This document shows, one piece after another, positions 1 through 64,000 of a stretch of DNA of 64,000 nucleotides. The notes under the pieces were generated by a model, which saw nothing but the letters and a program-made list of their open reading frames with translations, was not told the origin of the DNA and ran no database searches. The position numbers and the translations under genes are program-made. How positions within the stretch are numbered: the stretch's first letter is position 1; the number at the start of each line of letters is the position of its first letter. This stretch comes from Candidatus Saccharimonadota bacterium (GTDB lineage: Bacteria > Patescibacteriota > Saccharimonadia > Saccharimonadales > UBA4665): positions 62,001-126,000 of the forward strand of contig JAQGGT010000007.1 in assembly GCA_028289245.1 (NCBI GenBank), written 5' to 3'.

Positions 1-986
1 GCCGGGTCGTAATAGGTTGTGCTTGGCTGGATGACACCTTGATCGAGGGCAGCGGCCGTGGTGAGCGCTTTCATGGTTGAGCCGACCTCAATCGCATCGT
101 TAACGGCGTGGTTTTGGAAAATACCGACGTCCTTGCTATCGATGTCAAAGTACCTGGCCGGATCGTAGCTAGGGTAGTTGGCCATTGCCTTCACCGCCCC
201 GGTGCGCGGATCCATGATGATGGCGCTGCCGCTCGGTGCTTTGGCATTTTTAACACCTTTGGCCAAGATGGTTTCTAGTTGCTGCTGCATGGCCAAGTCG
301 AGCGTCAGCACGACGTCGTCACCCTTTTTGGCTGGTATTTCGGTATTGCTGGCACTGGAGGCCAGTGGTACACCGCTAATGTCAGTGATGGCTCTGAGCG
401 TACCCGGCGTGCCAGTTAGTTCCTTATTGAAGTACTCCTCAAGTCCGTAGCGACCAGTACCACTATCGTCGACAAAACCCAGAATTTGCGAGGCCAGTGT
501 GCCCTGCGGATAGGTCCGGTAATCTTGGGCCGTGGTACCAATGCCCGGCAGTTTTAGCTTCAGGATTTTGTCGTTTTGATCGGGTGTTAACTTCTTAGCC
601 AATACCGCGTAGCGGGTCTTTGGCGTCTGCAACAGTTTAGCCACGTCATCGGTATTACCGCCAACTATGGCCGTAATCTTAGCCGCGGTTTTGTAAGCGT
701 CCTTGACGTACGTTGGGTCACCGAATAAGGTGTAGAGCTTTTGGTTGAGCACGATGGGCACCAACTGGCCATCATCGTTAGCTTCGATCACCCCACGAGA
801 GGCCGGAATAATATACTGCTTAAGCTGGTCGCTCAGGGCGGCATTTTTAAAGTGGCCATAGCGGATCACCTGCACGTAAAATAGCCGGACGCCAAAAACC
901 GCCATTACAAGCAAGAGCACGCCGTACCAGATACGGACGCGCGTGACAGCTTTTATCGGATTCGTGTTTATATTTGGCAAAGCCAT
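1..986 (-). CDS. ftsI: Penicillin-binding protein (FtsI/PBP2b-like), C-terminus beyond window edge
   Basis: Septal-type peptidoglycan transpeptidase, anchored in the membrane with its catalytic domain outside. About 328 codons are visible. One membrane segment lies near residues 20-40, then a dimerisation region (about 55-230), and the transpeptidase domain starts near residue 250. The active-site SxxK motif is S-T-M-K with the serine at about residue 303; the SxN and KTG motifs lie past position 1. It follows the FtsL-like gene at the end of a dcw-type cluster. A TATACT -10 ends 8 nt before the ATG, so it probably also has its own leaderless transcript. The symbol follows gene order and domain layout; other class B PBPs are possible. 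Confidence 0.9.
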   Translation of the reverse strand, partial: MALPNINTNPIKAVTRVRIWYGVLLLVMAVFGVRLFYVQVIRYGHFKNAALSDQLKQYIIPASRGVIEANDDGQLVPIVLNQKLYTLFGDPTYVKDAYKTAAKITAIVGGNTDDVAKLLQTPKTRYAVLAKKLTPDQNDKILKLKLPGIGTTAQDYRTYPQGTLASQILGFVDDSGTGRYGLEEYFNKELTGTPGTLRAITDISGVPLASSASNTEIPAKKGDDVVLTLDLAMQQQLETILAKGVKNAKAPSGSAIIMDPRTGAVKAMANYPSYDPARYFDIDSKDVGIFQNHAVNDAIEVGSTMKALTTAAALDQGVIQPSTTYYDP

Positions 987-994
987 TAGCGTTT

Positions 995-1000
995 AGTATA
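995..1000 (-). promoter_or_regulatory. -10 box of an internal ftsI promoter
   Basis: TATACT on the minus strand, 8 nt before the ftsI-like ATG at 986. No clear -35. A leaderless transcript is inferred. Confidence 0.45.
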
Positions 1001-1029
1001 CCTCAAATGGCTGCTAGAAACTACCTTGG

Positions 1030-1377
1030 CTAGTTTTGCAATGAGTCACTTGGCGCTACCGACACCATGTTCTTGGCGACGTCACTATTTTGAACTCGGC
1101 TGAGCGATTGCAAGCGAGCCGAAGCCACTTCGAGGTCATCGTGTTCGCTCTTGAGTGCCGTCTGGCGCTCCTGCAAACCATTAATTTGGTAGCCGTAGGC
1201 GTTCGTTTTGGTGACCTGGGTAAGGTACAAGAGACCAAGCAAGCAGGCCAAGACGATGAGGATAATGGTGTTGGAAACCGGGCCAAGAGTACGCGCGGTA
1301 GGTCGGAAACTAACGGAATTCTGGTTGCGCCCGACAAAGCGGCTACGGTTCATGCTTAAACTACTTGAATATGTCAT
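1030..1377 (-). CDS. ftsL: FtsL-like small bitopic division protein
   Basis: A 115-residue protein with a basic N-terminus, one membrane segment (about residues 37-55) and a polar, probably coiled-coil extracytoplasmic tail (about 60-105). That is the FtsL/DivIC layout, and the gene sits between rsmH and ftsI as ftsL does in dcw clusters. In the family this protein joins the divisome and helps activate septal PBP. FtsL sequences are poorly conserved, so the call rests on position and topology. The ATG at 1377 has an A/G-rich AAAGAAG upstream; a later ATG at 1353 has no such signal and is less likely. Confidence 0.72.
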   Translation of the reverse strand: MTYSSSLSMNRSRFVGRNQNSVSFRPTARTLGPVSNTIILIVLACLLGLLYLTQVTKTNAYGYQINGLQERQTALKSEHDDLEVASARLQSLSRVQNSDVAKNMVSVAPSDSLQN

Positions 1378-1408
1378 GTTTGCTTCTTTTTGTATTTATA
1401 TTTGTGGG

Positions 1409-1438
1409 GCCAGCCCTGCCATGAGCGGCAGGGCTGGC
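1409..1438. other. Perfect 12-bp inverted repeat between a tiny ORF and ftsL
   Basis: Arms at 1409-1420 and 1427-1438 (GCCAGCCCTGCC and its complement) with a 6-nt loop. The stem is GC-rich but neither strand has a T-tract after it, so it is not a classical intrinsic terminator. It lies between the tiny ORF stop (1458) and the ftsL start (1377) and could pause, attenuate or process the dcw transcript. Confidence 0.6.
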
Positions 1439-1457
1439 GAGGTACTAGTGGGGTCGA

Positions 1458-1517
1458 TTAAACGACTTTGACTACTACTTTGTAGGCACGGGATGTGCTT
1501 TTGACCTGGATAGGCAT
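1458..1517 (-). CDS. Possible 19-residue ORF in the dcw cluster
   Basis: ATG at 1517 to TAA at 1458. It encodes M-P-I-Q-V-K-S-T-S-R-A-Y-K-V-V-V-K-V-V, a basic, valine-rich peptide. A good ribosome-binding site (AAAGGG, 6 nt before ATG) precedes it, better than those of rsmH or ftsL. It starts 29 nt after the rsmH stop and is followed by the hairpin at 1409-1438. It could be a real microprotein or a leader peptide coupling translation to ftsL expression. No family is recognised; an open frame this short can occur by chance, but the SD and spacing argue for translation. Confidence 0.38.
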   Translation of the reverse strand: MPIQVKSTSRAYKVVVKVV

Positions 1518-1545
1518 GCTAGTCCCTTTCTAAGCTATTTTTGGC

Positions 1546-2442
1546 TTATTTATTTTTGACTGCGGCGCGCAACTTGGCGCTGCGAGCTCGCGGGTTGGTA
1601 ACTATTTCGTTGGGTCCGGCTACGACCGGTCGCTTCGTCAGGAGTCGTAATTCGGCATCGTATCTATCCCCTGCTATGTCAGCCAGATATCGTTTAACAA
1701 GGCGATCCTCTAGGCTATGGAAACTTATAATGGCCAGGTGTCCGCCAGGGTTTAACAAACGCAACATGTTCGGTAAGGTCCGCTCGAGGAGCCCCAGTTC
1801 ATCATTGACGGCTATGCGCAATGCCTGGAAGGTTCTGGTCGCGGGGTGCGTTTTGCTATACCCTGGCCACTGTCGTGCAACAATTTCTGCTAATTCGGAA
1901 GTCGTGGAGAGCGGTCTGGCTTCAGCGATGGCATGGGCAATTTGCTTGGCCTTCGGTTCTTCGCCGTAGTGCTTTAGAATGTCGGTCAGTTCAGATTCGC
2001 TATAGGTATTTACCATTATTTCTGCGGTCAGCAGTTGCCGGCGATCCATGCGCATATCGAGTGGTCCCGATTCGCTAAACATGAAACCGCGATTGGCTTG
2101 GTTTAGATGTGGTGATGATACGCCAAGGTCGGCCAAAATCATGTCGAATTGTAGTCCGTCATCCACCAGTTGTTGGCTGGCTGTGTAAAAGTCGTCGTTC
2201 ATGATTCGGGGACTGCTTCCCTGGAAGACAGTGCGTAGTTCCTGCACGGCATTCTCGTCACGGTCGACAAGTACAGCCCTGTCGGGGGCGTGGGTATGAG
2301 AAATAATCGCCGAAGCGTGGCCACCGTAGCCGGCCGTCAGATCGAGGTAGCTATCCTCGGGTTCTGGTGCCAAATACGTAATGACTTCGTCGAGCAATAC
2401 AGGTACATGTAGTTGGTTATTTTGGTTTTTGTTTTGGTGCAT
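1546..2442 (-). CDS. rsmH: 16S rRNA (cytosine1402-N4)-methyltransferase RsmH (MraW)
   Basis: SAM-dependent methyltransferase that N4-methylates C1402 in the ribosomal P site. Seen: the N-terminal H-V-P-V-L-L-D-E-V, the SAM loop D-L-T-A-G-Y-G-G-H-A (about 35-44), and the motif-IV region D-L-G-V-S-S-P-H-L near residue 106. The C-terminal block S-F-H-S-L-E-D-R is diagnostic. At 298 aa it is near the family length (about 310). It follows mraZ as in most dcw clusters but with an unusual 347-bp gap. The first codons themselves contain the A/C-rich repeat found in the upstream gap, giving an Asn/Gln/Lys-rich N-terminus; no strong SD is seen. Confidence 0.96.
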   Translation of the reverse strand: MHQNKNQNNQLHVPVLLDEVITYLAPEPEDSYLDLTAGYGGHASAIISHTHAPDRAVLVDRDENAVQELRTVFQGSSPRIMNDDFYTASQQLVDDGLQFDMILADLGVSSPHLNQANRGFMFSESGPLDMRMDRRQLLTAEIMVNTYSESELTDILKHYGEEPKAKQIAHAIAEARPLSTTSELAEIVARQWPGYSKTHPATRTFQALRIAVNDELGLLERTLPNMLRLLNPGGHLAIISFHSLEDRLVKRYLADIAGDRYDAELRLLTKRPVVAGPNEIVTNPRARSAKLRAAVKNK

Positions 2443-2789
2443 CTATTCTTTGGTTTTTGTTTTTGAATACGAGATCACCTATTCAGCAGCCAACTTTTTG
2501 TTTTTTTGGATGGTTTTTGTTTTTGTGTAGACTACCGCTCATGTGTAAAAAAGGAACAGACAACTATCGCTAGTTGCCGAACTTTTTACGAGTTGTAGTC
2601 AAAAGTGTTTGAGAGACTTATGTGTGAGGTGGAGTTTTGGGAGGTGTTTTACAAGGTGCGAGGGTTTTTTTGGTGGTTTGCCCCAAGGTGCCACTGTTGA
2701 CTGCCGAATAGCTGAACTCGAAGGTGTTCGTGTTTGTTTTAGTTGTTAAGGAGCGTCTACAATTTGGGTTTGTGCTGCCTGAGCCGCCC
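2443..2789 (-). other. 347-bp mraZ-rsmH intergenic region with A/C-rich repeats
   Basis: No credible gene. Read on the minus strand it carries copies of an A/C-rich element, CAAAAACAAAAACC, at about 2450-2466 and 2507-2524, with variants at about 2484-2500 and 2726-2740. Another copy overlaps the first rsmH codons (about 2420-2438) and one lies in the mraZ leader (about 3184-3197). A short inverted repeat, CAACTA/TAGTTG, lies at 2561-2566/2571-2576. No intrinsic terminator is visible. It may be a long unstructured 5' leader for rsmH or a processing region. Confidence 0.55.
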
Positions 2790-3161
2790 TTAGTCGGATA
2801 GTTCAGCGGCGACGATACGCCAGTACTGGCCTACGCCAATGGCGACTACGTCGCGGTCGATCGACGCGTAATCAAGCAAATGTTGCTCGAGCGTCACTCG
2901 TCCCTGCTTGCCGTCCGGTCGCACTTCGACTTTGCCTTTGCGGAATTGCACGTTTAGATCGGCAATGCGCTCGTCGAGAATGTCGCCGGCCAATCGTGGC
3001 TCGACTAAGTTGTTCCACACATCCATTGGATAGAGGTGCAGATATTTGCCAAAGCCTCGCGTAACGACTGCGCCGCTCGCAAACTGGTCTCGAAGTTCGG
3101 TCGGTATAGTTAACCGCCGCTTGTCATCCAGCTTCCGTTCAAAGTAGTCTACGGTGGCCAT
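2790..3161 (-). CDS. mraZ: Transcriptional regulator MraZ
   Basis: DNA-binding regulator of the dcw cluster with two AbrB-like (MraZ) half-domains. The first repeat contains the typical D-D-K-R-R-L-T-I-P segment (about residues 12-20); the second (about 70-115) has G-R-V-T-L. The protein is 123 aa, slightly short for the family (about 140), and its C-terminus ends just after the second fold. The ATG at 3161 has an SD (AGGGAG, 3 nt away). Four MraZ-box-like repeats lie 58-103 bp upstream, consistent with autoregulation as known in E. coli and Mollicutes. Confidence 0.93.
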   Translation of the reverse strand: MATVDYFERKLDDKRRLTIPTELRDQFASGAVVTRGFGKYLHLYPMDVWNNLVEPRLAGDILDERIADLNVQFRKGKVEVRPDGKQGRVTLEQHLLDYASIDRDVVAIGVGQYWRIVAAELSD

Positions 3162-3218
3162 TGGCTCCCTGTTAATTGCTAGTGGTTTTTGTTTTGTAGG
3201 AGGTTGCCTTTTTTGGCT

Positions 3219-3264
3219 ACCCCGTTTTACCCACTAACAAGAGCATACTACCCACGCTCACCCC
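3219..3264 (-). promoter_or_regulatory. Putative MraZ operator: two pairs of (T/G)GGGT boxes
   Basis: On the minus strand the boxes are GGGGT (3260-3264), TGGGT (3250-3254), TGGGT (3229-3233) and GGGGT (3219-3223). Within each pair they repeat every 10 bp, and the two pairs are 21 bp apart, so all could sit on one DNA face. Known MraZ sites in E. coli are TGGGN direct repeats with 5-bp spacers, which this matches. The operator role is inferred. Confidence 0.6.
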
Positions 3265-3282
3265 CCGCAATACACTTTAAGC

Positions 3283-3310
3283 AAAAAAGGTGGTGTTTTT
3301 GACACCACCT
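3283..3310 (-). terminator. Intrinsic terminator after the 198-aa exported protein gene
   Basis: Arms AGGTGGTG (3288-3295) and CACCACCT (3303-3310) with a short loop. On the minus strand the stem is followed by TTTTTT (3288-3283). It ends the 4220-3351 operon and insulates the mraZ promoter. Confidence 0.88.
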
Positions 3311-3350
3311 CTTATTTAGGATCTTACTGACCCCTGTTAACGCTTATGCT

Positions 3351-3947
3351 TTACTTTGCGTTGGGGCCATTAAGTTGAGCGACCGGCATAGTGTAGCTGA
3401 ACGACTGGCCGTTTTCGGACGCTGTCAGCTGGCCGTCACCGCCTAGGGTTACGGGATACGAATCACCGCGATACACTTTAGCGTCCTGGTAAAATGCGGC
3501 GTGATCCTGCTCCGAGGCAGCCGTAAAGTCGACAAACTCGACACCTGCTTTGACGATCGCGTCGGGGCTCGTTAATTTACTAGCATCTGTACCAGCGGGC
3601 ATTACCGCGTACCAAGTGTGACCATCTTTGGTGGGCACGTGCGGCGCACTGCCAAAACTCATGGTGACACCCTGAGGAACGGTATCAACCACATTATTGG
3701 CTTCGCCATCGTTAGAAGTACCGTCGAGGTGTTCGGGGCTACTACGTAGCTTTGTGTGCGGCTGGAGAACGATAACACCATTAGCAGCGGCGTCAATTCG
3801 ATTTAGCGCCTGACGGGCAGTTTCGGCCTGTACCTTACGTTCACCGTGCTCTGCGCTCTGGTTAACGTGGTTCAATACCACGCCACCGAGTGCGATTGCC
3901 GTCGCAACAGCTAAGGCACCGCCTACTTTTTCTTTAGTGATTTTCAT
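3351..3947 (-). CDS. Membrane-anchored exported protein, unknown function
   Basis: A 198-aa protein with a short basic start and one hydrophobic segment (about residues 8-26), then a charged linker and a mostly beta-type polar domain. The segment with K-L-R-S-S-P near residue 68 resembles the opening of SH3-like cell-wall domains, which is only suggestive. No catalytic motif. It has an SD (AAAGGAG about 10 nt before ATG), is second in a two-gene operon with another exported protein 15 bp upstream, and is followed by a clear terminator. Confidence 0.72.
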   Translation of the reverse strand: MKITKEKVGGALAVATAIALGGVVLNHVNQSAEHGERKVQAETARQALNRIDAAANGVIVLQPHTKLRSSPEHLDGTSNDGEANNVVDTVPQGVTMSFGSAPHVPTKDGHTWYAVMPAGTDASKLTSPDAIVKAGVEFVDFTAASEQDHAAFYQDAKVYRGDSYPVTLGGDGQLTASENGQSFSYTMPVAQLNGPNAK

Positions 3948-3962
3948 ACTATTCGTGCTCCT

Positions 3963-4220
3963 TTACAAGCTTGCCGAGCGCGATGGGGTGCGCTGCGAGG
4001 TGTTATAGCTAATGTAATGTGGACCTGATTCCTCGCGCTCGCGGCGCTGAGCAGTCATGCCCTCTTCGCGGGGTGTTTCCTGGGCGGTAACGGCTGCGAG
4101 TACCGGCTCAGGCAAAACGATAGTGCTCAGCACTGCGGCGGTAGTCATAACTGTTAAGCCTAGGCTGTGGGCGAAGTCTTTAACATTTTGGTTTGTATTT
4201 TTGGTGTTTATGTTTACCAT
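3963..4220 (-). CDS. Small secreted protein with cleavable signal peptide
   Basis: 85 residues from the ATG at 4220. A hydrophobic stretch (about residues 18-40) ends in a V-L-A-A-like cleavage site, leaving a mature peptide of about 45 residues rich in Arg, Glu and Ser. The frame is open further upstream to a TTG at 4259, but that TTG is the -35 box TTGACA of a good promoter, so 4220 is the better start. First gene of a two-gene exported-protein operon. Function unknown. Confidence 0.62.
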   Translation of the reverse strand: MVNINTKNTNQNVKDFAHSLGLTVMTTAAVLSTIVLPEPVLAAVTAQETPREEGMTAQRREREESGPHYISYNTSQRTPSRSASL

Positions 4221-4230
4221 AACAGTAATC

Positions 4231-4259
4231 ACTCTACCAAATATTGCGGGTTTTGTCAA
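4231..4259 (-). promoter_or_regulatory. Promoter of the small secreted-protein operon (leaderless)
   Basis: -35 TTGACA (4254-4259), 17-bp spacer, -10 TAGAGT (4231-4236); the ATG at 4220 is 10 nt after the -10. Predicted 5' UTR is 0-5 nt. Confidence 0.68.
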
Positions 4260-4304
4260 GGTTATGCTTTGAGAGTATCCACCTTCTCTCTTTTGTAGTA
4301 TAGC

Positions 4305-5297
4305 TTAGTTTTTTGGGATAGTTTTGAGGATGGCCTGGGCAACCTTTTCGGCGTCGTGACGAATGAGTGAGCGGTTGATGAAGCTGTCGTTAGGGTCGCG
4401 GGCGATTGGCGCTGTCGACAAAAAATCGCCACCAACGGCGTGATAGCTGGCCTGCTGGAGCGCTTGCTCATCGATGGCGACTGGGTATTCATGCTCGAGG
4501 GCGTACTTTTCGAGCAGCGGGCCGGTCGGCAGGTTGGTGTTGTAGAGCACGGTGTCGATAATGCCGGCGGCCGTCAAGCGCTCAATCTCGCTGGCATAAT
4601 CGTGGACGGCAAAGCCGGCGGTGTGATTGGGCTTATTAACGAGGTTACAGACAAAGACTATGGGCGCGGCGGTCTGTTGCAAGACTTCGGCCACGCCATC
4701 AACGATAAGCGCTGGAACTAACGAGGCATAGAGGTTGCCCGGGGCTATCACCACGATGTCGGCGTCGAGAATCGCCTGGCGTGCGTCGGCAGTAATGGTA
4801 GCCGGCGTATCCAGATAAAGATCGGGGTTACTCCTAGCGGGAATGGCGGTAAGCTCGACGGCTCGCTGGCCGTGAATGTCTTCGCCGTCGAGGCGCAGGC
4901 TGAGCTTGCAATCGTCGAGGGTGATCGGCAGTACCCTGCCCTGGATGTTGAGTACTTCGCCCGCCATGCGCACGGCGTCATCGAAGCGGCTAGTCATGGT
5001 CTCGACGGCGCTGAGGAAGATATTGCCAAAGGAGTGACCTTCAAAGCTGCCGGTGGGAAAGCGAAAGGTAAATAAGTCGCGTAGTTCCTGTGAGGCATTG
5101 CTGAGCGCCACCAAGCATTGGCGAACATCGCCTGGAGGTAAGACGCCGAGCTCGTCGCGGAGCACACCGGTGGAACCACCGTCGTCGGCCATGTTGACGA
5201 TGGCCGAGATATTCGGCGTGTAGTTTTTGAGCGCCTGCAGCAAGGTGTAACTGCCGGTGCCGCCGCCGATAAGCGCGATTTTGGGTGTGGGTTTCAT
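4305..5297 (-). CDS. yvcK: YvcK/CofD-family UDP-sugar-binding protein (gluconeogenesis factor)
   Basis: YvcK proteins bind UDP-GlcNAc and help route carbon into cell-wall synthesis; the related CofD is a lactyl-phosphate transferase. Seen: N-terminal I-G-G-G-T-G (about 10-15), N-M-A-D-D-G-G-S-T-G near 35-45, L-P-P-G-D-V-R (about 53-59), G-H-S-F-G-N near 86, and the A-P-G-N-L-Y block in the middle. At 330 aa it is the usual YvcK length. It is monocistronic here, not in the usual rapZ-yvcK-whiA order, although dcw genes lie close by. Confidence 0.9.
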   Translation of the reverse strand: MKPTPKIALIGGGTGSYTLLQALKNYTPNISAIVNMADDGGSTGVLRDELGVLPPGDVRQCLVALSNASQELRDLFTFRFPTGSFEGHSFGNIFLSAVETMTSRFDDAVRMAGEVLNIQGRVLPITLDDCKLSLRLDGEDIHGQRAVELTAIPARSNPDLYLDTPATITADARQAILDADIVVIAPGNLYASLVPALIVDGVAEVLQQTAAPIVFVCNLVNKPNHTAGFAVHDYASEIERLTAAGIIDTVLYNTNLPTGPLLEKYALEHEYPVAIDEQALQQASYHAVGGDFLSTAPIARDPNDSFINRSLIRHDAEKVAQAILKTIPKN

Positions 5298-5304
5298 ACC
5301 TTTT

Positions 5305-5310
5305 ATGATA
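5305..5310 (-). promoter_or_regulatory. Extended -10 of yvcK promoter (leaderless)
   Basis: TGC-TATCAT ending 7 nt before the yvcK ATG at 5297; -35 weak. Confidence 0.5.
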
Positions 5311-5313
5311 GCA

Positions 5314-6189
5314 CTAGCTCGCCGGGGCTAGCGCGTCCAGCTGGCTGAGCTCTTCGGCACTGAGCTCGAGGTCGGCAGCAGCGATGTTGTCCTGGAGATG
5401 CTCGAGAGACGAGGTACCGGGAATGGGCAAAATAACCGGCGAGTGCGCCAGCAACCACGCGAGGGCGACTTGGTGAGCGGTAGCATCGTGAGCCTCAGCT
5501 ACCTTGGTCACGGTGTCGTGTTGCAGATCCTTCTGGCCGCCCCCAACCGGGAAATATGGGATGAAGGCAATATTGTTTTGCTCGCACAGCCTGAGAACGT
5601 CCTCGTGTTCGCGGTTGAAGACATTGTAATTGTTTTGCACGCTGACGAATTTGCCAAGTTGCATGGCCTGTTCGAAATGTTCGGGCTCAATATTGCTGAG
5701 GCCAATGTGACGAATTTTGCCTTCTTTTTGTAGCTCGAGGAGCGCCTTAAACGAATCAGCAAACGGCACATTCTTGTCGACCGTGTGAAGCTGGTAAAGA
5801 TCAATACGGTTAAGTTTGAGCCGACGAAGGCTGGCCTCACATGCCTGGCGGAGATGTTCCGGGCTGCAATCGGCCGTCCAAATGCCTGGGCCACGACGTG
5901 TCATACCGCCTTTGGTGGCGATGACGAGACCATCATAGGGCGCCAGCGTTTCGGCGAGTAAGTCCTCCGACGTTTCCGGCCCATAGGCGTCAGCTGTATC
6001 GATAAGATTGACGTCAAGTTCGATAGCCTCGAGAAGTATCTTTTGGGCAAGCTCGTGATCATCGAACGCGCCCCAGACACCCTGCCCGGTGAGACGCATG
6101 GCGCCGAAGCCTAGGCGATTAATGTGAAAATCGCCGACCATGACGGTGCCGGCGTTGAGGGCCGAGACTTTACCGAGCGAGTCAGTCAT
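5314..6189 (-). CDS. Aldo/keto reductase
   Basis: NAD(P)H-dependent oxidoreductase with a TIM-barrel fold, 291 aa. Seen: G-F-G-A-M-R-L-T near residue 28, the catalytic D-T-A-D-A-Y-G block (about 65, Asp and Tyr of the tetrad), K at A-T-K-G-G (about 93), L-Y-Q-L-H (the His) near 133, and I-P-I-P-G-T-S at the C-terminus for cofactor phosphate. Its ATG overlaps the stop of the MBL hydrolase by 4 nt, so the two are translationally coupled. Substrate unknown. Confidence 0.93.
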   Translation of the reverse strand: MTDSLGKVSALNAGTVMVGDFHINRLGFGAMRLTGQGVWGAFDDHELAQKILLEAIELDVNLIDTADAYGPETSEDLLAETLAPYDGLVIATKGGMTRRGPGIWTADCSPEHLRQACEASLRRLKLNRIDLYQLHTVDKNVPFADSFKALLELQKEGKIRHIGLSNIEPEHFEQAMQLGKFVSVQNNYNVFNREHEDVLRLCEQNNIAFIPYFPVGGGQKDLQHDTVTKVAEAHDATAHQVALAWLLAHSPVILPIPGTSSLEHLQDNIAAADLELSAEELSQLDALAPAS

Positions 6190-6848
6190 GAGCGAACAGG
6201 CTCCGCTACCACTGCATCAATTACTAAGGGCTCGCCCGTCTCAGGCTTGAGAAAGGTGATACCTTGCGCCTGGAACGTCCGCTCAAGTTCATTATAAGTG
6301 GATTGGCGGGCTTCTTCGCTCCAATGCCAGTCGTGAATCGGGATGATGTACGCTGGCTTTAGCGTAAGTGCCAGTTGCACGGCTTTGATGACAGATCCCC
6401 AAGGCCCGGTGACCGGCAATGCCAGAATGGTCTTCGTCTCACTAAAGCTATGACTATCACCTGGATGGGTTAGGCTGTCGAGGTAGTGAACGCCAATTTC
6501 TTCGGGCTGCGGATATAACGGCGAGACATCCTCGTGCGGAGAATCAAAAAAGACTATACCGTCAGTTTCTTCGTCGGTGGCGGTGATGTTTTCATTGCTG
6601 AGGGCGGCGATAACATCATCGGGAGCCGTGATTCGAACTTGCGGGAATTTGGCAACGAGCTTCTTGACGAGTTCTAGGCTAAAGTGGTCACCATGAGAGT
6701 GGGTAATAATGATATCGTCTAGAAACTCAAGGGCTTCTATATCGAGCACTGATTCGCTCATCATACCGGGGTCGAATAGAGCCGTCCTGTTAACTGGTTC
6801 TGGCATCTCAACCAGCAAACAAGAGTGCTTAAACTTTGTTATCTTCAC
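6186..6848 (-). CDS. Metallo-beta-lactamase-fold hydrolase (UlaG-like)
   Basis: 220 aa. The metal motif T-H-S-H-G-D-H lies near residue 50, a further His is at the G-D-S-H region (about 130), and a D-W-H-W near 174 may complete the site. The short opening H-S-C-L-L-V is typical of the UlaG/YtkL-like MBL branch. It probably hydrolyses a phosphodiester or lactone; substrate unknown. GTG start with a strong SD (AGGAG, 8 nt). First gene of an operon with the aldo/keto reductase. Confidence 0.88.
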   Translation of the reverse strand: MKITKFKHSCLLVEMPEPVNRTALFDPGMMSESVLDIEALEFLDDIIITHSHGDHFSLELVKKLVAKFPQVRITAPDDVIAALSNENITATDEETDGIVFFDSPHEDVSPLYPQPEEIGVHYLDSLTHPGDSHSFSETKTILALPVTGPWGSVIKAVQLALTLKPAYIIPIHDWHWSEEARQSTYNELERTFQAQGITFLKPETGEPLVIDAVVAEPVRS

Positions 6849-6946
6849 GAGAGTCTCTCCTTTTTTTGGCTATCGACTCTAGTTATACCAAACGGCAGCT
6901 AGACTGACTGTAAAATAAACGACTTAGGCCCTACATTGCTATTGTA

Positions 6947-7573
6947 TTATTTGCGTTTGCGATCGTGATAGGCCAGCTGACGACGCTGTTGGTCGAGGCG
7001 TATGATTTTAGCCTCAAATGGCTTCAGTAAGCTGGAGTACTGCCAGTTTGGCGTCATAATTTTCTCTAATTTGCCTTGCTCTTCAAGGTACTCTGCCAAG
7101 CTGAAGAAATCGCCGTCACCCGAAACAATCAATGCTTTACTATAGTTTGGTATTTCCTTCATGGCATAGAGCACTAGTTCAGCGTCGACGTTGCCCTTAA
7201 TGATGGGCTTATCTTTGTCTTTTTCGCTGACCGGCTGCTCGGGCCGGACGACTTCGCCGCCATCGGCAACCGCTCGGTCGTGCACTTGCTGGGTAATATC
7301 TACGGTTGGCTTCAGTACTACCAGGTAGCCATGCTCATACATTCGTTCGTAGAGAGATTCATTCTCACTCATGTAGCCGATAAACATATAGGCATGCGTG
7401 ACATTGTAGTTTTGTCGTAAGTACTCGCGGAATTTACGCCAATCCATCTTCCAACCCATGCGCTGGACACCCAGATTGAGGTTTTGGCTGTCGATGAAGG
7501 CGTAGTTACCCTGGGCTGGTTTCTTTTTTCGTATAAATCGAGTTGCCGCGATAGTGTTGTTCTCCTGACTCAA
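6947..7573 (-). CDS. NYN (LabA/DUF88) domain protein, putative RNase
   Basis: 208 aa. NYN domains are PIN-like, Mg-dependent nucleases. Seen: N-terminal strand with F-I-D-S-Q-N (first Asp near residue 29), a middle G-N-V-D-A-E acidic site near 127, and the V-S-G-D-G-D-F motif (about 150-156), the usual three acidic clusters. A basic C-terminal tail may bind nucleic acid. The only in-frame start is a TTG at 7573 whose first base falls in a TATGAT sequence, so the exact start is doubtful. It follows the SipW gene by 11 bp and may be co-transcribed. Confidence 0.82.
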   Translation of the reverse strand: MSQENNTIAATRFIRKKKPAQGNYAFIDSQNLNLGVQRMGWKMDWRKFREYLRQNYNVTHAYMFIGYMSENESLYERMYEHGYLVVLKPTVDITQQVHDRAVADGGEVVRPEQPVSEKDKDKPIIKGNVDAELVLYAMKEIPNYSKALIVSGDGDFFSLAEYLEEQGKLEKIMTPNWQYSSLLKPFEAKIIRLDQQRRQLAYHDRKRK

Positions 7574-7584
7574 TCATACACTAA

Positions 7585-8115
7585 CTAGCCATTATTTAGC
7601 CGATAATTTGGCCGACGGCTACTCCGTAAAGCTCGCCTAATTTCTCCCCCAATAAGATAGAGGGCTGGTAGGTAGACGACAAGTGCCAGCCCCGGCGGTG
7701 TACGGATGCCGTTGATGACAACCCCTAGTCGGGGCACGATCACTGCTACCCTACCGACTATTGCCGATTCAGGTACCGGTGGATCGGGCGATGTCAGCGC
7801 GTCGCCCTGCACCGTCAGGCGCGAACCGGTGATGTGGATCAGCCGATGGGTGACTAATTGGCCGGATCGGCCCGCCCGGTCGTAGGTTACGATTTGGCCG
7901 GTACGGAGTTGCTTGGGAGATACCGGCTTTAAAAATACCGCGTCACCCTTCCGGATCAGTGGTGACATACTGCCCGATTGAACGGTAACTAGTTTCCCGG
8001 ATACTACAAGCAACAGCATGACCGCCGTCACAACGAGTAGACCGACAAGCAAGCTGGCCCGAAGGAGTGCCCTGCTGCCGATTCGCAGAGCACCCCGAAG
8101 CGTTAGCCGGGTCAC
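7585..8115 (-). CDS. sipW: Signal peptidase I, SipW/ER-archaeal type
   Basis: Membrane peptidase of family S26B. 176 aa, N-terminal membrane segment (about residues 18-40) and a second hydrophobic region near 140-160. The active Ser is in Q-S-G-S-M-S-P (about 47-53). Box D carries L-V-T-H-R-L-I with His where ordinary bacterial Lep has Lys, and V-Q-G-D-A-L-T-S-P-D follows; that is the SipW/archaeal signature. In Bacillus, SipW processes TasA and related filament proteins. Here it overlaps by 4 nt the gene for a TasA-like protein, its likely substrate. Confidence 0.86.
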   Translation of the reverse strand: MTRLTLRGALRIGSRALLRASLLVGLLVVTAVMLLLVVSGKLVTVQSGSMSPLIRKGDAVFLKPVSPKQLRTGQIVTYDRAGRSGQLVTHRLIHITGSRLTVQGDALTSPDPPVPESAIVGRVAVIVPRLGVVINGIRTPPGLALVVYLPALYLIGGEIRRALRSSRRPNYRLNNG

Positions 8116-8687
8116 TGGATTACTGTCTCGGCGTCGAAGACGAAGTCGAGGTTACTAATGGTGGCAGTCGAACCTGACAGTGCATCGGCATCCATTTGAA
8201 CCGACATGGCGAATGACACTGTTTGGCCCGGGTTCAAAGGAGCCACGTTCGGCAAGGCCACGCCACCGGTTTTATTGGCGGCAATCAGGTCTTGAAGGAT
8301 TACATTGTTTCCGGCACCAGTGCTTGGCATCAAAATGACATGGACCTTACTGAGATCAATTCCATTCTCACTAATGAAACCGTCGGCAGCACTCAGCTTA
8401 ACCTTCAATTTGGTATCGCCATCGTTGTGCATATAGAGTTTGTAGCCGCCGACAGGCGCCGCCGGACCGCCGGGAATCAACGAGTTAAAATTGAAACCGT
8501 CGAGACTGTTGGCGTAGCCGACACCGTCGGTACTGAGCTGCAGATGGGCCGCCGCGGTCTGAATGGTACTGCCGTGCAGAATGTTCACTTCACTCTGTAA
8601 GGCCGCAAAAGTCACGCCCGTTACCATGGTTACGACAGCTGTAATGACAACAAAAGCGCGGACGAAAGGTTTGGATAAAGTATGCAT
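8112..8687 (-). CDS. TasA/camelysin-like exported protein, probable SipW substrate
   Basis: 191 aa. The N-terminus has a membrane segment followed by V-T-F-A-A-L-Q-S-E, the pattern after SipW-type signal peptides in TasA/CalY proteins, then a beta-rich domain with Asn/Gly/Pro-rich loops and no cysteine. TasA-family proteins form extracellular fibres or surface coats. ATG at 8687 has an SD (AGGAG). It overlaps the signal peptidase gene by 4 nt, so substrate and peptidase are made together. The identity is by motif and context; fibre formation is inferred. Confidence 0.72.
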   Translation of the reverse strand: MHTLSKPFVRAFVVITAVVTMVTGVTFAALQSEVNILHGSTIQTAAAHLQLSTDGVGYANSLDGFNFNSLIPGGPAAPVGGYKLYMHNDGDTKLKVKLSAADGFISENGIDLSKVHVILMPSTGAGNNVILQDLIAANKTGGVALPNVAPLNPGQTVSFAMSVQMDADALSGSTATISNLDFVFDAETVIQ

Positions 8688-8804
8688 GATTGGCTCCTAT
8701 TTAGTTAGTTGCCTTAGCATGCCAGCCAATTAGTAGGGCCGTCAAAAGATCGAATGGTAGAGTTAAGAAAATCGGGCGTTTGTATCTGTTTGGAAAGATT
8801 AAAT

Positions 8805-10331
8805 TTAGGCTTGGTGCGCGACGACGATCGCTAGAATGTCATTGCCGTAAGCCTCAACCTTGCGCGAGCCAAAACCCGGTACCGTTAACAGCTGATTGGG
8901 CGTGATCGGCCGGTGAAGAACCACGGCCGTCAGCGTAGTGTTGTGGGCAATCATAAAGGGCGGCACGCCCTCCCGCTGCGCTCGAGCCGTACGCCAATCT
9001 TTGAGTTTTTGTAATAATGCTTCGTCAATTACGACGTCGGCCACGGTTTCCTCGACGGGCGCTTCGTCGGCGATATCTTCGGTGGCAGCGGCCAGTTCGG
9101 CCGAGACCTGGCGGAGGGCGCGGTCGAATTCGTGAATTTGGGGATGCATGGCCAGCGCCATGTTGTTGATACCCTGCAAGTAGAGGCCGTCGAGGCTGCG
9201 CACCCGGCTGAGCGCCACATAGCCCATGCCGGGCGTGAACGCCTTGCTGAGGTCGATTTCGGCGGCGTCCAGGCTCATACCCTGGCTTTTGTGAATGGTA
9301 ATAGCCCAGGCCAATCGGAGCGGCAGCTGGGTGGCCTCGGCAACCGACTTGCCGTCTTCGGTCATCGTCCAGGTAAACGGTTCGACGAGTAGTACCCTGC
9401 CGTTGAGCAAGCGCACCAACGGGCCGTCGCTCCGGAATTCGATGACCATACCGCGGCTGCCGTTGACATAGCCCTCGGAGAAGTTATTAGTTACAAACAT
9501 GACTTCGGCGCCGACTTTCAGCTCCAGTTCTTCAGGTGCCAGCAAGCTTTTGACCAGCGATTCAACTTTGTATTTATTGCCTTTGGTGGACATGTGATAA
9601 ATTTTGCTAGTACTATCAAGTGCCTTGAGATGACGGTCGTTAATGGCTTCAACATCGATGTTGTGAGCAAACAAACGGGTGAGCGTCTGGCCTTCGTGGG
9701 CCTTGGCACCGATCCGGGTCTGGAGTAACTCAAAATGGCTCTCAGTGACGTCGTCGGCGCGCATAGCCTGCAGCAAGTCGAGCAAGCCGTCACTATCGGC
9801 TTGACGGTGCTGTTCGGTAATGTAACAGATCTTGGGATTGAGCTCGTCCCAAGCAGCCGATAAATGCACGAAATCGGCCTGCATCGAGCCGCGCGTGACC
9901 GGTGGTAGCTGATACATATCGCCCACTAAGATAACCTGGAGCCCACCGAATGGCTCGTCGTTGTCGCGCAGGATTTTGGCGGCTCGGTTAATCATATTAA
10001 GACGGGCACCGTGCAACATCGACACCTCATCAATTACTAAAATATCGGTGCCGTTATAGCGCTTAATGAGTTTGTCACTGCCTTTGAGCCAGCGTTCGTC
10101 CTCGGGCGTCAGCGAGTCGCGAATTCCCAGACCAGACCAGGCATGAATCGTATTACCGCCGAGATGGGTGGCAGCAATGCCAGTGCTCGCAGTCACGGCT
10201 ACGGCCTTACCAGCCCGCTTGGCCCGTTTTACAAAGGCATTCAAGACATAGGTTTTACCGGCGCCTGGCGGCCCGGTTAAGAAGACGTTGGCACCTCCCA
10301 TCATTACTGCTAGTGCTTGTTTTTGTCGCAT
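8805..10331 (-). CDS. Pif1/RecD2-like superfamily 1 helicase with C-terminal HRDC domain
   Basis: ATP-dependent 5'-3' DNA helicase, 508 aa. Walker A G-P-P-G-A-G-K-T (about 20-27), T-A-S-T-G-I-A-A-T motif Ia, Walker B V-I-D-E-V-S-M-L (about 98-105), G-D-M-Y-Q-L-P-P-V motif III, and the C-terminal T-I-H-K-S-Q-G-M-S-L-D and Y-V-A-L-S-R-V motifs. An acidic linker leads to an HRDC domain (about 435-505), which binds DNA. No partner gene in its operon. Acts in replication fork or G-quadruplex maintenance by family analogy. Confidence 0.9.
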   Translation of the reverse strand: MRQKQALAVMMGGANVFLTGPPGAGKTYVLNAFVKRAKRAGKAVAVTASTGIAATHLGGNTIHAWSGLGIRDSLTPEDERWLKGSDKLIKRYNGTDILVIDEVSMLHGARLNMINRAAKILRDNDEPFGGLQVILVGDMYQLPPVTRGSMQADFVHLSAAWDELNPKICYITEQHRQADSDGLLDLLQAMRADDVTESHFELLQTRIGAKAHEGQTLTRLFAHNIDVEAINDRHLKALDSTSKIYHMSTKGNKYKVESLVKSLLAPEELELKVGAEVMFVTNNFSEGYVNGSRGMVIEFRSDGPLVRLLNGRVLLVEPFTWTMTEDGKSVAEATQLPLRLAWAITIHKSQGMSLDAAEIDLSKAFTPGMGYVALSRVRSLDGLYLQGINNMALAMHPQIHEFDRALRQVSAELAAATEDIADEAPVEETVADVVIDEALLQKLKDWRTARAQREGVPPFMIAHNTTLTAVVLHRPITPNQLLTVPGFGSRKVEAYGNDILAIVVAHQA

Positions 10332-10339
10332 GGACTTCG

Positions 10340-10370
10340 ATTATACCACTCTGCCCCGCTGCTAAGGCAA
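10340..10370 (-). promoter_or_regulatory. Pif1-helicase promoter (leaderless)
   Basis: -10 TATAAT (10340-10345) ending 8 nt before the ATG; possible -35 TTGCCT (10365-10370) with a long 19-bp spacer. Confidence 0.58.
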
Positions 10371-10399
10371 CGGATTGGCCGTACTTAATGATTATTTAA

Positions 10400-11473
10400 T
10401 TATCGGACTTCTTTGAGGAACTTGGCGTCCTCATCTTCGTCTGGTTTGAGCAAACGCTTCTTGATGATTTCGTAGCGCTCACCCGTCAGGGGCGACTCAA
10501 TATAATCGTCATTTAACAGATTGATGAACTTGCTCATGTCCTTGTCGTCCATGATGATGATCGAGCCGGCATCATCCTGCATCAGGTTGATTTCCATCTC
10601 TTCGGCGTGGTTCATAAGGTCTTCCTGGCGGATGGCGCCGGGCTCGATTTTTTGGAGCTTTTTGATCATGGCTTTCTTATCTTTAATAAGCGAGTTGATG
10701 TCCTGGCCTTCATCAAAGCTGAGCCGGAAATTTTCCATGATCTCGCTGACCTTCTGCTTGGCAATGGCTGCTTCTTTGGCGTCGTAACCGAAGAGCTGCT
10801 TGAGTTTGGTCTGGTTGAAAACGTAGAGGTCTTGGTCTAGTAGCAGCAGCTGTGGATCGGTCGGGATACGGACGGCGGCGTCGGCGTCGAACGGCATAAA
10901 TTTACCGCCGCGCAGCATCCAGCCGGTCTTGCCCTTCATGACGGCCGACTGCGGTAAGACTTTAAAGATATAAAATGGCTTTTTGGAGCCCTCGTGAGTG
11001 ACACGGGCCATGAGGCCTTTGATACGCTTAAAATCGTGCTCTTCTTCGACGAACAGTTCGATCTCGTGTTCTTGGGTTTTGACCCAGTTCAGCACTTCCT
11101 TGAGCTTTTCGACATTGCCAAGCAACGTCCGCTGCAGCACTTTGTCTTCTTGCTCGGCTTCTTCGAAGCCGCGGACGATTAGCCCTTCGGCGGCACCGTT
11201 GAGCACGTACTCCAGCATTTCATCAATAAAAATCGGCTCCAGCTGTTTACCGAGCTCGGAGGCCATGGTGGTTTTGTATAAAACATAGTTTTTATTGATC
11301 AAAAACAGTTCAATCTTGAGTTCATCTTTGAACTGCACCAGATTATTGGCCCAGGCAAAAACATCGGACTCTTCGTAGTTTTCGGGCTTTTGGCCGCCTA
11401 AGATATCGGCGGTGGCGCTCTGCTTAGTCAGCGTTTGCGGCGCGGTCGCTTCGGTTTCGGTAGTTTCGTCCAT
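10400..11473 (-). CDS. DUF4868 protein, KwaB-like
   Basis: 357 aa, acidic, cytoplasmic, no signal peptide. The C-terminal part (about 205-345) has the DUF4868 layout as I remember it: a strand-rich stretch ending L-Y-V-F-N, then F-G-Y, helices with paired Lys, and the late block L-L-N-D-D-Y-I-E-S-P-L-T-G-E-R-Y. KwaB of the Kiwa anti-phage system is a DUF4868 protein. No KwaA-like four-helix membrane gene adjoins it, so this is an orphan; a Doc-AbrB toxin-antitoxin pair is immediately upstream. A -10 TACAAT ends 8 nt before the ATG. The family call is from recollection of the pattern and should be tested. Confidence 0.62.
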   Translation of the reverse strand: MDETTETEATAPQTLTKQSATADILGGQKPENYEESDVFAWANNLVQFKDELKIELFLINKNYVLYKTTMASELGKQLEPIFIDEMLEYVLNGAAEGLIVRGFEEAEQEDKVLQRTLLGNVEKLKEVLNWVKTQEHEIELFVEEEHDFKRIKGLMARVTHEGSKKPFYIFKVLPQSAVMKGKTGWMLRGGKFMPFDADAAVRIPTDPQLLLLDQDLYVFNQTKLKQLFGYDAKEAAIAKQKVSEIMENFRLSFDEGQDINSLIKDKKAMIKKLQKIEPGAIRQEDLMNHAEEMEINLMQDDAGSIIIMDDKDMSKFINLLNDDYIESPLTGERYEIIKKRLLKPDEDEDAKFLKEVR

Positions 11474-11481
11474 AGAGCCTC

Positions 11482-11487
11482 ATTGTA
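11482..11487 (-). promoter_or_regulatory. -10 box of the DUF4868 gene (leaderless)
   Basis: TACAAT ending 8 nt before the ATG at 11473. A TTGACA lies only 10 bp further up, too close to be its -35. Confidence 0.45.
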
Positions 11488-11532
11488 CTAAACAGGCTGT
11501 CAAAAATCTGCTGTAAAATAAGCGCTTTGGTG

Positions 11533-11913
11533 CTATTTGGTCGAGTGCGCTTTGAGCCAAGCTGTGATCACTGGCACGTCAAGATGTTCGACGGCAACCT
11601 GGACTGCAAAATCTTCGAGCTCTTTCGGAGTCGCCGTCAGTCGATAGTCGCCACGCATCAACAGCAGCACGCTAGCAGTGATTGCCATACGCTTATTGCC
11701 GTCTACAAACGGGTGGTCACCGATAATTGAACGGACATATACGGCAGCCTTTTCGAAAATCATCGGGTAAAGCGGCACACCAAACGCTTCTTGCCATGGC
11801 GCCTCAATGATCGATTGTAGCCTGCTCTCGTCCCTAACTCCGTGCGCGCCCTTAAAATCTTCTGCTATTTTGAAGTGCAAAAATAACAGTTCTTCGAGCG
11901 TAAAACCCTGCAT
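11533..11913 (-). CDS. doc: Doc-type Fic toxin (death-on-curing)
   Basis: 126 aa, the Doc length. Contains H-P-F-V-D-G-N-K-R-M-A (about 66-76), the Fic/Doc motif HPFxDGNKR. Doc transfers phosphate to EF-Tu (phosphorylation, not AMPylation) and stops translation. N-terminal helices include H-G-V-R-D near residue 24, typical of Doc. The antitoxin gene ends 5 bp upstream, as in a type II module. The partner is AbrB/MazE-like rather than Phd, so the antitoxin class is swapped. ATG at 11913. Confidence 0.9.
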   Translation of the reverse strand: MQGFTLEELLFLHFKIAEDFKGAHGVRDESRLQSIIEAPWQEAFGVPLYPMIFEKAAVYVRSIIGDHPFVDGNKRMAITASVLLLMRGDYRLTATPKELEDFAVQVAVEHLDVPVITAWLKAHSTK

Positions 11914-11918
11914 ACGTC

Positions 11919-12146
11919 CTACCTTTGTGAGAGATTTTTTAAGGTCTGGGCGTATTGTTTCGTGAAGGCATCGTAATCATCGACGAGCGCTTGGTCGATT
12001 TTTAGAGCGGCAGGTTTAATTGCACGCGCCTCTACTTCGACTTCATCACCCACCTGTAGCCCAGCAGCTTTGGCATCGCGTGCTGGTAGAGTCACGGCCA
12101 TGCTTGAGCCGACTTTAATAATTTTTTGAACGGACTTAATTATCAT
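11919..12146 (-). CDS. AbrB/MazE-like antitoxin
   Basis: 75 aa. N-terminal SpoVT/AbrB swapped-hairpin domain (about 5-45) with K-V-G-S-S-M-A-V-T-L-P and L-Q-V-G-D-E-V-E-V. The C-terminal 25 residues (Asp/Tyr/Gln-rich) probably wrap the toxin. Precedes Doc by 5 bp. Expected to neutralise Doc and repress its own promoter. The ATG sits 6 nt after the -10, so the mRNA should begin at or next to the start codon. Confidence 0.88.
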   Translation of the reverse strand: MIIKSVQKIIKVGSSMAVTLPARDAKAAGLQVGDEVEVEARAIKPAALKIDQALVDDYDAFTKQYAQTLKNLSQR

Positions 12147-12152
12147 AGTTTC

Positions 12153-12181
12153 ATACTAACAAAATTATAATAAAATTGCAA
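12153..12181 (-). promoter_or_regulatory. Antitoxin-toxin promoter (leaderless)
   Basis: -35 TTGCAA (12176-12181), 17-bp spacer, -10 TAGTAT (12153-12158), 6 nt to ATG at 12146. Back-to-back with the plus-strand promoter at 12189-12217 in an AT-rich 78-bp gap, where AbrB binding could affect both. Confidence 0.72.
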
Positions 12182-12188
12182 TGTATTT

Positions 12189-12217
12189 TTGATTAAATTA
12201 TATAACTATGATATAAG
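12189..12217 (+). promoter_or_regulatory. Promoter of the 189-aa gene (leaderless)
   Basis: -35 TTGATT (12189-12194), 17-bp spacer, -10 TATAAG (12212-12217), 7 nt to ATG at 12225. Confidence 0.68.
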
Positions 12218-12224
12218 ATAAACT

Positions 12225-12794
12225 ATGACACCTGAGTCTGCAGAACCGGCAAAAGACCACGAAATTGAAATGCTCCTAGAAGACTCCCTGGTCGCAGGTA
12301 TTGCCCAGGAAACGACGACTGTCGAATGGGATCTCGGCAACGTAGCTTGCCAATGGGCCGTGCTGGACGCACTCACGCTCGAAGGCGTTGACGTCGGAGA
12401 CTTTACCTATACCCTCAATAAAAATCCAGGGATGTCGATCGGTGACATAACTGACGGCTATCGCCCAGCACTGGAAATTATCAATAACACAACTTCCATG
12501 CCTGAGCACTCAAAGATGTACTGGACGAGTTATTTCGAAGCGCAGCATCGGATCGCGAGAGTCATACAGGAAGTAATCTGGGCACGCCGCAATATAGACG
12601 ATGGCGCAGACCCGAGCGAAGTAAAAATCGTCACCCAACTTGAGTTATATACTGATGAAGCGTTACCCTCGGAGGAAAAACTCGTTTGGCTCAAGGTAGT
12701 GGATCGTATTATTCCGGAAGTTGACGGCCTCGGCCCAACTTCTCCGGACACCGCTCTGGAAATCGAAAACTGGATCAAAGGCAAGCAAACTTAG
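12225..12794 (+). CDS. Unknown acidic cytoplasmic protein
   Basis: 189 aa, acidic, no membrane segment, mostly helical. Trp residues occur in several spaced positions (for example V-E-W-D, C-Q-W-A, M-Y-W-T, I-W-A-R), suggesting a packed helical fold. I recognise no family. It is divergent from the AbrB-Doc pair with an AT-rich shared promoter region, and its last 4 nt overlap the 3' end of the convergent rnhA. It could be a third component or a bystander. Confidence 0.68.
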   Translation: MTPESAEPAKDHEIEMLLEDSLVAGIAQETTTVEWDLGNVACQWAVLDALTLEGVDVGDFTYTLNKNPGMSIGDITDGYRPALEIINNTTSMPEHSKMYWTSYFEAQHRIARVIQEVIWARRNIDDGADPSEVKIVTQLELYTDEALPSEEKLVWLKVVDRIIPEVDGLGPTSPDTALEIENWIKGKQT

Positions 12795-13219
12795 CCATTA
12801 TGCTGTTTGCGGGCTTCGTTGGCCCAGTGGTCGGCCAGTTCGTTACCCGGGTCGTTATTGTGGCCGCGGACCCAGGTAAGTTTGGCCTTACTCGCCCGGT
12901 ATAGGGGCACCACTTCTTGGACGATATCGAGGTTTTTGATAGTGCCGCCCTTTTTCTTCCAACCGGCCTTCTCCCATGGAATCGACCATTTGGTAATGAC
13001 GTTGATCCAAAATTCGCTGTCGGTGTAGATCTCGCACTCCGCGCCGGCGGCGTCTTTGAGGGCGGCAATAATCGCTAAACCTTCCATGCGGATATTGGTG
13101 GTCTGAATAGCGCCGGCTGGCTCACCGCCAAGCACGCAAACTTCCATGTCCTTAATAACGCTGTAACCGCCCTTCCCGGGATTCGGATCACAGCTGCCGT
13201 CGGTGTAATATGTAATCAT
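12791..13219 (-). CDS. rnhA: Ribonuclease HI
   Basis: Cleaves RNA in RNA-DNA hybrids. 142 aa from the ATG at 13219. Opening T-D-G-S-C-D-P-N-P-G-K-G-G (catalytic Asp near residue 7), M-E-G-L-A catalytic Glu region near 45, I-Y-T-D-S-E Asp near 68, and the final N-E-L-A-D region carrying the fourth acid. The ATG overlaps the Nudix stop (ATGA at 13216-13219), which favours this start over the upstream in-frame ATG at 13255. The C-terminal basic loop is present. Confidence 0.94.
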   Translation of the reverse strand: MITYYTDGSCDPNPGKGGYSVIKDMEVCVLGGEPAGAIQTTNIRMEGLAIIAALKDAAGAECEIYTDSEFWINVITKWSIPWEKAGWKKKGGTIKNLDIVQEVVPLYRASKAKLTWVRGHNNDPGNELADHWANEARKQHNG

Positions 13220-13695
13220 CCGACTTTGTCCGAGCCTTCCAAGGAGCTGATCCATTCTTCCCTGTCGAGTAGGCCGCGATCGGTCAAAAAGATACTACTG
13301 CAGCAAGAGCCGCCATTGGCGGAAGTTCGCAAATCTTCTGGGTCCGTAGACCATTTTTGGTCGACGTAGGCGGTGTTTTCGGTGGTGGCAGCGTGGACAT
13401 CGGGCTGCTGGTCTTCGGCGAGCAGCATTTCGACGTCCATCAGGAAAATGTCGTAGCTATTGCGCTTCTGTGACATCAGGCCGAGAAAGCGCGTAGGAGT
13501 GGCGTTACAATTAAGCTTTTCTTTACAGATCCGCAGCGCGGCTTGCTCGGGCAATTCGCCGGGGCGCATGGTAGCAGCCGGAAAGCCCCAGTGGCCGCCA
13601 AGATCTGGGTCGTCATCGGGGCGCTTGACCACCAAAAATTCGCCGGCGCTGTTTTGGAGAATTACTGCAACTACGTATTTAATCTGTTTCGTCAT
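13216..13695 (-). CDS. Nudix hydrolase with degenerate Nudix box
   Basis: 159 aa. Strand opening Y-V-V-A-V-I-L-Q-N, then G-G-H-W-G-F-P and the Nudix box region A-T-M-R-P-G-E-L-P-E-Q-A-A-L-R-I-C-K-E-K-L. The first Gly is Ala and the final E-E pair reads E-K, so metal binding or activity may be altered. An unusual G-G-S-C-C-S-S patch lies near residue 127. Family role is hydrolysis of NDP-X compounds; substrate unknown. Overlaps rnhA by 4 nt, forming a two-gene unit. Confidence 0.82.
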   Translation of the reverse strand: MTKQIKYVVAVILQNSAGEFLVVKRPDDDPDLGGHWGFPAATMRPGELPEQAALRICKEKLNCNATPTRFLGLMSQKRNSYDIFLMDVEMLLAEDQQPDVHAATTENTAYVDQKWSTDPEDLRTSANGGSCCSSIFLTDRGLLDREEWISSLEGSDKVG

Positions 13696-13701
13696 TAAAT
13701 T

Positions 13702-13707
13702 ATGATA
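13702..13707 (-). promoter_or_regulatory. -10 of the Nudix-rnhA operon (leaderless)
   Basis: TATCAT ending 6 nt before the ATG at 13695; no clear -35. Confidence 0.45.
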
Positions 13708-13722
13708 CCAGACCGCGCCAGA

Positions 13723-14112
13723 TTATTTGAGAATCAAGAAGGTGACGACGCTAACGAGCGTAGTAATGAAAGTACCCCAAATGAGGTCAATAATAGTGAT
13801 AACTTTGGGCCATTTATCGACTGTTGACTGGTTAGTTAGATCGTAGGTCGCATACATCGCCAGCCCGAGCAGCGCACCGTGCCCCAGGGCGTAGCTCAGC
13901 TTGCCGGTGCCGAGCGCTGGGTTCAGCACAAACACCACGATGCCTAGAATGTAGAGTAGATAGAAAGCCACGGCTGCTGTTACATCGGGCTTGTCGCGCA
14001 GCAAATAGCCCAGCTTTTTCTTATAAAACTTGTTAGCAATCACCACGAGCTACACCGAGTCGATAATGGCGAATAGCACGCCAACCAGCAAATAATGTCC
14101 TAAGAAATCCAT
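13723..14112 (-). pseudogene. DUF2177 membrane protein gene interrupted by an in-frame TAG
   Basis: Reading from the ATG at 14112 gives 20 residues ending I-I-D-S-V, then TAG at 14050-14052, then L-V-V-I-A-N-K-F-Y-K-K-K-L-G-Y in the same frame to a normal stop, about 129 codons in all. DUF2177 proteins are about 130 aa with four membrane helices and a conserved D-x-x-W-L in the first helix; the TAG falls exactly at that Trp, so one base change (TGG to TAG) explains it. A 107-aa remnant could start at GTG 14046 but would lose the first helix. The rest (Y-A-T-Y-D-L-T-N, I-D-L-I-W-G-T) is intact. Nonsense mutation, strain polymorphism or sequencing error are all possible. Confidence 0.8.
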
Positions 14113-14136
14113 AGTTATGCCCTTATGGTAGCACGG

Positions 14137-14556
14137 CTAGACGAGGTGGTTGACAAAAGCGCGCACCACATCCTGCGAGAACCACAGCGAAACGAGCGTG
14201 AATAGCAGGACCACTGCCGTATCGACAATTAGCCGCTTCTCATACTTACGGACGCGCGCAAAACACAGCATGCCTATGGTTATAACGGCGCAAATAACCA
14301 TCCAGCGCACTGAGGCATAGGCTAACGTGTCGACGGCGCGCGAATAGAAGTGCTTGGCATTGTCTGCGCCCGCTGCATTTATGGCACTGCCCTGTACTTG
14401 ATCGTAGAGAGCCTCCTCGCTGATTGTGATGGCAATCAATGCCGCCCAATGCGCGATAGCGATGGTGAGTGTCATAAGTAGGCTGATGCGTTGGGCGATG
14501 CGAACGATGTAGTACCAGAGCGAACGGGATTTGGGGAGTTTTGGTTTTGTTGTCAT
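14137..14556 (-). CDS. Small integral membrane protein, unknown
   Basis: 139 aa from the ATG at 14556, with a basic N-terminus and three membrane helices (about 22-45, 80-100, 112-132). The loop between helices 1 and 2 is polar. No motif recognised. The frame opens upstream to a TTG at 14592, but that triplet is the first part of the -35 box TTGTCA of this gene's promoter, so it cannot be the start. It lies between the DUF2177 remnant and glyS; all three are minus-strand but each has its own promoter. Confidence 0.68.
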   Translation of the reverse strand: MTTKPKLPKSRSLWYYIVRIAQRISLLMTLTIAIAHWAALIAITISEEALYDQVQGSAINAAGADNAKHFYSRAVDTLAYASVRWMVICAVITIGMLCFARVRKYEKRLIVDTAVVLLFTLVSLWFSQDVVRAFVNHLV

Positions 14557-14562
14557 ATGCTC

Positions 14563-14592
14563 ATCATAGCAACATTTGGTCGCGGCTGACAA
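14563..14592 (-). promoter_or_regulatory. Promoter of the 139-aa membrane protein (leaderless)
   Basis: -35 TTGTCA (14587-14592), 18-bp spacer, -10 TATGAT (14563-14568), 6 nt to ATG 14556. Confidence 0.65.
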
Positions 14593-14606
14593 CGTTGATC
14601 CAGTAT

Positions 14607-16019
14607 TTAGGCTGTACGGACATAGTCGACGAGTTCGTCGATTTTGATGCGGGTCTGCTCGGTGGTATCGCGGTGACGAACGGTGACGCTGTCTTTAGTG
14701 TCGCCTTCCAGGGTCTCGAAGTCGATGACCACGCAGTACGGCGTACCGATTTCGTCTTGGCGGCGGTAGCGTTTGCCGATGTTGCCGTTGTCGTCCCACA
14801 TGACAGAGCCAAATTCTTTTTTGAGGGCGGCATAGACTTCGCGGGCCTTGGCTACTAGCTCGGGCTTGTTCTTGAGTAGTGGCGAGACGGCAACTTTGAC
14901 GGGTGCCAGATGTACTGGTAGCTTGAGGTAGCTGCGGCTTTCGCTATTAACTTCATCGGTGGTGTAGGCGGCGGTCAGGACGGCCATCAAGGCGCGCTCC
15001 AGGCCAAAGCTCGGTTCGATGACGTGCGGCACGAAAGCAGGGCTGCCATCTTTAGGACGGTATTCCATGCTCTTCTTGCTTTCGCGCTGGATGTTGCCGA
15101 GGTCGAAGTCGGTGCGGTAGGCTAGGCCGAGCAGTTCTTCGCGGCCGATTGGAAAATCAAACTCGAAGTCGATGGTGCGCTTGCTGTAGTGGGCGCGGTC
15201 GTCGTCGCCGACTTCCAGTTCGTGGATGCTGTCGGCGGGTAGGCCAAGCGCGTCGCACCACTCGTGGACGAGTTTGATCCACTTTTCGAACTCGGCCTCC
15301 CACTGGTCAGGGTGTACAAAATACTCGATTTCCATCTGTTCGAACTCGCGTGAGCGGAAGATAAAGTCGCGCGGGCTGATCTCGTTACGGAAGGCCTTGC
15401 CCTGCTGGGCCAAACCGAATGGCAGATCCGGATAAAATGAGTCAACCACGTTCTTGAAGTTCGTGAAAATACCCTGGGCTGTCTCTGGACGGAGGTATGA
15501 AACAGCTTTCGGGTCGTAGGACATTACATCATATTTATCAGCATCGCTGTTTTCGACCTCATTGCCATTCGCATCAACTGGCTTGCCAACACGCGTAACT
15601 TTGCCACCCTCAAATGACGGGCCAACGAAGGTTTTAAACATCATGTTAAAGGCGCGCGGCTCGCCGAAAGTACCTTCTTTGCCACAGACCGGACACTTGT
15701 TCGGATCATCGAGTTTATCGGCGCGCAAGCGAGCGTGGCAATTAGAACACTCGACGAGCGGGTCAGTAAAGGTGTCGACGTGGCCGGAGGCTTGCCAGAC
15801 TTTTTGGTTCATCAGGATGGCGGCGTCGATGCCGAACATGTCTTCGCGGTCGTCGACGAACATTTTCCACCATAATTGCATGATGTTGCGCTTGAGGGCA
15901 ACGCCGAGCGGGCCGTAGTCCCAGGTGCCACTCAGGCCACCATACACGTCGGAGCCGGGGTAAATAAAGCCGCGGCGCTTGGCCAGGCTGACAATATCTT
16001 CGAGTTTTACATCTGACAT
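14607..16019 (-). CDS. glyQS: Glycyl-tRNA synthetase, single-chain type
   Basis: Charges tRNA-Gly. 470 aa, the eukaryotic/archaeal-like homodimeric class II form rather than the two-subunit bacterial GlyQ/GlyS. Seen: G-G-L-S-G-T-W-D-Y-G-P-L-G near residue 25, a zinc ribbon C-S-N-C (about 92-95) with C-P-V-C, the R-P-E-T-A-Q-G-I-F motif near 177, R-N-E-I-S-P-R motif 2, and G-L-E-R motif 3 near 345. The C-terminal anticodon-binding domain is complete. It appears monocistronic and, with a very short 5' UTR, cannot carry a T-box. Confidence 0.96.
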   Translation of the reverse strand: MSDVKLEDIVSLAKRRGFIYPGSDVYGGLSGTWDYGPLGVALKRNIMQLWWKMFVDDREDMFGIDAAILMNQKVWQASGHVDTFTDPLVECSNCHARLRADKLDDPNKCPVCGKEGTFGEPRAFNMMFKTFVGPSFEGGKVTRVGKPVDANGNEVENSDADKYDVMSYDPKAVSYLRPETAQGIFTNFKNVVDSFYPDLPFGLAQQGKAFRNEISPRDFIFRSREFEQMEIEYFVHPDQWEAEFEKWIKLVHEWCDALGLPADSIHELEVGDDDRAHYSKRTIDFEFDFPIGREELLGLAYRTDFDLGNIQRESKKSMEYRPKDGSPAFVPHVIEPSFGLERALMAVLTAAYTTDEVNSESRSYLKLPVHLAPVKVAVSPLLKNKPELVAKAREVYAALKKEFGSVMWDDNGNIGKRYRRQDEIGTPYCVVIDFETLEGDTKDSVTVRHRDTTEQTRIKIDELVDYVRTA

Positions 16020-16028
16020 AATGGCTTG

Positions 16029-16034
16029 ATTATA
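16029..16034 (-). promoter_or_regulatory. glyQS -10 (near-leaderless)
   Basis: Perfect TATAAT ending 9 nt before the ATG at 16019; -35 weak. Confidence 0.62.
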
Positions 16035-16061
16035 CCCGATGACCGATGTTTGAGCCAGCTG

Positions 16062-16754
16062 TTAGATCCGGATAAAGGTGTTGAGCGCCGTCTTGATGAG
16101 GATTGCCAGCTCCGGCAGTAAGCCGGTCATGCCCTGCACTTGTTGCAGCACGTGCGGGGTATTACCGCTAAAAAACAGCCGCAGGCTCTTGATGTGGTCG
16201 GCCGTCAGGGCGCCGTCGGGCGAGGGGTCGAAGGCCATCGAATCGTAGTCAAAGCGGTATTTTTGGTCAGCCGTCAGCTTTTCGCCGGAGAGATCGGTGT
16301 ACAGGTTTGGGGTATGCCCGGCTATACGCACTAGCTGGCCAGCAAACCAGATACGGATCAGATCAATCGAAATCCGGGCGTCATTGAGAGCTACAAAGGC
16401 CTGCTCCAGCAGCTCAAAATACTCCGGCTCGGGTTCGTCTTCGGTGGCACGATGTAGCTGTTTGGTGAGTTCGTAGCCCAGCATAGTGCGGTTGACGTCA
16501 CGGACGATGTCACCATAGTGCGTCAGCAGCCGGGCGCTGATCATGGTGCCGATCTCGCCGCGGCCGCGGATAAAGGTAATGTCGCTGATACTAAACAGTT
16601 CTACTCCGCCGGCCAATTTGCTTTTGACGCGCCGGACCCCGCGGGCCATCAGGCGAAGCTTGCCTTGATCGGGCGTTAGTAAGGTAATAATTCTGTCAGC
16701 TTCACCATAATCGGTGCGGCTGAGGATAATGCCGCGGGTCTGGATTTGTTTCAT
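16062..16754 (-). CDS. recO: DNA repair protein RecO
   Basis: Loads RecA with RecR at gaps in recombination repair. 230 aa with the N-terminal OB fold: T-R-G-I-I-L-S-R-T-D-Y-G-E-A-D-R (about 6-21), L-M-A-R-G-V-R-R-V-K-S-K near 35-46, then an all-helical C-terminal domain. The zinc-binding cysteines present in many RecO proteins are absent. The ATG overlaps the receiver-like gene by 4 nt, so recO is third in an operon with two degenerate two-component genes. Confidence 0.88.
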   Translation of the reverse strand: MKQIQTRGIILSRTDYGEADRIITLLTPDQGKLRLMARGVRRVKSKLAGGVELFSISDITFIRGRGEIGTMISARLLTHYGDIVRDVNRTMLGYELTKQLHRATEDEPEPEYFELLEQAFVALNDARISIDLIRIWFAGQLVRIAGHTPNLYTDLSGEKLTADQKYRFDYDSMAFDPSPDGALTADHIKSLRLFFSGNTPHVLQQVQGMTGLLPELAILIKTALNTFIRI

Positions 16755-17143
16755 GACGCCGGCAAGGGGTTAGTCAGGCGGCGGATGGCCGACAGCAATG
16801 TGGCCAGCGTCGTTGAGGGCTTGTAGTAGTACTGCTCAACGCCCAGCTCGCGGTTGAGCAGCTGCCAACTACGGCTAAACTCGCTGGGCGGCACTTGGCT
16901 ATTTATGACTACCGGCACGTCGTGCCAATCATCATACGACCGAAATTCATACAAAAACTCAATGCCGGAGTGCCGGATGAGCTGCAACTCGGCTACCACC
17001 ACATCAGGGCGCTTTTCGTCGGCCGCAAAAATGGCCGATTGGGCACTGGCGCACATCGTTACACTGTAGCCGTCGGCGATAAAGGCCCGTCGATAGGTAT
17101 CGGCCAGCACCCGATCCGGTTCGACGAGTAAAACGTGTTTCAT
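16751..17143 (-). CDS. Pseudo-receiver protein with Glu at the phosphorylation site
   Basis: 130 aa, one receiver domain, no output domain. N-terminal V-E-P-D acidic cluster (about 7-10), P-D-V-V-V-A-E-L-Q-L where the phosphoacceptor Asp should be (normally L-D-L) now reads A-E-L, then a conserved Ser (I-N-S) and Lys (Y-Y-Y-K-P). The Asp-to-Glu change is read directly (codon GAG). Such a site cannot be normally phosphorylated and may mimic the active state. It starts 1 nt into the stop of a degenerate kinase-like gene and precedes recO. Confidence 0.84.
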   Translation of the reverse strand: MKHVLLVEPDRVLADTYRRAFIADGYSVTMCASAQSAIFAADEKRPDVVVAELQLIRHSGIEFLYEFRSYDDWHDVPVVINSQVPPSEFSRSWQLLNRELGVEQYYYKPSTTLATLLSAIRRLTNPLPAS

Positions 17144-17853
17144 TAGATTAACTGCAGCTGGTGATTAGGTTGCAATGTCGTGCCCAGACCGTAGAGATTA
17201 TGGTGGCGCGAAGCTTTGAGAGTCAGCTGCATCGCCTTGAGGATAGCGTCAGCCACAAAGACCCCCGCCCCGGCAGTATGGGTGAGCGTACCGAGTGGCT
17301 GGCGGCTGGCACCAACCAGCGCCCGACCACCACGCAAGGCTTCACTGGTAAGCTGCTCGGTCTCGGAGTACAGTCCGGCCACGATGCCGTAGCGGCAGCG
17401 ATGAGCCGCCAGTTGCAATTTGAGTTGCGGCACCTCGAGCGCCGGCAGTGCTTCGATAAGCGCCGCCCCGAGGCTCACTAGCGCCGATTGCAAACCATGG
17501 CGGTTGGCCATAACAGTGCTGTAGCGGCCGCCGACATGCAGCTCGAGGTCAACCCCGTAGCCGCGGGCCAGCTTACTGAGTTCGTGGCCGCTGTCGTAGA
17601 GAACCGAGGACACCGAGATCGGTTCAAGCTCCAGCTGGTCTTGGTCGAGACTGAGGCGGACACCCAAAACGTAATTATCGATTAATCGTAGCGCCGTGTC
17701 GGCAGTGGTTTGCATGGCGGCTAAATCGGCTTTACCGGCCAGCTGGCCTAGCTCGGCTTGGCGAGCGAGTTGTAAGAGAGGCATTTTAAGTTGTTCGGCG
17801 ACCGTAACTAACAGTTGCTGTGACAAAATTGGCGCCGATGCATCGCCTATCAT
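17143..17853 (-). CDS. Degenerate cytoplasmic histidine-kinase-like protein
   Basis: 236 aa with no membrane segment or sensor domain. The first helices resemble HisKA: A-E-Q-L-K-M-P-L aligns with the usual S-H-E-L-R-T-P-L, so the phosphorylated His is replaced by Glu. The ATPase-like part keeps the fold pattern (helix with L-x-x-A-L-V-S-L, a late G-A-G-V segment) but lacks the N-box Asn and the D-x-G-x-G loop, so ATP binding and kinase activity are unlikely. Overlaps the pseudo-receiver by 1 nt; probably a scaffold pair. Family assignment is by eye. Confidence 0.7.
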   Translation of the reverse strand: MIGDASAPILSQQLLVTVAEQLKMPLLQLARQAELGQLAGKADLAAMQTTADTALRLIDNYVLGVRLSLDQDQLELEPISVSSVLYDSGHELSKLARGYGVDLELHVGGRYSTVMANRHGLQSALVSLGAALIEALPALEVPQLKLQLAAHRCRYGIVAGLYSETEQLTSEALRGGRALVGASRQPLGTLTHTAGAGVFVADAILKAMQLTLKASRHHNLYGLGTTLQPNHQLQLI

Positions 17854-17884
17854 GCTTAATTGTTCCCTCTCACTTAGTACTTAG

Positions 17885-17890
17885 AGTATA
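17885..17890 (-). promoter_or_regulatory. Extended -10 of the pseudo-kinase/receiver/recO operon
   Basis: TGC-TATACT, 31 nt before the ATG at 17853; the leader holds GAGAGGG as a possible SD. Confidence 0.45.
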
Positions 17891-17949
17891 GCAGAATCCG
17901 GTTTGGAACTTGGCACATTTTAGTACCTAGTTCGCTTATGCTTAAGTGT

Positions 17950-19170
17950 TTATTTGAAGCGACCGAAGAGGTTGCCGAGCATACCGCTCATGCCGCCTTC
18001 ATTTTGCTTGGATTGGCCGGCAGGCGCTTGCGGCGTGAGCAGCATATCGAGCAGCATCAGGCCAACTGGTACGACAAAGCTGGCATCTTCGACGGCCTCC
18101 ACCAGACCGCTGACATTCTGTAGCTTGCCTATCCGGGCCGAGAGCTCCAATTGATCGCGGGCAAATTCATCAATACCGGGAATCTTGGCCGTACCGCCGG
18201 TGAGTACGATACCACCGGGCAATTTGCGCGAACGCTTGATCTTGTGGAGCTCTTTGTCGACGTACTCCAGTAGCTCTTCGACGCGTGATTCGATAATCAA
18301 TTCGATAGTTTCGAACTGGAAGTTGTAGGCTTTGTCGCCAACCTTAACCATAGCGTTCATTTTTTTGGGATTGGTGTGCAAGTCGGCGTGCTGAACCTTG
18401 ACGGCTTCAGCTACATCGAGGTCGGTTCTGAGTCCGATGGCCAGATCGTTGGTGATGTGCTGACCACCGATAGGCAGGACGGCAATGTGCTGCACTTCCC
18501 CATCTTCAAACACGATTAAGTTAGTGGTGCCGGCACCGATGTCGAGCAGCGCCGTGCCGGCTTCTTTTTGCTGGCGCGTCAGCACGGCTTCGGCGGCCGC
18601 CAAGCTGGAAATGGTGTGGTTCGAGGGGGCGACTTCGGCTTTTTCGAGGGCCATATCGAGGTTACGCAAATTTGGCGACGAGGCGGTGACAATATGGGCA
18701 TCGACCTCCAGGCGCACGCCATGCATGCCAACCGGGTCTTTGATGTTGCGCTGGCCATCGAGGCTATAATTTTTGGCAAAGAACTGCACAATCTCACGGT
18801 TGGCCGGCAAATTAACGATGGTAGCGGCTTCTTCGACGCGCATGCGGTCCTCGACGGTAATCTCGCGGTTGGCAGCGCTAATGGCGATTACGCCCTGTGA
18901 GTTAATGCCTTCGACGTGGCCACCATTGACGTTCACGGTAGCCCGCTTAATAGTGACGCCGGCAATCCGCTCGGCTTCGGTTACTGCGTGGACGATCGCA
19001 TCGGCCACGTCATCGACATGCACAACAGCACCGCGGCGCATCCCTTGGTTGGGCGCCGAGCCATGACCGATAATAGATGGTCCGTTGCTGCCGTTGGGAT
19101 CATACATACCGACAATACAGCGAACGCTGCTAGTGCCGATATCCAGTCCGATAAAATGTTCGGGCTTCAT
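17950..19170 (-). CDS. ftsA: Cell division protein FtsA
   Basis: Actin-like ATPase that tethers FtsZ to the membrane. 406 aa. Phosphate-1 loop I-G-L-D-I-G-T-S-S-V-R near residue 8, SHS2 (1C) domain from about 90, phosphate-2 loop L-L-D-I-G-A-G-T-T-N near 205, adenosine motif L-T-G-G-T-A-K-I-P-G near 325. The C-terminus ends in L-F-G-R-F-K, a likely amphipathic membrane-targeting helix. ftsZ is not next to it, unlike most genomes; the next genes downstream are the degenerate two-component pair and recO. Confidence 0.94.
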   Translation of the reverse strand: MKPEHFIGLDIGTSSVRCIVGMYDPNGSNGPSIIGHGSAPNQGMRRGAVVHVDDVADAIVHAVTEAERIAGVTIKRATVNVNGGHVEGINSQGVIAISAANREITVEDRMRVEEAATIVNLPANREIVQFFAKNYSLDGQRNIKDPVGMHGVRLEVDAHIVTASSPNLRNLDMALEKAEVAPSNHTISSLAAAEAVLTRQQKEAGTALLDIGAGTTNLIVFEDGEVQHIAVLPIGGQHITNDLAIGLRTDLDVAEAVKVQHADLHTNPKKMNAMVKVGDKAYNFQFETIELIIESRVEELLEYVDKELHKIKRSRKLPGGIVLTGGTAKIPGIDEFARDQLELSARIGKLQNVSGLVEAVEDASFVVPVGLMLLDMLLTPQAPAGQSKQNEGGMSGMLGNLFGRFK

Positions 19171-19178
19171 CTGGAACT

Positions 19179-19208
19179 AGTATAGCGCTATAGCTTCCCT
19201 AATAGCAA
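19179..19208 (-). promoter_or_regulatory. ftsA promoter (near-leaderless)
   Basis: -35 TTGCTA (19203-19208), 18-bp spacer, -10 TATACT (19179-19184), 8 nt to the ATG at 19170. Confidence 0.65.
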
Positions 19209-19255
19209 CCTGTTAGCTCCACAGCTTCAGCAAAGCACAGTCACCTCTGTTATAA

Positions 19256-19284
19256 TTGACGTTTTATTATTCTTGTGTTATAGT
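19256..19284 (+). promoter_or_regulatory. Promoter of the 71-aa membrane protein
   Basis: -35 TTGACG (19256-19261), 17-bp spacer, -10 TATAGT (19279-19284). It gives a leader of about 90 nt, unlike most promoters here. Confidence 0.68.
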
Positions 19285-19381
19285 GGTAATGCAAATAGAC
19301 TGTATGTATATTTCGCACCTTCGCAAGTAAACCCCCTCCTCTGATCCCATCCCCCGCTGTCTTCTACGATAGGAGCACCTC

Positions 19382-19597
19382 ATGCCTTACGTCATCCAGC
19401 GCATCATCCACAGCTACAAGCAGGAGCCGCTCTTGCTTCAGATCCTCCACGTCGGCATCGCCCTCGTCTACCTGATCGGCTTCTTCGCGCTCGTTCTGTC
19501 GAATGCATACCTGCTTTACGCCGCTAGTATCGTCATGATCATCGTCCTGGCGGTACTGTACGCGTTCCTGCGGACGTCCAGCGTCGGGCATGACTGA
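19382..19597 (+). CDS. Small two-helix membrane protein
   Basis: 71 aa with two hydrophobic helices (about 20-40 and 42-63) and short charged ends. SD TAGGAG lies 7 nt before ATG. Codon use is strongly C/G-ending (ATC, GTC, CTC, TAC) and the leader is C-rich, unlike neighbours. It has a long leader, an SD and a 3' stem-loop, so it looks like an independent, well-expressed or recently acquired unit. No family recognised. Confidence 0.66.
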   Translation: MPYVIQRIIHSYKQEPLLLQILHVGIALVYLIGFFALVLSNAYLLYAASIVMIIVLAVLYAFLRTSSVGHD

Positions 19598-19610
19598 GGG
19601 TCCAGGCTCC

Positions 19611-19656
19611 GGAAGGGAGAATGCGCCAGGGTCTTCCCCTTGCCCTTCTCCCTTCC
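19611..19656 (+). terminator. Stem-loop after the 71-aa gene, probable terminator
   Basis: 11-bp perfect arms at 19611-19621 and 19646-19656 with a 24-nt loop. The following T-run is weak (CCCGTTTAC), so termination efficiency is uncertain. Confidence 0.5.
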
Positions 19657-19729
19657 GCCCTCCCGTTTACTTGCTTACCTTCTACAAATGAGTAGTTGTA
19701 CTGACGAGCCGTAAACGGCGAAAAGGTAA

Positions 19730-20485
19730 TTATAAGCGAGTTAAGATCTCGGCGCCGTCCTTGGTTATCAGAACCGTATCTTCGAAGTGGGCCGCCCAGG
19801 AGTGATCGGCGGTGATGATCGTCCAGCCGTCATCGGCCACATACACTCGCTCAGTGCCGAGTGTGACCATCGGTTCGATGGCAATCGTCATGCCAGCGTC
19901 AAGCCAGGGACCAGTATCGGCACGGCCGGTGTTGGGGATGTTTGGGTCTTCGTGCAAGTGGTGTCCTACACCGTGGCCCACCAGGTCACGGACAATGCCA
20001 TAGTGGAATTTTTTGAGATAGCCCTCGACGCTCGAACCGATGTCACCGGTCCGAACGCGGTCGTGGACGGCGGCGATGCCGGCGTCGAGTGATTTAGCCG
20101 TTCGCTCGATGAGCTCGATATGGCGACGCTGCTTCGGCGTGCCGACAATTACACTACGTGCCGCATCGGTGACCATGCCCTTGTAGCGCACGCCGTAGTC
20201 GAGACTAACGAGGTCGCCATCTTTGATAACCCGTTCTTTACTAGGGATGCCGTGTACCACTTCGTCGTTAATTGAGATACAGAGCGAACGCGGAAAGCCC
20301 TGGTAGCCTAAAAAGCCCGGCTCGCCACCGAGGCGCTTTGTCTCGGCCACCGCCAAGTCATCCATGTCTTGAGTGGTCATACCCGGCTTAATGTTGGCCT
20401 TTAGATATTCCAGCACCGTGGCTAGCATATGGCCGCTCTCGCGCATAGCGATAATTTCGTCGGCGGTTTTGACCTTGGTTTGCAT
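19730..20485 (-). CDS. map: Methionine aminopeptidase, type I
   Basis: Removes N-terminal Met from nascent proteins. 251 aa. Metal ligands are visible in D-Y-G-V (about residue 95), D-A-A-R-S (about 106), G-H-G-V-G-H-H-L-H-E-D-P (His near 172), I-E-P-M-V-T (Glu near 204) and the C-terminal F-E-D-T (Glu near 235). No N-terminal zinc-finger extension, so type Ia-like. ATG overlaps the adk stop by 1 nt (TAATG), the common adk-map order. Confidence 0.96.
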   Translation of the reverse strand: MQTKVKTADEIIAMRESGHMLATVLEYLKANIKPGMTTQDMDDLAVAETKRLGGEPGFLGYQGFPRSLCISINDEVVHGIPSKERVIKDGDLVSLDYGVRYKGMVTDAARSVIVGTPKQRRHIELIERTAKSLDAGIAAVHDRVRTGDIGSSVEGYLKKFHYGIVRDLVGHGVGHHLHEDPNIPNTGRADTGPWLDAGMTIAIEPMVTLGTERVYVADDGWTIITADHSWAAHFEDTVLITKDGAEILTRL

Positions 20486-21042
20486 TAGCTCTTTTTGTTC
20501 TCGTCGACTTGCTTATCAATAGTCGCCATGATTTCGTCATGAACGGTAATTGGATCTTGGTCGGCGTCGATGTCGTAGACGGGCGTGCCGGCACCGCGCA
20601 GATATTCTACCAATGGCAGCGTATGTGTCTCGTACTCCTGGAAGCGCTTCTCGATCACTTCTTCGGTGTCGTCCTGGCGGCCGCGGGCCAGCAGGCGCTT
20701 TTTGACAACTTCGCGCGAGGCAGTCAGGTTGAAGATAGCCGTCAGCTTGAGACGCCCCTCTTCGATCTCCTTGTGGAGCCAATCGGCCTGCACCTTGGTG
20801 CGCGGGAAACCGTCGAGCAGGAATTCTTCGTGCAGATCGATCAGTTTGAGAGTTTTGTCGACCAGCGCGATGACTTCGTCATCGCTCAGCAGTTTACCCT
20901 CAAGCATTTGCTGGCGGCGCTCGCCGGTAACCAGCACGCGAAACAGCTCGCCAGTCGAAATCCAGGCATAGCCATGCTCATCGGCGAACAATCGTCCTTG
21001 CATACTTTTACCGGCACCAACAACACCCATCAAAATAATCAT
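20485..21042 (-). CDS. adk: Adenylate kinase, short-lid form
   Basis: Interconverts AMP, ADP and ATP. 185 aa, shorter than the 214-aa long form, so the LID is minimal. P-loop G-V-V-G-A-G-K-S (about 6-13), S-T-G-E-L-F-R AMP-binding region near 30, L-L-D-G-F-P-R-T near 78, and R-G-R-Q-D-D-T lid Arg region near 120. A leader of about 29 nt carries AAAGGA; a -10 TATTAT lies at 21072-21077. Coupled to map. Confidence 0.94.
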   Translation of the reverse strand: MIILMGVVGAGKSMQGRLFADEHGYAWISTGELFRVLVTGERRQQMLEGKLLSDDEVIALVDKTLKLIDLHEEFLLDGFPRTKVQADWLHKEIEEGRLKLTAIFNLTASREVVKKRLLARGRQDDTEEVIEKRFQEYETHTLPLVEYLRGAGTPVYDIDADQDPITVHDEIMATIDKQVDENKKS

Positions 21043-21104
21043 CTACAGCAATTCCTTTTATTTACTCCTCAATAATACACTATTTTTAACTTCTTACGAA
21101 CACC

Positions 21105-21551
21105 TTAGCCCAGAAGCTTACTTTTGACGATCCGAGCGATCACGCCGCCATCGGCCGCCCCGGCCGTGCGAGCCTTCACCGCCCCAATAATCGGACCCAT
21201 ACTCGGGTCAGTGCTGCTAGCAATAATTTCGTCGACAATTACGGCGATTTCGTCGTCGCTGAGCTGGGCCGGTAAGTACGTTTCGATCAGTTTTTTCTCG
21301 GCCAGTTCGGCCTCTGCCCGCTCCGGGCTGTTGCCCTGGGTATACATGTCGGCACTTTCCTGGCGCTTCTTGGCTTCCTTGCTCAAAATGGCAATTGCTT
21401 CGTCGTCGCCGAGGCCGCTATCGCGCGTCCCCGCGGCCACCTTGGCGCTCAAAAATGCCGCCTTCAATCCGCGCAGTGTCGTTACCGTCGTCGCTTCATG
21501 GGCGATCATCGCCGTCTTAATATCCGCTTCCAACTTTTCTTCAATACTCAT
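21105..21551 (-). CDS. yqeY: GatB/YqeY-domain protein
   Basis: 148 aa, all-helical protein related to the tail of the GatB amidotransferase subunit; it may bind tRNA, precise role unclear. Opening M-S-I-E-E-K-L-E-A-D-I-K-T-A-M, middle K-K-R-Q-E-S-A-D-M-Y and E-K-K-L-I-E-T-Y-L-P-A-Q-L-S, and late M-G-P-I-I-G-A-V-K-A-R are typical. The start at 21551 has an SD (AAGGAG, 5 nt); the frame extends to 21578 but lacks a comparable signal. Downstream of rpsU as in many genomes. Confidence 0.93.
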   Translation of the reverse strand: MSIEEKLEADIKTAMIAHEATTVTTLRGLKAAFLSAKVAAGTRDSGLGDDEAIAILSKEAKKRQESADMYTQGNSPERAEAELAEKKLIETYLPAQLSDDEIAVIVDEIIASSTDPSMGPIIGAVKARTAGAADGGVIARIVKSKLLG

Positions 21552-21590
21552 AATAACTCCTTGTTTATCTTCAATCATAACAGAGTGTCT

Positions 21591-21812
21591 TTAAGAATTT
21601 TGAAGAACGTACTCCGCCTTGTCGGCGTCGCTCATGATAGTGATTGCATCTGTTAGATCAGCTAAGCCCACTTGCAGTACTGCGACCGGTACCGCTCTTT
21701 CGCTTCCCCGCCATACCCAGCCGTTACCTTTTACGTACGACTCGCGGCTTAGCACGTAGACATAGCCTTCTGCTTCCTCATCACGAGCTTTTTGCCAATT
21801 CGTCTCCGACAC
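21591..21812 (-). CDS. Small unknown protein, possibly 5'-truncated
   Basis: 73 aa from a GTG at 21812; soluble, Trp-rich. The reading frame stays open upstream of the GTG and still looks coding (G-W-D-S-S-N-K-R-F-L-P-P-F-G-F-Y-V), but contains no ATG, GTG or TTG before a TGA at about 21866. Either it starts at this GTG without an SD, or it is the remnant of a longer gene. Sits between rpsU and yqeY and is probably co-transcribed. Confidence 0.5.
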   Translation of the reverse strand: MSETNWQKARDEEAEGYVYVLSRESYVKGNGWVWRGSERAVPVAVLQVGLADLTDAITIMSDADKAEYVLQNS

Positions 21813-21897
21813 GTAAAAGCCGAATGGTGGTAAAAACCGCTTATTGCTACTGTCCCAACCGGAGCGATGCGCTCAAAATACGCCCTCAGAAAAGGTT

Positions 21898-22113
21898 TTA
21901 GCGTTGGCCGAGCTTGATCTTGCGCAGCTTGATGGCTTTGCGTTCCTGGCGAATGATCGCCTTAGAGCGGCGCTCACGCTTACTGATCGGCTTCTCGAAG
22001 TATTGATTGTTCTTAACGACAGCAATGGCACCAGACTGCTGAACCTTGCGGTTGAAGCGGCGGAGGAGGTTTTCGAGCGATTCCTTAGAATCTTTGCGGG
22101 TTACTTGTATCAT
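21898..22113 (-). CDS. rpsU: 30S ribosomal protein bS21
   Basis: 71 aa, highly basic. From M-I-Q-V-T-R-K it reads N-L-L-R-R-F-N-R-K-V-Q-Q-S-G, the typical bS21 body, and ends in a Lys/Arg-rich tail. Binds the anti-SD region of the 30S subunit and helps mRNA start selection. The frame opens at 22131, but the segment 22123-22128 is the -10 box, so 22113 is the start. First gene of rpsU-(73 aa)-yqeY. Confidence 0.93.
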   Translation of the reverse strand: MIQVTRKDSKESLENLLRRFNRKVQQSGAIAVVKNNQYFEKPISKRERRSKAIIRQERKAIKLRKIKLGQR

Positions 22114-22122
22114 CAGGTGCCT

Positions 22123-22151
22123 ATTGTACATAACAGAGGCGGGTTTTGCAA
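22123..22151 (-). promoter_or_regulatory. rpsU promoter (near-leaderless)
   Basis: -35 TTGCAA (22146-22151), 17-bp spacer, -10 TACAAT (22123-22128), 9 nt to the ATG at 22113. Confidence 0.65.
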
Positions 22152-22182
22152 CCCCTGAACATTTAGTTTCGGCATAACTTAC

Positions 22183-22755
22183 TTAGTGCGTAGGCGTAAC
22201 TTCGATTTTGTGAAGCAAGGTTTTGGTGAAATCGTTAGCAGCGTTTTCACTATCTACGGTCACCGTATCGGAGCAAGCAGCTTGGTCGTGGGAGAAGCCG
22301 TAATAGTAGTCGCCAACATGTACGTAGGCACTCGGATTGGCCTTAGCCGCAGCCGCGTAGGTTTGGCCGCCCGAGTCAAGCGTGTCAGTGCCATGGTTGC
22401 GAGAGAAAATCCCGGCTCCAAAGCTTGTACAGCCATATTTGTCGGCCAGCTGCTTTGAGACAACCTGTACGGAGGAGTTGCCATAGGTATAGCTCAATGT
22501 GTCCGTACCGCCATATGGGAGACGCACGCCCCACTCTTTAATAGTCAGATATTTTTGTGCTGTTGTCGATTTGCTGGTTGGTGCCACCGACGCTGCCGCG
22601 GTAGCAGTATTACGAGTTTCGGCGTTTACTTCGTCGGTGTTTTGGTTGGCATTCAAGACGTACCAGCCCACAAAACCAACTATGGCTACTATGACAAGAA
22701 GTAAAATTGCTTCAACAGCGCTAAAACCATCTTGCTGCTTTTGAAATTTACGCAC
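22183..22755 (-). CDS. Type IV prepilin-like protein
   Basis: 190 aa. The N-terminus K-Q-Q-D-G-F-S-A-V-E-A-I-L-L-L has the prepilin cleavage site (G before F) and Glu at mature position +5, then a 22-residue hydrophobic helix: the type IV pilin signature. The exported domain has three cysteines and a Tyr/Gly-rich middle. GTG start at 22755 with AAAGGA 9 nt upstream. No pilus assembly genes are in this window, so it is an orphan pilin or pseudopilin here. Confidence 0.78.
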   Translation of the reverse strand: MRKFQKQQDGFSAVEAILLLVIVAIVGFVGWYVLNANQNTDEVNAETRNTATAAASVAPTSKSTTAQKYLTIKEWGVRLPYGGTDTLSYTYGNSSVQVVSKQLADKYGCTSFGAGIFSRNHGTDTLDSGGQTYAAAAKANPSAYVHVGDYYYGFSHDQAACSDTVTVDSENAANDFTKTLLHKIEVTPTH

Positions 22756-22838
22756 TACAAATAATCCTTTACGTTACATCTGTTTTAAGCATAAGCGTAC
22801 TAGCAGCAAATTGCAAAGCCAAGATTGTGAAAGGTTAC

Positions 22839-23126
22839 TTAGCCGGTGACGCGCTTTTGGGTCGGGCGCTGTGACTTCAGGACGATGGACTGCAATTCTT
22901 TGAAGATTGGGAACTGCTTGTTGGTAGAATAAACTTTGGTGTTGCCCTGGCGCTCAGAAACCAGGAAGCCGACTTTTTCGAGGCGCTTAAGCTCGCGCTG
23001 GATGTTGCCGGCGTCCTCTTTGATGAGTTTGGCAAGCCCGCGAACGTGCGTCTTAAAGTCTGGGTATTTAGCATAAATGACGATAATTTTGCGTCGTACC
23101 CGTGATGTAATAAAAATATCTAGCAT
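22839..23126 (-). CDS. Small winged-helix DNA-binding protein
   Basis: 95 aa from M-L-D-I-F at 23126. Pattern of helix - H-V-R-G-L-A-K-L-I-K-E-D-A-G-N-I-Q-R-E-L-K-R-L-E - beta wing (G-F-L-V-S-E-R-Q-G-N-T-K-V-Y-S) is that of ArsR/MarR-like winged helices that precede nucleotidyltransferases in many genomes. No cysteine metal site. Targets unknown. A -10 TATAAT lies 15 nt upstream. Confidence 0.82.
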   Translation of the reverse strand: MLDIFITSRVRRKIIVIYAKYPDFKTHVRGLAKLIKEDAGNIQRELKRLEKVGFLVSERQGNTKVYSTNKQFPIFKELQSIVLKSQRPTQKRVTG

Positions 23127-23141
23127 GTGAAATGGCCCCTT

Positions 23142-23147
23142 ATTATA
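23142..23147 (-). promoter_or_regulatory. -10 of the winged-helix gene
   Basis: TATAAT, 15 nt before ATG 23126; a short leader with AAGGGG as possible SD. Confidence 0.5.
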
Positions 23148-23285
23148 GTCGCGGCATGTCCGCAAAAGTCTCCGCGCGCTTGTATTGTCAATCGAACAAC
23201 GTCAAGATTTAGTATACGCAGCTGAGGATTTTTTGGCAACCATGTTTTTGGAGATTTTGCCACTTCCCCGTCGCGTATGTCCGCC

Positions 23286-23951
23286 TTACGGAGAGAAGCT
23301 AAAGTTGGGCAAGATGATGTTGTTGAAATCGGAAATATATTGCGCACCCTCGGTCCAAACTTCGATGGTTTTGTCGCGCAATGGCAGGACTACCATCGAG
23401 ACCGTGTGATTGGTGGTGAGACTGCCCTCAACACGAACGCCGATGGCGCTGGGAACTTTGGGCAAGGCATAGGGCGCAACCGTAATCTTGCCGCTCTGCT
23501 GGCGGTCACGGAAGTCCGCCAAGACAGAGCTATAAGCCCGGCCGATGACTTGGTAGCGGAGGGCGAAAGTTGAATTCGGGTCGGTAGCGGTGGGGACGGT
23601 CTGCGGATTGGCAAAACCATCGAGCTGCGAACCATTTGAGCCCGAAGTACTGACGTAATTACTCCAGGTTTTGGGGTACAGCACGACCAGACTGCCGAGC
23701 GCCTCTGGGCCGGTATAGGTCCGGAGCGGGTTTTTCTCGGCTTGGGCGAACTGTGTATCTTTTTCCGTGCTCTCTTGCTGCTTCGCGATGGTTACGGCGG
23801 CGCTGACTTTCGCGTCGACGTTATTTTTGTAATCCTGTTTGCCGGAATAGGCCCAGCCGGCAAAACCGAGCGCGGCAATCAGCAAGAGACTGACCAACAC
23901 CAATGGTATTAGCAAACTATCGATGTGACCATCTTGGTTATGCTTTGACAT
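23286..23951 (-). CDS. Membrane-anchored exported protein, unknown
   Basis: 221 aa. Short polar N-terminus, one membrane helix (about 14-35), a charged linker, then an exported alpha/beta domain of about 150 residues with V-V-L-Y-P-K-T-W-S-N-Y-V near residue 89, reminiscent of PsbP-like folds but not decisive. No cysteine or catalytic motif. Monocistronic with a full leaderless promoter. Likely a cell-surface protein. Confidence 0.7.
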   Translation of the reverse strand: MSKHNQDGHIDSLLIPLVLVSLLLIAALGFAGWAYSGKQDYKNNVDAKVSAAVTIAKQQESTEKDTQFAQAEKNPLRTYTGPEALGSLVVLYPKTWSNYVSTSGSNGSQLDGFANPQTVPTATDPNSTFALRYQVIGRAYSSVLADFRDRQQSGKITVAPYALPKVPSAIGVRVEGSLTTNHTVSMVVLPLRDKTIEVWTEGAQYISDFNNIILPNFSFSP

Positions 23952-23957
23952 GTAGTA

Positions 23958-23986
23958 ATGGTAGCGAAGTTTGGTTACGGGCGCAA
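23958..23986 (-). promoter_or_regulatory. Promoter of the 221-aa exported protein (leaderless)
   Basis: -35 TTGCGC (23981-23986), 17-bp spacer, -10 TACCAT (23958-23963), 6 nt to ATG 23951. It lies inside the end of the preceding gene. Confidence 0.6.
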
Positions 23987-24475
23987 GCTGTTGTGGTCGT
24001 AGAGGAAGACGCCCTCCAGTTGGCGCACCGGTTTGGCGCCCGGTACCGGAAAGGCGAAACTCACTAATTTGACAGAATCATCACAATCTTGAATAATTTT
24101 ATTACTCAGCCGTTTCATATATTTTGGCAATAGAAACACAAATACCGCTTGGCTCGGTGGCCACTGGGCCGACCAGAAATTACCGCATACTACCCTGACC
24201 CGCTTACCATAGCGGCGCGTCCGCATCCAGGCTACCAACGCCAGTAACGGGTTAAGCTCGTAGCCCACTGCCTGCCAACCGCGCTCGGCTGCGGCGATTA
24301 GCACCTTGCCATCGCCACATCCTAGCTCTAGAAGGGTCTCTCCGGACTTAAGATCGGCCAGTTCGAGTGCCGCTTGGACTTGTTTGTTAAGGGTTGGCAG
24401 GTACGGAGCACCGTACAGCAGTACGCCGCCAAAACACAGTAACAGCACAAAAATTACTGCAAACAGTAGCAGCAT
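23975..24475 (-). CDS. Membrane-anchored class I SAM methyltransferase
   Basis: 166 aa. An N-terminal membrane helix (about 3-24) is followed by a short methyltransferase fold: L-L-E-L-G-C-G-D-G-K-V (SAM loop, about 48-58), G-Y-E-L-N-P motif II, and F-V-F-L-L-P-K-Y motif IV. The membrane helix plus this core resembles the small protein-lysine methyltransferases of the ATP-synthase c-subunit/FAM173 group; that comparison is from memory. Starts at the stop of xseB (1-nt overlap), so it belongs to the xseA-xseB operon. Confidence 0.8.
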   Translation of the reverse strand: MLLLFAVIFVLLLCFGGVLLYGAPYLPTLNKQVQAALELADLKSGETLLELGCGDGKVLIAAAERGWQAVGYELNPLLALVAWMRTRRYGKRVRVVCGNFWSAQWPPSQAVFVFLLPKYMKRLSNKIIQDCDDSVKLVSFAFPVPGAKPVRQLEGVFLYDHNSLRP

Positions 24476-24675
24476 CAGGCATCAAACGAAGCTTTGAGCT
24501 TCGTGATTTTATTCTCGGCGTCGGTCAGATAGTGCGTAAGCTCAGCTACCAGCTTGAGTCCCTGCTCGTACGTGGCAACCGCTACGTCGACATCGAGTTG
24601 TTCGTCTTGCAGGGCAACCAGCACCGCATCAAGCTCAGCGCGGACGGTTTGATAATTGCGGGTTTGTTTAGCCAT
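24475..24675 (-). CDS. xseB: Exodeoxyribonuclease VII small subunit
   Basis: 66 aa. Contains L-D-V-D-V-A-V-A-T-Y-E-Q-G-L-K-L-V-A-E, the XseB signature (L-e-x-a-l-x-x-Y-e-x-G), flanked by coiled coil. Multiple XseB copies bind one XseA to form the nuclease. Overlaps the end of xseA by 8 nt. Confidence 0.92.
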   Translation of the reverse strand: MAKQTRNYQTVRAELDAVLVALQDEQLDVDVAVATYEQGLKLVAELTHYLTDAENKITKLKASFDA

Positions 24676-25807
24676 GGGTCTCCTCTTCTATTCCAGTATA
24701 CGTGGCCGCAGCCCGGCCGTCAGCTAGTTGTAGGCTAAGTGGTTGGCCCGGCTTGAGCTGGGCAACGCTGCGCAGTGCCCGGCCATCGGTCCGGACAATG
24801 GCGTAGCCGCGGCGCAGGATAGCCGCCGGGTTAAGCGCCGACAGCAGGCGGCTCTGGTCCTGTAGATTGCGGGCTTCGCGCTGCAAACGATCGTCAGTAA
24901 TTTCAGCCAGCTCATCCGCTAACGCCAGGAGTTCATCCTGAGCGCCGCGCAGGATGGCCGCACCGTAGTAATCAAGCTGACGGGCAGCTTCGGCAAGCTC
25001 GGCCTGGACGCTGAGACGGTCCGGCACCAGTAACTCGGCCGCGTTGCTCGGCGTACTGGCTCGCAGGTCGGCCGCCAGCTCAGCCAGGCTGGTATCGATC
25101 TCATGGCCGATTGCTACCACGGTGATAATCCGGCTAGCCGCTACGGCCCGAGTGACCTGCTCGGTGCTGAAGGCCGCCAAATCTTCCGGGCTGCCACCGC
25201 CCCGGATTAGTACCAGCACCTCGGGTGGCTCGGCTAAGGCATTAAATTGCCCGATCGCGGCCACAATCTGAGCCGGTGCGATTTCACCCTGCACTTGCAC
25301 ATCAATCAACTGCATATCGATGCCGCCCCAACGCGCACTGATGATCTTAGTAAAATCAGCGTAGGCTGCCGATTGCGACGACGCCACCAGCCCAATCGAG
25401 GCCGGCGGATACGGGACCAGCCGCTTGCGCGCCGGGTCAAATAAACCTTCTCTATCGAGCTGCTTGAGCAACAGGTCGGCGGCGCGCCGAATAGTACCCT
25501 CACCAGCCAGGGTTATCGACTGCACCGTCACGCTAAAGCCATACTGAGCATGCATGCGCGGCATGCCGCGGACATTGAGTAGCATACCGTCTTCCAGGGG
25601 CCCCGGCAGTTGGTAGACCGTGCCAAAGAATTTAACCGTGGCGCCCTCATCCTTCAGGTCAAAGTAAATCCATTTGTTTTTGCTAACCCGCAGATTGGCC
25701 AGCTCGCCACTGATGATAATATCGGGCATGGCATACTCAAACGTCTGGTTTGTGAGGGCCACAAATTCACTGACGCTGACTGACAGACTATGAATTTCCT
25801 CACGCAT
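24668..25807 (-). CDS. xseA: Exodeoxyribonuclease VII large subunit
   Basis: 379 aa, slightly short for XseA. N-terminal OB fold (about 5-100: S-G-E-L-A-N-L-R-V-S-K-N-K-W-I-Y-F-D), catalytic domain with G-L-V-A-S-S-Q-S-A-A-Y-A-D-F (about 160), L-I-R-G-G-G-S-P-E-D-L (about 200), A-I-G-H-E-I-D-T-S-L (about 232) and S-T-P-S-N-A-A-E. The coiled-coil C-terminus is reduced. Degrades single-stranded DNA from both ends. Second in the flippase-like/xseA/xseB/methyltransferase operon. Confidence 0.95.
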   Translation of the reverse strand: MREEIHSLSVSVSEFVALTNQTFEYAMPDIIISGELANLRVSKNKWIYFDLKDEGATVKFFGTVYQLPGPLEDGMLLNVRGMPRMHAQYGFSVTVQSITLAGEGTIRRAADLLLKQLDREGLFDPARKRLVPYPPASIGLVASSQSAAYADFTKIISARWGGIDMQLIDVQVQGEIAPAQIVAAIGQFNALAEPPEVLVLIRGGGSPEDLAAFSTEQVTRAVAASRIITVVAIGHEIDTSLAELAADLRASTPSNAAELLVPDRLSVQAELAEAARQLDYYGAAILRGAQDELLALADELAEITDDRLQREARNLQDQSRLLSALNPAAILRRGYAIVRTDGRALRSVAQLKPGQPLSLQLADGRAAATYTGIEEETHG

Positions 25808-26861
25808 GGTTGTCCGCTGGCTTGGCGCCGGATTCGGCTAAGGTTTTTTGGTAATAGTAATAACCCGGTGGCACCTGAATGATTGTAGTGACAATACGAT
25901 ACATCACCGTGGCCGGCAGACTGAGGCCCGGCGGAATCCCCGCCGAACCAAGCACCGAGATCATCAGCGCTTCATACACGCCGACCCCGCCCGGCAGCAC
26001 GGAGACTAGACCGGCGAAATTTGCCACCGCGTAGGCTAAAATTACCGCACCGATGTTCACTACGTCCCCGAAGGCCAGATACACCACGTAGGCCGCGGCA
26101 ACTTCTGTCGCGTTCATGATAAAGGCGTACGCAAAAGGCCAGCGTAGTGACCGCCATTCGTGGCGGAGCAACTGATAATTATTATGAAAATCGTTAAAGA
26201 GGCCTTTGGCATTATCGATGTTGATGGTTTCGGGCGATTTCGGGCGGACAACTCGCAGTAACCGGTTGAGCAAGCGCGTAATGAACAAGAACGAGGCGTT
26301 AATCCGCCTTTTATCGCCGACAATATAGGCAAAGATAGCGTTGCCAACCAGCAACAGCGTTGACAGCGCCGTCCCGACTAGCAGCAAAATGCCGTTCACC
26401 TTGCCCACTACGGCCAGCGCGATCAAACCGACAATAATCAGCACTTGAAACGATAAAAATGTCAATGCCAGCTTCATGACCTGCACTAGCGTGGCTTGGA
26501 CACCGCTAATCTGTTCGTCGCGGCGCATCCGCAGCCCAAAATACGAAATACCAGTGACGCCACCACTCGGGAAAATGTGGTTCACGAAATTGAGTTCGAG
26601 CGACGTGCGGAAGAGAAACCTATATTTCAGTTTGGTGCCAATCACCGCGAACAGATGTTGATACAACTTCGTCTGCCCATGATAATTCAGCAGTTCAATC
26701 GGTATCAAGAGCGCCAAAATCCACAAATTAATATGCTTGAGGTCGCCCAGCGTGCTGCCAAGTTGATCGCGACTAAAGAAAACTAGCAGCGCCAGCGCCG
26801 CCAGCGTCGCTAGGTTGAGCAGCAATTTCCACCGCCGCATAAAGAATGAAGTCTGCGCCAT
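25800..26861 (-). CDS. Lysylphosphatidylglycerol synthase TM-like (UPF0104) membrane protein
   Basis: 353 aa with about eight membrane helices. Features of the LPG_synthase_TM/AglD family: F-P-S-G-G-V-T-G near residue 97 and L-P-G-G-V-G-V-Y-E near 305. Family members flip or transfer lipid-linked headgroups; the catalytic synthase domain of MprF is absent, so only the membrane module is present. First gene of the xseA operon. -10 TAAAAT ends 6 nt before its ATG, back-to-back with the divergent Trm11-like gene. Confidence 0.85.
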   Translation of the reverse strand: MAQTSFFMRRWKLLLNLATLAALALLVFFSRDQLGSTLGDLKHINLWILALLIPIELLNYHGQTKLYQHLFAVIGTKLKYRFLFRTSLELNFVNHIFPSGGVTGISYFGLRMRRDEQISGVQATLVQVMKLALTFLSFQVLIIVGLIALAVVGKVNGILLLVGTALSTLLLVGNAIFAYIVGDKRRINASFLFITRLLNRLLRVVRPKSPETINIDNAKGLFNDFHNNYQLLRHEWRSLRWPFAYAFIMNATEVAAAYVVYLAFGDVVNIGAVILAYAVANFAGLVSVLPGGVGVYEALMISVLGSAGIPPGLSLPATVMYRIVTTIIQVPPGYYYYQKTLAESGAKPADNHA

Positions 26862-26867
26862 AGCAGT

Positions 26868-26873
26868 ATTTTA
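26868..26873 (-). promoter_or_regulatory. -10 of the UPF0104-xseAB operon (leaderless)
   Basis: TAAAAT ending 6 nt before ATG 26861; -35 not clear. Confidence 0.42.
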
Positions 26874-26894
26874 AAGCTTCGCCGCCCCAAATGA

Positions 26895-26900
26895 TACACT
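26895..26900 (+). promoter_or_regulatory. Extended -10 of the Trm11-like gene (leaderless)
   Basis: TGA-TACACT ending 6 nt before ATG 26907; weak -35. Confidence 0.48.
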
Positions 26901-26906
26901 GGTGAC

Positions 26907-28151
26907 ATGCAATCACTCCTTATTTTGGGCCGGCAGCCCTCGCTCGGTCTGGCCGAACTCGAAAGTTTGTACGGGGCTGAGGCCGTTCGCCGCGCCGGCT
27001 CCAGCGCGGCAATTGTCGACGTTGACCCCTGCCTGCTCGCCTTCGACCGCCTCGGCGGTTCCATCAAATTCTGCAAAGTTCTGACCACTCTCGACACCAC
27101 TGTCTGGAAAGATATCGAGAGATTCCTGCTACAAGTCTCGCCCGGCCATTCCCAGCAAATGCCCGAGGGCAAAATGTACCTCGGCCTCAGCGTGCAAGGC
27201 CTCAGCGTCAACATCCGCCAGATCGAGGCCACCGGTCTCAGCCTCAAAAAAGCCATCCGAGCCACCGGCCGCCCCGTCCGCCTGATACCAAACAAAGAGC
27301 TGGAACTATCCAGCGCCACCGTCTTCCACAATAGACTCGTCAGCGACCACGGCTGGGAGCTAGTATTTATCCGCGACGGCCAGCAAACCATCATCGCCCA
27401 GACCGTTAAAATCCAAAATATCGACAGCTACACCCGCCGCGACCGCGACCGGCCCAAGCGCGACGCTCGCGTCGGCATGCTGCCACCCAAACTAGCCCAA
27501 ATCCTCATCAACCTTGGCGCCGGCCGCTTGCCGGAGGACACGCTAGAATCAATCTGCGACATCCCGGCTGGCCAGCCGATACCGCTTACATTGCTCAACA
27601 AACGCATCCTCGACCCCTTCTGTGGCACCGGTGTGGTACTCCAGGAAGCCCTGCTGATGGGCTACGGCGCCGTTGGTAGCGACCTCGAGCCGCGCATGGT
27701 CGAATATACCCGTGCCAACCTCGACTGGCTGCAGGGCTGGTCCGGCTTTGAGGCTACCACCGCCGTCACCCAAGGCGACGCCACCGCCCACAACTGGGCC
27801 GCACCAGAGTTCCAGTTCGACTTCGTGGCCTGCGAAACTTACCTTGGCAAGGCCTTCACTGGCACGCCCCGGCCCGAGACGCTCGCCGAGACCATGGGCG
27901 ATTGTAATCTGATCATCAGTAAATTTCTGAAGAATATCGGCAAGCAAATCAAGCCCGGCACTCGCCTGTGCCTGGCCGTTCCCGCCTGGCAAATGCGTCC
28001 CAATCAATTTCGCCACCTACCCCTTATTGACCAGATAGACGAGTTGGGCTATAATCAGGTAAGTTTTGAGCACTGCCGGGCTGATCAACTCCTCTATTAC
28101 AGAGCCGATCAGATTGTCGCCCGCCAGCTCATCGTAATTATCAAGAAGTAA
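26907..28151 (+). CDS. Trm11/TrmG10-like RNA methyltransferase with altered motif IV
   Basis: 414 aa. N-terminal ferredoxin/THUMP-like region, then the methyltransferase core: I-L-D-P-F-C-G-T-G-V-V-L-Q-E-A near 235 (SAM loop) and G-S-D-L-E-P-R-M near 259. Trm11 and TrmG10 make m2G/m2,2G10 in tRNA using D-P-P-Y; here the expected motif IV reads A-C-E-T-Y-L-G-K near 311, so target base or chemistry may differ. Codons are rich in C-ending forms. Followed 11 bp later by rpmA, in a two-gene operon on the plus strand. Confidence 0.82.
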   Translation: MQSLLILGRQPSLGLAELESLYGAEAVRRAGSSAAIVDVDPCLLAFDRLGGSIKFCKVLTTLDTTVWKDIERFLLQVSPGHSQQMPEGKMYLGLSVQGLSVNIRQIEATGLSLKKAIRATGRPVRLIPNKELELSSATVFHNRLVSDHGWELVFIRDGQQTIIAQTVKIQNIDSYTRRDRDRPKRDARVGMLPPKLAQILINLGAGRLPEDTLESICDIPAGQPIPLTLLNKRILDPFCGTGVVLQEALLMGYGAVGSDLEPRMVEYTRANLDWLQGWSGFEATTAVTQGDATAHNWAAPEFQFDFVACETYLGKAFTGTPRPETLAETMGDCNLIISKFLKNIGKQIKPGTRLCLAVPAWQMRPNQFRHLPLIDQIDELGYNQVSFEHCRADQLLYYRADQIVARQLIVIIKK

Positions 28152-28162
28152 GAGGACACCCC

Positions 28163-28444
28163 ATGTCACACGTGAAAGCAGGCGGTACCGCCAAAAATAC
28201 CCGCGATAGTCCCGGCCAACGCCTCGGCGTTAAGCTGTTTGGCGGCCAAAAAGTTAAAACCGGCCAAGTCATCGTCCGCCAAGTCGGCATGAGCAAGCGT
28301 GGCGGCGTCGGCACCAAAGTCAGCGCCAATTACACCATCCACGCTGATCGCGACGGCATCGTCAACTTCTCCAGCCGCAAAGTTCGCCTCTTCTCCGGCA
28401 AGAGCGTCCGCCGCACCGAAGTCACCGTCGTCGACGCTGTCTAA
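28163..28444 (+). CDS. rpmA: 50S ribosomal protein bL27
   Basis: 93 aa. A-G-G-T-A-K-N-T-R-D-S-P-G-Q-R-L-G-V-K follows the short N-terminal arm that reaches the peptidyl-transferase centre. The usual partner rplU (bL21) is absent; the gene is paired with the Trm11-like methyltransferase. SD AGAGGA before ATG. A bidirectional terminator follows. The N-terminus begins M-S-H-V-K-A-G-G, with no sign of a cleaved extension. Confidence 0.95.
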   Translation: MSHVKAGGTAKNTRDSPGQRLGVKLFGGQKVKTGQVIVRQVGMSKRGGVGTKVSANYTIHADRDGIVNFSSRKVRLFSGKSVRRTEVTVVDAV

Positions 28445-28465
28445 TCTAGATTGCTGTCCATTAAT

Positions 28466-28490
28466 AAAATAGCCCCGCGGGGCTATTTTT
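28466..28490. terminator. Bidirectional intrinsic terminator
   Basis: Self-complementary core AGCCCCGCGGGGCT (28471-28484) flanked by AAAAT and ATTTTT, so both strands give a GC stem plus T-tract. It ends rpmA (+) and also overlaps the stop codon of the 451-aa minus-strand gene. Confidence 0.93.
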
Positions 28491-29844
28491 AGGAAGCGAG
28501 TTGCTCGGCCAAAGCCTTAAGTTGACGTATCTGTTCTACTGCTTGTTCATTTCGTTCACGATCGGCATTTGCCGCGCGCGGTAAGTCCTGGCTGGCTGCT
28601 TCCATTTGGTTGATCACGCGATGTATCATACCAGCCGCTTCTTCAAGCGAACCACGGCTACCACGCAGGCCGTACTCTAAGTTATCGGATATAGTGTCCA
28701 GCATCCGACCACTAGGCAACTCATCGAGCATACGCATCATACTACCAGGCTGGCGCAGTGTAAGGATCGTCTCGTGTAACTGGCGCATACTCTCATCCAT
28801 CGATTCGAGCGATTGTACGTTTTGGCGCAACTCGTCTTCGGCCGTGAGGCCTTTATTATCTTCTACGGCCTTAGCGCGCGATTTAACATCGTCCTCAACA
28901 CCATCGTACTTGGCTTTCTCTGGGTCTTCACTCATCTGCTTGACGCCCAGCTTGGTATGTTGAACGTTAGCAACTACATAGCCGGCTACTTCCTCGACGT
29001 TAGTCGTTAGGGACCTGCCTTCATTCTGACCCTCCTCCAAGGCATTGCCGGCACGGCGTTGCGCCGCAGAATAATCTTCGATTGCTTGACGGATACGACG
29101 GCCGGACTGGCGAAGCGCATCAGGATCAGAATAACCCTGTGGGTTCAGCGCTTCTTCGATGACACGAACGTCACGGCGTAACTGGTCGGTAAGCTCGCCA
29201 ATGCCAGCGGTCAAACTACTCGCTATCGCCGTAGCCTGCTCGCTGCTATATTGCAGGCGATTGCCGATTTGCGGCAGGTTCTCGTTGATGACTTGAGCAG
29301 TCTTAATGCCCATAGCTTTAGTAAGTTTAATGATGGCTTCATCCTGGATAGCCTTAGTTTCGGAGTCGGCTTCGCTCCGCTCGACGTCTTCAACGATACC
29401 TTCCATTGATTCAGTGGCGTCCTCGCTGTGAGCCTCAATTGCAGCTTCGGTAACGGATTCAGCGATTGGAGCTTCTTTATCAAAAGTAGCCTCAGGCACC
29501 GCGTCCGGATCGGCGATAATGCCCTTCTGTATGTTGTAGCCAATCAGACCATAAACAGGCACACCTTTTTGTACCCTCACAACTGCACCATCTTCTCCAA
29601 CACGGTCCAAATGAAGGATAGCGCGTACTGGCTTACCCTCCTCTTGATCAAAACTAGCGACTTTCCAGCCGGGCTCGACGCTGCCGTCTTCTGCAGGGGC
29701 ACCGAGTTCTACGCCATTGATCATGGCTAAGTCTTCTGGTTTAACGAGCTCCTGCCCCGGGATAGGCGGTAGTTGTTCGGCCTGCGTTGGATCAAGCTGG
29801 GCAGTTTGAGGAGCGGTGACTGGTAAAGCTTCGGGGGTGGGCAT
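28489..29844 (-). CDS. Large acidic, helical protein of unknown function
   Basis: 451 aa, no signal peptide or membrane helix. The N-terminus is Pro/Gln-rich (about 1-30), followed by a small beta-type domain (about 50-110) and a long, acidic, helical C-terminal half (about 125-450) with many Glu/Asp/Arg/Gln residues, probably coiled coil. No family recognised. Leader of about 32 nt is A-rich without a clear SD; strong promoter at 29883-29911. Likely related in regulation to the 124-aa gene upstream, whose promoter shares an unusual core. Confidence 0.72.
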   Translation of the reverse strand: MPTPEALPVTAPQTAQLDPTQAEQLPPIPGQELVKPEDLAMINGVELGAPAEDGSVEPGWKVASFDQEEGKPVRAILHLDRVGEDGAVVRVQKGVPVYGLIGYNIQKGIIADPDAVPEATFDKEAPIAESVTEAAIEAHSEDATESMEGIVEDVERSEADSETKAIQDEAIIKLTKAMGIKTAQVINENLPQIGNRLQYSSEQATAIASSLTAGIGELTDQLRRDVRVIEEALNPQGYSDPDALRQSGRRIRQAIEDYSAAQRRAGNALEEGQNEGRSLTTNVEEVAGYVVANVQHTKLGVKQMSEDPEKAKYDGVEDDVKSRAKAVEDNKGLTAEDELRQNVQSLESMDESMRQLHETILTLRQPGSMMRMLDELPSGRMLDTISDNLEYGLRGSRGSLEEAAGMIHRVINQMEAASQDLPRAANADRERNEQAVEQIRQLKALAEQLAS

Positions 29845-29882
29845 GACTTGGAGTTTCTTTTTGTTTTATTGTTCTATAGCTC

Positions 29883-29911
29883 ATAATAGCATAAGTTTTA
29901 TGAAATGTCAA
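29883..29911 (-). promoter_or_regulatory. Strong promoter of the 451-aa gene
   Basis: -35 TTGACA (29906-29911), 17-bp spacer, extended -10 TGC-TATTAT (29883-29888). Contains CTTATGCTA shared with the next promoter. Confidence 0.72.
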
Positions 29912-29920
29912 TTAGGTGAG

Positions 29921-30295
29921 CTAGGACTTGTTGCTGCGGACTTTGGCGATAATTTTAGAGATTGCGGATGGCCCTTTGTGGGCGTCCATCAGCCGCTCGA
30001 AGTTTTCTTGCTTCTGAGGAATTGCTTTTTGGATAATTTCATTCTCGGCAGCGACAGCATCGGCCAGCGCCTGGCCGACATTTTCTGGTGGCTTGGGTGC
30101 CTCACCCGAGCCTAAAAGACCAGGGATGGCAAACTTCGATGGGTCTTCCGTATCAAGTAAGGCTCTGTCGTGCTCATCGGTAGGATCGAGCTGACCACGT
30201 AGCTCAGCCATGTCATGCTGCATTTGCTGGTCTTGAGCAACTGCCTGTTCGTGGGCTTCCAGGTCGATAATCTGATGTTGGTTTTCGGTAGACAT
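29921..30295 (-). CDS. Small acidic helical protein, unknown
   Basis: 124 aa, no membrane segment. Rich in Gln, Asp and Glu in the first half; a Pro/Gly-rich hinge (about 58-75) leads to a helical, more basic C-terminus. Not recognised. Its ATG lies 6 nt after the -10, so leaderless. The promoter core CTTATGCTA matches that of the 451-aa gene, suggesting joint expression. Confidence 0.66.
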   Translation of the reverse strand: MSTENQHQIIDLEAHEQAVAQDQQMQHDMAELRGQLDPTDEHDRALLDTEDPSKFAIPGLLGSGEAPKPPENVGQALADAVAAENEIIQKAIPQKQENFERLMDAHKGPSAISKIIAKVRSNKS

Positions 30296-30301
30296 GCTTA
30301 A

Positions 30302-30330
30302 ACATTAGCATAAGCTTTGTATTTTGTCAA
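30302..30330 (-). promoter_or_regulatory. Promoter of the 124-aa gene (leaderless)
   Basis: -35 TTGACA (30325-30330), 17-bp spacer, extended -10 TGC-TAATGT (30302-30307), 6 nt to ATG 30295. Confidence 0.7.
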
Positions 30331-30351
30331 TTTGAGGACTTCCCTGTGTGA

Positions 30352-30771
30352 TTAGTTTGAGCCGAGGTGGGCTTTGATGCGGTCGACAACGTCGGCGATG
30401 ACAACTTGTGATTTAACGAGATACTCATCGACGCCGAGGGCTTCGGCACGGGATTTGTCGGATTCTTGACTGAGAGCGGTGAGCATGATGATCTTGAGGT
30501 TGGCGGTCTCAGGAGTATTGCGGAGAATATCCAGGACGTCGAAGCCGGAGACTTTGGGCATCATGACGTCGAGCAGCACTAAGTCCGGGTGATAACTGAG
30601 CGCGGAAGCGAGAGCTTCTTCGCCATTAGCGACGCGCCGGATGTCCATGCCTTCGGCCTGAAGGCGCTGGACATAAACGCTGGCGAGGGCGTCATCGTCC
30701 TCGACTAGCAGAATGCGCTTGGCGTGGGTCGGTGCTTGGAAGGTGGCGGGAGGTGTTGCGTTTGGATCCAT
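30352..30771 (-). CDS. Stand-alone response regulator (receiver only)
   Basis: 139 aa from the ATG at 30771. Complete receiver: V-E-D-D-D acidic pocket, D-L-V-L-L-D-V-M-M-P with the phosphoacceptor Asp intact, Thr in M-L-T-A, and Lys in L-V-K-S. A Pro/Ala-rich N-terminal tail precedes it and no output domain follows. An upstream in-frame ATG at 30780 lies within the -10 box, so it is not the start. No histidine kinase is nearby. Confidence 0.9.
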   Translation of the reverse strand: MDPNATPPATFQAPTHAKRILLVEDDDALASVYVQRLQAEGMDIRRVANGEEALASALSYHPDLVLLDVMMPKVSGFDVLDILRNTPETANLKIIMLTALSQESDKSRAEALGVDEYLVKSQVVIADVVDRIKAHLGSN

Positions 30772-30778
30772 ACTGCTC

Positions 30779-30807
30779 ATGGTAGCGCATCTAGCCTCTC
30801 AGATCAA
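30779..30807 (-). promoter_or_regulatory. Promoter of the receiver gene (leaderless)
   Basis: -35 TTGATC (30802-30807), 17-bp spacer, -10 TACCAT (30779-30784), 7 nt to ATG 30771. Confidence 0.65.
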
Positions 30808-30843
30808 CCCAGGCCACCAGCTAGGCGGCAGATTCGGCGACTC

Positions 30844-30949
30844 AATAGAGGAGTGCGATTTGGGATGCAAAATGAGCACCGTAAAGGAGCCGCACTACAG
30901 GTGCGGTAAGTGCGGAGCGCAGTTTTGCGCCCGAAGCGTGCCCTCTATT
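30844..30949 (-). other. Structured segment downstream of pyrG
   Basis: Outer arms AATAGAGG (30844-30851) and CCTCTATT (30942-30949) enclose two small hairpins, CCGCAC/GTGCGG (30890-30906) and GCGCA/TGCGC (30917-30930). The outer arm overlaps the pyrG stop codon. It has no T-tract. May be a 3'-end structure or a small RNA; no coding gene is convincing here. Confidence 0.4.
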
Positions 30950-32546
30950 TAATCGCGGCTTTGATAAAGCCGTTGAACATGGGGTGGGCCGCAGTTGGGC
31001 GGCCTTTGAATTCTGGGTGGAACTGGCTAGCCAGGAAGTATGGGTGGTCGATGCCTTCGATAACTTCGACGAGGCCAGTGGCCGGGTTGGTGCCGACGGC
31101 CCGAATGCCCCAGGACTCGTACTGGTCGACGTACTGGGGGTTGCACTCGTAGCGGTGGCGGTGGCGCTCGACAATTTTGGTGGCGCCATAGGTTTGGGCG
31201 GCCAGACTGCCATCTAGCAGCTCACAGTCGTAGTCGCCGAGGCGCATGGTACCGCCGGTGGATTCTTTGCCGGCCTGGCCCTCCATGGTGGTGATAACCG
31301 GGTCTTTGGTGTTTGGATCGACCTCGGTGGTGTTGGCCTCGGCTAAACCGTGCGTACGGGCAGCGGCGATAGTGGCCATATGCAGACCGTAGCAAAGGCC
31401 GAGGTAGGGTTGCTTTTCGGCAAGGGCGTACTGCGCGGCTTTGATCTTGCCGTCGACACCACGAGTGCCGAAGCCCCCGGGAACGACGACGCCGTCGAAT
31501 TTGTTAAGAATGGGAGCCGGGTCATCGGCCTCGCCGAGGGCGACGGCGTCGACCCATTCGATGTCGATGTTGACGTCGTTCCACCAGGCAGCGGCCTTAA
31601 GAGCCTCGAAGACACAGAGGTAGGTATCGGCGTTATCGAGATATTTAGCGACAATGCCAATGCGGACGGTTTTGTCGAACTGCTTGGTAGCCCGTTCGAC
31701 CATAGCGCGCCAGGTGGTAAGGTCGGGAGTGCCGGCGTCGAGGCCGAGGCGCTGGGTGATAACGTTAGCGATGCCGGTGTCTTCGAGCGTCAGAGGCACA
31801 TTATAAATGCTGCTGGCGTTGGGCAACAGCGCGATAGCTTCTTCAGGGACACCACAGAACAGGCTGAGCTTGGTTTTGACGGCTTCGTTGGGCGCTTCTT
31901 CGGAGCGGGCCATCAAAATGTCTGGAGCGATGCCGAGACCGCGCAACTCGCGGACCGAGTTTTGGGCTGGCTTGGTCTTGGTCTCTTTGCTGGCGCCCAA
32001 ATATGGCAAATATACTAAGTGAACGTACAGGCAGTTTTCACGGCCGACGCGCATGCCGAACTCACGGATGGCCTCGATGAAGCTCAGGCTCTCGTAATCG
32101 CCGACGGTGCCGCCGATTTCGACGATATGCACGTCTGCTCCCTGCCCGGCTTCCATGATGTAATCCTGGATGACACCAGTAACTTGCGGGATAATCTGCA
32201 CCGATTTGCCCTCGTATTTACCATGACGCTCGTCTTGGATGACTTTGAGCAACACGCGGCCGCTCATCAGCGAGCTAGCCTGGGTCAGTTCTTGGTCGAT
32301 GAAGCGCTCGTAATGACCAAGGTCGAGGTCGGTTTCGGCGCCATCTTTGGTGACGAAGCACTCGCCATGCTCACGGGGGTTGAGTAGGCCAGCGTCGACA
32401 TTGAGGTAAGGGTCACATTTTTGGAGGTTGACGGTAAGGCCCCGAGCCTTAAGGAGATTGGCGATGGAGGCGGCAGTGATACCCTTTCCTAAACCGGAAA
32501 GCACACCACCTGTAACAAACACGTACTTGGTCGCTTGATCAGCCAC
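30945..32546 (-). CDS. pyrG: CTP synthase
   Basis: Makes CTP from UTP using glutamine. 533 aa from the GTG at 32546. N-terminal synthetase: Y-V-F-V-T-G-G-V-L-S-G-L-G-K-G (P-loop), K-C-D-P-Y-L-N-V-D; the C-terminal glutamine amidotransferase has G-G-F-G-T-R-G, the nucleophile in L-G-L-C-Y-G-L-H, and the catalytic His in S-Q-F-H-P-E. An in-frame GTG at 32558 overlaps the SD itself (AGAGAGG), so 32546 with an 11-nt spacing is preferred. Has a leader of about 30 nt, unlike most genes here. Confidence 0.95.
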   Translation of the reverse strand: MADQATKYVFVTGGVLSGLGKGITAASIANLLKARGLTVNLQKCDPYLNVDAGLLNPREHGECFVTKDGAETDLDLGHYERFIDQELTQASSLMSGRVLLKVIQDERHGKYEGKSVQIIPQVTGVIQDYIMEAGQGADVHIVEIGGTVGDYESLSFIEAIREFGMRVGRENCLYVHLVYLPYLGASKETKTKPAQNSVRELRGLGIAPDILMARSEEAPNEAVKTKLSLFCGVPEEAIALLPNASSIYNVPLTLEDTGIANVITQRLGLDAGTPDLTTWRAMVERATKQFDKTVRIGIVAKYLDNADTYLCVFEALKAAAWWNDVNIDIEWVDAVALGEADDPAPILNKFDGVVVPGGFGTRGVDGKIKAAQYALAEKQPYLGLCYGLHMATIAAARTHGLAEANTTEVDPNTKDPVITTMEGQAGKESTGGTMRLGDYDCELLDGSLAAQTYGATKIVERHRHRYECNPQYVDQYESWGIRAVGTNPATGLVEVIEGIDHPYFLASQFHPEFKGRPTAAHPMFNGFIKAAIK

Positions 32547-32576
32547 TACGTTATACACCTCTCTTTTCTTGTTCCT

Positions 32577-32606
32577 ATGCTACCCTATTTGTGCCCTGTG
32601 AGGCAA
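32577..32606 (-). promoter_or_regulatory. pyrG promoter
   Basis: -35 TTGCCT (32601-32606), 18-bp spacer, -10 TAGCAT (32577-32582); leader with SD follows. Confidence 0.5.
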
Positions 32607-32609
32607 GCA

Positions 32610-33860
32610 CTATTTGTTCAGATATGCTTGGGCCGCATCCAGCTGCGGATCTTGGCCGGCCTTGGCTTGGTCGGCGGAGATTTTAACGGTGTCGTCGGGA
32701 GTGATACCCTTCTTATTGATGTTCTGGCCGTTGGGGCGATACCAGCTGGCGACGGTGACTTTAAGCTGGGCGCCGTCTTTGAGGTTGATGAGCTGCTGGA
32801 CCACGCCTTTGCCGTAGGACTTGGTGCCGATAATATGGGCAGCTTTGTTGTCGTGCAGGGCACCGGCGGTGATTTCGGCAGCGCTGGCGCTGCCTTCGTT
32901 AACCAAAACAACGGTTGGTACACCCTTGAGCACGTCGCCACCGCGGGACTGGTAGGTCTCAGTCACGACGTTTCCGCGCTTCTCCTGGAGGACTTCGGTA
33001 CCCTGCGGCAACCACAGGCTGGAGACGTTAATGGCCTGCTCGAGCAGTCCGCCCGGATCGTTACGCATATCGAGCACGATGCCCTTAACGTGCGCATCCT
33101 TGAACTGCTGGGCATACTTTTGAGCCAGGTCCATGGTGTCGTTGCTGAAGCTGCTGATCTGGAGGTAGCCGATATTGCCGTCGAGGGTTTTACTAGTGAC
33201 ACTGGGCAGTGTAATCACGGCTCGAGTAATCGTAAAATTGAGGGTTTGGGCATGGTCGCGGACGATTTGCAGCGTGACTTTAGTGCCTTCGGGACCGCGA
33301 ATTTTGGAGATGGCGTCGTCGAGAGTGAGCGTACCAGTGGCGGCACCGTTGATCTCGGTAATGATATCGTTGGTTTTCAGGCCAGCTTTATCAGCCGGAA
33401 AACCGGCAATGGCTTCGCCAACGATCAGATTTTTGTCGTCATCTTGGCTGAGGCGCGCACCGATGCCGGCAAACGAGTTATTGAGCTGGTCGTTGAAGTC
33501 TTTCGCTTCCTTGGCCGTAAAGTACACCGTGTACGGGTCTTGGGTAGACTCGGCAAGGCCATGCTTCATACCGTCAATAAGCTGCTGCTCGGTAAGCTGG
33601 CCGTTGTAGTTCTGCTTGAGCGATTGGTAGACTTCGTCGATCGAAGAGTAGTCAAGTTTGCTTGGCAAGCCAGTAGCCACCGGCTTGTTATTGCCATGGC
33701 TCACCGTAATACCGAAGCGGCCATCACCAACGCCGACACCGACGGTAAAGATAACGAACGCCGCCACAATCAGCCCGACGCGTTTGATGAGTAACTGGTT
33801 GTTACGCGGTGGTTTTGACATAGCCTGGTCAGGGCTCCCTGGTTTTGATTTTAGTCTCAT
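32610..33860 (-). CDS. ctpA: C-terminal processing peptidase (S41, CtpA-like)
   Basis: Exported, membrane-anchored serine protease with a Ser/Lys dyad. 416 aa: a hydrophobic helix near residues 28-48, a helical region, PDZ domain (about 120-205, G-I-G-A-R-L and A-G-L-K-T-N-D-I-I), and protease domain with N-E-G-S-A-S-A-A-E (Ser near 296) and G-T-K-S-Y-G-K-G (Lys near 321). -10 TATAAT ends 8 nt before the ATG at 33860. An alternative ATG at 33821 (M-S-K-P-P-R) is possible. Lies directly after the CHAP hydrolase and ftsEX; CtpA proteases trim wall hydrolases in other bacteria. Confidence 0.92.
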   Translation of the reverse strand: MRLKSKPGSPDQAMSKPPRNNQLLIKRVGLIVAAFVIFTVGVGVGDGRFGITVSHGNNKPVATGLPSKLDYSSIDEVYQSLKQNYNGQLTEQQLIDGMKHGLAESTQDPYTVYFTAKEAKDFNDQLNNSFAGIGARLSQDDDKNLIVGEAIAGFPADKAGLKTNDIITEINGAATGTLTLDDAISKIRGPEGTKVTLQIVRDHAQTLNFTITRAVITLPSVTSKTLDGNIGYLQISSFSNDTMDLAQKYAQQFKDAHVKGIVLDMRNDPGGLLEQAINVSSLWLPQGTEVLQEKRGNVVTETYQSRGGDVLKGVPTVVLVNEGSASAAEITAGALHDNKAAHIIGTKSYGKGVVQQLINLKDGAQLKVTVASWYRPNGQNINKKGITPDDTVKISADQAKAGQDPQLDAAQAYLNK

Positions 33861-33868
33861 TAGCCCTC

Positions 33869-33874
33869 ATTATA
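33869..33874 (-). promoter_or_regulatory. Extended -10 of ctpA (leaderless)
   Basis: TGC-TATAAT ending 8 nt before ATG 33860; -35 weak. Confidence 0.52.
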
Positions 33875-33903
33875 GCAGCTTTGCGGGGAGAAGGCTTAGC
33901 AGA

Positions 33904-35049
33904 TTAGAAGTGGATGAATTGCAGATTCTTGGCGCTGACGGTTGCGGCGGGGATGGTGTAGCGACGGTAGACACCATCGTACTGCTGGTTGTAATCGCTG
34001 ACTAAGATTGAACCGTCACCATAGGCATACTCGACGTACAAAGCATGGCCGTAGGCACCAGCGTTGCTGATGGCAACGTCGCCGGTCCGAGGAGTGGTGC
34101 TAACCGGAATACCAGCAGCGCGGGCGTTGTCGTCCCACTGGTTAGCGTTGCCGACGCCGCCCCAATATGGCATGTGGCGGCCGCTTTCGTAGACTTTCCA
34201 GGCGGTGTAACTAACACACTCGCGGTTATACATGCCCCAGGCATCGATGACTGAGTCTTGTGCGATGGAGCACCATTTTGCCGGGTACGTGTCGCCATGA
34301 GCGGAATCGCAGGCGGCACCACCGATAACCTTCCCGCCACTGAGCGCCGCATTGGCAGCAGCTTGCGCAGCTCGTAACTGCTTAATTTTGCCGGAGTTGG
34401 CGGCAATCTGACCGTTGAAGGCATCTTGCTGTGACTGGTTGTAGGCCAGTAGGCTGGCTTGCTGCGCTTGGGCTTGGGAAAGTTGGGCGTTTTGTACTTT
34501 TTGGGAAGCGACCAATTGATCGATCTGAGTCTTTTGGGTGGCAAGTTGGGCCTGGAGGGCGTTAATTTCTTTTATGGAAGCGTCGAGCTGTTTTTGCACG
34601 GCACTGCGATACTCTTCTTTATCGATGTAGTCGCTGAGGTCTTTACTGGTGGCCAGCTGCTCAATGGTGGTCATTTGATCGTCAAGGTACATGGCCTTAA
34701 CGCTGGCTCCGATGGTAGCCTTCTTTTGATCAATATCGGCTTGGTTTTTAACGATTTCGCCTTGGATGCGGGTTTGCTCGGCCTCATTGGCGGCAATTTG
34801 AGCCTGGACGGCGGCTATCTGGGCATCAAGCTGCTGGATGGCGGCCTGATAGCTACTGGCTTGGGAGAACAATTCGTTCAGATTGTTTTGGGCGCTACTG
34901 TTTTGGTTGTTGAGGTCGTTAATTTGGTCATCAAAAACATCGGCATGGACCACAGTAGCAATACCGAAGGATAGCAGCACTAAGGCGGCCATAATGGCGG
35001 CTTTGAGACGGACTGATGGTAGTTTTTTGATGTTTTTTGGTTTTGGCAT
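33904..35049 (-). CDS. PcsB-like peptidoglycan hydrolase (coiled coil + CHAP)
   Basis: 381 aa from the ATG at 35049. Signal peptide (about 15-37, ending V-V-H-A-D), a long coiled coil (about 40-235) rich in Gln/Ala, then a CHAP domain (about 255-380) with the catalytic Cys in N-R-E-C-V-S-Y-T-A and His in Y-G-H-A-L-Y-V-E. In streptococci PcsB is switched on by FtsEX at the septum; here ftsX and ftsE are the next genes upstream. The in-frame ATG at 35094 is upstream of the -10 and cannot be used. The leader is A-rich (CAAAACAAAAAC) with no SD. Confidence 0.9.
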   Translation of the reverse strand: MPKPKNIKKLPSVRLKAAIMAALVLLSFGIATVVHADVFDDQINDLNNQNSSAQNNLNELFSQASSYQAAIQQLDAQIAAVQAQIAANEAEQTRIQGEIVKNQADIDQKKATIGASVKAMYLDDQMTTIEQLATSKDLSDYIDKEEYRSAVQKQLDASIKEINALQAQLATQKTQIDQLVASQKVQNAQLSQAQAQQASLLAYNQSQQDAFNGQIAANSGKIKQLRAAQAAANAALSGGKVIGGAACDSAHGDTYPAKWCSIAQDSVIDAWGMYNRECVSYTAWKVYESGRHMPYWGGVGNANQWDDNARAAGIPVSTTPRTGDVAISNAGAYGHALYVEYAYGDGSILVSDYNQQYDGVYRRYTIPAATVSAKNLQFIHF

Positions 35050-35077
35050 AGTTTTTGTTTTGGTTATGCTTGGCTTT

Positions 35078-35083
35078 ACTATA
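35078..35083 (-). promoter_or_regulatory. Extended -10 of the PcsB-like gene
   Basis: TGC-TATAGT, 28 nt before ATG 35049; TGTACA 17 bp upstream is a possible -35. Leader of about 21 nt without SD. Confidence 0.5.
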
Positions 35084-35219
35084 GCATGTTGCATGCGCGT
35101 TGTACACTACCCTCCTGCTTATGGCTAGCAAATTTGTATATAAAGAGATATTTGTTGTCGTATCAATGGTGAGGCGAAAGGTGTAGAGGAAACGCGCGGT
35201 CGGTAGTTGTTCGGGGGTC

Positions 35220-36164
35220 CTAGCGGACTTTGAACTTTAGGTATCTGCGCGTGGCAATGACTGACGAGACAGTACCAATAAGTATACCGGCTGTAAGCTG
35301 CATGGTCAAAAGTTTGAGAAAATTATTGCCAAACCACTGGCTAGCATAGCTGATGTCTAACAGACCCAGGCTACTAGCCTGCAAAGCGTTGCTGCTGGCG
35401 ATAAAGGCCGAGTTGATAATCAGGATCGATAGGACAGCCGACAAAATGCCATAGATGATGCTCTCCACCACGAACGGACCGCGAATATAGGACGTGCGCG
35501 CGCCAAGCAGGCGCATGATAGTAATTTCGTCCCGACGGTTGAAAATGGCCATTTGGATGGTGTTAAAGATAATGAGCGCACAAATAACGGTGAAGACGAT
35601 GACGGCCACTGCTCCGATGCGCTGCAAGGTGTTGGTGGCGCCGGTGATATTATCAATGGCCTTTTTACGATCGCCGGAGTAGCTCGGATCGTTGGACTGC
35701 AAAGCTTTGATATCCGGCTTGCTCAGGTAGTCCTTGATGTCATTGATTTTGTTGAGGTCGTTGGGCTTGATGAGAATGGTGGCTGGGATGGGGTTACTAG
35801 GGCTCTGCGTGACAGCCGAGAGGAGCGTATCATTGCCATTATTTTGGGCTAGGTAGCGTTGCAGCGCGTCTTGCTTGGATAAATATTGGATAGACTTGAC
35901 GTTAGGCAGCTGCTTGAGGCTGCTGACCAGCTGTTTGGATTGGGCGGCGGTATCGGAATCGTTGAGATACACTGAAATATCAATCTTGTCGGTAATCTGC
36001 TGAATGGTGTGAGCAAATGTCGCATTGGCAATAACTGAAAATAGTATGATCGTCAGCGTTACCACCATGACGGCGATAGCGGCCACGCCGAGCGAGACAT
36101 TACGCAGAAAGTTGACTGCGCCGGTGTGGATGATTCGACCAAAGGTAATAAATTTACGCTTCAT
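35220..36164 (-). CDS. ftsX: Cell division ABC transporter permease FtsX
   Basis: Membrane partner of FtsE that passes ATP-driven conformational change to wall hydrolases. 314 aa from the ATG at 36164. One N-terminal membrane helix (about 22-45), a large extracytoplasmic domain (about 50-175), then three helices (about 185-300), with the R-R-D-E-I-T-I-M-R-L-L-G-A coupling region typical of FtsX. The frame is open through part of ftsE, but that region is an overlap of the ftsE gene. It starts 13 nt after the ftsE stop. Confidence 0.94.
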   Translation of the reverse strand: MKRKFITFGRIIHTGAVNFLRNVSLGVAAIAVMVVTLTIILFSVIANATFAHTIQQITDKIDISVYLNDSDTAAQSKQLVSSLKQLPNVKSIQYLSKQDALQRYLAQNNGNDTLLSAVTQSPSNPIPATILIKPNDLNKINDIKDYLSKPDIKALQSNDPSYSGDRKKAIDNITGATNTLQRIGAVAVIVFTVICALIIFNTIQMAIFNRRDEITIMRLLGARTSYIRGPFVVESIIYGILSAVLSILIINSAFIASSNALQASSLGLLDISYASQWFGNNFLKLLTMQLTAGILIGTVSSVIATRRYLKFKVR

Positions 36165-36177
36165 ATGAAAAGACCGG

Positions 36178-36861
36178 TTAAATTTTGTAATCCGCGTTGG
36201 CCCGATCGCTGGCGACTTTGCCATGCTGCAAGGTGACGACGCGGCGCTTAAGTTTGTTGACGATTTCGACGTTGTGCGTGGTGAGCAGCACAGTCGTGCC
36301 GTAGCGGTTGATCTTCTCCAGCACTTTGATAACATCCCAGGCATGCTTGGGGTCCAAGTTACCGGTGGGCTCGTCGGCGATGAGAATACGCGGCTGGCGC
36401 ACGATGGCGCGGGCAATGGCCACCCGCTGGCGTTCGCCACCCGAGAGTTCCTGCGGCATACGCTTTTCTTTGCCCTTCAGATTAACGATATCGAGAACTT
36501 TGGGCACGGTGTGTTTGATCTCGCGGTTTGGCACGCCGACGATTTCGAGCGCAAAGGCCACATTTTCGTACACGTTCTTGTTTGGCAACAGTTTAAAATC
36601 CTGGAAGACAACGCCAATTTTACGGCGCAGCAACGGAATATCTTTGTCGCGCAGCTTATCGTAGTCGATACCGCCAATTATAATTTTGCCACTAGTGGGC
36701 CGTTCTTCGCGCGTTAGTAATCGTAGTAAGGTAGTTTTTCCGGCACCGCTCTGCCCTACTACAATCACAAACTCTTTTGGCTCCACATGAAGGCTGATGC
36801 GATCGAGTGACGGACCGAGCGCCTTGTTATAGGTTTTACTTACCCTGTCGAGAAGAATCAT
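36178..36861 (-). CDS. ftsE: Cell division ATP-binding protein FtsE
   Basis: 227-aa ABC ATPase. Walker [11 protein letters not shown] (about 38-47), Q-loop, signature L-S-G-G-E-R-Q-R near 142, Walker [11 protein letters not shown], and H-loop T-T-H-N. The V-F-Q-D-F-K-L-L segment is typical of FtsE. With FtsX it regulates septal wall hydrolysis; next come the PcsB-like hydrolase and CtpA. -10 TATACT ends 7 nt before the ATG. Confidence 0.96.
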
Positions 36862-36868
36862 TAGTTCT

Positions 36869-36874
36869 AGTATA
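36869..36874 (-). promoter_or_regulatory. Extended -10 of ftsEX (leaderless)
   Basis: TGC-TATACT ending 7 nt before ATG 36861; -35 weak. Confidence 0.55.
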
Positions 36875-36896
36875 GCAAACTCTGTTCAGCTTACGC

Positions 36897-36924
36897 TTGC
36901 AATCAGTCGTGACGGGTTTATACT
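36897..36924 (+). promoter_or_regulatory. Promoter of the 211-aa membrane protein (near-leaderless)
   Basis: -35 TTGCAA (36897-36902), 16-bp spacer, -10 TATACT (36919-36924), 9 nt to ATG 36934. Confidence 0.62.
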
Positions 36925-36933
36925 TTTGGAATT

Positions 36934-37569
36934 ATGACTATGTTCAAAAAATCTCCACCACACGGGGACGAGGACTTCGAACTTAGCAGAAGCGAGCGGC
37001 TGGTCTTCCGAGAGTTTGAGCACGCCTACGGTCAGGAATTCCGCCGACGCAGTCGCAAGATCCGCTGGGAAGCCATTGACGATGTTACCAAAACGCGCTG
37101 GGCCGCAATTGGAGCCTGCGGTATAGCCCTCTCGCTAGTGGCCGGGGTATTGATCGACCAAACTGTCCAGGATAATGGTGGGAGCGATGACACTACGATC
37201 ACGGCTGCCGGTTATGAATCCCAATTACTAACCGAGGTTAGATACGATGATTTTTCACCAGCTCCGGGTAGTTTTGTATACGACCAGGCCGCCGATCACC
37301 CGATACGCTTTCTGCAGCCATTGATCGGTAACTGCCAGGTATTATTTACAGCCAAACCAGCAACCACCATGAGTGCGCGAGGCAGCACCGCCCTGCCGAC
37401 CATCGACAGCTATACCCTACAAACCGCCAGCGGCGTGGCGCCGCAAATGTTTCATAACTTTGCGGAGTTTACCAGCAACTATCCGCCAACGACAGCATGT
37501 GCAGCGCTGGCCAGCATTGCGGTAGAAAACACCCCATTAGCATTAGCCCCCAGCACAGCTACGTCGTAA
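36934..37569 (+). CDS. Single-pass membrane protein, unknown
   Basis: 211 aa. A basic cytoplasmic region of about 55 residues (R-R-R-S-R-K), one membrane helix (about 60-80), then an exported Thr/Ala/Pro-rich domain with two cysteines (near 133 and 189). The divergent position to ftsE suggests, without proof, an envelope role. Its end overlaps the 3' end of prfB on the other strand by 11 nt, with no terminator between them. Confidence 0.72.
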   Translation: MTMFKKSPPHGDEDFELSRSERLVFREFEHAYGQEFRRRSRKIRWEAIDDVTKTRWAAIGACGIALSLVAGVLIDQTVQDNGGSDDTTITAAGYESQLLTEVRYDDFSPAPGSFVYDQAADHPIRFLQPLIGNCQVLFTAKPATTMSARGSTALPTIDSYTLQTASGVAPQMFHNFAEFTSNYPPTTACAALASIAVENTPLALAPSTATS

Positions 37570-38647
37570 GCGTGTGTTCTAAATAAGCGTTCACGAAGCC
37601 GTCGAGCTCACCGTCGAGGATTGCATTCGGGTCTTTAGACTCATAACCCGTCCGGACATCTTTGACCTGCTTATAAGGATGCAGGACGTAATTGCGGATT
37701 TGACTACCAAACTCAGCTGATTGGCTCGGCCCCTTGAGCTCACTGAGGGTTTCTTTGTGCTGTTCGAGCTGCAGCCGAGCTAGGTGAGAGCGTAGGATGG
37801 TCATGGCCGTCTCACGGTTTTGGAGCTGGCTCCGCTCGTTTTGGATGGCCACGACAATGCCTGTCGGTAGGTGAGTAATGCGGACAGCCGAGTCCGTGGT
37901 GTTCACTGATTGGCCTCCGTGACCCCCGCTACGATAGACATCAATCTTTAGGTCTTTTTCATCAATGACTAAGTCTTCAGGGGCATCGATCTTGGGCATA
38001 ATCTCGACTTTGGCAAAGCTGGTCTCGCGCGATTCGGCGTTGAATGGACTGAGCCGCACGAGCCGGTGGACGCCGTGCTCGCTTTTGAGCTTGCCGTAGG
38101 CGTAACTACCCTCAATTTGTAGGGTCACGCTTTTGATGCCAGCTTCTTCGCCCGGTGACTCTTCGATGACGCTGTATTTCCAATTATTTTTTTCGGCATA
38201 GCGGCTGTACATCCGTAACAGCATGCCAGCCCAATCCTGGGCGTCATTGCCACCGGCGCCAGCATGGATACCGAGAATGACGTCATAGTCGTCAAACGGG
38301 CCTGAGAAACGCAGTAATTTGCGAACATTGTCGTAGTCTTCTTGCCATTCGGCAAACTGACTGGCTAGTTCCTGCTGGATACTGGTGTCGTTGAGTTCAG
38401 CGAGCTCCTGAAGCTCGTGGAGTTTGTCTTCTAGTCGGCGCCACGGGCCGACACGGGCCTCCAGCTTAGAGAGCTGCTGCATGTGGAGCTGTGCTTGGCT
38501 AGGAGTATCCCAAAAATCCGGCTGTTCGGTGGCCTGGCGCTTCGATTCATACTGTGCTAACAACTGCGCATAATCGAGCTGAGCGAGCATCGCAGCAAAG
38601 GCGGCACTGGTTTCGGCTAGTTGGCTGTTGAGCTGTTCTGGTGACAT
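37559..38647 (-). CDS. prfB: Peptide chain release factor 2
   Basis: Reads UAA and UGA stops. 362 aa in one unbroken frame; the usual programmed +1 frameshift with an early in-frame UGA, which autoregulates RF2 in many bacteria, is absent. Codon-recognition S-P-F appears in R-L-S-P-F-N-A (about residue 205), and the G-G-Q loop in S-G-G-H-G-G-Q-S-V-N near 248. Its presence is consistent with UGA being a stop in this organism. Confidence 0.96.
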   Translation of the reverse strand: MSPEQLNSQLAETSAAFAAMLAQLDYAQLLAQYESKRQATEQPDFWDTPSQAQLHMQQLSKLEARVGPWRRLEDKLHELQELAELNDTSIQQELASQFAEWQEDYDNVRKLLRFSGPFDDYDVILGIHAGAGGNDAQDWAGMLLRMYSRYAEKNNWKYSVIEESPGEEAGIKSVTLQIEGSYAYGKLKSEHGVHRLVRLSPFNAESRETSFAKVEIMPKIDAPEDLVIDEKDLKIDVYRSGGHGGQSVNTTDSAVRITHLPTGIVVAIQNERSQLQNRETAMTILRSHLARLQLEQHKETLSELKGPSQSAEFGSQIRNYVLHPYKQVKDVRTGYESKDPNAILDGELDGFVNAYLEHTLTT

Positions 38648-38660
38648 AGCGAATCTCGGA

Positions 38661-39947
38661 TTATTTCCAGAGTGGTACTAGTTGGGTGTGCAAGTCGGCG
38701 GCAAAGGTCTTACCGCAGTTGCCGAGCACACCAAAACCCCAGATTTTTTGCTTGAACATATCGCGGGCGACTTCGATAATCTGCTCTTTGGTGACGGCCC
38801 GGATGCGGGCGGGTACGTCATAGTAATCGTCGATGACTTCGTCGAAGAAGTAGCGGCCGGCGTAGCCGGCCGAGGTCCCGCCCACTGTTTGGGCACTGCG
38901 CTGGAAACGGCCGAGGGCATACTGCTTAGTGCTAGCAATCTCGGCATCGTCGATCTCGCCGGCGAGAACTTTTTCGAGCTCCTTAGTAACAATGTAGAGC
39001 AAGGCTGGCGCGTTCTTTTCGGAAACCTGGGCCCCGAACCACCAGTTACTGGCGCCTTTGGTTTGGCTGAGGCCGGAACTCATGCCGTACACCAGGCCGC
39101 GCTCACGGGCGGTGCCCAGAATGCGCGAATAGAGCGTTTCGGTGAGCATGGTATTGAGCAGATTCAGCGCATCGGTCTGGGCATCATCGAGGCGGTGCTT
39201 CATAAAGGTGTCAATATAAAAATAGAGGTTCTCGACAGTGTCGTTAGAGACGTAAACTGGCTTGGCTAAGTGCTTGGGGACTTCGCTCGGCAGCGGGAAA
39301 CGTTTGCCGCGCTCCGGTAGGTCAATCTCCTGGAATAACTTTTCGATCACCGTGCGACGACCGGCCGTTAGATTCCCGGCTAGGACAAAGCGCATATTGG
39401 CCGAGTGATGCGTGTTGCGGTAATGTTCTACGACGTCACTGATTTTGACATTTTTCATCAGTTTGAGACGTTCAGCATCAGTTTTAGCGATCAAGCCGAG
39501 GGCCTGGCGCATTTCGAGACTCAAACGACGGAAATGGTTGTTGCTGCGGGCGGCCATTTCTTCTTTGACGTTGCCATACTCGGCGGCAAATTCTTCTTCG
39601 AGGAATAAGGGCTTTGAGATGGCAATCAGCAGTAGCTCGAGCACTCGCTGCCACTCAAAATCGGCACATTCGGCCTCGTAGGTGATGTCATAGACACCGG
39701 TAGTAGCGTTACTGTAAGCACCGTTTTTCTCGAGTTCGGCTTGGAAATCACGGGCTCGGGGATGCAAATCGTTGGCACCGAGCAGCACGTGCTCCATCAG
39801 GTGTGGTACTTCCCATTTGGATGGTTCGACGAGATATTCGCCGGCCCGGAAGTTGATATCAAAGGTCATGACAGAGGCGTGGGGGATATGAATCAGCAGG
39901 CCTTTGGCGCCATTTTTGAGGCTGATTTCATTGACGGTATGCTTCAT
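38661..39947 (-). CDS. M16 family zinc peptidase (insulinase-like)
   Basis: 428 aa, the half-size two-domain form. Inverted zinc motif H-L-M-E-H (about residues 49-53) with E-A-E/E-W-Q downstream supplying the third ligand region. The C-terminal half lacks the zinc motif, as in PqqL/MPP-type pairs, so the enzyme may act as a homodimer. No signal peptide. Between secA and prfB; follows secA by 6 nt. Substrate unknown. Confidence 0.88.
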   Translation of the reverse strand: MKHTVNEISLKNGAKGLLIHIPHASVMTFDINFRAGEYLVEPSKWEVPHLMEHVLLGANDLHPRARDFQAELEKNGAYSNATTGVYDITYEAECADFEWQRVLELLLIAISKPLFLEEEFAAEYGNVKEEMAARSNNHFRRLSLEMRQALGLIAKTDAERLKLMKNVKISDVVEHYRNTHHSANMRFVLAGNLTAGRRTVIEKLFQEIDLPERGKRFPLPSEVPKHLAKPVYVSNDTVENLYFYIDTFMKHRLDDAQTDALNLLNTMLTETLYSRILGTARERGLVYGMSSGLSQTKGASNWWFGAQVSEKNAPALLYIVTKELEKVLAGEIDDAEIASTKQYALGRFQRSAQTVGGTSAGYAGRYFFDEVIDDYYDVPARIRAVTKEQIIEVARDMFKQKIWGFGVLGNCGKTFAADLHTQLVPLWK

Positions 39948-39953
39948 ACGCTG

Positions 39954-42566
39954 TTATCTCTTTCTACGCTTTGCGACAGTTTTGCGCTTACGTTCGGTTT
40001 TACGAGCTTTTTTAATGGTTGTAACCTGCTTCTTCTTGGGAGCATTCTCGGCTTTGTTGGCCGAGGCAAAGTCGGACTCGCCAAATTCTTGTTCGCTGTC
40101 GATGATTTGGCTAGCATTGCTGATCGAGCCACGAGCCGCGCGGGTCAGTTCGGTTTCGGTGGCGCGGTTGAGATCAGCTTGGTCGACTGGCTGGGCGTGG
40201 AAGAGCGTGCGCACCATTTCGTGGCGCAAGCCAAGCTGCATTTCTTCGAAGAGCATCTGGCCCCGGCGGCGGTACTCGACGAGCGGATCCTGCTGGCCCA
40301 CACTCATCCAGTGGATACCCTCGCGCAGGTGATCCATATTCTCGAGGTGGCGCATCCACAGGTCGTCCAGAATCTGTAAATAAATATCGCGCTCCACTTT
40401 GCGCATGATTTCAGGGGTAAAGGCCGATTCGCGGGCGTTGTAGAGCTCTTTGGCTTCGGCAATCAGGACCTTTTCAAACTTGCTGGCATCGCTATCGAAT
40501 AAACGGTCAAAGGTGGCCTCGTCGAACGGTAAGACTTCGCGGATCATGTCTTCGAACTTGTCGGTGGTGGCTTCGGGCGAAGCAATCAGTAAGTGGGCTT
40601 CTTCTTCGATGAGGATTTTGACACGCTTGCTGATGTCGCCAGAACGCAGCACTTCGCGGCGCATGGCATAGACGGCTTTACGGTGGCGGTTCATCACGTC
40701 ATCATATTGGACGACGGTTTTACGTTGGTCGAAGTGGTAGCCTTCGACTTTCTTCTGAGCCCCCTCCAGGGATTTGCTAATAAGACGATTCTCAATTGGC
40801 ACTTCGTCGTCGACACTGAGACGTGACATGATGCCGCTGATGCGATCGCCGCCAAAGATACGCATCAGGTCGTCTTCGGTACTAACGAAGAATTGGGTGA
40901 CACCCGGGTCGCCCTGGCGACCAGAACGGCCACGCAGCTGATTGTCGATACGACGAGATTCGTGGCGCTCCGAGCCAAGCACAAATAGGCCGCCGAGCTC
41001 TTTGGTTTCTTCATCGAGCACGATGTCGGTACCGCGACCGGCGATGTTGGTGGCCAGCGTTACTGCCCCGCGCTGCCCGGCTTTGGCGACGATGGCAGCC
41101 TCGCGTTCATTGTTCTTGGCGTTAAGCACGGCGTGCGGGATGTTGGCTCGCTTCAGTAAATTGCCAAGCTGTTCGTTCTTTTCGATAGATACGGTACCGA
41201 TCAGTACCGGCTGACCTTTGGTATGCAGCTGTTTGACCTCTTTAACGATGGCTTTAAACTTACCCTTTTCGGTGCGGTAAATCTTGTCGGTAAGGTCTTT
41301 ACGAGCGATAACGCGGTTGGACGGAATCTCTACGACATCCAGCTTATAGATCTGGTGAAATTCTTCGGCTTCGGTGAGCGCTGTACCAGTCATACCCCCC
41401 AGCTTATCGTAAAGACGGAAGTAGTTCTGGAACGAAATGGTGGCCAGCGTCATGCTCTCTTGCTGGACTTCGACACCCTCTTTGGCCTCAATGGCTTGGT
41501 GTAGGCCTTCGTTGTAGCGGCGACCGGCTAGTAAACGACCAGTAAATTCATCGACAATAACGACTTCACCTTCGGTAGTAACGACGTAATCTTTGTCTCG
41601 GGTAAACAAGGCGTGGGCCCGCAGGGCTTGCTGCAAGTGATAGATGGTGCGAATGTTTTGTGAGCCGTACAGATTGTCGATGCCGAGGATTTTCTCGACT
41701 TTTTCGACACCATCGTCGGTGAGGATAACGGTTTTGCGCTTTTCATCGGTTTCGAAGTGCTTATCTTTGCGCAGTTGGCGAACGACTTTAGAGAATTGGT
41801 CATAGGCCGTGCCGCTGGTGACACTGGGGGCGCTAATGATCAGCGGCGTACGAGCTTCATCGATCAAGATCGAGTCCACCTCGTCGACGATGGCGAAGTT
41901 CAGCTCGCGCTGGCGCAGCTGGTCTTCTTCACGCACCATGTTGTCGCGCAGGTAATCGAAGCCGTACTCATTGTTGGTACCGTAAGTGATGTCAGCGTTA
42001 TAGGCGTCTTGGCGGGTGCACGGCTTAAGATGCTTGAGGCGCTCGTCGTCGTGCTCTTTGTTGATAAAATCCGGGTCGTAGATGAAGCTGCGGTCGCCTA
42101 AAATCACACCGGTGGTCATGCCCATCCAGTTATAGACTTCGCCCATCCAGCCGGCATCACGCTGGGCCAGATAATCGTTGACGGTGACGACGTGGACACC
42201 CTTTTCGGTGAGGGCGTTTAGGTAAACCGGCGCCGTGGCGACCAAGGTTTTACCTTCACCGGTTTTCATTTCGGCCACATTGCCTTCGTGGAGCACCATA
42301 CCACCGATGAGTTGGACATCGAAGTGGCGCAAGCCGATGGAGCGCTCAGCCGCTTCGCGGATAACAGCAAAGGCATCCGGCAAGATAGTATCGAGCGACT
42401 CTTTTTTGAGGCGCTTCTTCAGCACCTCAGTTTGCTCTTTGAGCTGCTTGTCGGACATTTTTTTGTATTTGTCAGCCAGGGCATTGATGGAAACTACTCG
42501 TTTTCGGAGCCGTTTTACCGTTTTGGCCTGCGGGTCGCCGAGCATTTTTTTCAGAACAATATTCAT
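39954..42566 (-). CDS. secA: Preprotein translocase ATPase SecA
   Basis: Drives protein export through SecYEG. 870 aa: DEAD motor with M-K-T-G-E-G-K-T (Walker A, about 101-108), preprotein cross-linking domain, second motor domain with G-R-G-T-D-I near 500 and Q-L-R-G-R-S-G-R-Q-G-D-P-G, and the helical scaffold/wing. The C-terminal zinc-binding tail of many SecAs is missing and replaced by a Lys/Arg-rich end. Has a 51-nt leader with AAGAGG as SD. Followed by the M16 peptidase. Confidence 0.96.
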   Translation of the reverse strand: MNIVLKKMLGDPQAKTVKRLRKRVVSINALADKYKKMSDKQLKEQTEVLKKRLKKESLDTILPDAFAVIREAAERSIGLRHFDVQLIGGMVLHEGNVAEMKTGEGKTLVATAPVYLNALTEKGVHVVTVNDYLAQRDAGWMGEVYNWMGMTTGVILGDRSFIYDPDFINKEHDDERLKHLKPCTRQDAYNADITYGTNNEYGFDYLRDNMVREEDQLRQRELNFAIVDEVDSILIDEARTPLIISAPSVTSGTAYDQFSKVVRQLRKDKHFETDEKRKTVILTDDGVEKVEKILGIDNLYGSQNIRTIYHLQQALRAHALFTRDKDYVVTTEGEVVIVDEFTGRLLAGRRYNEGLHQAIEAKEGVEVQQESMTLATISFQNYFRLYDKLGGMTGTALTEAEEFHQIYKLDVVEIPSNRVIARKDLTDKIYRTEKGKFKAIVKEVKQLHTKGQPVLIGTVSIEKNEQLGNLLKRANIPHAVLNAKNNEREAAIVAKAGQRGAVTLATNIAGRGTDIVLDEETKELGGLFVLGSERHESRRIDNQLRGRSGRQGDPGVTQFFVSTEDDLMRIFGGDRISGIMSRLSVDDEVPIENRLISKSLEGAQKKVEGYHFDQRKTVVQYDDVMNRHRKAVYAMRREVLRSGDISKRVKILIEEEAHLLIASPEATTDKFEDMIREVLPFDEATFDRLFDSDASKFEKVLIAEAKELYNARESAFTPEIMRKVERDIYLQILDDLWMRHLENMDHLREGIHWMSVGQQDPLVEYRRRGQMLFEEMQLGLRHEMVRTLFHAQPVDQADLNRATETELTRAARGSISNASQIIDSEQEFGESDFASANKAENAPKKKQVTTIKKARKTERKRKTVAKRRKR

Positions 42567-42617
42567 GGATATCTTTTTCCTCTTACCAGTATTAGAAACT
42601 CAACAAAGTATATAGCT

Positions 42618-42623
42618 AGTATA
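42618..42623 (-). promoter_or_regulatory. secA -10 box
   Basis: TATACT, 51 nt before ATG 42566; -35 weak. Confidence 0.4.
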
Positions 42624-42653
42624 GCCGTTTTTTGTCTCTAATGCGACTCTAAC

Positions 42654-43055
42654 CTACACCTCTGTAAGCGGCTCTGGCGCCAGCTGGGCCTGGGCTCGGC
42701 CATTACGGGCAAAGCGAGCAAATAAGCGGCGGTGCATTTTACCGCTGTTGCGTTGGTCTTTGTACTTTTGCAGCTGGTGCTTTAGCTTGGCTTCAACAAT
42801 ATCCACGGCGGCATAAATGTTTAGCGTACTTTCAGTGATGTTAATAGTCTCGCCCGGCAAGTAAAAGGTCACTTCACAGGTGGCATGCTGCTTATTCTTA
42901 GCTTTACTTTCTTTGAGCTGCACCTCGGCATGAGCACTGGCGCGATTGTGCGCCGATAAATATTTATCGAGGTTGCCAATTTTTTTGGTGACATACTTGC
43001 GAAGGCTGTCGTCTACTTCGGTGTGGACCCCACGAATCTCAAATTTCTGTAGCAT
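42654..43055 (-). CDS. hpf: Ribosome hibernation promoting factor (HPF/RaiA family)
   Basis: 133 aa. One S30AE domain: F-E-I-R-G-V-H-T-E-V-D near the start, Y-V-T-K-K-I-G-N-L-D-K-Y helix, then E-V-T-F-Y-L-P and Y-A-A-V-D-I-V-E-A-K-L helix 2. The C-terminal extension of about 30 residues is basic but far shorter than the dimerisation tail of long HPF. SD GGAG 8 nt before ATG; a TATACT at 43084-43089 gives a leader of about 20 nt. Confidence 0.93.
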   Translation of the reverse strand: MLQKFEIRGVHTEVDDSLRKYVTKKIGNLDKYLSAHNRASAHAEVQLKESKAKNKQHATCEVTFYLPGETINITESTLNIYAAVDIVEAKLKHQLQKYKDQRNSGKMHRRLFARFARNGRAQAQLAPEPLTEV

Positions 43056-43118
43056 CTTAGATTCTCCTTCACGTTACCCTTCCAGTATAACGCCGTTTGC
43101 CTATAAAAACCCCGAAGT

Positions 43119-43212
43119 CATCAAAGCACATTAGCATATTGATACTTTGATGCGATCGTGGAGGCTCGGCAAAGTGATGTCATGATGCGAAAGCATCAAT
43201 ATGCTTTGATGC
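43119..43212. repeat. GCATCAAAG-type palindromic repeats in the hpf-serS gap
   Basis: CATCAAAG (43119-43126) pairs with CTTTGATG (43145-43152). A second unit has GATGC/GCATC (43184-43188/43193-43197) with a GAAA loop, or alternatively GCATCAA/TTGATGC (43193-43199/43206-43212). A related hairpin lies at 60968-61005. The rest of the 190-bp gap holds nothing else recognisable. Confidence 0.6.
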
Positions 43213-43245
43213 GGAGAGATTTTTAGGAAACGAAGTGACTGAATA

Positions 43246-44544
43246 TCAGATCTGAGATTGGCCGCCCATGTAGGGACGCAGCACTTCAGGGATGGTGACG
43301 TGGCCGTCTTCCAGTTGATAGTTTTCGAGAATGGCTTTGAGAATGCGTCCCAGTGCGAAGGCGGTGGCATCATTGGTGTGCACTAGATCGAGACTGCCGT
43401 CTTGGCGTTTGGTACGAATTTTGAGGTCGCGCGACTGGTAGTCGGTGATGTAGTCGGCCGAGTGGGTCTCGCGGTATTTCCCCTGCGCCGGGAACCAGCA
43501 GTCGATGTCGACGCCGCGAGCGTTGGGTTTGCCAATGTCGGCGGTGCACTTATCGATCACGCGATATGGCAGGCCTATGTGCGCCACCAAGTATTCCTGG
43601 ACGGCCACGGCTAGCAGGTGCTCGTCAAGTCCGGTCTCAGGAGTGCTGAAAACTTCCATTTCGAGTTTGTCGAACTGGTGCATCCGGAAAATACCCTCGA
43701 CATCCTTGCCGTAGGTGCCGGCTTCACGGCGGAAACTGGTGCTGTAGCCGATGTAACGAATCGGCAGTTCAGCTTCGGGCAAAACCTCGTTCCAGTACAT
43801 CGTACAGAGGGAGTGTTCGGCACTGGCATTGAGCCAGAGGTCGTCCTGCTCAATTTTGTAGGTTACCTCTTCGGCATTGAGACGGGCGCTAGCCACATAG
43901 GGTTCGGTGCGGATGAGCGCCGGCGGCAACACCGGTCGATAGGGTTTGGCAACCAGGTTGAGATTATTTTCGTCGATGAGCGACTGGATGATAGTTTCGT
44001 CGCCTAGCGTCGTAAAGACGTACTGGATAAGGGCAAACTGCAAGCGGACGAGGTCGCCCTTGAGGTAGGCAAAGCGGCTGCCGGCAACTTTAGCGGCCCG
44101 CTCTTTGTCGATGAGGTCCCACTGTTCGCCGAGCTCTTGGTCGTGCTTAGGGGTAAAGTCAAAGTGGGTTGGTTCACCGACGGTTTTGGCGACGACATTT
44201 TCGTTCTCATTGGCGCCCACCGGTACTATATCGAGCGGCATATTTGGCACCGCCCGGAGTGCAACTGCCAGTTTCTCCTCGATCAGACCCAAATCGGTCT
44301 CGAGATTGCCAAGCTCAGTTTTGAGCTGTCTGCCGGCGGCGATTTGCTCCTCGCTCGGCTTACCGGCCTGTAAACTGGCGGCCTGCTCGTTGCGGCGGCG
44401 GCGCAGTTCCTCAATCTGGGTCAAGCGAGTTTTGCGAGCGACATCGAGCTCCAAAAGTTCAGGGATGTTGACACTATAGCCCTTCTGGGTGGACTTTTCC
44501 GCGACCAGCTCGGCGTTGTCACGGATAAACTGAATATCTAGCAT
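43246..44544 (-). CDS. serS: Seryl-tRNA synthetase
   Basis: 432 aa class II synthetase. N-terminal coiled-coil arm (about 30-105) binds the long variable arm of tRNA-Ser. Catalytic core has motif 2 F-R-R-E-A-G-T (about residue 275), the T-E-like acidic region, and motif 3 A-L-G-R-I-L near 405. Leaderless promoter with complete -35 and -10, so no T-box. Followed by the palindromic repeat region. Confidence 0.96.
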   Translation of the reverse strand: MLDIQFIRDNAELVAEKSTQKGYSVNIPELLELDVARKTRLTQIEELRRRRNEQAASLQAGKPSEEQIAAGRQLKTELGNLETDLGLIEEKLAVALRAVPNMPLDIVPVGANENENVVAKTVGEPTHFDFTPKHDQELGEQWDLIDKERAAKVAGSRFAYLKGDLVRLQFALIQYVFTTLGDETIIQSLIDENNLNLVAKPYRPVLPPALIRTEPYVASARLNAEEVTYKIEQDDLWLNASAEHSLCTMYWNEVLPEAELPIRYIGYSTSFRREAGTYGKDVEGIFRMHQFDKLEMEVFSTPETGLDEHLLAVAVQEYLVAHIGLPYRVIDKCTADIGKPNARGVDIDCWFPAQGKYRETHSADYITDYQSRDLKIRTKRQDGSLDLVHTNDATAFALGRILKAILENYQLEDGHVTIPEVLRPYMGGQSQI

Positions 44545-44550
44545 GTGATC

Positions 44551-44579
44551 AGTATACCCAACTAGTTGCTCATTGACGA
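44551..44579 (-). promoter_or_regulatory. serS promoter (leaderless)
   Basis: -35 TCGTCA (44574-44579), 17-bp spacer, -10 TATACT (44551-44556), 6 nt to ATG 44544. The -35 lies inside the end of the upstream gene. Confidence 0.62.
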
Positions 44580-45482
44580 GAGGATGGCCGGCTCAATCAC
44601 GGCAAAAAACAGGATGACGATAAATATCGCAAGTCCCAAGTAGGTCAGGCTGGCTGGGCGGCTTTCGCCGCTGACGAAGCCGCGGAACCAATTTTCGCGG
44701 AGCGGCGTGGCGTCTTGGAGATCATTCGGGCGCCAGCTGACGGACTTGTGGTCGAATTCGTCGAGCAAGTCTTGGCCGAACTGGCGCATGGCCTTCAGGG
44801 CCGGCTCGGTGTATTGATTGCCTTTGGCAATGATGTACATTTTGTCACCGACGATCTCGATATCATAAGGCCGGCCGCCGTCGACAAGGGTCTGCATGAC
44901 ATCCGGCGCCAGGATCGATAAAGCGTCGATGTTCAGACCTTCCGGGGCGTATAATTTGAACGACTTATCGAAGTTGCCCTCTAGGCTGATGCGTTGCGCG
45001 GCGGCGTAGGCGTAGGAGGCGCCGTTCTGCTGACCGTCCAGGAAGAGATGGGGGTATTTTTTGAGGTTAGTCAGCACCATGATAGTAAAAGTGAACGTGT
45101 GCTGGTATTTGTCGTTGCCGACGGTATATTTGTGCTGAAAGATAGTGGCCCAACTGTCGCGTAGCGGGATATCGTAGATGTAATCGTTGTCTTCGGAGTG
45201 GCCCATGCCCTGCAGCGCCGGTGGTGCCTGGCCGTAAAAATAATAGGGATTGGGCTGCAAATTGTTGGCCAACGCAAAATTCTCGATCCGCTTCGAGCGT
45301 TGCCAGCTAATCAGCCAGGCGACGATAAGAGCGTAAGCGATGGAGGTGTAGCCGAAGAATAGCAGGCCAATATCTCCATTAGAACAAGCCGCGATGACCG
45401 TCGGAATGTACAGCGATAGCGGCCATAAAAACATCTTCAAGTTCAGGCGAGTGTGGAGGGCTGAGTAATCGAGCGGCTTCAT
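44562..45482 (-). CDS. Membrane protein of unknown function
   Basis: 306 aa. Two membrane helices near the start (about 22-42 and 45-62), a cytoplasmic or external domain of about 200 residues, and one helix near the C-terminus (about 281-302). The layout (two helices, soluble domain, terminal helix) resembles several DUF3137-like proteins but I cannot confirm the family. Overlaps the RecB-like nuclease gene by 4 nt. Confidence 0.74.
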   Translation of the reverse strand: MKPLDYSALHTRLNLKMFLWPLSLYIPTVIAACSNGDIGLLFFGYTSIAYALIVAWLISWQRSKRIENFALANNLQPNPYYFYGQAPPALQGMGHSEDNDYIYDIPLRDSWATIFQHKYTVGNDKYQHTFTFTIMVLTNLKKYPHLFLDGQQNGASYAYAAAQRISLEGNFDKSFKLYAPEGLNIDALSILAPDVMQTLVDGGRPYDIEIVGDKMYIIAKGNQYTEPALKAMRQFGQDLLDEFDHKSVSWRPNDLQDATPLRENWFRGFVSGESRPASLTYLGLAIFIVILFFAVIEPAILSSMSN

Positions 45483-46264
45483 GATTTTTTCTGGATGGCA
45501 GCGAGGGTTAGTTCGGTGCGCGCCCGAGCATAGCTGCAGTAATCGCAGGGGCCACCCATGGCTGCCTCGCCGATCGGCGGCATATCGTCGCTGTCCATGC
45601 AGGCCTTCATGCGGCCGAGGGTTGGCTCGACCCAGCTGTCATCGCCTTTGTAAGGGATGATTTTGGTGCGAAATTCGACTTTGTCATTGAAGGCATCGAG
45701 GTCAGCTCGGCCGTTCGTGTAGACAAAATAGCCGGTGTCCTGCACCGGGAGGCCGTTCTGGCGCAGCAGCCACTGGTAGACTTCCATTTGGCGCTTGTAG
45801 CTGATCTGCCAGTCGCTATCGATGCTAACCTCACGGTCTTTGGAGGTGGCTTTGTAGTCGACGACAATCACCTGCCCGTCCGGTGCCACCCATAAATCGT
45901 CGACGGCACCGAAAACGTGCAAGTTGGTCGGTGCATGGACGGCGATGACACCGACGAAGTTCTCGCGCCAGGTGTCGAGTTGGTCGTGCGCATAGGGAAT
46001 GGCGTCGACCTTGTACTCCACCATCAGCGGGTGGGGCTCGCCCTTGGCGCGGTAACTGTCGAACTCTTTCTTGAATAATTCATCGATGGCTTTATTGATG
46101 TTGAACGGCGGGCTGCTCGGACGAGTAATTTTTTTGCGAACGTCGAGCCAGAAACAGCGCGGGCACTGCATAAACAGCTCGATTTTGGAACGCGAGACTT
46201 TAAACGGCTCGGTTTGGCCGGGTTTATATGGTTGGGAGCGCTCGCGCCAGTATGCTTGTGCCAT
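45479..46264 (-). CDS. PD-(D/E)XK nuclease of the RecB/Cas4-like group with four-cysteine site
   Basis: 261 aa. Nuclease motifs: G-A-V-D-D-L near 119 (Asp), V-V-D-Y-K-A-T near 135 (Asp-x-Lys), and Q-M-E-V-Y (about 160, RecB motif). Two Cys pairs flank the core: M-Q-C-P-R-C-F (about 33-38) and G-P-C-D-Y-C-S (about 239-245), which could hold an Fe-S cluster as in Cas4 and AddB. No cas genes or CRISPR array are in the window, so it is a stand-alone DNA-processing enzyme here. Coupled to a membrane protein gene. Confidence 0.88.
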   Translation of the reverse strand: MAQAYWRERSQPYKPGQTEPFKVSRSKIELFMQCPRCFWLDVRKKITRPSSPPFNINKAIDELFKKEFDSYRAKGEPHPLMVEYKVDAIPYAHDQLDTWRENFVGVIAVHAPTNLHVFGAVDDLWVAPDGQVIVVDYKATSKDREVSIDSDWQISYKRQMEVYQWLLRQNGLPVQDTGYFVYTNGRADLDAFNDKVEFRTKIIPYKGDDSWVEPTLGRMKACMDSDDMPPIGEAAMGGPCDYCSYARARTELTLAAIQKKS

Positions 46265-46267
46265 CAG

Positions 46268-46834
46268 CTAATTATACTGGGCCTGCAAGCAGAGATAGTA
46301 ATCGTTGTTGTCTGCATCCGATTTGCTATAGTCGTAGTGACATTTGTTACCACTTTGATCGCTGCTGCTGCCACCGAAAATGTCATCGCTGCTGGTATAG
46401 AAACTGGGGCGCGCGGTGTGGCACTCGGTGCCCTTATGGTAGAAGTCTGTGAAATAGACCGATTGGCCGACAACGTCTGAGGTATTGAGGGTGCTGCCAC
46501 TGTAATACGACTGGTACAGCGCATCGCCAGGATTAGTGCCAAAATCGGCATCGGCCTGGTAAGTGGCACAAAGTTTATACGTGTTATTGGAAATTTTTTG
46601 ATAACTGACGGTACTCACTGTCCTATCGACGCCGGCGGCGCTGAGAGAATCGGGCACAGCCTGATGCTTGGTGACGTACCTATCAACCGCCGTGGCCGCA
46701 GCGGTGGCGGCTTTATAGGTAGCCTTGTCGTGTCGGGCCGGGCCGGCACTGAAGAGTGTTATCAACAGCGCCACGAACACTACGAGCCCGATGGCGGCGA
46801 AGCCAAGTTGGTATTTGCGGAGCTTGTTTGGCAT
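46268..46834 (-). CDS. Exported pseudopilin-like protein
   Basis: 188 aa. N-terminal membrane helix (about 10-30) after a short basic stretch, followed by T-A-V-D-R-Y-V-T-K-H-Q-A-V-P-D-S-L, a pattern like the helix-to-loop region of pseudopilins. However, the cleavage motif (G-F with Glu at +5) is incomplete, as Glu is missing. Exported part is Ser/Asp/Tyr-rich with four cysteines. Starts 2 nt after the stop of the DUF5671-like gene. Confidence 0.66.
   Translation of the reverse strand: MPNKLRKYQLGFAAIGLVVFVALLITLFSAGPARHDKATYKAATAAATAVDRYVTKHQAVPDSLSAAGVDRTVSTVSYQKISNNTYKLCATYQADADFGTNPGDALYQSYYSGSTLNTSDVVGQSVYFTDFYHKGTECHTARPSFYTSSDDIFGGSSSDQSGNKCHYDYSKSDADNNDYYLCLQAQYN
46271..46276 (-). 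promoter_or_regulatory. -10 of the RecB-like nuclease gene (leaderless)
   Basis: TATAAT ending 6 nt before ATG 46264; -35 unclear. It lies within the end of the pilin-like gene. Confidence 0.52.
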
Positions 46835-46836
46835 AG

Positions 46837-47649
46837 CTAGCCCTTATGCTCGTCGCGCCAGTAGTATGCTAGAATCCCGCCGAAGACCAAGACAACCATC
46901 AACAAGCTAAAGAAAACGCGCACAAAACTGCCACCGCTTAAATCACCACCGAGAGCGGTAAAGACCGAGGTGAGCATGCCAATGGCCACGATCAAACAGA
47001 TAATAAAACTGACGATCTGAATAGACTGGGTGGTACGCCGCTTGGAGGCGTCAAGCGCCAGGGACGAATCGCTGAGCTCAGCATTTTTGAGACGCAAGAA
47101 GAGCCAGGCAAACACCGGCATCGTTATAAGCATCATGGCAACCGGGAATGACAGTGCCGAAAAGCTGAAGGCGCCATTAACGAAGGCGTCCAGCAACCAT
47201 GACAAGCCGATAGCACTCATAAACAACACGATTGCCAAGAATACATACTCTACCCCATGCGGGCTATAGACTTGTATGACCGGCTGGGGCATTAGGGACG
47301 CTGGGGCAGCCGCTGGCTGCTCATAGACCGGTGCGGGTGGCAGCGGCACGGCTGGTGCGACTGGTGCTGGCTCGTAGGCCACGGCTTGCGGGACATAGGC
47401 TGGATGGGGCTGGGGCTGCTGATGATGGCCATGGTGACCTTGGTGTTGCTGATGATGGTCGGGTTGCTGTTCGGGGGGCTGGGGCTGCTGGTCTGGCGCG
47501 GGCGCGGCTGACTGGTAGACATAAGCCGGGTCTTCGGCCGGAGCTTGTGGCTGATACATATCGGCCGGCGGCGCGATAAAAGGTTGTGGTGGCATTGGCG
47601 GCTGGGGCACTGGGCCCGGCTGCGGTTGTTGATATGGATCATCTTGCAT
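46837..47649 (-). CDS. Membrane protein with Pro/Gln/His-rich N-terminal tail
   Basis: 270 aa. The first 125 residues are low-complexity (Pro, Gln, His, Ala), presumably disordered and cytoplasmic. Four membrane helices follow (about 135-160, 168-190, 208-228, 238-258). The membrane part resembles DUF5671-type proteins seen in Patescibacteria, but this is tentative. First gene of an operon with the pseudopilin-like gene. The His/Gln-rich region could bind metal; not shown. Confidence 0.72.
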   Translation of the reverse strand: MQDDPYQQPQPGPVPQPPMPPQPFIAPPADMYQPQAPAEDPAYVYQSAAPAPDQQPQPPEQQPDHHQQHQGHHGHHQQPQPHPAYVPQAVAYEPAPVAPAVPLPPAPVYEQPAAAPASLMPQPVIQVYSPHGVEYVFLAIVLFMSAIGLSWLLDAFVNGAFSFSALSFPVAMMLITMPVFAWLFLRLKNAELSDSSLALDASKRRTTQSIQIVSFIICLIVAIGMLTSVFTALGGDLSGGSFVRVFFSLLMVVLVFGGILAYYWRDEHKG

Positions 47650-47708
47650 GGTGAGGGTACCCGTTTATTCTACTTGCAGAATAGCACGCTACCGAGGCCG
47701 GCCACAAA

Positions 47709-48974
47709 TTACTTATGTATCAGCACGGCCAGCGTTTCGATGTGTGGCGTGCGCGGGAAGAAATTATAGATCTCGAACTGGGTGATCTCGTAATCTGCCT
47801 GGAGCAGCGCAAGGTCACGGGCCTGCGTAGCCGGATTGCAGCTAAGGTAAATGACTTTGGGTGGTGCCGCCTCGAGGATTCTGGCAGTGACTTTGGGATG
47901 GAGCCCGGCGCGTGGCGGGTCGACGATCAGCGTGGCGTCGGCGGCGACGTAATCGAGTGCTGTTTCAGCCGTGGCTTCGACAACTTCTACGGTTGTACCG
48001 GCGGCGTTGTGGCGCGCCATAGCCACTGAGGCCGGGTCGGTCTCGACGAGGGTTTTCGTGTGGCCAATCGCCAGCCCAATTGAGCCGACACCACTGTAAA
48101 AATCAATATTTGGCCCCTGCCCGGCAGCTTCGGCAACCACCGCCACGGCCTGCTCAAAAACCGGCACATTGGCTTGGAAAAAGCCGATCGGGTCATACAA
48201 CAGCGGCGTACCCAGAATTTCATCCTCGAGGCTAGTATCACCAAGCTCATACAACAATTTAGTGGGCACTGAAGCCGGGCTCTTGGGGTTAGAATGGTAG
48301 ACGCGTAAGCCCTTGAGCTCGGCGGGCAGCGTCAGTTTGGAGAAAGTTTCGAGCTTAGTAAACAGCGCTGCTACCACCTGACCGTCTTGAGTACAGCGCA
48401 CGATTAAGGTCTTTACGTCGCCGGCTCGGGTTTTGAGCGCCGTCAGTTGGCTGACAATGGCGTTGGCGGCGGCATCGATGGCCGGCATGGCCAATTTGCT
48501 GCCAAGTACAATCTGTTTACCATGACTGCCCCGCTGGTGCAGCGCCAGATGCATGCCGTCGTCATCTCCCCAGAAGGAGTATTCCATTTTGTTGCGGTAG
48601 TGCCAGACGCGGTCGTCGTGGACGGTGTCGCTCAGGCTGGGGAGGCTTACTTTCTCATGGGTAAAAAGCTCCTCGACGATAGCACGTTTGTAGCGGTTCT
48701 CGGCTTCGAAAGTCATGATTTGCCAGGGGCTGGTTGAGAGATAGTTGGCTTCTTCGGGCTCGACGCGGTCAGCCGATGGGTTGGCAACCGATTCGGCGAT
48801 AGCCTCGGCGTAGGAGCGCTTCTGCTTGATGACGCGGCCCTGCACCGTTTCGCCGGGTAATGCATTCCACACAAAGACCTTGCGGCCGTCGGTTAGCTCG
48901 CCGAGCGCCTGGCCACCATGGACCATTTTAGTGATAGTAATTGTTGCTAGTTCGGTGGGAAGTGTTTTAGGCAT
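47709..48974 (-). CDS. RumA/TrmA-type RNA (uracil-C5)-methyltransferase lacking the Fe-S cysteines
   Basis: 421 aa. N-terminal TRAM domain (about 5-65: G-Q-A-L-G-E, A-L-P-G-E-T-V), then the SAM core with D-F-Y-S-G-V-G-S-I-G near 286 and the catalytic Cys in Y-L-S-C-N-P-A-T near 375, and a final F-P-R-T-P-H-I-E. These are the marks of RlmD/RlmC/TrmA enzymes forming m5U. The four cysteines that hold the RlmD [4Fe-4S] cluster are absent. Target rRNA or tRNA unknown. Confidence 0.9.
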   Translation of the reverse strand: MPKTLPTELATITITKMVHGGQALGELTDGRKVFVWNALPGETVQGRVIKQKRSYAEAIAESVANPSADRVEPEEANYLSTSPWQIMTFEAENRYKRAIVEELFTHEKVSLPSLSDTVHDDRVWHYRNKMEYSFWGDDDGMHLALHQRGSHGKQIVLGSKLAMPAIDAAANAIVSQLTALKTRAGDVKTLIVRCTQDGQVVAALFTKLETFSKLTLPAELKGLRVYHSNPKSPASVPTKLLYELGDTSLEDEILGTPLLYDPIGFFQANVPVFEQAVAVVAEAAGQGPNIDFYSGVGSIGLAIGHTKTLVETDPASVAMARHNAAGTTVEVVEATAETALDYVAADATLIVDPPRAGLHPKVTARILEAAPPKVIYLSCNPATQARDLALLQADYEITQFEIYNFFPRTPHIETLAVLIHK

Positions 48975-48980
48975 CTGCCT

Positions 48981-48986
48981 ATTGTA
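48981..48986 (-). promoter_or_regulatory. Extended -10 of the m5U methyltransferase gene (leaderless)
   Basis: TGC-TACAAT ending 6 nt before ATG 48974. Confidence 0.5.
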
Positions 48987-48991
48987 GCAAC

Positions 48992-51175
48992 TTATGCCAG
49001 CGGTGGGTGTAAGGTAAAGCCCTGCGGACCCGGTTTGCCGTCGGGCATGTCGTGCTGATTAGCTTTATAGAGCTTGTGGCGCCCGTGATGGCGGGCAATC
49101 AATACCACGGCTGCAGCGGCGCCCAAAAGCGCCACGGCAACACCGGCGATCAGCAACGTCACCGGCATGTCTTTGACGTCCTTGCCGGCATCGATCGACT
49201 GCTGGGCGGAATCAATGTAACTATCGACTAAACGATGTGATGGAAAATCTTTTTGGACGATCGCAAACTGTTTGAGGGCCTTGCTGTAGTGGTTGGTGCT
49301 GTAATCGGAGAGGCCTTTCTCCCAAGCGACCTGGGTGTCACTATCAGGCTGGAGTTTTACGTTGTGAGACAAGGCAAGATTGCGAAAATCATTGATGTCG
49401 CGGATGTAACTCTTAGCGGCATTACCGGACACACCATCGCTGTAGCGATAGGTCAGCAAGCCAATGGCAGTCCCATCGTCACCAATGGCGGGGCCGCCGC
49501 TATTACCGTGAGAAGCGTCGACATCGGACTGATAGAGCTTACCATTGCCGCCTGCCGCTTCGCGGATGGAGCTGATGGAACCGTCGGTCACCGAGACGGA
49601 AAGGCTAGTATTATCGGTCAGCGAATTGTCAGCGTCGCCCGGAAAGCCAATCACCAGAATTTTTTCGTTTTGACGGGCGTCGGTACTGCTGAGGGTAATG
49701 GTAGGGGCGTTGTTGACATCAACTTTGATAAGCGCGACGTCACTCGAGCTAAAGCCTTTCGTTGGGTCAGCTACCGCCGTGTAGAGGTCTTTGGCGGCGT
49801 AGTCGGTACCAATAATTTTGGCGCGTTTAATGGTCTGGGTTTCTTGGCTGAATTTCCTCAGATCGTGGCTGGGCGGCGAGGCCATAAGCGCGGCTAAATC
49901 AGGTGCCGTACTGCCGATAGACACCATCGTCACCTGCTGTTGGTTGCTCAAACTGAGATCGGTGGCCGGCAAATCATAAATTTTGGCGATGACCGACGCC
50001 AGTAGCGTTGGATTGTTCTCAACCTCTGTTACTTGGGCGGCCGTGAAGCCGGCATAGTTCTCTAAGAAGCCGGTCATAATGCTCTGGTCCGAAGTAATAA
50101 TGTCAACCAAGGCGTCCTGCGCGGTATAGGTAACGACGTGCCCATTGGTGGCGATGTAACCATCCTTGCTGACGAAGAAGCCGCTGCCGCTCGAGCCGAC
50201 GCACGATTCGTTAGTAACCGGTTGGCCACCGAGATTGAGTACACCGCAGGTAACACTATAAATTTTGACCACCGCCGGGCTCAAGGCATCCGATAAATAG
50301 CGGCTATCGATGGTCGTGGCGTCGCTCGCGCTGGCTTTAGGCAACGGCAACTTAGTGATATCGGTGCTGGCGCCCTGGACGCTCTGGTCGCCGTCGATAA
50401 CCAAACTATTAATGACACTGGCGAAGCCCGAAGGTAAGCTAGAATCGCCGACTAAGCCTTGGAGTTTAATGCCAACGGCCCGGCCATGGCTAACCGCCGT
50501 CCAGACCACCGCATAACTAATACCGCCGCTGAACTTCGGCGTAAACTGATAGACCGTTTTTTGGACCGGCACACTATTGAGCGTTTCGGCCTTGGAACTC
50601 ACGACGGTGGCATCGAGCTCAGTAGTAGCGGTGACTGGAAACAATTGGGCGGCCACAGCTGCCGGCGTCAGACCAACGTTAGCTGGCAGTGATTCGAGGC
50701 GCGTCAGCGCGTCGGCGTTCGGGTCGACTTGAATTTGCAGCTGGGTAGCAGCTTCAATCCGTGGCACGGTGCCCTTGCGCGGCTTGATAACCACCGTTGT
50801 GAGCGGCTGTGTGGCCCGCAGCTCGGCTGGGGTGGCAGTGTGGGCAATACCTTTGTCGTCGACCCGGGTGGCCGCGACATCAAAACTGTTGGCGTCGAGC
50901 GCCAACCAGAAGCCGTAGCTCGAACGCAGCGTCGAGACACTGACTTGGGGTGTAGCCTGCTCCACGGGCGTGGCCGTGGGCTGGGTACGACCAACCGCGA
51001 TGCCCGCCTGGAGGCTCAGCGCCACCAGCACCAGCAGCGCCAGCGTCAGCAATACCAAATGCCGCCGACGATACGGCTTGCGGTGGTGCGCCTTAAGCAC
51101 TATTGGCTTGGATTTTTTAATTTTTGTTTTGCCAACGACCGTGGCCGCTGACTGCCCACGCTCGGCCACAATCAT
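48992..51175 (-). CDS. Membrane-anchored trypsin-like serine protease with C-terminal membrane helix
   Basis: 727 aa. Basic cytoplasmic tail (about 1-40), membrane helix (about 42-65), an extracytoplasmic domain of about 220 residues, then an S1-type protease: His in A-T-N-G-H-V-V (about 350), Asp in S-S-D-V-A-L-I-K (about 475), Ser in H-G-N-S-G-G-P (about 555). Helical repeats (TPR-like, about 600-660) and a second membrane helix (about 672-695) follow, leaving a short cytoplasmic end. No PDZ domain, unlike HtrA. Has a leader with an SD (AGAGGAA, 0-1 nt). Confidence 0.88.
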   Translation of the reverse strand: MIVAERGQSAATVVGKTKIKKSKPIVLKAHHRKPYRRRHLVLLTLALLVLVALSLQAGIAVGRTQPTATPVEQATPQVSVSTLRSSYGFWLALDANSFDVAATRVDDKGIAHTATPAELRATQPLTTVVIKPRKGTVPRIEAATQLQIQVDPNADALTRLESLPANVGLTPAAVAAQLFPVTATTELDATVVSSKAETLNSVPVQKTVYQFTPKFSGGISYAVVWTAVSHGRAVGIKLQGLVGDSSLPSGFASVINSLVIDGDQSVQGASTDITKLPLPKASASDATTIDSRYLSDALSPAVVKIYSVTCGVLNLGGQPVTNESCVGSSGSGFFVSKDGYIATNGHVVTYTAQDALVDIITSDQSIMTGFLENYAGFTAAQVTEVENNPTLLASVIAKIYDLPATDLSLSNQQQVTMVSIGSTAPDLAALMASPPSHDLRKFSQETQTIKRAKIIGTDYAAKDLYTAVADPTKGFSSSDVALIKVDVNNAPTITLSSTDARQNEKILVIGFPGDADNSLTDNTSLSVSVTDGSISSIREAAGGNGKLYQSDVDASHGNSGGPAIGDDGTAIGLLTYRYSDGVSGNAAKSYIRDINDFRNLALSHNVKLQPDSDTQVAWEKGLSDYSTNHYSKALKQFAIVQKDFPSHRLVDSYIDSAQQSIDAGKDVKDMPVTLLIAGVAVALLGAAAAVVLIARHHGRHKLYKANQHDMPDGKPGPQGFTLHPPLA

Positions 51176-51196
51176 TTCCTCTGTTTTCTATCCGTA

Positions 51197-51225
51197 AGCA
51201 TAACCGAGAATTGGCTATGGAGCAA
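51197..51225 (-). promoter_or_regulatory. Promoter of the trypsin-like protease
   Basis: -35 TTGCTC (51220-51225), 17-bp spacer, -10 TATGCT (51197-51202); leader about 15 nt with SD. Confidence 0.5.
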
Positions 51226-51229
51226 ATGA

Positions 51230-51859
51230 TTATTTAGCGTTAAAGGTATCGATTGCGGCCCGCAACTCATCGACAGTATCGACGACAGCAAAGGTTTTGA
51301 GCTTACGCAGTACCGCCGGATCGGCGAAGCCCCAGGTCACAGCTATACACTCGACTCCCACCACCTCAGATGAACCAACGTCCCGAACTTCGTCACCAAT
51401 ATAGACGCAGTCGTGCGCCTCCAGCTTGTGCTTGGCCAGCAGCTTGCGCAGTGCTGGACCTTTGCCAAACATACCGACTTTGCCGCGGACATCGTCAAAA
51501 TAATCATCAATATCGTATTCGCGTAAAAATTCGTGGATTGATGGCTCGATGTTAGAGCTAAGGATCATCATGCGGTAGCCTTGACGCCGCAGTTCACGGA
51601 TTAATGGTGGCATCCCCGAAAATAACTCAACCGTATCGAGATGGCGCCGCATTGCTCGACGACCTCGCGTCAACAGACCCGGCAGCCGCCACCAAGCAAT
51701 CCCTAAGCGACGGGCCATGGTTAGCATCGAGAGGTGACGCATCGACTCCCGATCAAAGTCGGCGTTGTGGCGATGTTTACTTTCGCGCAGCAAAAAATCG
51801 AGCACAAAATCGTAACTATTGGCGATGGTACCATCAAAATCAAAGAGAATCGTCTTCAC
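51230..51859 (-). CDS. HAD-family phosphatase
   Basis: 209 aa. D-F-D-G-T near residue 7 (nucleophile), I-L-S-S-N near 98 (motif II), K near 132 (motif III) and I-G-D-E-V-R-D near 153 (motif IV). Helical cap of the phosphoglycolate phosphatase type, Arg-rich. Substrate unknown. GTG start with -10 TACACT 7 nt upstream. Confidence 0.9.
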   Translation of the reverse strand: MKTILFDFDGTIANSYDFVLDFLLRESKHRHNADFDRESMRHLSMLTMARRLGIAWWRLPGLLTRGRRAMRRHLDTVELFSGMPPLIRELRRQGYRMMILSSNIEPSIHEFLREYDIDDYFDDVRGKVGMFGKGPALRKLLAKHKLEAHDCVYIGDEVRDVGSSEVVGVECIAVTWGFADPAVLRKLKTFAVVDTVDELRAAIDTFNAK

Positions 51860-51866
51860 TGCTTGT

Positions 51867-51872
51867 AGTGTA
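51867..51872 (-). promoter_or_regulatory. -10 of the HAD gene (leaderless, GTG start)
   Basis: TACACT ending 7 nt before GTG 51859; -35 weak. Confidence 0.42.
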
Positions 51873-51918
51873 CAAGTTTTAGGTAAGATAATGTACTTAT
51901 TTTGGCGGCTGCTGTAGC

Positions 51919-51924
51919 TATACT
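51919..51924 (+). promoter_or_regulatory. msrA -10 (leaderless)
   Basis: TATACT ending 6 nt before ATG 51931; -35 weak. Confidence 0.52.
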
Positions 51925-51930
51925 GGGCCT

Positions 51931-52458
51931 ATGATTGAACTTGCCACGCTCGGCGGTGGTTGCTACTGGTGCTTAGAAGCTTTTTATCAACGTCTCAAGG
52001 GTATTGAGAAAGTTATCTCCGGCTATGCCGGCGGCCATGTCGATCACCCAACGGTCAACCGCGTCTACGAAGGCGACACCGGCCACGCCGAAGTCGTCCA
52101 GCTCAGCTTCGACCCCTCAGTGATCACATACCGCGAGATCCTCGAGGTGTTTTTTGTGATGCATGATCCGACCACCCTCAATCGCCAAGGTAACGATATT
52201 GGCGACGAATACCGGTCAGTAATTTTTTATCATTCCGACGAGCAAAAAGCCATCGCCGAGGACATGATGGCAAATTTCGCAGCTCCGCTCTATCCGGATC
52301 CGGTTGTTACGCAGCTTGAACCAGTGCCGACCTTCTGGGAAGCCGACGAAACCATGCAAGATTACTACAATCGCAATCCGTATGCCGGTTACTGCCAGGT
52401 AGTAATCGACCCGAAGATCCAGAAACTACGCAAGCAGTTCGCCGACAAACTTGTATAG
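51931..52458 (+). CDS. msrA: Peptide methionine sulfoxide reductase MsrA
   Basis: Repairs Met-S-sulfoxide. 175 aa. Catalytic Cys in G-G-C-Y-W-C-L-E (about residue 11; usual G-C-F-W family motif), G-Y-A-G-G-H near 32, Y-E-G-D-T-G-H-A-E near 47, and N-P-Y-A-G-Y-C-Q near the end with a resolving-Cys candidate. MsrB is not adjacent. Convergent with the DUF427 gene, 10 nt apart, with no terminator. Confidence 0.95.
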   Translation: MIELATLGGGCYWCLEAFYQRLKGIEKVISGYAGGHVDHPTVNRVYEGDTGHAEVVQLSFDPSVITYREILEVFFVMHDPTTLNRQGNDIGDEYRSVIFYHSDEQKAIAEDMMANFAAPLYPDPVVTQLEPVPTFWEADETMQDYYNRNPYAGYCQVVIDPKIQKLRKQFADKLV

Positions 52459-52468
52459 GGCCGGTCGC

Positions 52469-52771
52469 CTACTCAGTGACCTCGACGCCGTGCCAGAAGG
52501 CTACGAAGTCCTTAAAATCTTTTTTGACCCGCTCCACGGAGCCGGCTTTCGGTTCAGGGTAGTACCAGATGGCGTCTTTATTGGTTTGGCCGTCCACGAC
52601 GGCGTCGTAGTAGCTGGCCTCGCCCTTCCAGGGGCAAATGGTGTGGGTATTACTTGGGGCGATTAGCTCATGTTTGAGGGCACTTGGTGGAAAATACCAG
52701 TTACCTTCGATATAAATTAGGTCGTCTTTATCGGCTTCGGCCAAAACTTGGCCATTCCAGGTTGCTTTCAT
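52469..52771 (-). CDS. DUF427 domain protein
   Basis: 100 aa. Contains W-N-G-Q-V-L-A-E, I-E-G-N-W-Y-F-P-P and C-P-W-K-G-E-A-S-Y-Y, the DUF427 core, a small beta fold of unknown biochemical role. Strong SD (AGGAGGA at 52781-52787, 9 nt before ATG) and a TATACT -10 at 52794-52799. Monocistronic. Confidence 0.9.
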   Translation of the reverse strand: MKATWNGQVLAEADKDDLIYIEGNWYFPPSALKHELIAPSNTHTICPWKGEASYYDAVVDGQTNKDAIWYYPEPKAGSVERVKKDFKDFVAFWHGVEVTE

Positions 52772-52825
52772 AATTAAAATTCCTCCTATACATAGTATAG
52801 CGCGATGTGGAAGTAATGCGGCTGA

Positions 52826-53749
52826 CTACTGGTTGGTGGGCAGCACGAAGTCTAGCTCCGTGGCTTGACCGGATAGCGGCAAATACAGCAAATAGTCTTC
52901 GTCGAGTTCAAAGCTAGCCAGCGTCTCGGCGTCTGCTTCGAGCACGAGCGACAATCCCGTCTGGAGTGGGTGAAACGCATCGTCGGGTTTAACCGCCACG
53001 CCTTCGCGCATTTGTTTATGCAGCAGCGAGCCAAGCCCGCGGCAAGCCGCCTGCAATACCCTGCCCTCGACGGTTAATTGCCGCACTCTCTCGGGCGGTC
53101 CATACGGAACCGTCGCAAAGACGTAATCGGCTGTGGCCACCACGCCGCGGCCCAAAATACCACCATACTGTTGAGCCGTCATCGTCACTCCACTGATAAA
53201 TGATTCGATAGCCAAGCGCTGATCGGCGGCATCTTGCCAGCGAAAATCACGACTCGAGATAAACTGCACTAGCTCTTCAGACTTACTGCGTAACTCTTGT
53301 TGGATGTGGAAGTTAGTCTCGGAAATGTTGCCGAATACATCATAATAGCGGCGGTCAGTTGGCGTCGCCGCCAGGTAGGTGTCCTGTATTCGGTGTTCGT
53401 CGTCCACGACGATATCTTTGCGGAATAAATAACTAATGACCGGTGGCAGTGTGCCATCTTTGCCAAATGGCACTACGCGAAAGCCCAGGCTCTCCCCACC
53501 ATCAAAATCGATTACCGTTTCCCCCTGCAATTGGCCATTACACACTACGCGGCCGACGCCGCTAAAAGTACACTCCTTGCCATAGTGGGGCCACAGCGTA
53601 TTAAGCTCTTCTTCGGCATTGGTAATCGTCGCATCGAGCTGGGGCTGACTGCCGGTTTGATGGGCCCGTGCAAGCTCATACTTCCAGTGATTAATACGGT
53701 CGGATATCACAAGCTCCTCGTGGTTCGACTCGGGAAACGCCTCTGACAT
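52826..53749 (-). CDS. Soluble protein of unknown function
   Basis: 307 aa, acidic, no membrane segment. N-terminal helix-rich part (about 1-60), a beta-rich middle (about 60-140), helices (about 150-200), and a beta-rich end. No motif known to me. Monocistronic between the DUF427 and FMN reductase genes. Confidence 0.7.
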   Translation of the reverse strand: MSEAFPESNHEELVISDRINHWKYELARAHQTGSQPQLDATITNAEEELNTLWPHYGKECTFSGVGRVVCNGQLQGETVIDFDGGESLGFRVVPFGKDGTLPPVISYLFRKDIVVDDEHRIQDTYLAATPTDRRYYDVFGNISETNFHIQQELRSKSEELVQFISSRDFRWQDAADQRLAIESFISGVTMTAQQYGGILGRGVVATADYVFATVPYGPPERVRQLTVEGRVLQAACRGLGSLLHKQMREGVAVKPDDAFHPLQTGLSLVLEADAETLASFELDEDYLLYLPLSGQATELDFVLPTNQ

Positions 53750-53785
53750 AGTGCTAGCATACCCTGAATTTTGAGGCTTGGCAAA

Positions 53786-54364
53786 CTAGCTGTTTTGGGC
53801 CTCGAGCTGCGCGCGACCGGCCTTCAGAAGCCGGGCCAGCCATAGCAGTTCGTCGTAGATTTTTGCCAGATTGCGGTCGTATCGCGCGCGCTGCGCAGGT
53901 ACCATTCGGCCGGTTGCATCAAAAATATCTTGGACCCGCGGGAAGTAGAGATCCCAGCTCAATACCACTAAACCGGTTTCGCGTACCGCCGGTACTAGCG
54001 CTTCAACGGCCCGGACGCCGCCCCAGTTGCCATTGCTGGCGCCGGCTAAAGCTACCGGTTTGTGATTATAGGTTTGCAGTTCGCTGTCGAGCATGCGCTT
54101 GAGCGAGCCCGGGAAACTGTGGTTATACTCGGGGGTAATGATAAAAAATGCGTCGGCCGTCTGCGTAATTTCAGTGTAGCGCGGGTCTTTGCCCTCTGGA
54201 TCGTTACCATCTCCTGGAAAATGAAAGTCGACCGGGTCGACAAAAATAATCTTCACCCCTGGTAGCTCGCGGCCAAATTCGGCGATGTAGTGAGCCGCTT
54301 TAATCGATTCGCGTTGAACGCGAGTAGTGCCGGCAAGTACCGCAATTGTTATAATGTCATTCAT
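53786..54364 (-). CDS. NAD(P)H-dependent FMN reductase, flavodoxin-like
   Basis: 192 aa from M-N-D-I-I at 54364. Flavodoxin fold with A-G-T-T-R-V-Q-R-E-S phosphate-binding loop (about 10-19), T-P-E-Y-N-H-S-F-P-G near 85, and G-A-S-N-G-N-W-G-G near 120, the SsuE/ChrR family pattern. The frame is open to 54586, but that stretch is out of register with any promoter; -10 TATACT ends 7 nt before 54364. Confidence 0.92.
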   Translation of the reverse strand: MNDIITIAVLAGTTRVQRESIKAAHYIAEFGRELPGVKIIFVDPVDFHFPGDGNDPEGKDPRYTEITQTADAFFIITPEYNHSFPGSLKRMLDSELQTYNHKPVALAGASNGNWGGVRAVEALVPAVRETGLVVLSWDLYFPRVQDIFDATGRMVPAQRARYDRNLAKIYDELLWLARLLKAGRAQLEAQNS

Positions 54365-54371
54365 CTGCATC

Positions 54372-54377
54372 AGTATA
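54372..54377 (-). promoter_or_regulatory. -10 of the FMN reductase gene (leaderless)
   Basis: TATACT ending 7 nt before ATG 54364; -35 weak. Confidence 0.5.
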
Positions 54378-54419
54378 GCGCTTTTTGGCTGCCCCATGAT
54401 ACAGTGAGAACAATCTACC

Positions 54420-54995
54420 ATGTATAGAGTTTCGGAGACATCACCATTTGAACGCTTGGGCCTACTTTGTCCTGCCGGTGGCGAAGCACTGACGGCTCTT
54501 ACTGCGGAAATTGACCTTGTTGCCCCACCGGGTCGGGTTGAACCGCGCCGTTTTACCCCCGATGACGAGCAGGTCGACGGCGTCATGATCGCCGGTATGA
54601 TGGATCTAAAATACTATGAGCTTACCGACCACTCCGTGCGCGCGGTTCAGAGCTTTTTAAGCGATACGGTGCCTAATTATAATGAATCAGTCTTAGGCAC
54701 GGCGACCAGCTTTAGGGCTACCAAGCCTAAGAGCGGAGAAACGTATGGCGTCGTCGATTTTGACGCCTCGACCAGGCGCCACCTGCACAATCTACACCGC
54801 GACACGGCCGCCGCCTTAGCCGAACTCGCTGGCGTAGAACCGGATAATGCCTTTGGTACCCAACATCGCGACCTGACTGTCTATTGGACTTCCAAGCGGG
54901 CAAACGAGGATCAACGGGCGGCGGCCCGTCATATTATACTTCGCGCCCTACCTTTTGCAGTTACGCTTGGCCCACCAATCGCTGTCAGCCGCTAG
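54420..54995 (+). CDS. Soluble protein of unknown function
   Basis: 191 aa, mixed alpha/beta. Segments V-D-G-V-M-I-A-G-M-M-D and Y-G-V-V-D-F-D suggest strands around an acidic pocket, but no family is recognised. An extended -10 (TGA-TACAGT) lies 14 nt before ATG. Divergent from the FMN reductase and ends 5 nt before the convergent metallopeptidase gene. Confidence 0.66.
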   Translation: MYRVSETSPFERLGLLCPAGGEALTALTAEIDLVAPPGRVEPRRFTPDDEQVDGVMIAGMMDLKYYELTDHSVRAVQSFLSDTVPNYNESVLGTATSFRATKPKSGETYGVVDFDASTRRHLHNLHRDTAAALAELAGVEPDNAFGTQHRDLTVYWTSKRANEDQRAAARHIILRALPFAVTLGPPIAVSR

Positions 54996-55000
54996 TTAGT

Positions 55001-55369
55001 CTATTCCAGCTCGTGGATACGGGTGTGATCGAGGCCATAGTAGTGGCCGATTTCATGCCAGAGGGTATGGCGAATTTCTTCCTGGAGTTGCTGCAGCGTC
55101 TCCGCGCGGTTGAGCAATGGCAATTTAAACAGCGTAATCCTATCGGGGAAGGTCGGTTCCCGGCCCTGGCGCTGACTCAGCGGCACGCCCTCGTAGAGAC
55201 CGAGAAGCGTTTGGTCATGACGCAGCGCGAGTGTGGTGCGCTGGGCGGGCGTCGGCTGGTCTTCTAATAAAATCGCCACGTTCTGAATATTTTTGACGTG
55301 CTCGCCCGGCAGGCTTTCCAGCCCAAGATTGATGAGTTCATGAAACTGCTGATCTGTTATATCTAACAC
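55001..55369 (-). CDS. Zincin-like metallopeptidase (MMP/DUF1025 type)
   Basis: 122 aa. H-E-I-G-H-Y-Y-G-L-D-H near residues 105-115 is an HExxHxxGxxH zinc site. Small size and no signal peptide match the bacterial minimal-zincin family (possible metallopeptidases next to DNA-repair or envelope genes). GTG start, leaderless with an extended -10. Substrate unknown. Confidence 0.88.
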   Translation of the reverse strand: MLDITDQQFHELINLGLESLPGEHVKNIQNVAILLEDQPTPAQRTTLALRHDQTLLGLYEGVPLSQRQGREPTFPDRITLFKLPLLNRAETLQQLQEEIRHTLWHEIGHYYGLDHTRIHELE

Positions 55370-55376
55370 TATACTA

Positions 55377-55382
55377 AATATA
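55377..55382 (-). promoter_or_regulatory. Extended -10 of the zincin gene (leaderless, GTG start)
   Basis: TGC-TATATT ending 7 nt before GTG 55369. Confidence 0.5.
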
Positions 55383-55402
55383 GCATAACCGTATTGGTTA
55401 CG

Positions 55403-56944
55403 CTAGGCGGCTCCGGATTCGGCGGCGGGCTTGGGGGGATACAGCTCAGGGTAAATCGTTTTGGTGACTTCATCAACCTCGTACCGCAGCTGAGGGAACG
55501 GTACCCCTTCCCTGGCCGTCACGCCCTCAAAGATCCAAAATACCCGCTCGCTAAAGCCCCAGCCACAAGCGGGCGGCATGCCATACTCCAGCATCTCGAT
55601 ATAATCGATGTCGAGCATCATGGCTTCGTTATCACCAGCTTCACGCATAGCTTGCTGCTCTACGAAACGACTCAGCTGGTCGATCGGATCGTTGAGCTCA
55701 CTAAAGCCATTGCCTAGCTCGGTACCAGCAATCACCGGCTGAAAACGCTGCACGGTATCTGGGCGGTCCGGATTTGTTTTGGATAACGGGCTAATAAAGG
55801 TCGGCGTATTAACCAGCCAAATCGGCCCGGCCACATCCTTGCGGATATTTTTCCAGAGTTTGTCGATACCGCGAGCCTTGTTTTCGGTCTGGGCTACCTC
55901 GAGCTTGTTGTCGGCGAGCGCCTGCTTGACTTCCTCAAGCGTACAATCCAAGGGATTAAGACCGTAGCGATTTTGAATAGTTTCCACATAGTCCCACTGC
56001 TCCCATTCTTTTTCGAGATTAACCTCGAATCCATTCAGTGTAAACTTGAGCGTGCCGAATGTCTGTGAAATAACTTGGCGATACATGTCGGTCATAAAAT
56101 TGAGGCCATCCTGCCAGTTGGCATAGGCCCAGTACCACTCCATGGCGACGTGCTCCGGCAAATGCTCGTCGGAGTAGTTTTCGTTACGGAAGCGGGGGCC
56201 GATATCGTAGACCTTCTCGAAGCCAGCGCCCAGCAGGCGCTTGAGTGGCAGCTCGTGGCTGATGCGCAGGTAGAAATCTTGGTCGAGCGCGTCCATGTGC
56301 GTCACAAATGGGTTGGCGTCTGCCCCGCCGGTGGTGTGCTCCAGCACTGGGATATTAATTTCTAGGAAGCCGTGGTCGTTGAGGTACTGGCGAGTGAATG
56401 TCCAGAATTTGGAGCGGCGCACAAAGCGCTGGCGGACGTCCTCGTTGACGTTCATGTCGACGTAGCGGCGACGCAAACGCTCTTCTTTGTTCGTAAAGCC
56501 ATCCTGCTTGGTGGGCATTGGACGCAGCGATTTGGTGAGTAGCCGTAAACGGCTGATCTCGACCGATTCTTCGCCGGTCTGGGTGCGCATAACGCTACCA
56601 GTGGCCTCGACGAAATCACCATTATCGAGCAGCGCAATGTCTGCCAACAGTAATTCACTGTGCGCCCGATCGGCAGAAGCCGCTTCGTTGTGCCGCCAAA
56701 CGAGCTGGAGCTCGGAGGCGCCATCGTCTTTGATAACAATAAAAGCGATCTTGCCAAACTTGCGGATAGAGACAATCCGTCCTACTACCGAGACTTCCTG
56801 CCCCTCTAGCTCAGCAAACTGAGCATGGACGTGCTCCACGTCGTGCGTGCGGTGGGCATCGGCCGGATACGGGTTTATACCGAGGGCTTTCAGATCTTCT
56901 AGTTTGCGGAGGCGCTCATCGCGGAGCTCTTTTAGGGTGGCCAT
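55403..56944 (-). CDS. lysS: Lysyl-tRNA synthetase, class II
   Basis: 513 aa. N-terminal OB-fold (about 50-150, including V-V-G-R-I-V-S-I-R-K-F-G-K), catalytic core with motif 2 F-R-N-E-N-Y-S-D-E-H near 255 and motif 3 G-C/G-W-G-F near 470. The C-terminal Ala/Glu tail is short. Leaderless with near-consensus promoter inside the end of greA. Confidence 0.96.
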   Translation of the reverse strand: MATLKELRDERLRKLEDLKALGINPYPADAHRTHDVEHVHAQFAELEGQEVSVVGRIVSIRKFGKIAFIVIKDDGASELQLVWRHNEAASADRAHSELLLADIALLDNGDFVEATGSVMRTQTGEESVEISRLRLLTKSLRPMPTKQDGFTNKEERLRRRYVDMNVNEDVRQRFVRRSKFWTFTRQYLNDHGFLEINIPVLEHTTGGADANPFVTHMDALDQDFYLRISHELPLKRLLGAGFEKVYDIGPRFRNENYSDEHLPEHVAMEWYWAYANWQDGLNFMTDMYRQVISQTFGTLKFTLNGFEVNLEKEWEQWDYVETIQNRYGLNPLDCTLEEVKQALADNKLEVAQTENKARGIDKLWKNIRKDVAGPIWLVNTPTFISPLSKTNPDRPDTVQRFQPVIAGTELGNGFSELNDPIDQLSRFVEQQAMREAGDNEAMMLDIDYIEMLEYGMPPACGWGFSERVFWIFEGVTAREGVPFPQLRYEVDEVTKTIYPELYPPKPAAESGAA

Positions 56945-56952
56945 GGGTAGTA

Positions 56953-56981
56953 ATTATAGGGGCCCGGCTACGCGATGTCGA
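56953..56981 (-). promoter_or_regulatory. lysS promoter (leaderless)
   Basis: -35 TCGACA (56976-56981), 17-bp spacer, -10 TATAAT (56953-56958), 8 nt to ATG 56944. Confidence 0.68.
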
Positions 56982-57426
56982 CTACTTCGTAGCTGGTGGT
57001 GTCGGCAGGGGTTTTAATCTCGACACTGTCGCCAATTTTTTTGCCGAGCAAAGCTTGGCCGATGGGTGATTCGTCGGAGATTTTGCCCTCGAGTGGGTTG
57101 GCCTCGACGGTGCCGACGACTTGGAACTCTTTTTTGCCCTTCGCACCTTTAAGCGTTACCTTAGAGCCAAGCTGGACTTTGGAGCCCGGCTTCGGGGGAG
57201 CGATGATTTCGACGTTCTGCAGAATGGCAGCCAACTCGGAAATACGGCTCTCGGTACGCTCCTGTTCGGCGCGGGCACTCTGGTACTCTGAGTTCTCGGC
57301 CAGGTCGCCGAGCTCACGAGCACTGCGAATAGCCTCGGCCAGATCGCCCCGTTTGCTAACTAGCAAATCGTGCTCGGCTTGTAATTCATCTACGCCCGAT
57401 TGGGTAAGTCGAAATAATTTCTTCAT
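56968..57426 (-). CDS. greA: Transcription elongation factor GreA
   Basis: 152 aa. N-terminal coiled-coil finger (about 12-75) with A-R-E-L-G-D-L-A-E-N-S-E-Y at the tip, which inserts into RNA polymerase to trigger cleavage of backtracked RNA, and a C-terminal globular domain (I-S-D-E-S-P-I-G-Q-A-L-L-G). SD AGGAGG about 11 nt before ATG; TATAAT near 57470 gives a leader of about 40 nt. Confidence 0.95.
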   Translation of the reverse strand: MKKLFRLTQSGVDELQAEHDLLVSKRGDLAEAIRSARELGDLAENSEYQSARAEQERTESRISELAAILQNVEIIAPPKPGSKVQLGSKVTLKGAKGKKEFQVVGTVEANPLEGKISDESPIGQALLGKKIGDSVEIKTPADTTSYEVVDIA

Positions 57427-57480
57427 TATGGGTGATTCCTCCTACTTGGTTACCCCCAGTTTCGCAGGTATTATACCAAA

Positions 57481-58740
57481 CTATTGGCTGGGGCTGACTA
57501 CGTTTTGTAACAATGCATCTTCTGTAAGCTGCTGGGGCTCGCCGCCAACACGCGGCTGGAATTCAAATCGGCCGGCAGCCAGGGTTTTTTCGCTCACCAC
57601 AACTCGGTATGGTATGCCCATCAGCTCGGCGTCGGCGAACTTCTGGCCCGGGCGAACATCACGGTCATCATATAGTACACTAACGCCCCTGTCGGTCAAG
57701 AGGTCGTAGAGGCGATCGGCCTCGGCTACCACTTTCGCGTCGGTACCCAGACTCGCCAGATACACCGTGCAAGGCGCCAGGGCCAGCGGCCAAACCAGGC
57801 CCTTGTCATCGGCGAACTTCTCGGCAACCACGCCCATCAGGCGGGTTATGCCGATGCCGTAGCTCCCCAGGTGGACAAATTGCTTCTCGCCCTGCTCATT
57901 AGTAAAGGCAAAGTCCATGTCTTCACTTTTTTGGGTGCCAAAGTTGAAAATATTGCCGACTTCGGCGGTCTTGACCTTTTCGAGCTCATCGCGAGCGATA
58001 CCCAGCTTGGCCAGCGTAGCGTCATCGCTCACTTCTTCGTTGACGGCGATGTTTTTGCCGCGGTGGAGGTAAATAATGTCTTCACCCGCGTCACAGATGG
58101 TCTGAAACTCGTGGCTAAACTGCGTAAATGCCCCGCCGCTGGCAAAAGTGACGTAGGTGTCGCTGCCGATGCCGACGCGCTCGAAAACACGGTTGTAGGC
58201 CTCGATGGTGGCCTGGTAGAAGGCTTCGTGCTGATCGGCGTCAGTGCTGCAGGAGTACATATCTTTCATGACGAACTCACGGCCGCGCATAATACCACTT
58301 TTGGCCCGCAGCTCATTGCGCAGCTTGGTCTGGAACTGGTAAGCGTAGGCCGGCAGATCTTTGTAACTACTGACGTACTGCTTCATGGTTTCAACAATGG
58401 CCTCTTCGTGTGACCAGCCAAATCCAACTTCGGTGCCGTTTTTGAGCGCCGATTTGAACCAAACGTCGACAACTTCATCATCCCAACGGCCAGTGGTCTC
58501 CCAGAGCTCTTTGGGCTGCAAGCTGCTCATAATCAGCTCTTCGCCGCCGATGGCGTTCATCTCCTCACGTACAATGGCTTTTATGCGTTCGATCACCCGC
58601 AGGCCGAGGGGCAAGTAGGCGTAGACTCCGGCCATTTCTTTGTGGATAAAGCCGGCCTGGATCAGCAACTGGGCATTTCTGGACGTTTCGTCGGCGGGCA
58701 GGTTTTTGGTAGTTTTAGTAAAAAGTTTGCTTCGTCTCAT
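57481..58740 (-). CDS. proS: Prolyl-tRNA synthetase without editing insert
   Basis: 419 aa class II synthetase. Motif 2 near R-N-E-L-R-A-K-S-G-I-M-R-G-R-E-F (about 135-150), motif 3 G-I-G-I-T-R near 300, and an anticodon-binding domain at the C-terminus. The bacterial insertion (editing) domain of about 180 residues between motifs 2 and 3 is absent, so mischarged Ala-tRNA-Pro would need separate editing. Leader of about 100 nt upstream, with a possible small ORF. Confidence 0.94.
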   Translation of the reverse strand: MRRSKLFTKTTKNLPADETSRNAQLLIQAGFIHKEMAGVYAYLPLGLRVIERIKAIVREEMNAIGGEELIMSSLQPKELWETTGRWDDEVVDVWFKSALKNGTEVGFGWSHEEAIVETMKQYVSSYKDLPAYAYQFQTKLRNELRAKSGIMRGREFVMKDMYSCSTDADQHEAFYQATIEAYNRVFERVGIGSDTYVTFASGGAFTQFSHEFQTICDAGEDIIYLHRGKNIAVNEEVSDDATLAKLGIARDELEKVKTAEVGNIFNFGTQKSEDMDFAFTNEQGEKQFVHLGSYGIGITRLMGVVAEKFADDKGLVWPLALAPCTVYLASLGTDAKVVAEADRLYDLLTDRGVSVLYDDRDVRPGQKFADAELMGIPYRVVVSEKTLAAGRFEFQPRVGGEPQQLTEDALLQNVVSPSQ

Positions 58741-58773
58741 ATGATGGGTCTCGTTTACAGATTGGTAAGGTTT

Positions 58774-58839
58774 TTAGGCAATAGAAATAGTACGGCCAAG
58801 TGCCGGGATAGAAAACGAGCTGCACATCAAGTACGTCAT
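58774..58839 (-). CDS. Possible 21-residue upstream ORF before proS
   Basis: ATG at 58839, 9 nt after a TACAAT -10 (58849-58854), to TAA at 58774; product begins M-T-Y-L-M-C-S-S. It ends 34 nt before proS. The promoter spacing is that of leaderless genes, but one proline and no conservation data make this weak. Could be a leader peptide or chance. Confidence 0.25.
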   Translation of the reverse strand: MTYLMCSSFSIPALGRTISIA

Positions 58840-58848
58840 TGTGCCTCT

Positions 58849-58878
58849 ATTGTACGCTATCCCCTACCGGATAAACAA
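58849..58878 (-). promoter_or_regulatory. proS promoter
   Basis: -35 TTGTTT (58873-58878), 18-bp spacer, -10 TACAAT (58849-58854), with a leader of about 100 nt to proS. Confidence 0.5.
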
Positions 58879-59619
58879 CAGATAGAAGGCGACGCTGTTC
58901 TTTAAGGAGTGTAGCAGCATACTCGACCATAGCCCGCCCGTCTTCTCGCGCAGCGTTGCCAAGCAGAAACCGAGGATAAAGGTGTCGATAAAAGCGATCC
59001 ACAGCGGGCCCCCGGATGATGCCCCATTGAGGTGGGCAGCCCCGAATAAAGCCGATGACAGTAGTGCCGAGACTAGATAGGGCGTGACTTTGCGGAGACT
59101 CGTATAGAGGAAGCCGCGGACCATAATTTCCTCGGCGATCGGTGGCAGCACCACCAGACTGATGAAGGTCAGCGTCAGCGCGACCGGGCCGCTGACCCCG
59201 TTAAAGCCAATATCCTGCTGCTGATCGACGTTGAGCCCCGGAAATACCCGTTTGCCGACATATGCAGCTACAAGAAAAATGATGTAATAGATCGGTAACG
59301 TCAGGACCGCCCACCCGATGTCGCTAAACTTCGGGCGGCGCAGGCCGATATGGCTGAGTTTTGTCTTGAAGTGCCTGACAAATAGGAAGATGGCACCGAC
59401 CGACATGGCCTCAACCAGCAAAATATAGCTAAATTGAATGCCCGGCGAATTAGAAATCAGATCGGCAATCCGGGTGGCATCGTGGTAGCGCAGTTGCGCG
59501 TATACACTGATTAGCACGCCACCAATAATTTGGGTCACAAAAAACACCAGAATCAAATACACCGTGGCTAGAACCGGATTCCAGGTAACTTTGGTGGCGG
59601 GCGTTTGCTCTGCCTCCAT
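58864..59619 (-). CDS. CPBP-family (Abi/CAAX-type) intramembrane metalloprotease
   Basis: 251 aa, about six membrane helices. Active-site motif E-E-I-M-V-R-G (about 165-171) and a later F-G-A-A-H-L-N-G (about 200-207) His. Family includes Rce1 and bacteriocin-immunity proteins. Follows the RseP-like protease by 2 nt, forming a two-protease operon. Target unknown. Confidence 0.92.
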   Translation of the reverse strand: MEAEQTPATKVTWNPVLATVYLILVFFVTQIIGGVLISVYAQLRYHDATRIADLISNSPGIQFSYILLVEAMSVGAIFLFVRHFKTKLSHIGLRRPKFSDIGWAVLTLPIYYIIFLVAAYVGKRVFPGLNVDQQQDIGFNGVSGPVALTLTFISLVVLPPIAEEIMVRGFLYTSLRKVTPYLVSALLSSALFGAAHLNGASSGGPLWIAFIDTFILGFCLATLREKTGGLWSSMLLHSLKNSVAFYLLFIR

Positions 59620-59621
59620 GG

Positions 59622-60785
59622 CTAGCGCCGAATATCAACCACAGTTATAACAATAATTAATGTGACCAGTACTAAGAATCCTATCGCGTTGATGCGCTCT
59701 TCGAGCTTGTTACTCAGCGGCTTTTTGAAGATGCCGCGGGCGATGAGGGTGATCCACAGCTTACCGCCGTCCAGGGCTGGTATCGGCAAAATATTCATAA
59801 TCGCCAGGGTGAGCGAAATAATGGCAATGATCACCAAAATATACTGCCACCCAAGTGAGCTGCCGCTCTGCAGCAATAAGAAGATGCCGACCGGCCCGGT
59901 TACCTGGCTACTGGCGGCCGACTGGCCATGCTGGCGGGCCTGCGTGTTTCCGGTAGCAGTGCCGGCGAAGATGCTACCAAGGCCAGCCACCGCCTTGCCG
60001 AGCCCCTCGAAGGTCAACCCGGTGATCTGAGCGCTAAAGCCGACCGCCACCACCGGCGCCGACCACGTGGAGCGCTGGAGCGTAAATTCGGTTGGCACCA
60101 CGCCTAGGTAACCCTTAGGGTTATCAGTATTTTGACTGGCATCGCGTACCGCTTTGGTCAGCAATGTAGCTTTGGCGGACTTAGTTTGGCCATTGTGGCT
60201 GTAGTGGACGGTGACCTGCTGGCCGGCATACTGTTGCGTGACATTCGGCAAGCTGTCCGAGTCGATAATGGTCGTACTCTTGCCTGGCGCGCTGATGCCG
60301 AGTAATTGGTCGCGCTGTTTCAGACCGGCCTTGGCGGCTGGCGATCCCGGTTCAACATAGGTGATTAGTACTTCGCGTTTGCTGATTTTGGTGTCGCTGG
60401 CGACGGTAAACTGGTTATCTACCAGTTTCGGCATACCAATGATGGCCAAAATGGTCAGCAGCACCAGCCCAATAACCAAGTTCATCACTACGCCGGCCGC
60501 CATGATCTGGGTTTTAGCCCACAGGCTGGCGGCGCCAAAACTGCCCTTGGCAGTATCGCTATCGTGCTCGCCCTTAAGTTTGACGAAGCCGCCGAGCGGT
60601 AAGAGGTTGATCGTAAAGTCCCACCCGCCCTTCATACGCTTTTTGTACAGCCGCGGTGGGAAGAAAATGCCGAATTCTTCAGCTACCACGCCGTTACGTC
60701 GAGCGGCCACGAAGTGGCCAAATTCGTGGGCGACGATCAGGCCAATAAACAGCAAAATACCAATAACGAGCAGGACAACGGACAT
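59622..60785 (-). CDS. rseP: Site-2 protease, RseP-like zinc metalloprotease
   Basis: 387 aa from the ATG at 60785. First helix with H-E-F-G-H (about residues 20-24), a PDZ domain in the loop (about 135-225: G-L-K-Q-R-D-Q-L-L-G-I), L-D-G-G-K near 333, and the last helix. Cleaves membrane-bound regulators or leftover signal peptides in other bacteria. A second ATG at 60791 (2 codons earlier) sits 2 nt after the -10, so 60785 is favoured. Confidence 0.93.
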   Translation of the reverse strand: MSVVLLVIGILLFIGLIVAHEFGHFVAARRNGVVAEEFGIFFPPRLYKKRMKGGWDFTINLLPLGGFVKLKGEHDSDTAKGSFGAASLWAKTQIMAAGVVMNLVIGLVLLTILAIIGMPKLVDNQFTVASDTKISKREVLITYVEPGSPAAKAGLKQRDQLLGISAPGKSTTIIDSDSLPNVTQQYAGQQVTVHYSHNGQTKSAKATLLTKAVRDASQNTDNPKGYLGVVPTEFTLQRSTWSAPVVAVGFSAQITGLTFEGLGKAVAGLGSIFAGTATGNTQARQHGQSAASSQVTGPVGIFLLLQSGSSLGWQYILVIIAIISLTLAIMNILPIPALDGGKLWITLIARGIFKKPLSNKLEERINAIGFLVLVTLIIVITVVDIRR

Positions 60786-60793
60786 GTTCATCT

Positions 60794-60799
60794 AGTATA
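60794..60799 (-). promoter_or_regulatory. rseP -10 (leaderless)
   Basis: TATACT ending 8 nt before ATG 60785. Confidence 0.5.
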
Positions 60800-60967
60800 T
60801 AGTGCTTGCGCTCACCCGCAAAGCTTCGCGGCCCGCTCAAGCGCTGATTTATTAAAACATTTAAGATTTGTCTCAGTTAGAGCGGCGATCATGACTTGTT
60901 TTCATTCGAATCATCATGGCATCATCGCATATTCGCATTATCGCATCGCCCGCCTGGGCCATAAAAC

Positions 60968-61005
60968 CGCATCAAAGCATCAGTATGCCGATACGCTTTG
61001 ATGCG
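60968..61005. repeat. Large GCATCAAAGC hairpin between rseP and frr
   Basis: Arms CGCATCAAAGC (60968-60978) and GCTTTGATGCG (60995-61005), with an inner GTAT/ATAC stem. Same family as the repeats at 43119-43212. Nearby (60900-60955) are further GCAT-rich copies without a clear stem. Neither strand has a T-tract. The remaining 60792-61058 gap holds no recognised gene. Confidence 0.6.
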
Positions 61006-61028
61006 CCGCGTTTGTAAGGGCCCACACC

Positions 61029-61052
61029 GCACGTCGCACGTCGCACGTCGCA
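61029..61052. repeat. Tandem repeat of GCACGTC
   Basis: About 3.4 head-to-tail copies of the 7-mer GCACGTC, just after the frr stop. Too short and regular for a CRISPR; probably slippage-prone DNA. Confidence 0.8.
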
Positions 61053-61058
61053 GCGGTG

Positions 61059-61622
61059 CTAGAGAGACATAATTTCTTGTTCTTTGGCCTTGGCAGCGCC
61101 ATCAACCTCAGCGCGGGCCTTATTCATGGCATCATCAACCTGCTTCTCGAAGCGTTTGGCGTCGTCTTCGCCGATTTCTTTGTCCTTTTTGGCCTTATCG
61201 ATCGCGTCCATGGCGTCGTGGCGAGCTCCCCGCAGGCGGACCATGCACTCTTCCTGTTTTTGGCCGATTTGCTTGGCGATTTCGCGGCGGCGCTCTTCGT
61301 TAAGGGGTGGAATGGGGATGCGGATGACGCGGCCGTCGTCGGTTGGGTTGAGGCCGAGCTGCTGGTTGTTACGAATGGCGGTAACGATGGCTTGCAGGTT
61401 GCTTGGATCAAAGGGTGAGATCTGGAGTAGCTGGGCTTCGGGTGCGGTGACAGTGGCTAGCTGGATAAGCGGCATCGGCGCACCGTAGGCTTCGACGCTG
61501 ACGCCGTCGAGCATGGCGGCGCTGGCTCGACCAGTACGCAATGACTTGAGGTCGGCGGCAAAAAAGTCGGCCGCCTGTTGAAACTTTGATTGGGCTTGGG
61601 TAATAATTTGGCTCGGGTTCAT
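61059..61622 (-). CDS. frr: Ribosome recycling factor
   Basis: 187 aa, the standard length. Three-helix bundle plus a small beta domain: L-R-T-G-R-A-S-A-A-M-L-D, Y-G-A-P-M-P-L-I-Q-L-A, R-I-P-I-P-P-L-N-E-E-R-R and V-R-L-R-G-A-R-H-D-A-M-D typical of RRF. SD AAAGGAT 4 nt before ATG and -10 TATACT at 61645-61650. With EF-G it splits post-termination ribosomes. Usually linked with pyrH, absent here. Confidence 0.96.
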   Translation of the reverse strand: MNPSQIITQAQSKFQQAADFFAADLKSLRTGRASAAMLDGVSVEAYGAPMPLIQLATVTAPEAQLLQISPFDPSNLQAIVTAIRNNQQLGLNPTDDGRVIRIPIPPLNEERRREIAKQIGQKQEECMVRLRGARHDAMDAIDKAKKDKEIGEDDAKRFEKQVDDAMNKARAEVDGAAKAKEQEIMSL

Positions 61623-61736
61623 GAATATCCTTTATTTCAGTTTTAGTATAACATTCCCTGTTATGTGCAAGAATTTTTACAATCAAACACGCTCGACAAG
61701 CTTATGCTAAATATACGTAACAGTAAGGAGCGCATA

Positions 61737-61877
61737 ATGAACTTTACCGACAAAATTATGGAAAAACTTAACGCCCGCAGTAGCAACGACTACATGTCGG
61801 ACGATAAAGAGCAGCACACCAGCATGATGGGCCGTATGAAGGGCTCGCTGCAACGACTTAGGGGTAACCGCCACTAA
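61737..61877 (+). CDS. Small basic unknown protein with strong SD
   Basis: 46 aa from the ATG at 61737. Soluble, Met- and Arg/Lys-rich, with two short helices. SD AAGGAG 7 nt upstream; promoter region has CTTATGCTAAATA. The frame opens upstream at 61665 but has no such signal. Followed by a terminator. Small CsbD-like stress proteins have similar size, but I see no firm match. Confidence 0.6.
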   Translation: MNFTDKIMEKLNARSSNDYMSDDKEQHTSMMGRMKGSLQRLRGNRH

Positions 61878-61893
61878 TCCCCTGCTCAAGCGC

Positions 61894-61923
61894 GAAAAGA
61901 GCCGCTTCAAAGCGGCTCTTTTC
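61894..61923. terminator. Bidirectional intrinsic terminator
   Basis: Arms GAAAAGAGCCGCTT and AAGCGGCTCTTTTC with a CA loop; T-tract on both strands. Ends the 46-aa gene (+) and tsf-rpsB (-). Confidence 0.93.
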
Positions 61924-61944
61924 ATAGCTTGCGGAGACGCTTAA

Positions 61945-62544
61945 CTAATCGTCGCGTTCGCCGAGAGCGATGCGGGCAAAGCGCCGAACAACGATGTTCT
62001 CGTTGAGGCGGGCGTTGTGGTCTTTGACGAGGTCGCCAACAGTGATGTCGGGGTTCTTAATGTAAGGCTGGTCGAGCAGACAACGCTCGGCGAAGTGCTT
62101 CTTGACCTGGCCTTCGACTATTTTGTCGACCATGTCGGCAGGCTTGCCGTCGGCCAGGGCTTTTTCGCGGAATTCGGTGGTCACCTTCTCGGTTTCGGTG
62201 GCGGGAATTTGGTCGCTGCTGACGTAGAGCGGCGCGCTGGCGGCAATGTGCATGGCAACATCCTTGAGGAGTTCGCCAAAAATTTCGCCGCGGGCGACAA
62301 AGTCGGTCTCGGAGTTGATCTCGACGACGACGCCGATGCGGCCGTCGTGGTTGTAGGTGCCGATCAGGCCTTCGCGGGCTTCGCGCTCGCCGCGTTTATC
62401 GGCTTTGGTGAGGCCTTTTTTACGCATTGCCTCGAGGGCTTTATCGAAGTCACCGCCGACTTCGTCGAGGGCTTTTTTAGCGTCGGTCAGACCGACACCG
62501 GTGAGGTCTTTGAGTCGCTTGATGGTTTCAATGTCTACTGCCAT
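61945..62544 (-). CDS. tsf: Elongation factor Ts
   Basis: 199 aa, the short EF-Ts form. N-terminal UBA-like domain with L-K-D-L-T-G-V-G-L-T-D-A-K-K-A-L, and core with E-I-N-S-E-T-D-F-V-A-R-G, the contact with EF-Tu, then a reduced C-terminal part (L-L-D-Q-P-Y). Recharges EF-Tu with GTP. SD AAAGGAG 8 nt before ATG; 5 nt after rpsB. Confidence 0.96.
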   Translation of the reverse strand: MAVDIETIKRLKDLTGVGLTDAKKALDEVGGDFDKALEAMRKKGLTKADKRGEREAREGLIGTYNHDGRIGVVVEINSETDFVARGEIFGELLKDVAMHIAASAPLYVSSDQIPATETEKVTTEFREKALADGKPADMVDKIVEGQVKKHFAERCLLDQPYIKNPDITVGDLVKDHNARLNENIVVRRFARIALGERDD

Positions 62545-62549
62545 AAAAA

Positions 62550-63290
62550 TTACTCCTTTGTTTCTGCAGGTACGTCGGTTTTGTCTGCAACTTCTTTTTT
62601 AACTTTGTTCTTGCCGGTTTCGATAGCCTGCTTGACGTAGTCAGCGATCAGCTGGATGGTCTTGATGGCGTCGTCGTTAGCCGGGATTGGATAGCGGACC
62701 TGGCTTGGGTCAGCGTTGGTGTCGGTGATACCGACAATGGGGATGTGGAGCTTGTTGGCTTCGCGGACGGCGTTAGCGTCGTGGGTGATGTCGAAAACGA
62801 CGACGGCGCCGACGCGGCTGTTCATATCCTTGATGCCGCCGTAGAGGCGGTTGAGCTCATTGATTTCTTCCTGGAAGCGCTGGACTTCGAGCTTGTTGTA
62901 CTTGTTGGCTAACTCGCCATTAGCCATGCGCTCTTCGAGGCTCTTGAGGTGTTTAACACGGCCACCGATGGTGTTCCAGTTGGTGATCATGCCGCCGAGC
63001 CAGCGCTCGGTTACAAACGGCATATTGGTGTCTTCGGCCAGTTTGCGGACGATATCCTGGGCCTGGCGCTTGGTACCGACCAGCAGCACTTGCTTGCCGG
63101 CAGCTGTCGTGTCGTCAATGAAGTTGAGAGCTTCTTCGAGATTGGCAACCGTCTTAGTGAGGTCGATGATGTGCGTACCATTGCGCTTAGAGTGAATGTA
63201 CGGCGCCATTTTGGGGTGCCAGCGGCTGGTCTTGTGACCAAAGTGAGCACCAGCTTCTAATAATTGTTTAATGTCGACATCTGCCGCCAT
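62550..63290 (-). CDS. rpsB: 30S ribosomal protein uS2
   Basis: 246 aa. L-E-A-G-A-H-F-G-H-K-T-S-R-W-H-P-K-M near residue 12, F-V-T-E-R-W-L-G-G-M-I-T-N (about 95) and I-P-I-V-G-I-T-D-T-N near 180: the uS2 signatures. Leads the rpsB-tsf operon. Has a leader of about 90 nt with SD GAAAGGA, unlike the leaderless genes here. Confidence 0.97.
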   Translation of the reverse strand: MAADVDIKQLLEAGAHFGHKTSRWHPKMAPYIHSKRNGTHIIDLTKTVANLEEALNFIDDTTAAGKQVLLVGTKRQAQDIVRKLAEDTNMPFVTERWLGGMITNWNTIGGRVKHLKSLEERMANGELANKYNKLEVQRFQEEINELNRLYGGIKDMNSRVGAVVVFDITHDANAVREANKLHIPIVGITDTNADPSQVRYPIPANDDAIKTIQLIADYVKQAIETGKNKVKKEVADKTDVPAETKE

Positions 63291-63386
63291 AGTGTGTCCT
63301 TTCTCTTCGGATGGGTGCCCCGCCGGCCCTACACGGGTGACGATGGGGAGGATGTGATCCCAACCTGCTTAATTTGTGGTAACCCT

Positions 63387-63415
63387 ATATTAACAGATGA
63401 GCTAAGAAGTTACAA
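63387..63415 (-). promoter_or_regulatory. rpsB-tsf promoter and GC-rich leader
   Basis: -35 TTGTAA (63410-63415), 17-bp spacer, -10 TAATAT (63387-63392). The following 90-nt leader (63291-63380) has GC-rich inverted segments that could form an autoregulatory S2-type structure; I could not define it. Confidence 0.62.
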
Positions 63416-63429
63416 GCCCGTTGCGACTG

Positions 63430-64000
63430 CTACTCCGTAAACATTTCGGCCCGGGCGACAGCTGCGGCGCCTGTCAGATACACCAACTGCTCGGCATGCG
63501 AACTAATAAATTGCGAGACCGGCTGGAACATATCTACACCCGGGCTAGCCTCCACATACGGAACTGCCAGCGTGAGTGGTTCGTACAGGTTGGTTGCTAC
63601 TCGTGCACCAATCCTATGCCCAAGGTCCGGGCTGCTATCACTTGCTTTGAACCGTACCGCGGCGCGGATAAAGCGTTGGCGTTGGTCAGCCGTGCCATAG
63701 TTAAGTTCCTCAGCTCGTGCCACCATGGTATTAGTGGCGTAGGCTGCAATTAGTTGGCTCGGGATCTCAAGCGTCGGCTTGCGCGCCACAAAACCCGCCG
63801 AATAGGAGCCATCCATCATCTGTTCGTCACTCACACAGAGGTGCATGGCCATGACATCGGAATTGCCAGTTCGGAGCGCCGAAAACCTATCAAGCAGGCG
63901 AATTAAAGGGCGCAACCGGGCTTCACGGCGACTTGGCTCTTCGGCTCCGATCTCTTGCAGCATAAAATGATAGTATTGGTCCTGCCCCTGCGACTCTGCT
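63430..64000 (-). CDS. Unknown protein, N-terminus beyond window edge
   Basis: Frame is open from the stop at 63430 through the window end, so the start lies past 64000. About 190 residues are visible, mostly helical and soluble, rich in Ala/Arg, with Y-Y-H-F-M-L-Q-E-I near the edge. An ATG at 63963 is internal to this frame. No family recognised. Confidence 0.68.
   Translation of the reverse strand, partial: AESQGQDQYYHFMLQEIGAEEPSRREARLRPLIRLLDRFSALRTGNSDVMAMHLCVSDEQMMDGSYSAGFVARKPTLEIPSQLIAAYATNTMVARAEELNYGTADQRQRFIRAAVRFKASDSSPDLGHRIGARVATNLYEPLTLAVPYVEASPGVDMFQPVSQFISSHAEQLVYLTGAAAVARAEMFTE

Follow-up and report, generated by a model that had tools for sequence, protein, structure and literature searches.

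The window, a 64,000-nucleotide stretch of a contig from a Candidatus Saccharimonadota bacterium, carries on its reverse strand a kinase-like gene, a receiver gene and recO, each overlapping the next. The kinase-like gene (17143–17853) encodes a soluble protein of 236 aa with a DHp hairpin and a CA domain, which has neither a sensor part nor a membrane segment; the assignment draws on the open reading frame, the AlphaFold2 fold, matches in the PDB and orthologues. Its stop overlaps the start of a gene for a single-domain pseudo-receiver of 130 aa (16751–17143) in the sequence TAATG, and the latter overlaps recO (16062–16754; RecO_N, 8.5e-22), the conserved partner gene of the operon, by 4 bases. 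A first-pass annotation had placed a kinase-receiver pair at 16751–17853, and both open reading frames are indeed present there. The same strand also encodes a DUF2177 membrane protein (13723–14046, 2.3e-37).

The receiver matched Pfam Response_reg (PF00072) over the cut-off, at 1.9e-9, and a Pfam search of the kinase-like protein returned no match. An AlphaFold2 model of the latter, built with 93 aligned orthologues, gave a DHp hairpin and a CA domain (pLDDT 90, pTM 0.88), with HK853 and the DivL pseudokinase as its best PDB matches in Foldseek. The DHp hairpin and GHKL CA domain of the HisKA histidine kinase fold are therefore present. The receiver was modelled at pLDDT 97 with DivK as its best PDB match, so that Pfam, AlphaFold2 and the PDB match agree on a receiver fold; structure prediction, proposed earlier as a check on whether either fold exists, thus returned both confidently. 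The last residues of the kinase model are of lower confidence and form a short helical turn, and hence packing of this tail on the kinase itself is possible.

The residues needed for phosphotransfer are gone from both proteins. Where active orthologues read A-H-E-L-K-x-P-L, the window kinase reads A-E20-Q-L-K-M-P-L (codon of Glu20, 17794–17796, reverse strand), and its N, G1 and G2 boxes are SLGAA, SET and GAGV against NFxDN, DYG and GLGL. Thus the phosphoacceptor His and the ATP boxes that mark HisKA membership, present in active orthologues, are absent. The receiver site is V-A-E52-L (codon of Glu52, 16988–16990, reverse strand) rather than L-D-x-L, and the acidic pair is EPD rather than EDD; the conserved Lys is kept as Lys108 (16820–16822, reverse strand). 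Alignment with orthologues therefore bears out the earlier observations that Glu occupies both phosphoacceptor sites and that the ATP-binding boxes are decayed. Canonical kinases elsewhere in the same genome retain an intact SHELRTPL, which, together with the agreeing orthologues, rules out genome-wide decay or sequencing error.

Of 93 genomes in the same family, 89 contain the kinase-like protein, nearly always as a single copy and without internal stops. With its profile, matches were obtained in 391 of 393 genomes from across the order, some of them to other kinases. Because the profile also picks up ordinary kinases, orthologues were defined as short open reading frames with a profile match to near their end and a receiver alongside, which gave 191 non-redundant loci with a receiver found at 187. 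Short kinases of other Patescibacteria (family f84 and others) were rejected as orthologues because the tail described below and recO are missing. Within the genus, dN/dS was 0.06–0.17 among those comparisons for which dS was computable. The pair belongs to the near-universal core of the order and is not a product of local decay, and the earlier description of a coupled, signalling-dead pair holds, as the loss of phosphotransfer residues is accompanied by conservation of the pair across the family. With a kinase fold, no catalytic His, conservation and a receiver partner, the window protein is a pseudo-histidine kinase of the DivL-like kind.

The receiver gene is followed directly by recO in 182 of the 188 loci with room for it, as it is in the sister order; a few genomes do not have recO at this locus. 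On the other side, 177 loci have, immediately before the kinase gene, a gene for a protein of ~220 aa that apparently has a single membrane helix and an extracytoplasmic domain; a Pfam search assigned it to no family. In the window this usual upstream neighbour is displaced by 5.4 kb, past ftsA, map and adk, to 23289–23951 on the reverse strand (own-genome match G000:C6:85289-85951, E 3.2e-85), and in the window's subclade ftsA stands in the position that the membrane protein occupies in relatives. A promoter and terminator scan of the interval between ftsA and the kinase gene found nothing. The possible division link that had been read from the ftsA neighbour is not supported by this comparison: ftsA lies upstream of the kinase in only 4 loci, all from the window's genus, and an FtsA partnership was rejected on this ground.

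Orthologues fall into active, dead and half-dead states. All 66 active orthologues have the His, the Asp and the Lys, together with nearly all of the ATP boxes, and their acidic pair is of the EDD type. The dead group, about 115 sampled orthologues that include the window's, has Glu at the phosphosite of the kinase in 92/115 and at that of the receiver in 101/115, an acidic pair of EPD in 93 and a retained Lys in 107/115. Glu is therefore dominant at both sites and is replaced in the other members by D, Y, Q, K, S, G or N in the kinase and by A, S, N or D in the receiver. The Glu20 site ranks only 41 of 220 columns for conservation within the dead clade. Across the 177 loci at which both genes were scored and a RecO sequence was present, both His and Asp occur in 65, neither in 104 and Asp without His in eight; His without Asp was never seen. 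In family f178 (L099, L119, L123, L125, L126) the kinase is dead at the His and the ATP boxes and the receiver Asp is kept, with the acidic pair broken to ESD, ETD or EAD; this family may be an intermediate or a differently repurposed state.

Phosphosite states were mapped on a RecO tree rooted with the sister order. The lineages at its base are active ones, which makes the dead state derived. Members of the window's dead group fall essentially into a single clade, with a support of only 44 and one active long-branch row nearby. A second coupled loss, in the six species of genus g59 (L045, L221–L225), is nested among active lineages with a clade support of 98. Here the His is replaced by Q, G or S and the Asp by S or G, which makes Glu the usual replacement and not an obligatory one; the ATP boxes are largely kept, and the protein is possibly a kinase-fold ATP binder that has no phosphoacceptor. 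An independent-pairs test of coupled loss had only two supported independent pairs to work with, too few for significance. The first-pass annotation had regarded orthologues with intact His and Asp as evidence against its reading; such orthologues do exist in other families, where they represent the ancestral state, and the finding for the window's lineage stands. In the dead clade the receiver has gained highly conserved positions in its alpha-3 region, HSGIEFLYEFRSYxDW (G 1.00, E 0.99, Y 0.99, S 0.95, W 0.92), a conservation that suggests a partner face. In the window this candidate face is HSGIEFLYEFRSYDDW, residues 58–73 of the receiver (16925–16972, reverse strand).

The best-defining feature of the family, absent from the first-pass annotation, is an invariant C-terminal tail of the clamp-binding type. 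A pentapeptide Q[LMITAS]x[LMFIW][LFVIMW] occurs within the last 18 residues of 188/191 kinase orthologues from 34 families, forming the exact C-terminus in 163, and the remaining three have close variants. The pattern was written after the tails had been seen, and the same test applied to neighbouring proteins as a control of specificity, not as a blind test, found it in 1/187 receivers, 3/178 RecO and 2/188 upstream proteins (0.5–2%). In the window the tail is QLQLI, residues 232–236 (17146–17160, reverse strand), which fits the relaxed clamp-motif pattern as the other orthologues do. Its Gln (Q232) is the only invariant column among the 93 aligned sequences and ranks first of 220 columns for conservation in the dead clade. 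The tail sits beyond the last CA strand, and in these genomes ordinary kinases stop at profile positions 213–215.

The bacterial clamp-binding consensus is a C-terminal QL(S/D)LF (PMC9690074), and orthologues from the sister order end in QLSLF, an exact match. Active families mostly end in QLSLL, and QASLF and QTALF are further variants among the tails. When position 2 is Ala, Thr or Ser, position 5 is aromatic in 7/10 tails (several of which share one genus), against 5/178 when position 2 is Leu, Met or Ile; this is expected for a peptide of the QxxLF type and favours the clamp reading. Counting against it, most tails of the window's clade have Val or Ile at position 5, and these residues should bind the clamp more weakly than Phe or Leu. 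DnaE carries QTD(L/I)F, QADLF or QIDIF in 10 of the 11 genomes checked and QVDLF at the same place in the eleventh. These motifs lie at the usual place in the polymerase, and so the clamps of these genomes use motifs of this kind. DinB had no clear C-terminal clamp motif in most of these genomes, though one has QLSLI. Taken together, we consider it very probable, from the form and conservation of the tail sequence, that the kinase tail binds the sliding clamp. In the literature searched, which held few subscription papers, no paper described a histidine kinase attached to the clamp through a motif of this sort.

We propose that the pair is a two-component module tethered to the replisome and tied to recombinational repair, which in the window's lineage would work independently of phosphorylation; on balance we regard this as the probable reading. 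The sequences show a soluble kinase-fold protein and a single-domain receiver, in a conserved operon with recO, that ancestrally had the His, the Asp and an intact ATP site; the window's clade has lost the two catalytic sites with the proteins remaining under selection, and the kinase keeps its invariant tail. Through its two tails, a kinase dimer would dock in the peptide clefts of DnaN, the sliding clamp, and the module would in consequence ride on replicating or gapped DNA. The receiver would still sit on the DHp helices, in the manner of HK853-RR468 or DivL-DivK; such docking on a dead kinase is likely. The pseudo-active site of the receiver, Glu52 with Lys108, may hold it in one fixed state. 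In a less sure step, the alpha-3 face would contact a repair factor, with RecO as the first candidate, which would make the pair a clamp-bound adaptor and its ancestor a clamp-bound phosphotransfer pair. The RecO link derives from synteny, and we give a RecO role of the module an even chance. More tentatively, and at slightly less than even odds, the family as a whole may represent replication-coupled signalling that is core to Saccharibacteria, in which a clamp-riding histidine kinase controls recombination through its receiver and RecO and which has been converted at least twice to a phosphorylation-free adaptor.

Other explanations account for parts of these data. The tail could be a structural or receiver-docking element of a cytoplasmic pseudokinase switch akin to DivL-DivK that has no link to the clamp and is perhaps fed by the upstream membrane protein. 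The closest folds do include DivL and DivK, DivL works without kinase activity (PMC4211667), and most loci have, ahead of the kinase gene, the gene for a membrane protein that apparently bears an extracytoplasmic domain. However, a tail of this kind past the last CA strand is missing from the ordinary kinases of the same genomes, and the position preferences seen in the QASLF, QTALF and QLSLF variants follow those of clamp peptides, and we judge this explanation unlikely. A dead scaffold that Glu at both sites locks in a phospho-mimic state and that acts in cell division with FtsA, essentially the proposal of the first-pass annotation, is less likely still. In the dead clade Glu is the prevailing residue at both sites, at the Asp position it is a common pseudo-receiver state that can be phosphomimetic (PMC12632262), and ftsA adjoins the kinase gene in the window; however, the low rank of the kinase-site Glu, the Ala, Ser and Asn receivers, the Q/G/S genus that does without Glu, and the confinement of the ftsA adjacency to four loci all tell against it. 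A strict double phospho-mimic is weakened by the non-Glu members. What is left of the locked phospho-mimic idea is plausible for the receiver, where Glu52 and Lys108 are highly conserved, and is not required, given the non-Glu members and g59.

The loss of all ATP boxes and both phosphosites might also be read as a two-component system decaying under relaxed selection in a reduced genome. Retention in 89/93 genomes, the low dN/dS where it can be computed, the lack of internal stops and the newly conserved receiver positions leave such a relic highly improbable.

DivL-DivK of Caulobacter, the source of top PDB matches, is like the window pair in joining a His-replaced pseudo-histidine kinase to a single-domain receiver, and the function of DivL, independent of kinase activity, indicates that a pseudokinase can act by binding its receiver (PMC4211667). 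DivL, however, is polar, has PAS domains and reads phosphorylated DivK, whereas in the window the receiver is also dead, there is no sensor domain, and the kinase bears the C-terminal clamp-type motif that DivL-DivK does not have. HK853-RR468 of Thermotoga and ordinary HisKA systems share the DHp, CA and receiver folds with the window pair and all the catalytic residues with its active orthologues; compared with them, the window pair is without the His, the Asp, the second acidic residue, the ATP boxes and any sensor or membrane-spanning portion. Hda, MutS, DnaE and other clamp binders use pentapeptides of the QL(S/D)LF type (PMC9690074), such as lies at the C-terminus of the window protein, but Hda, MutS and DnaE are not two-component proteins. 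The window receiver resembles described pseudo-receivers in the change of the phospho-Asp to Glu, the retained Lys and the loss of one acidic position; unlike in those (PMC12632262), the partner kinase in the same operon has lost its His as well, and this at least twice.

The pair is a core gene module of an ultrasmall epibiotic lineage, almost all Saccharibacteria examined carrying it beside recO. The membrane and the cytoplasm are where two-component systems normally read their signals; a system attached to the clamp, if this holds, would take its input straight from the state of the chromosome. Moreover, the family forms a rare natural series of active, half-dead (kinase dead, receiver Asp kept) and fully dead pairs, with at least two independent losses, and so offers a direct way to ask what role the pair has once the phosphate is gone. 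Genetic tools exist for this lineage (PMC10633639), and the main text of that Tn-seq paper names no two-component gene.

Clamp-type ends were also seen outside the order. Two long kinases (1089 and 1108 aa; L314, region 2084–5351, and L315, 1766–5090), which come from another order of the class, are here named GAF-type from their sequence rather than from a Pfam run. Long kinases of the class end at profile positions 213–215, with these two as the only exceptions, bearing QLPLL and QLPLI and ending in QLPLLK and QLPLIE. Their catalytic residues are intact, as is the receiver encoded next to them, with recO nearby, and they may represent an ancestral form of the module that still bears a sensor.
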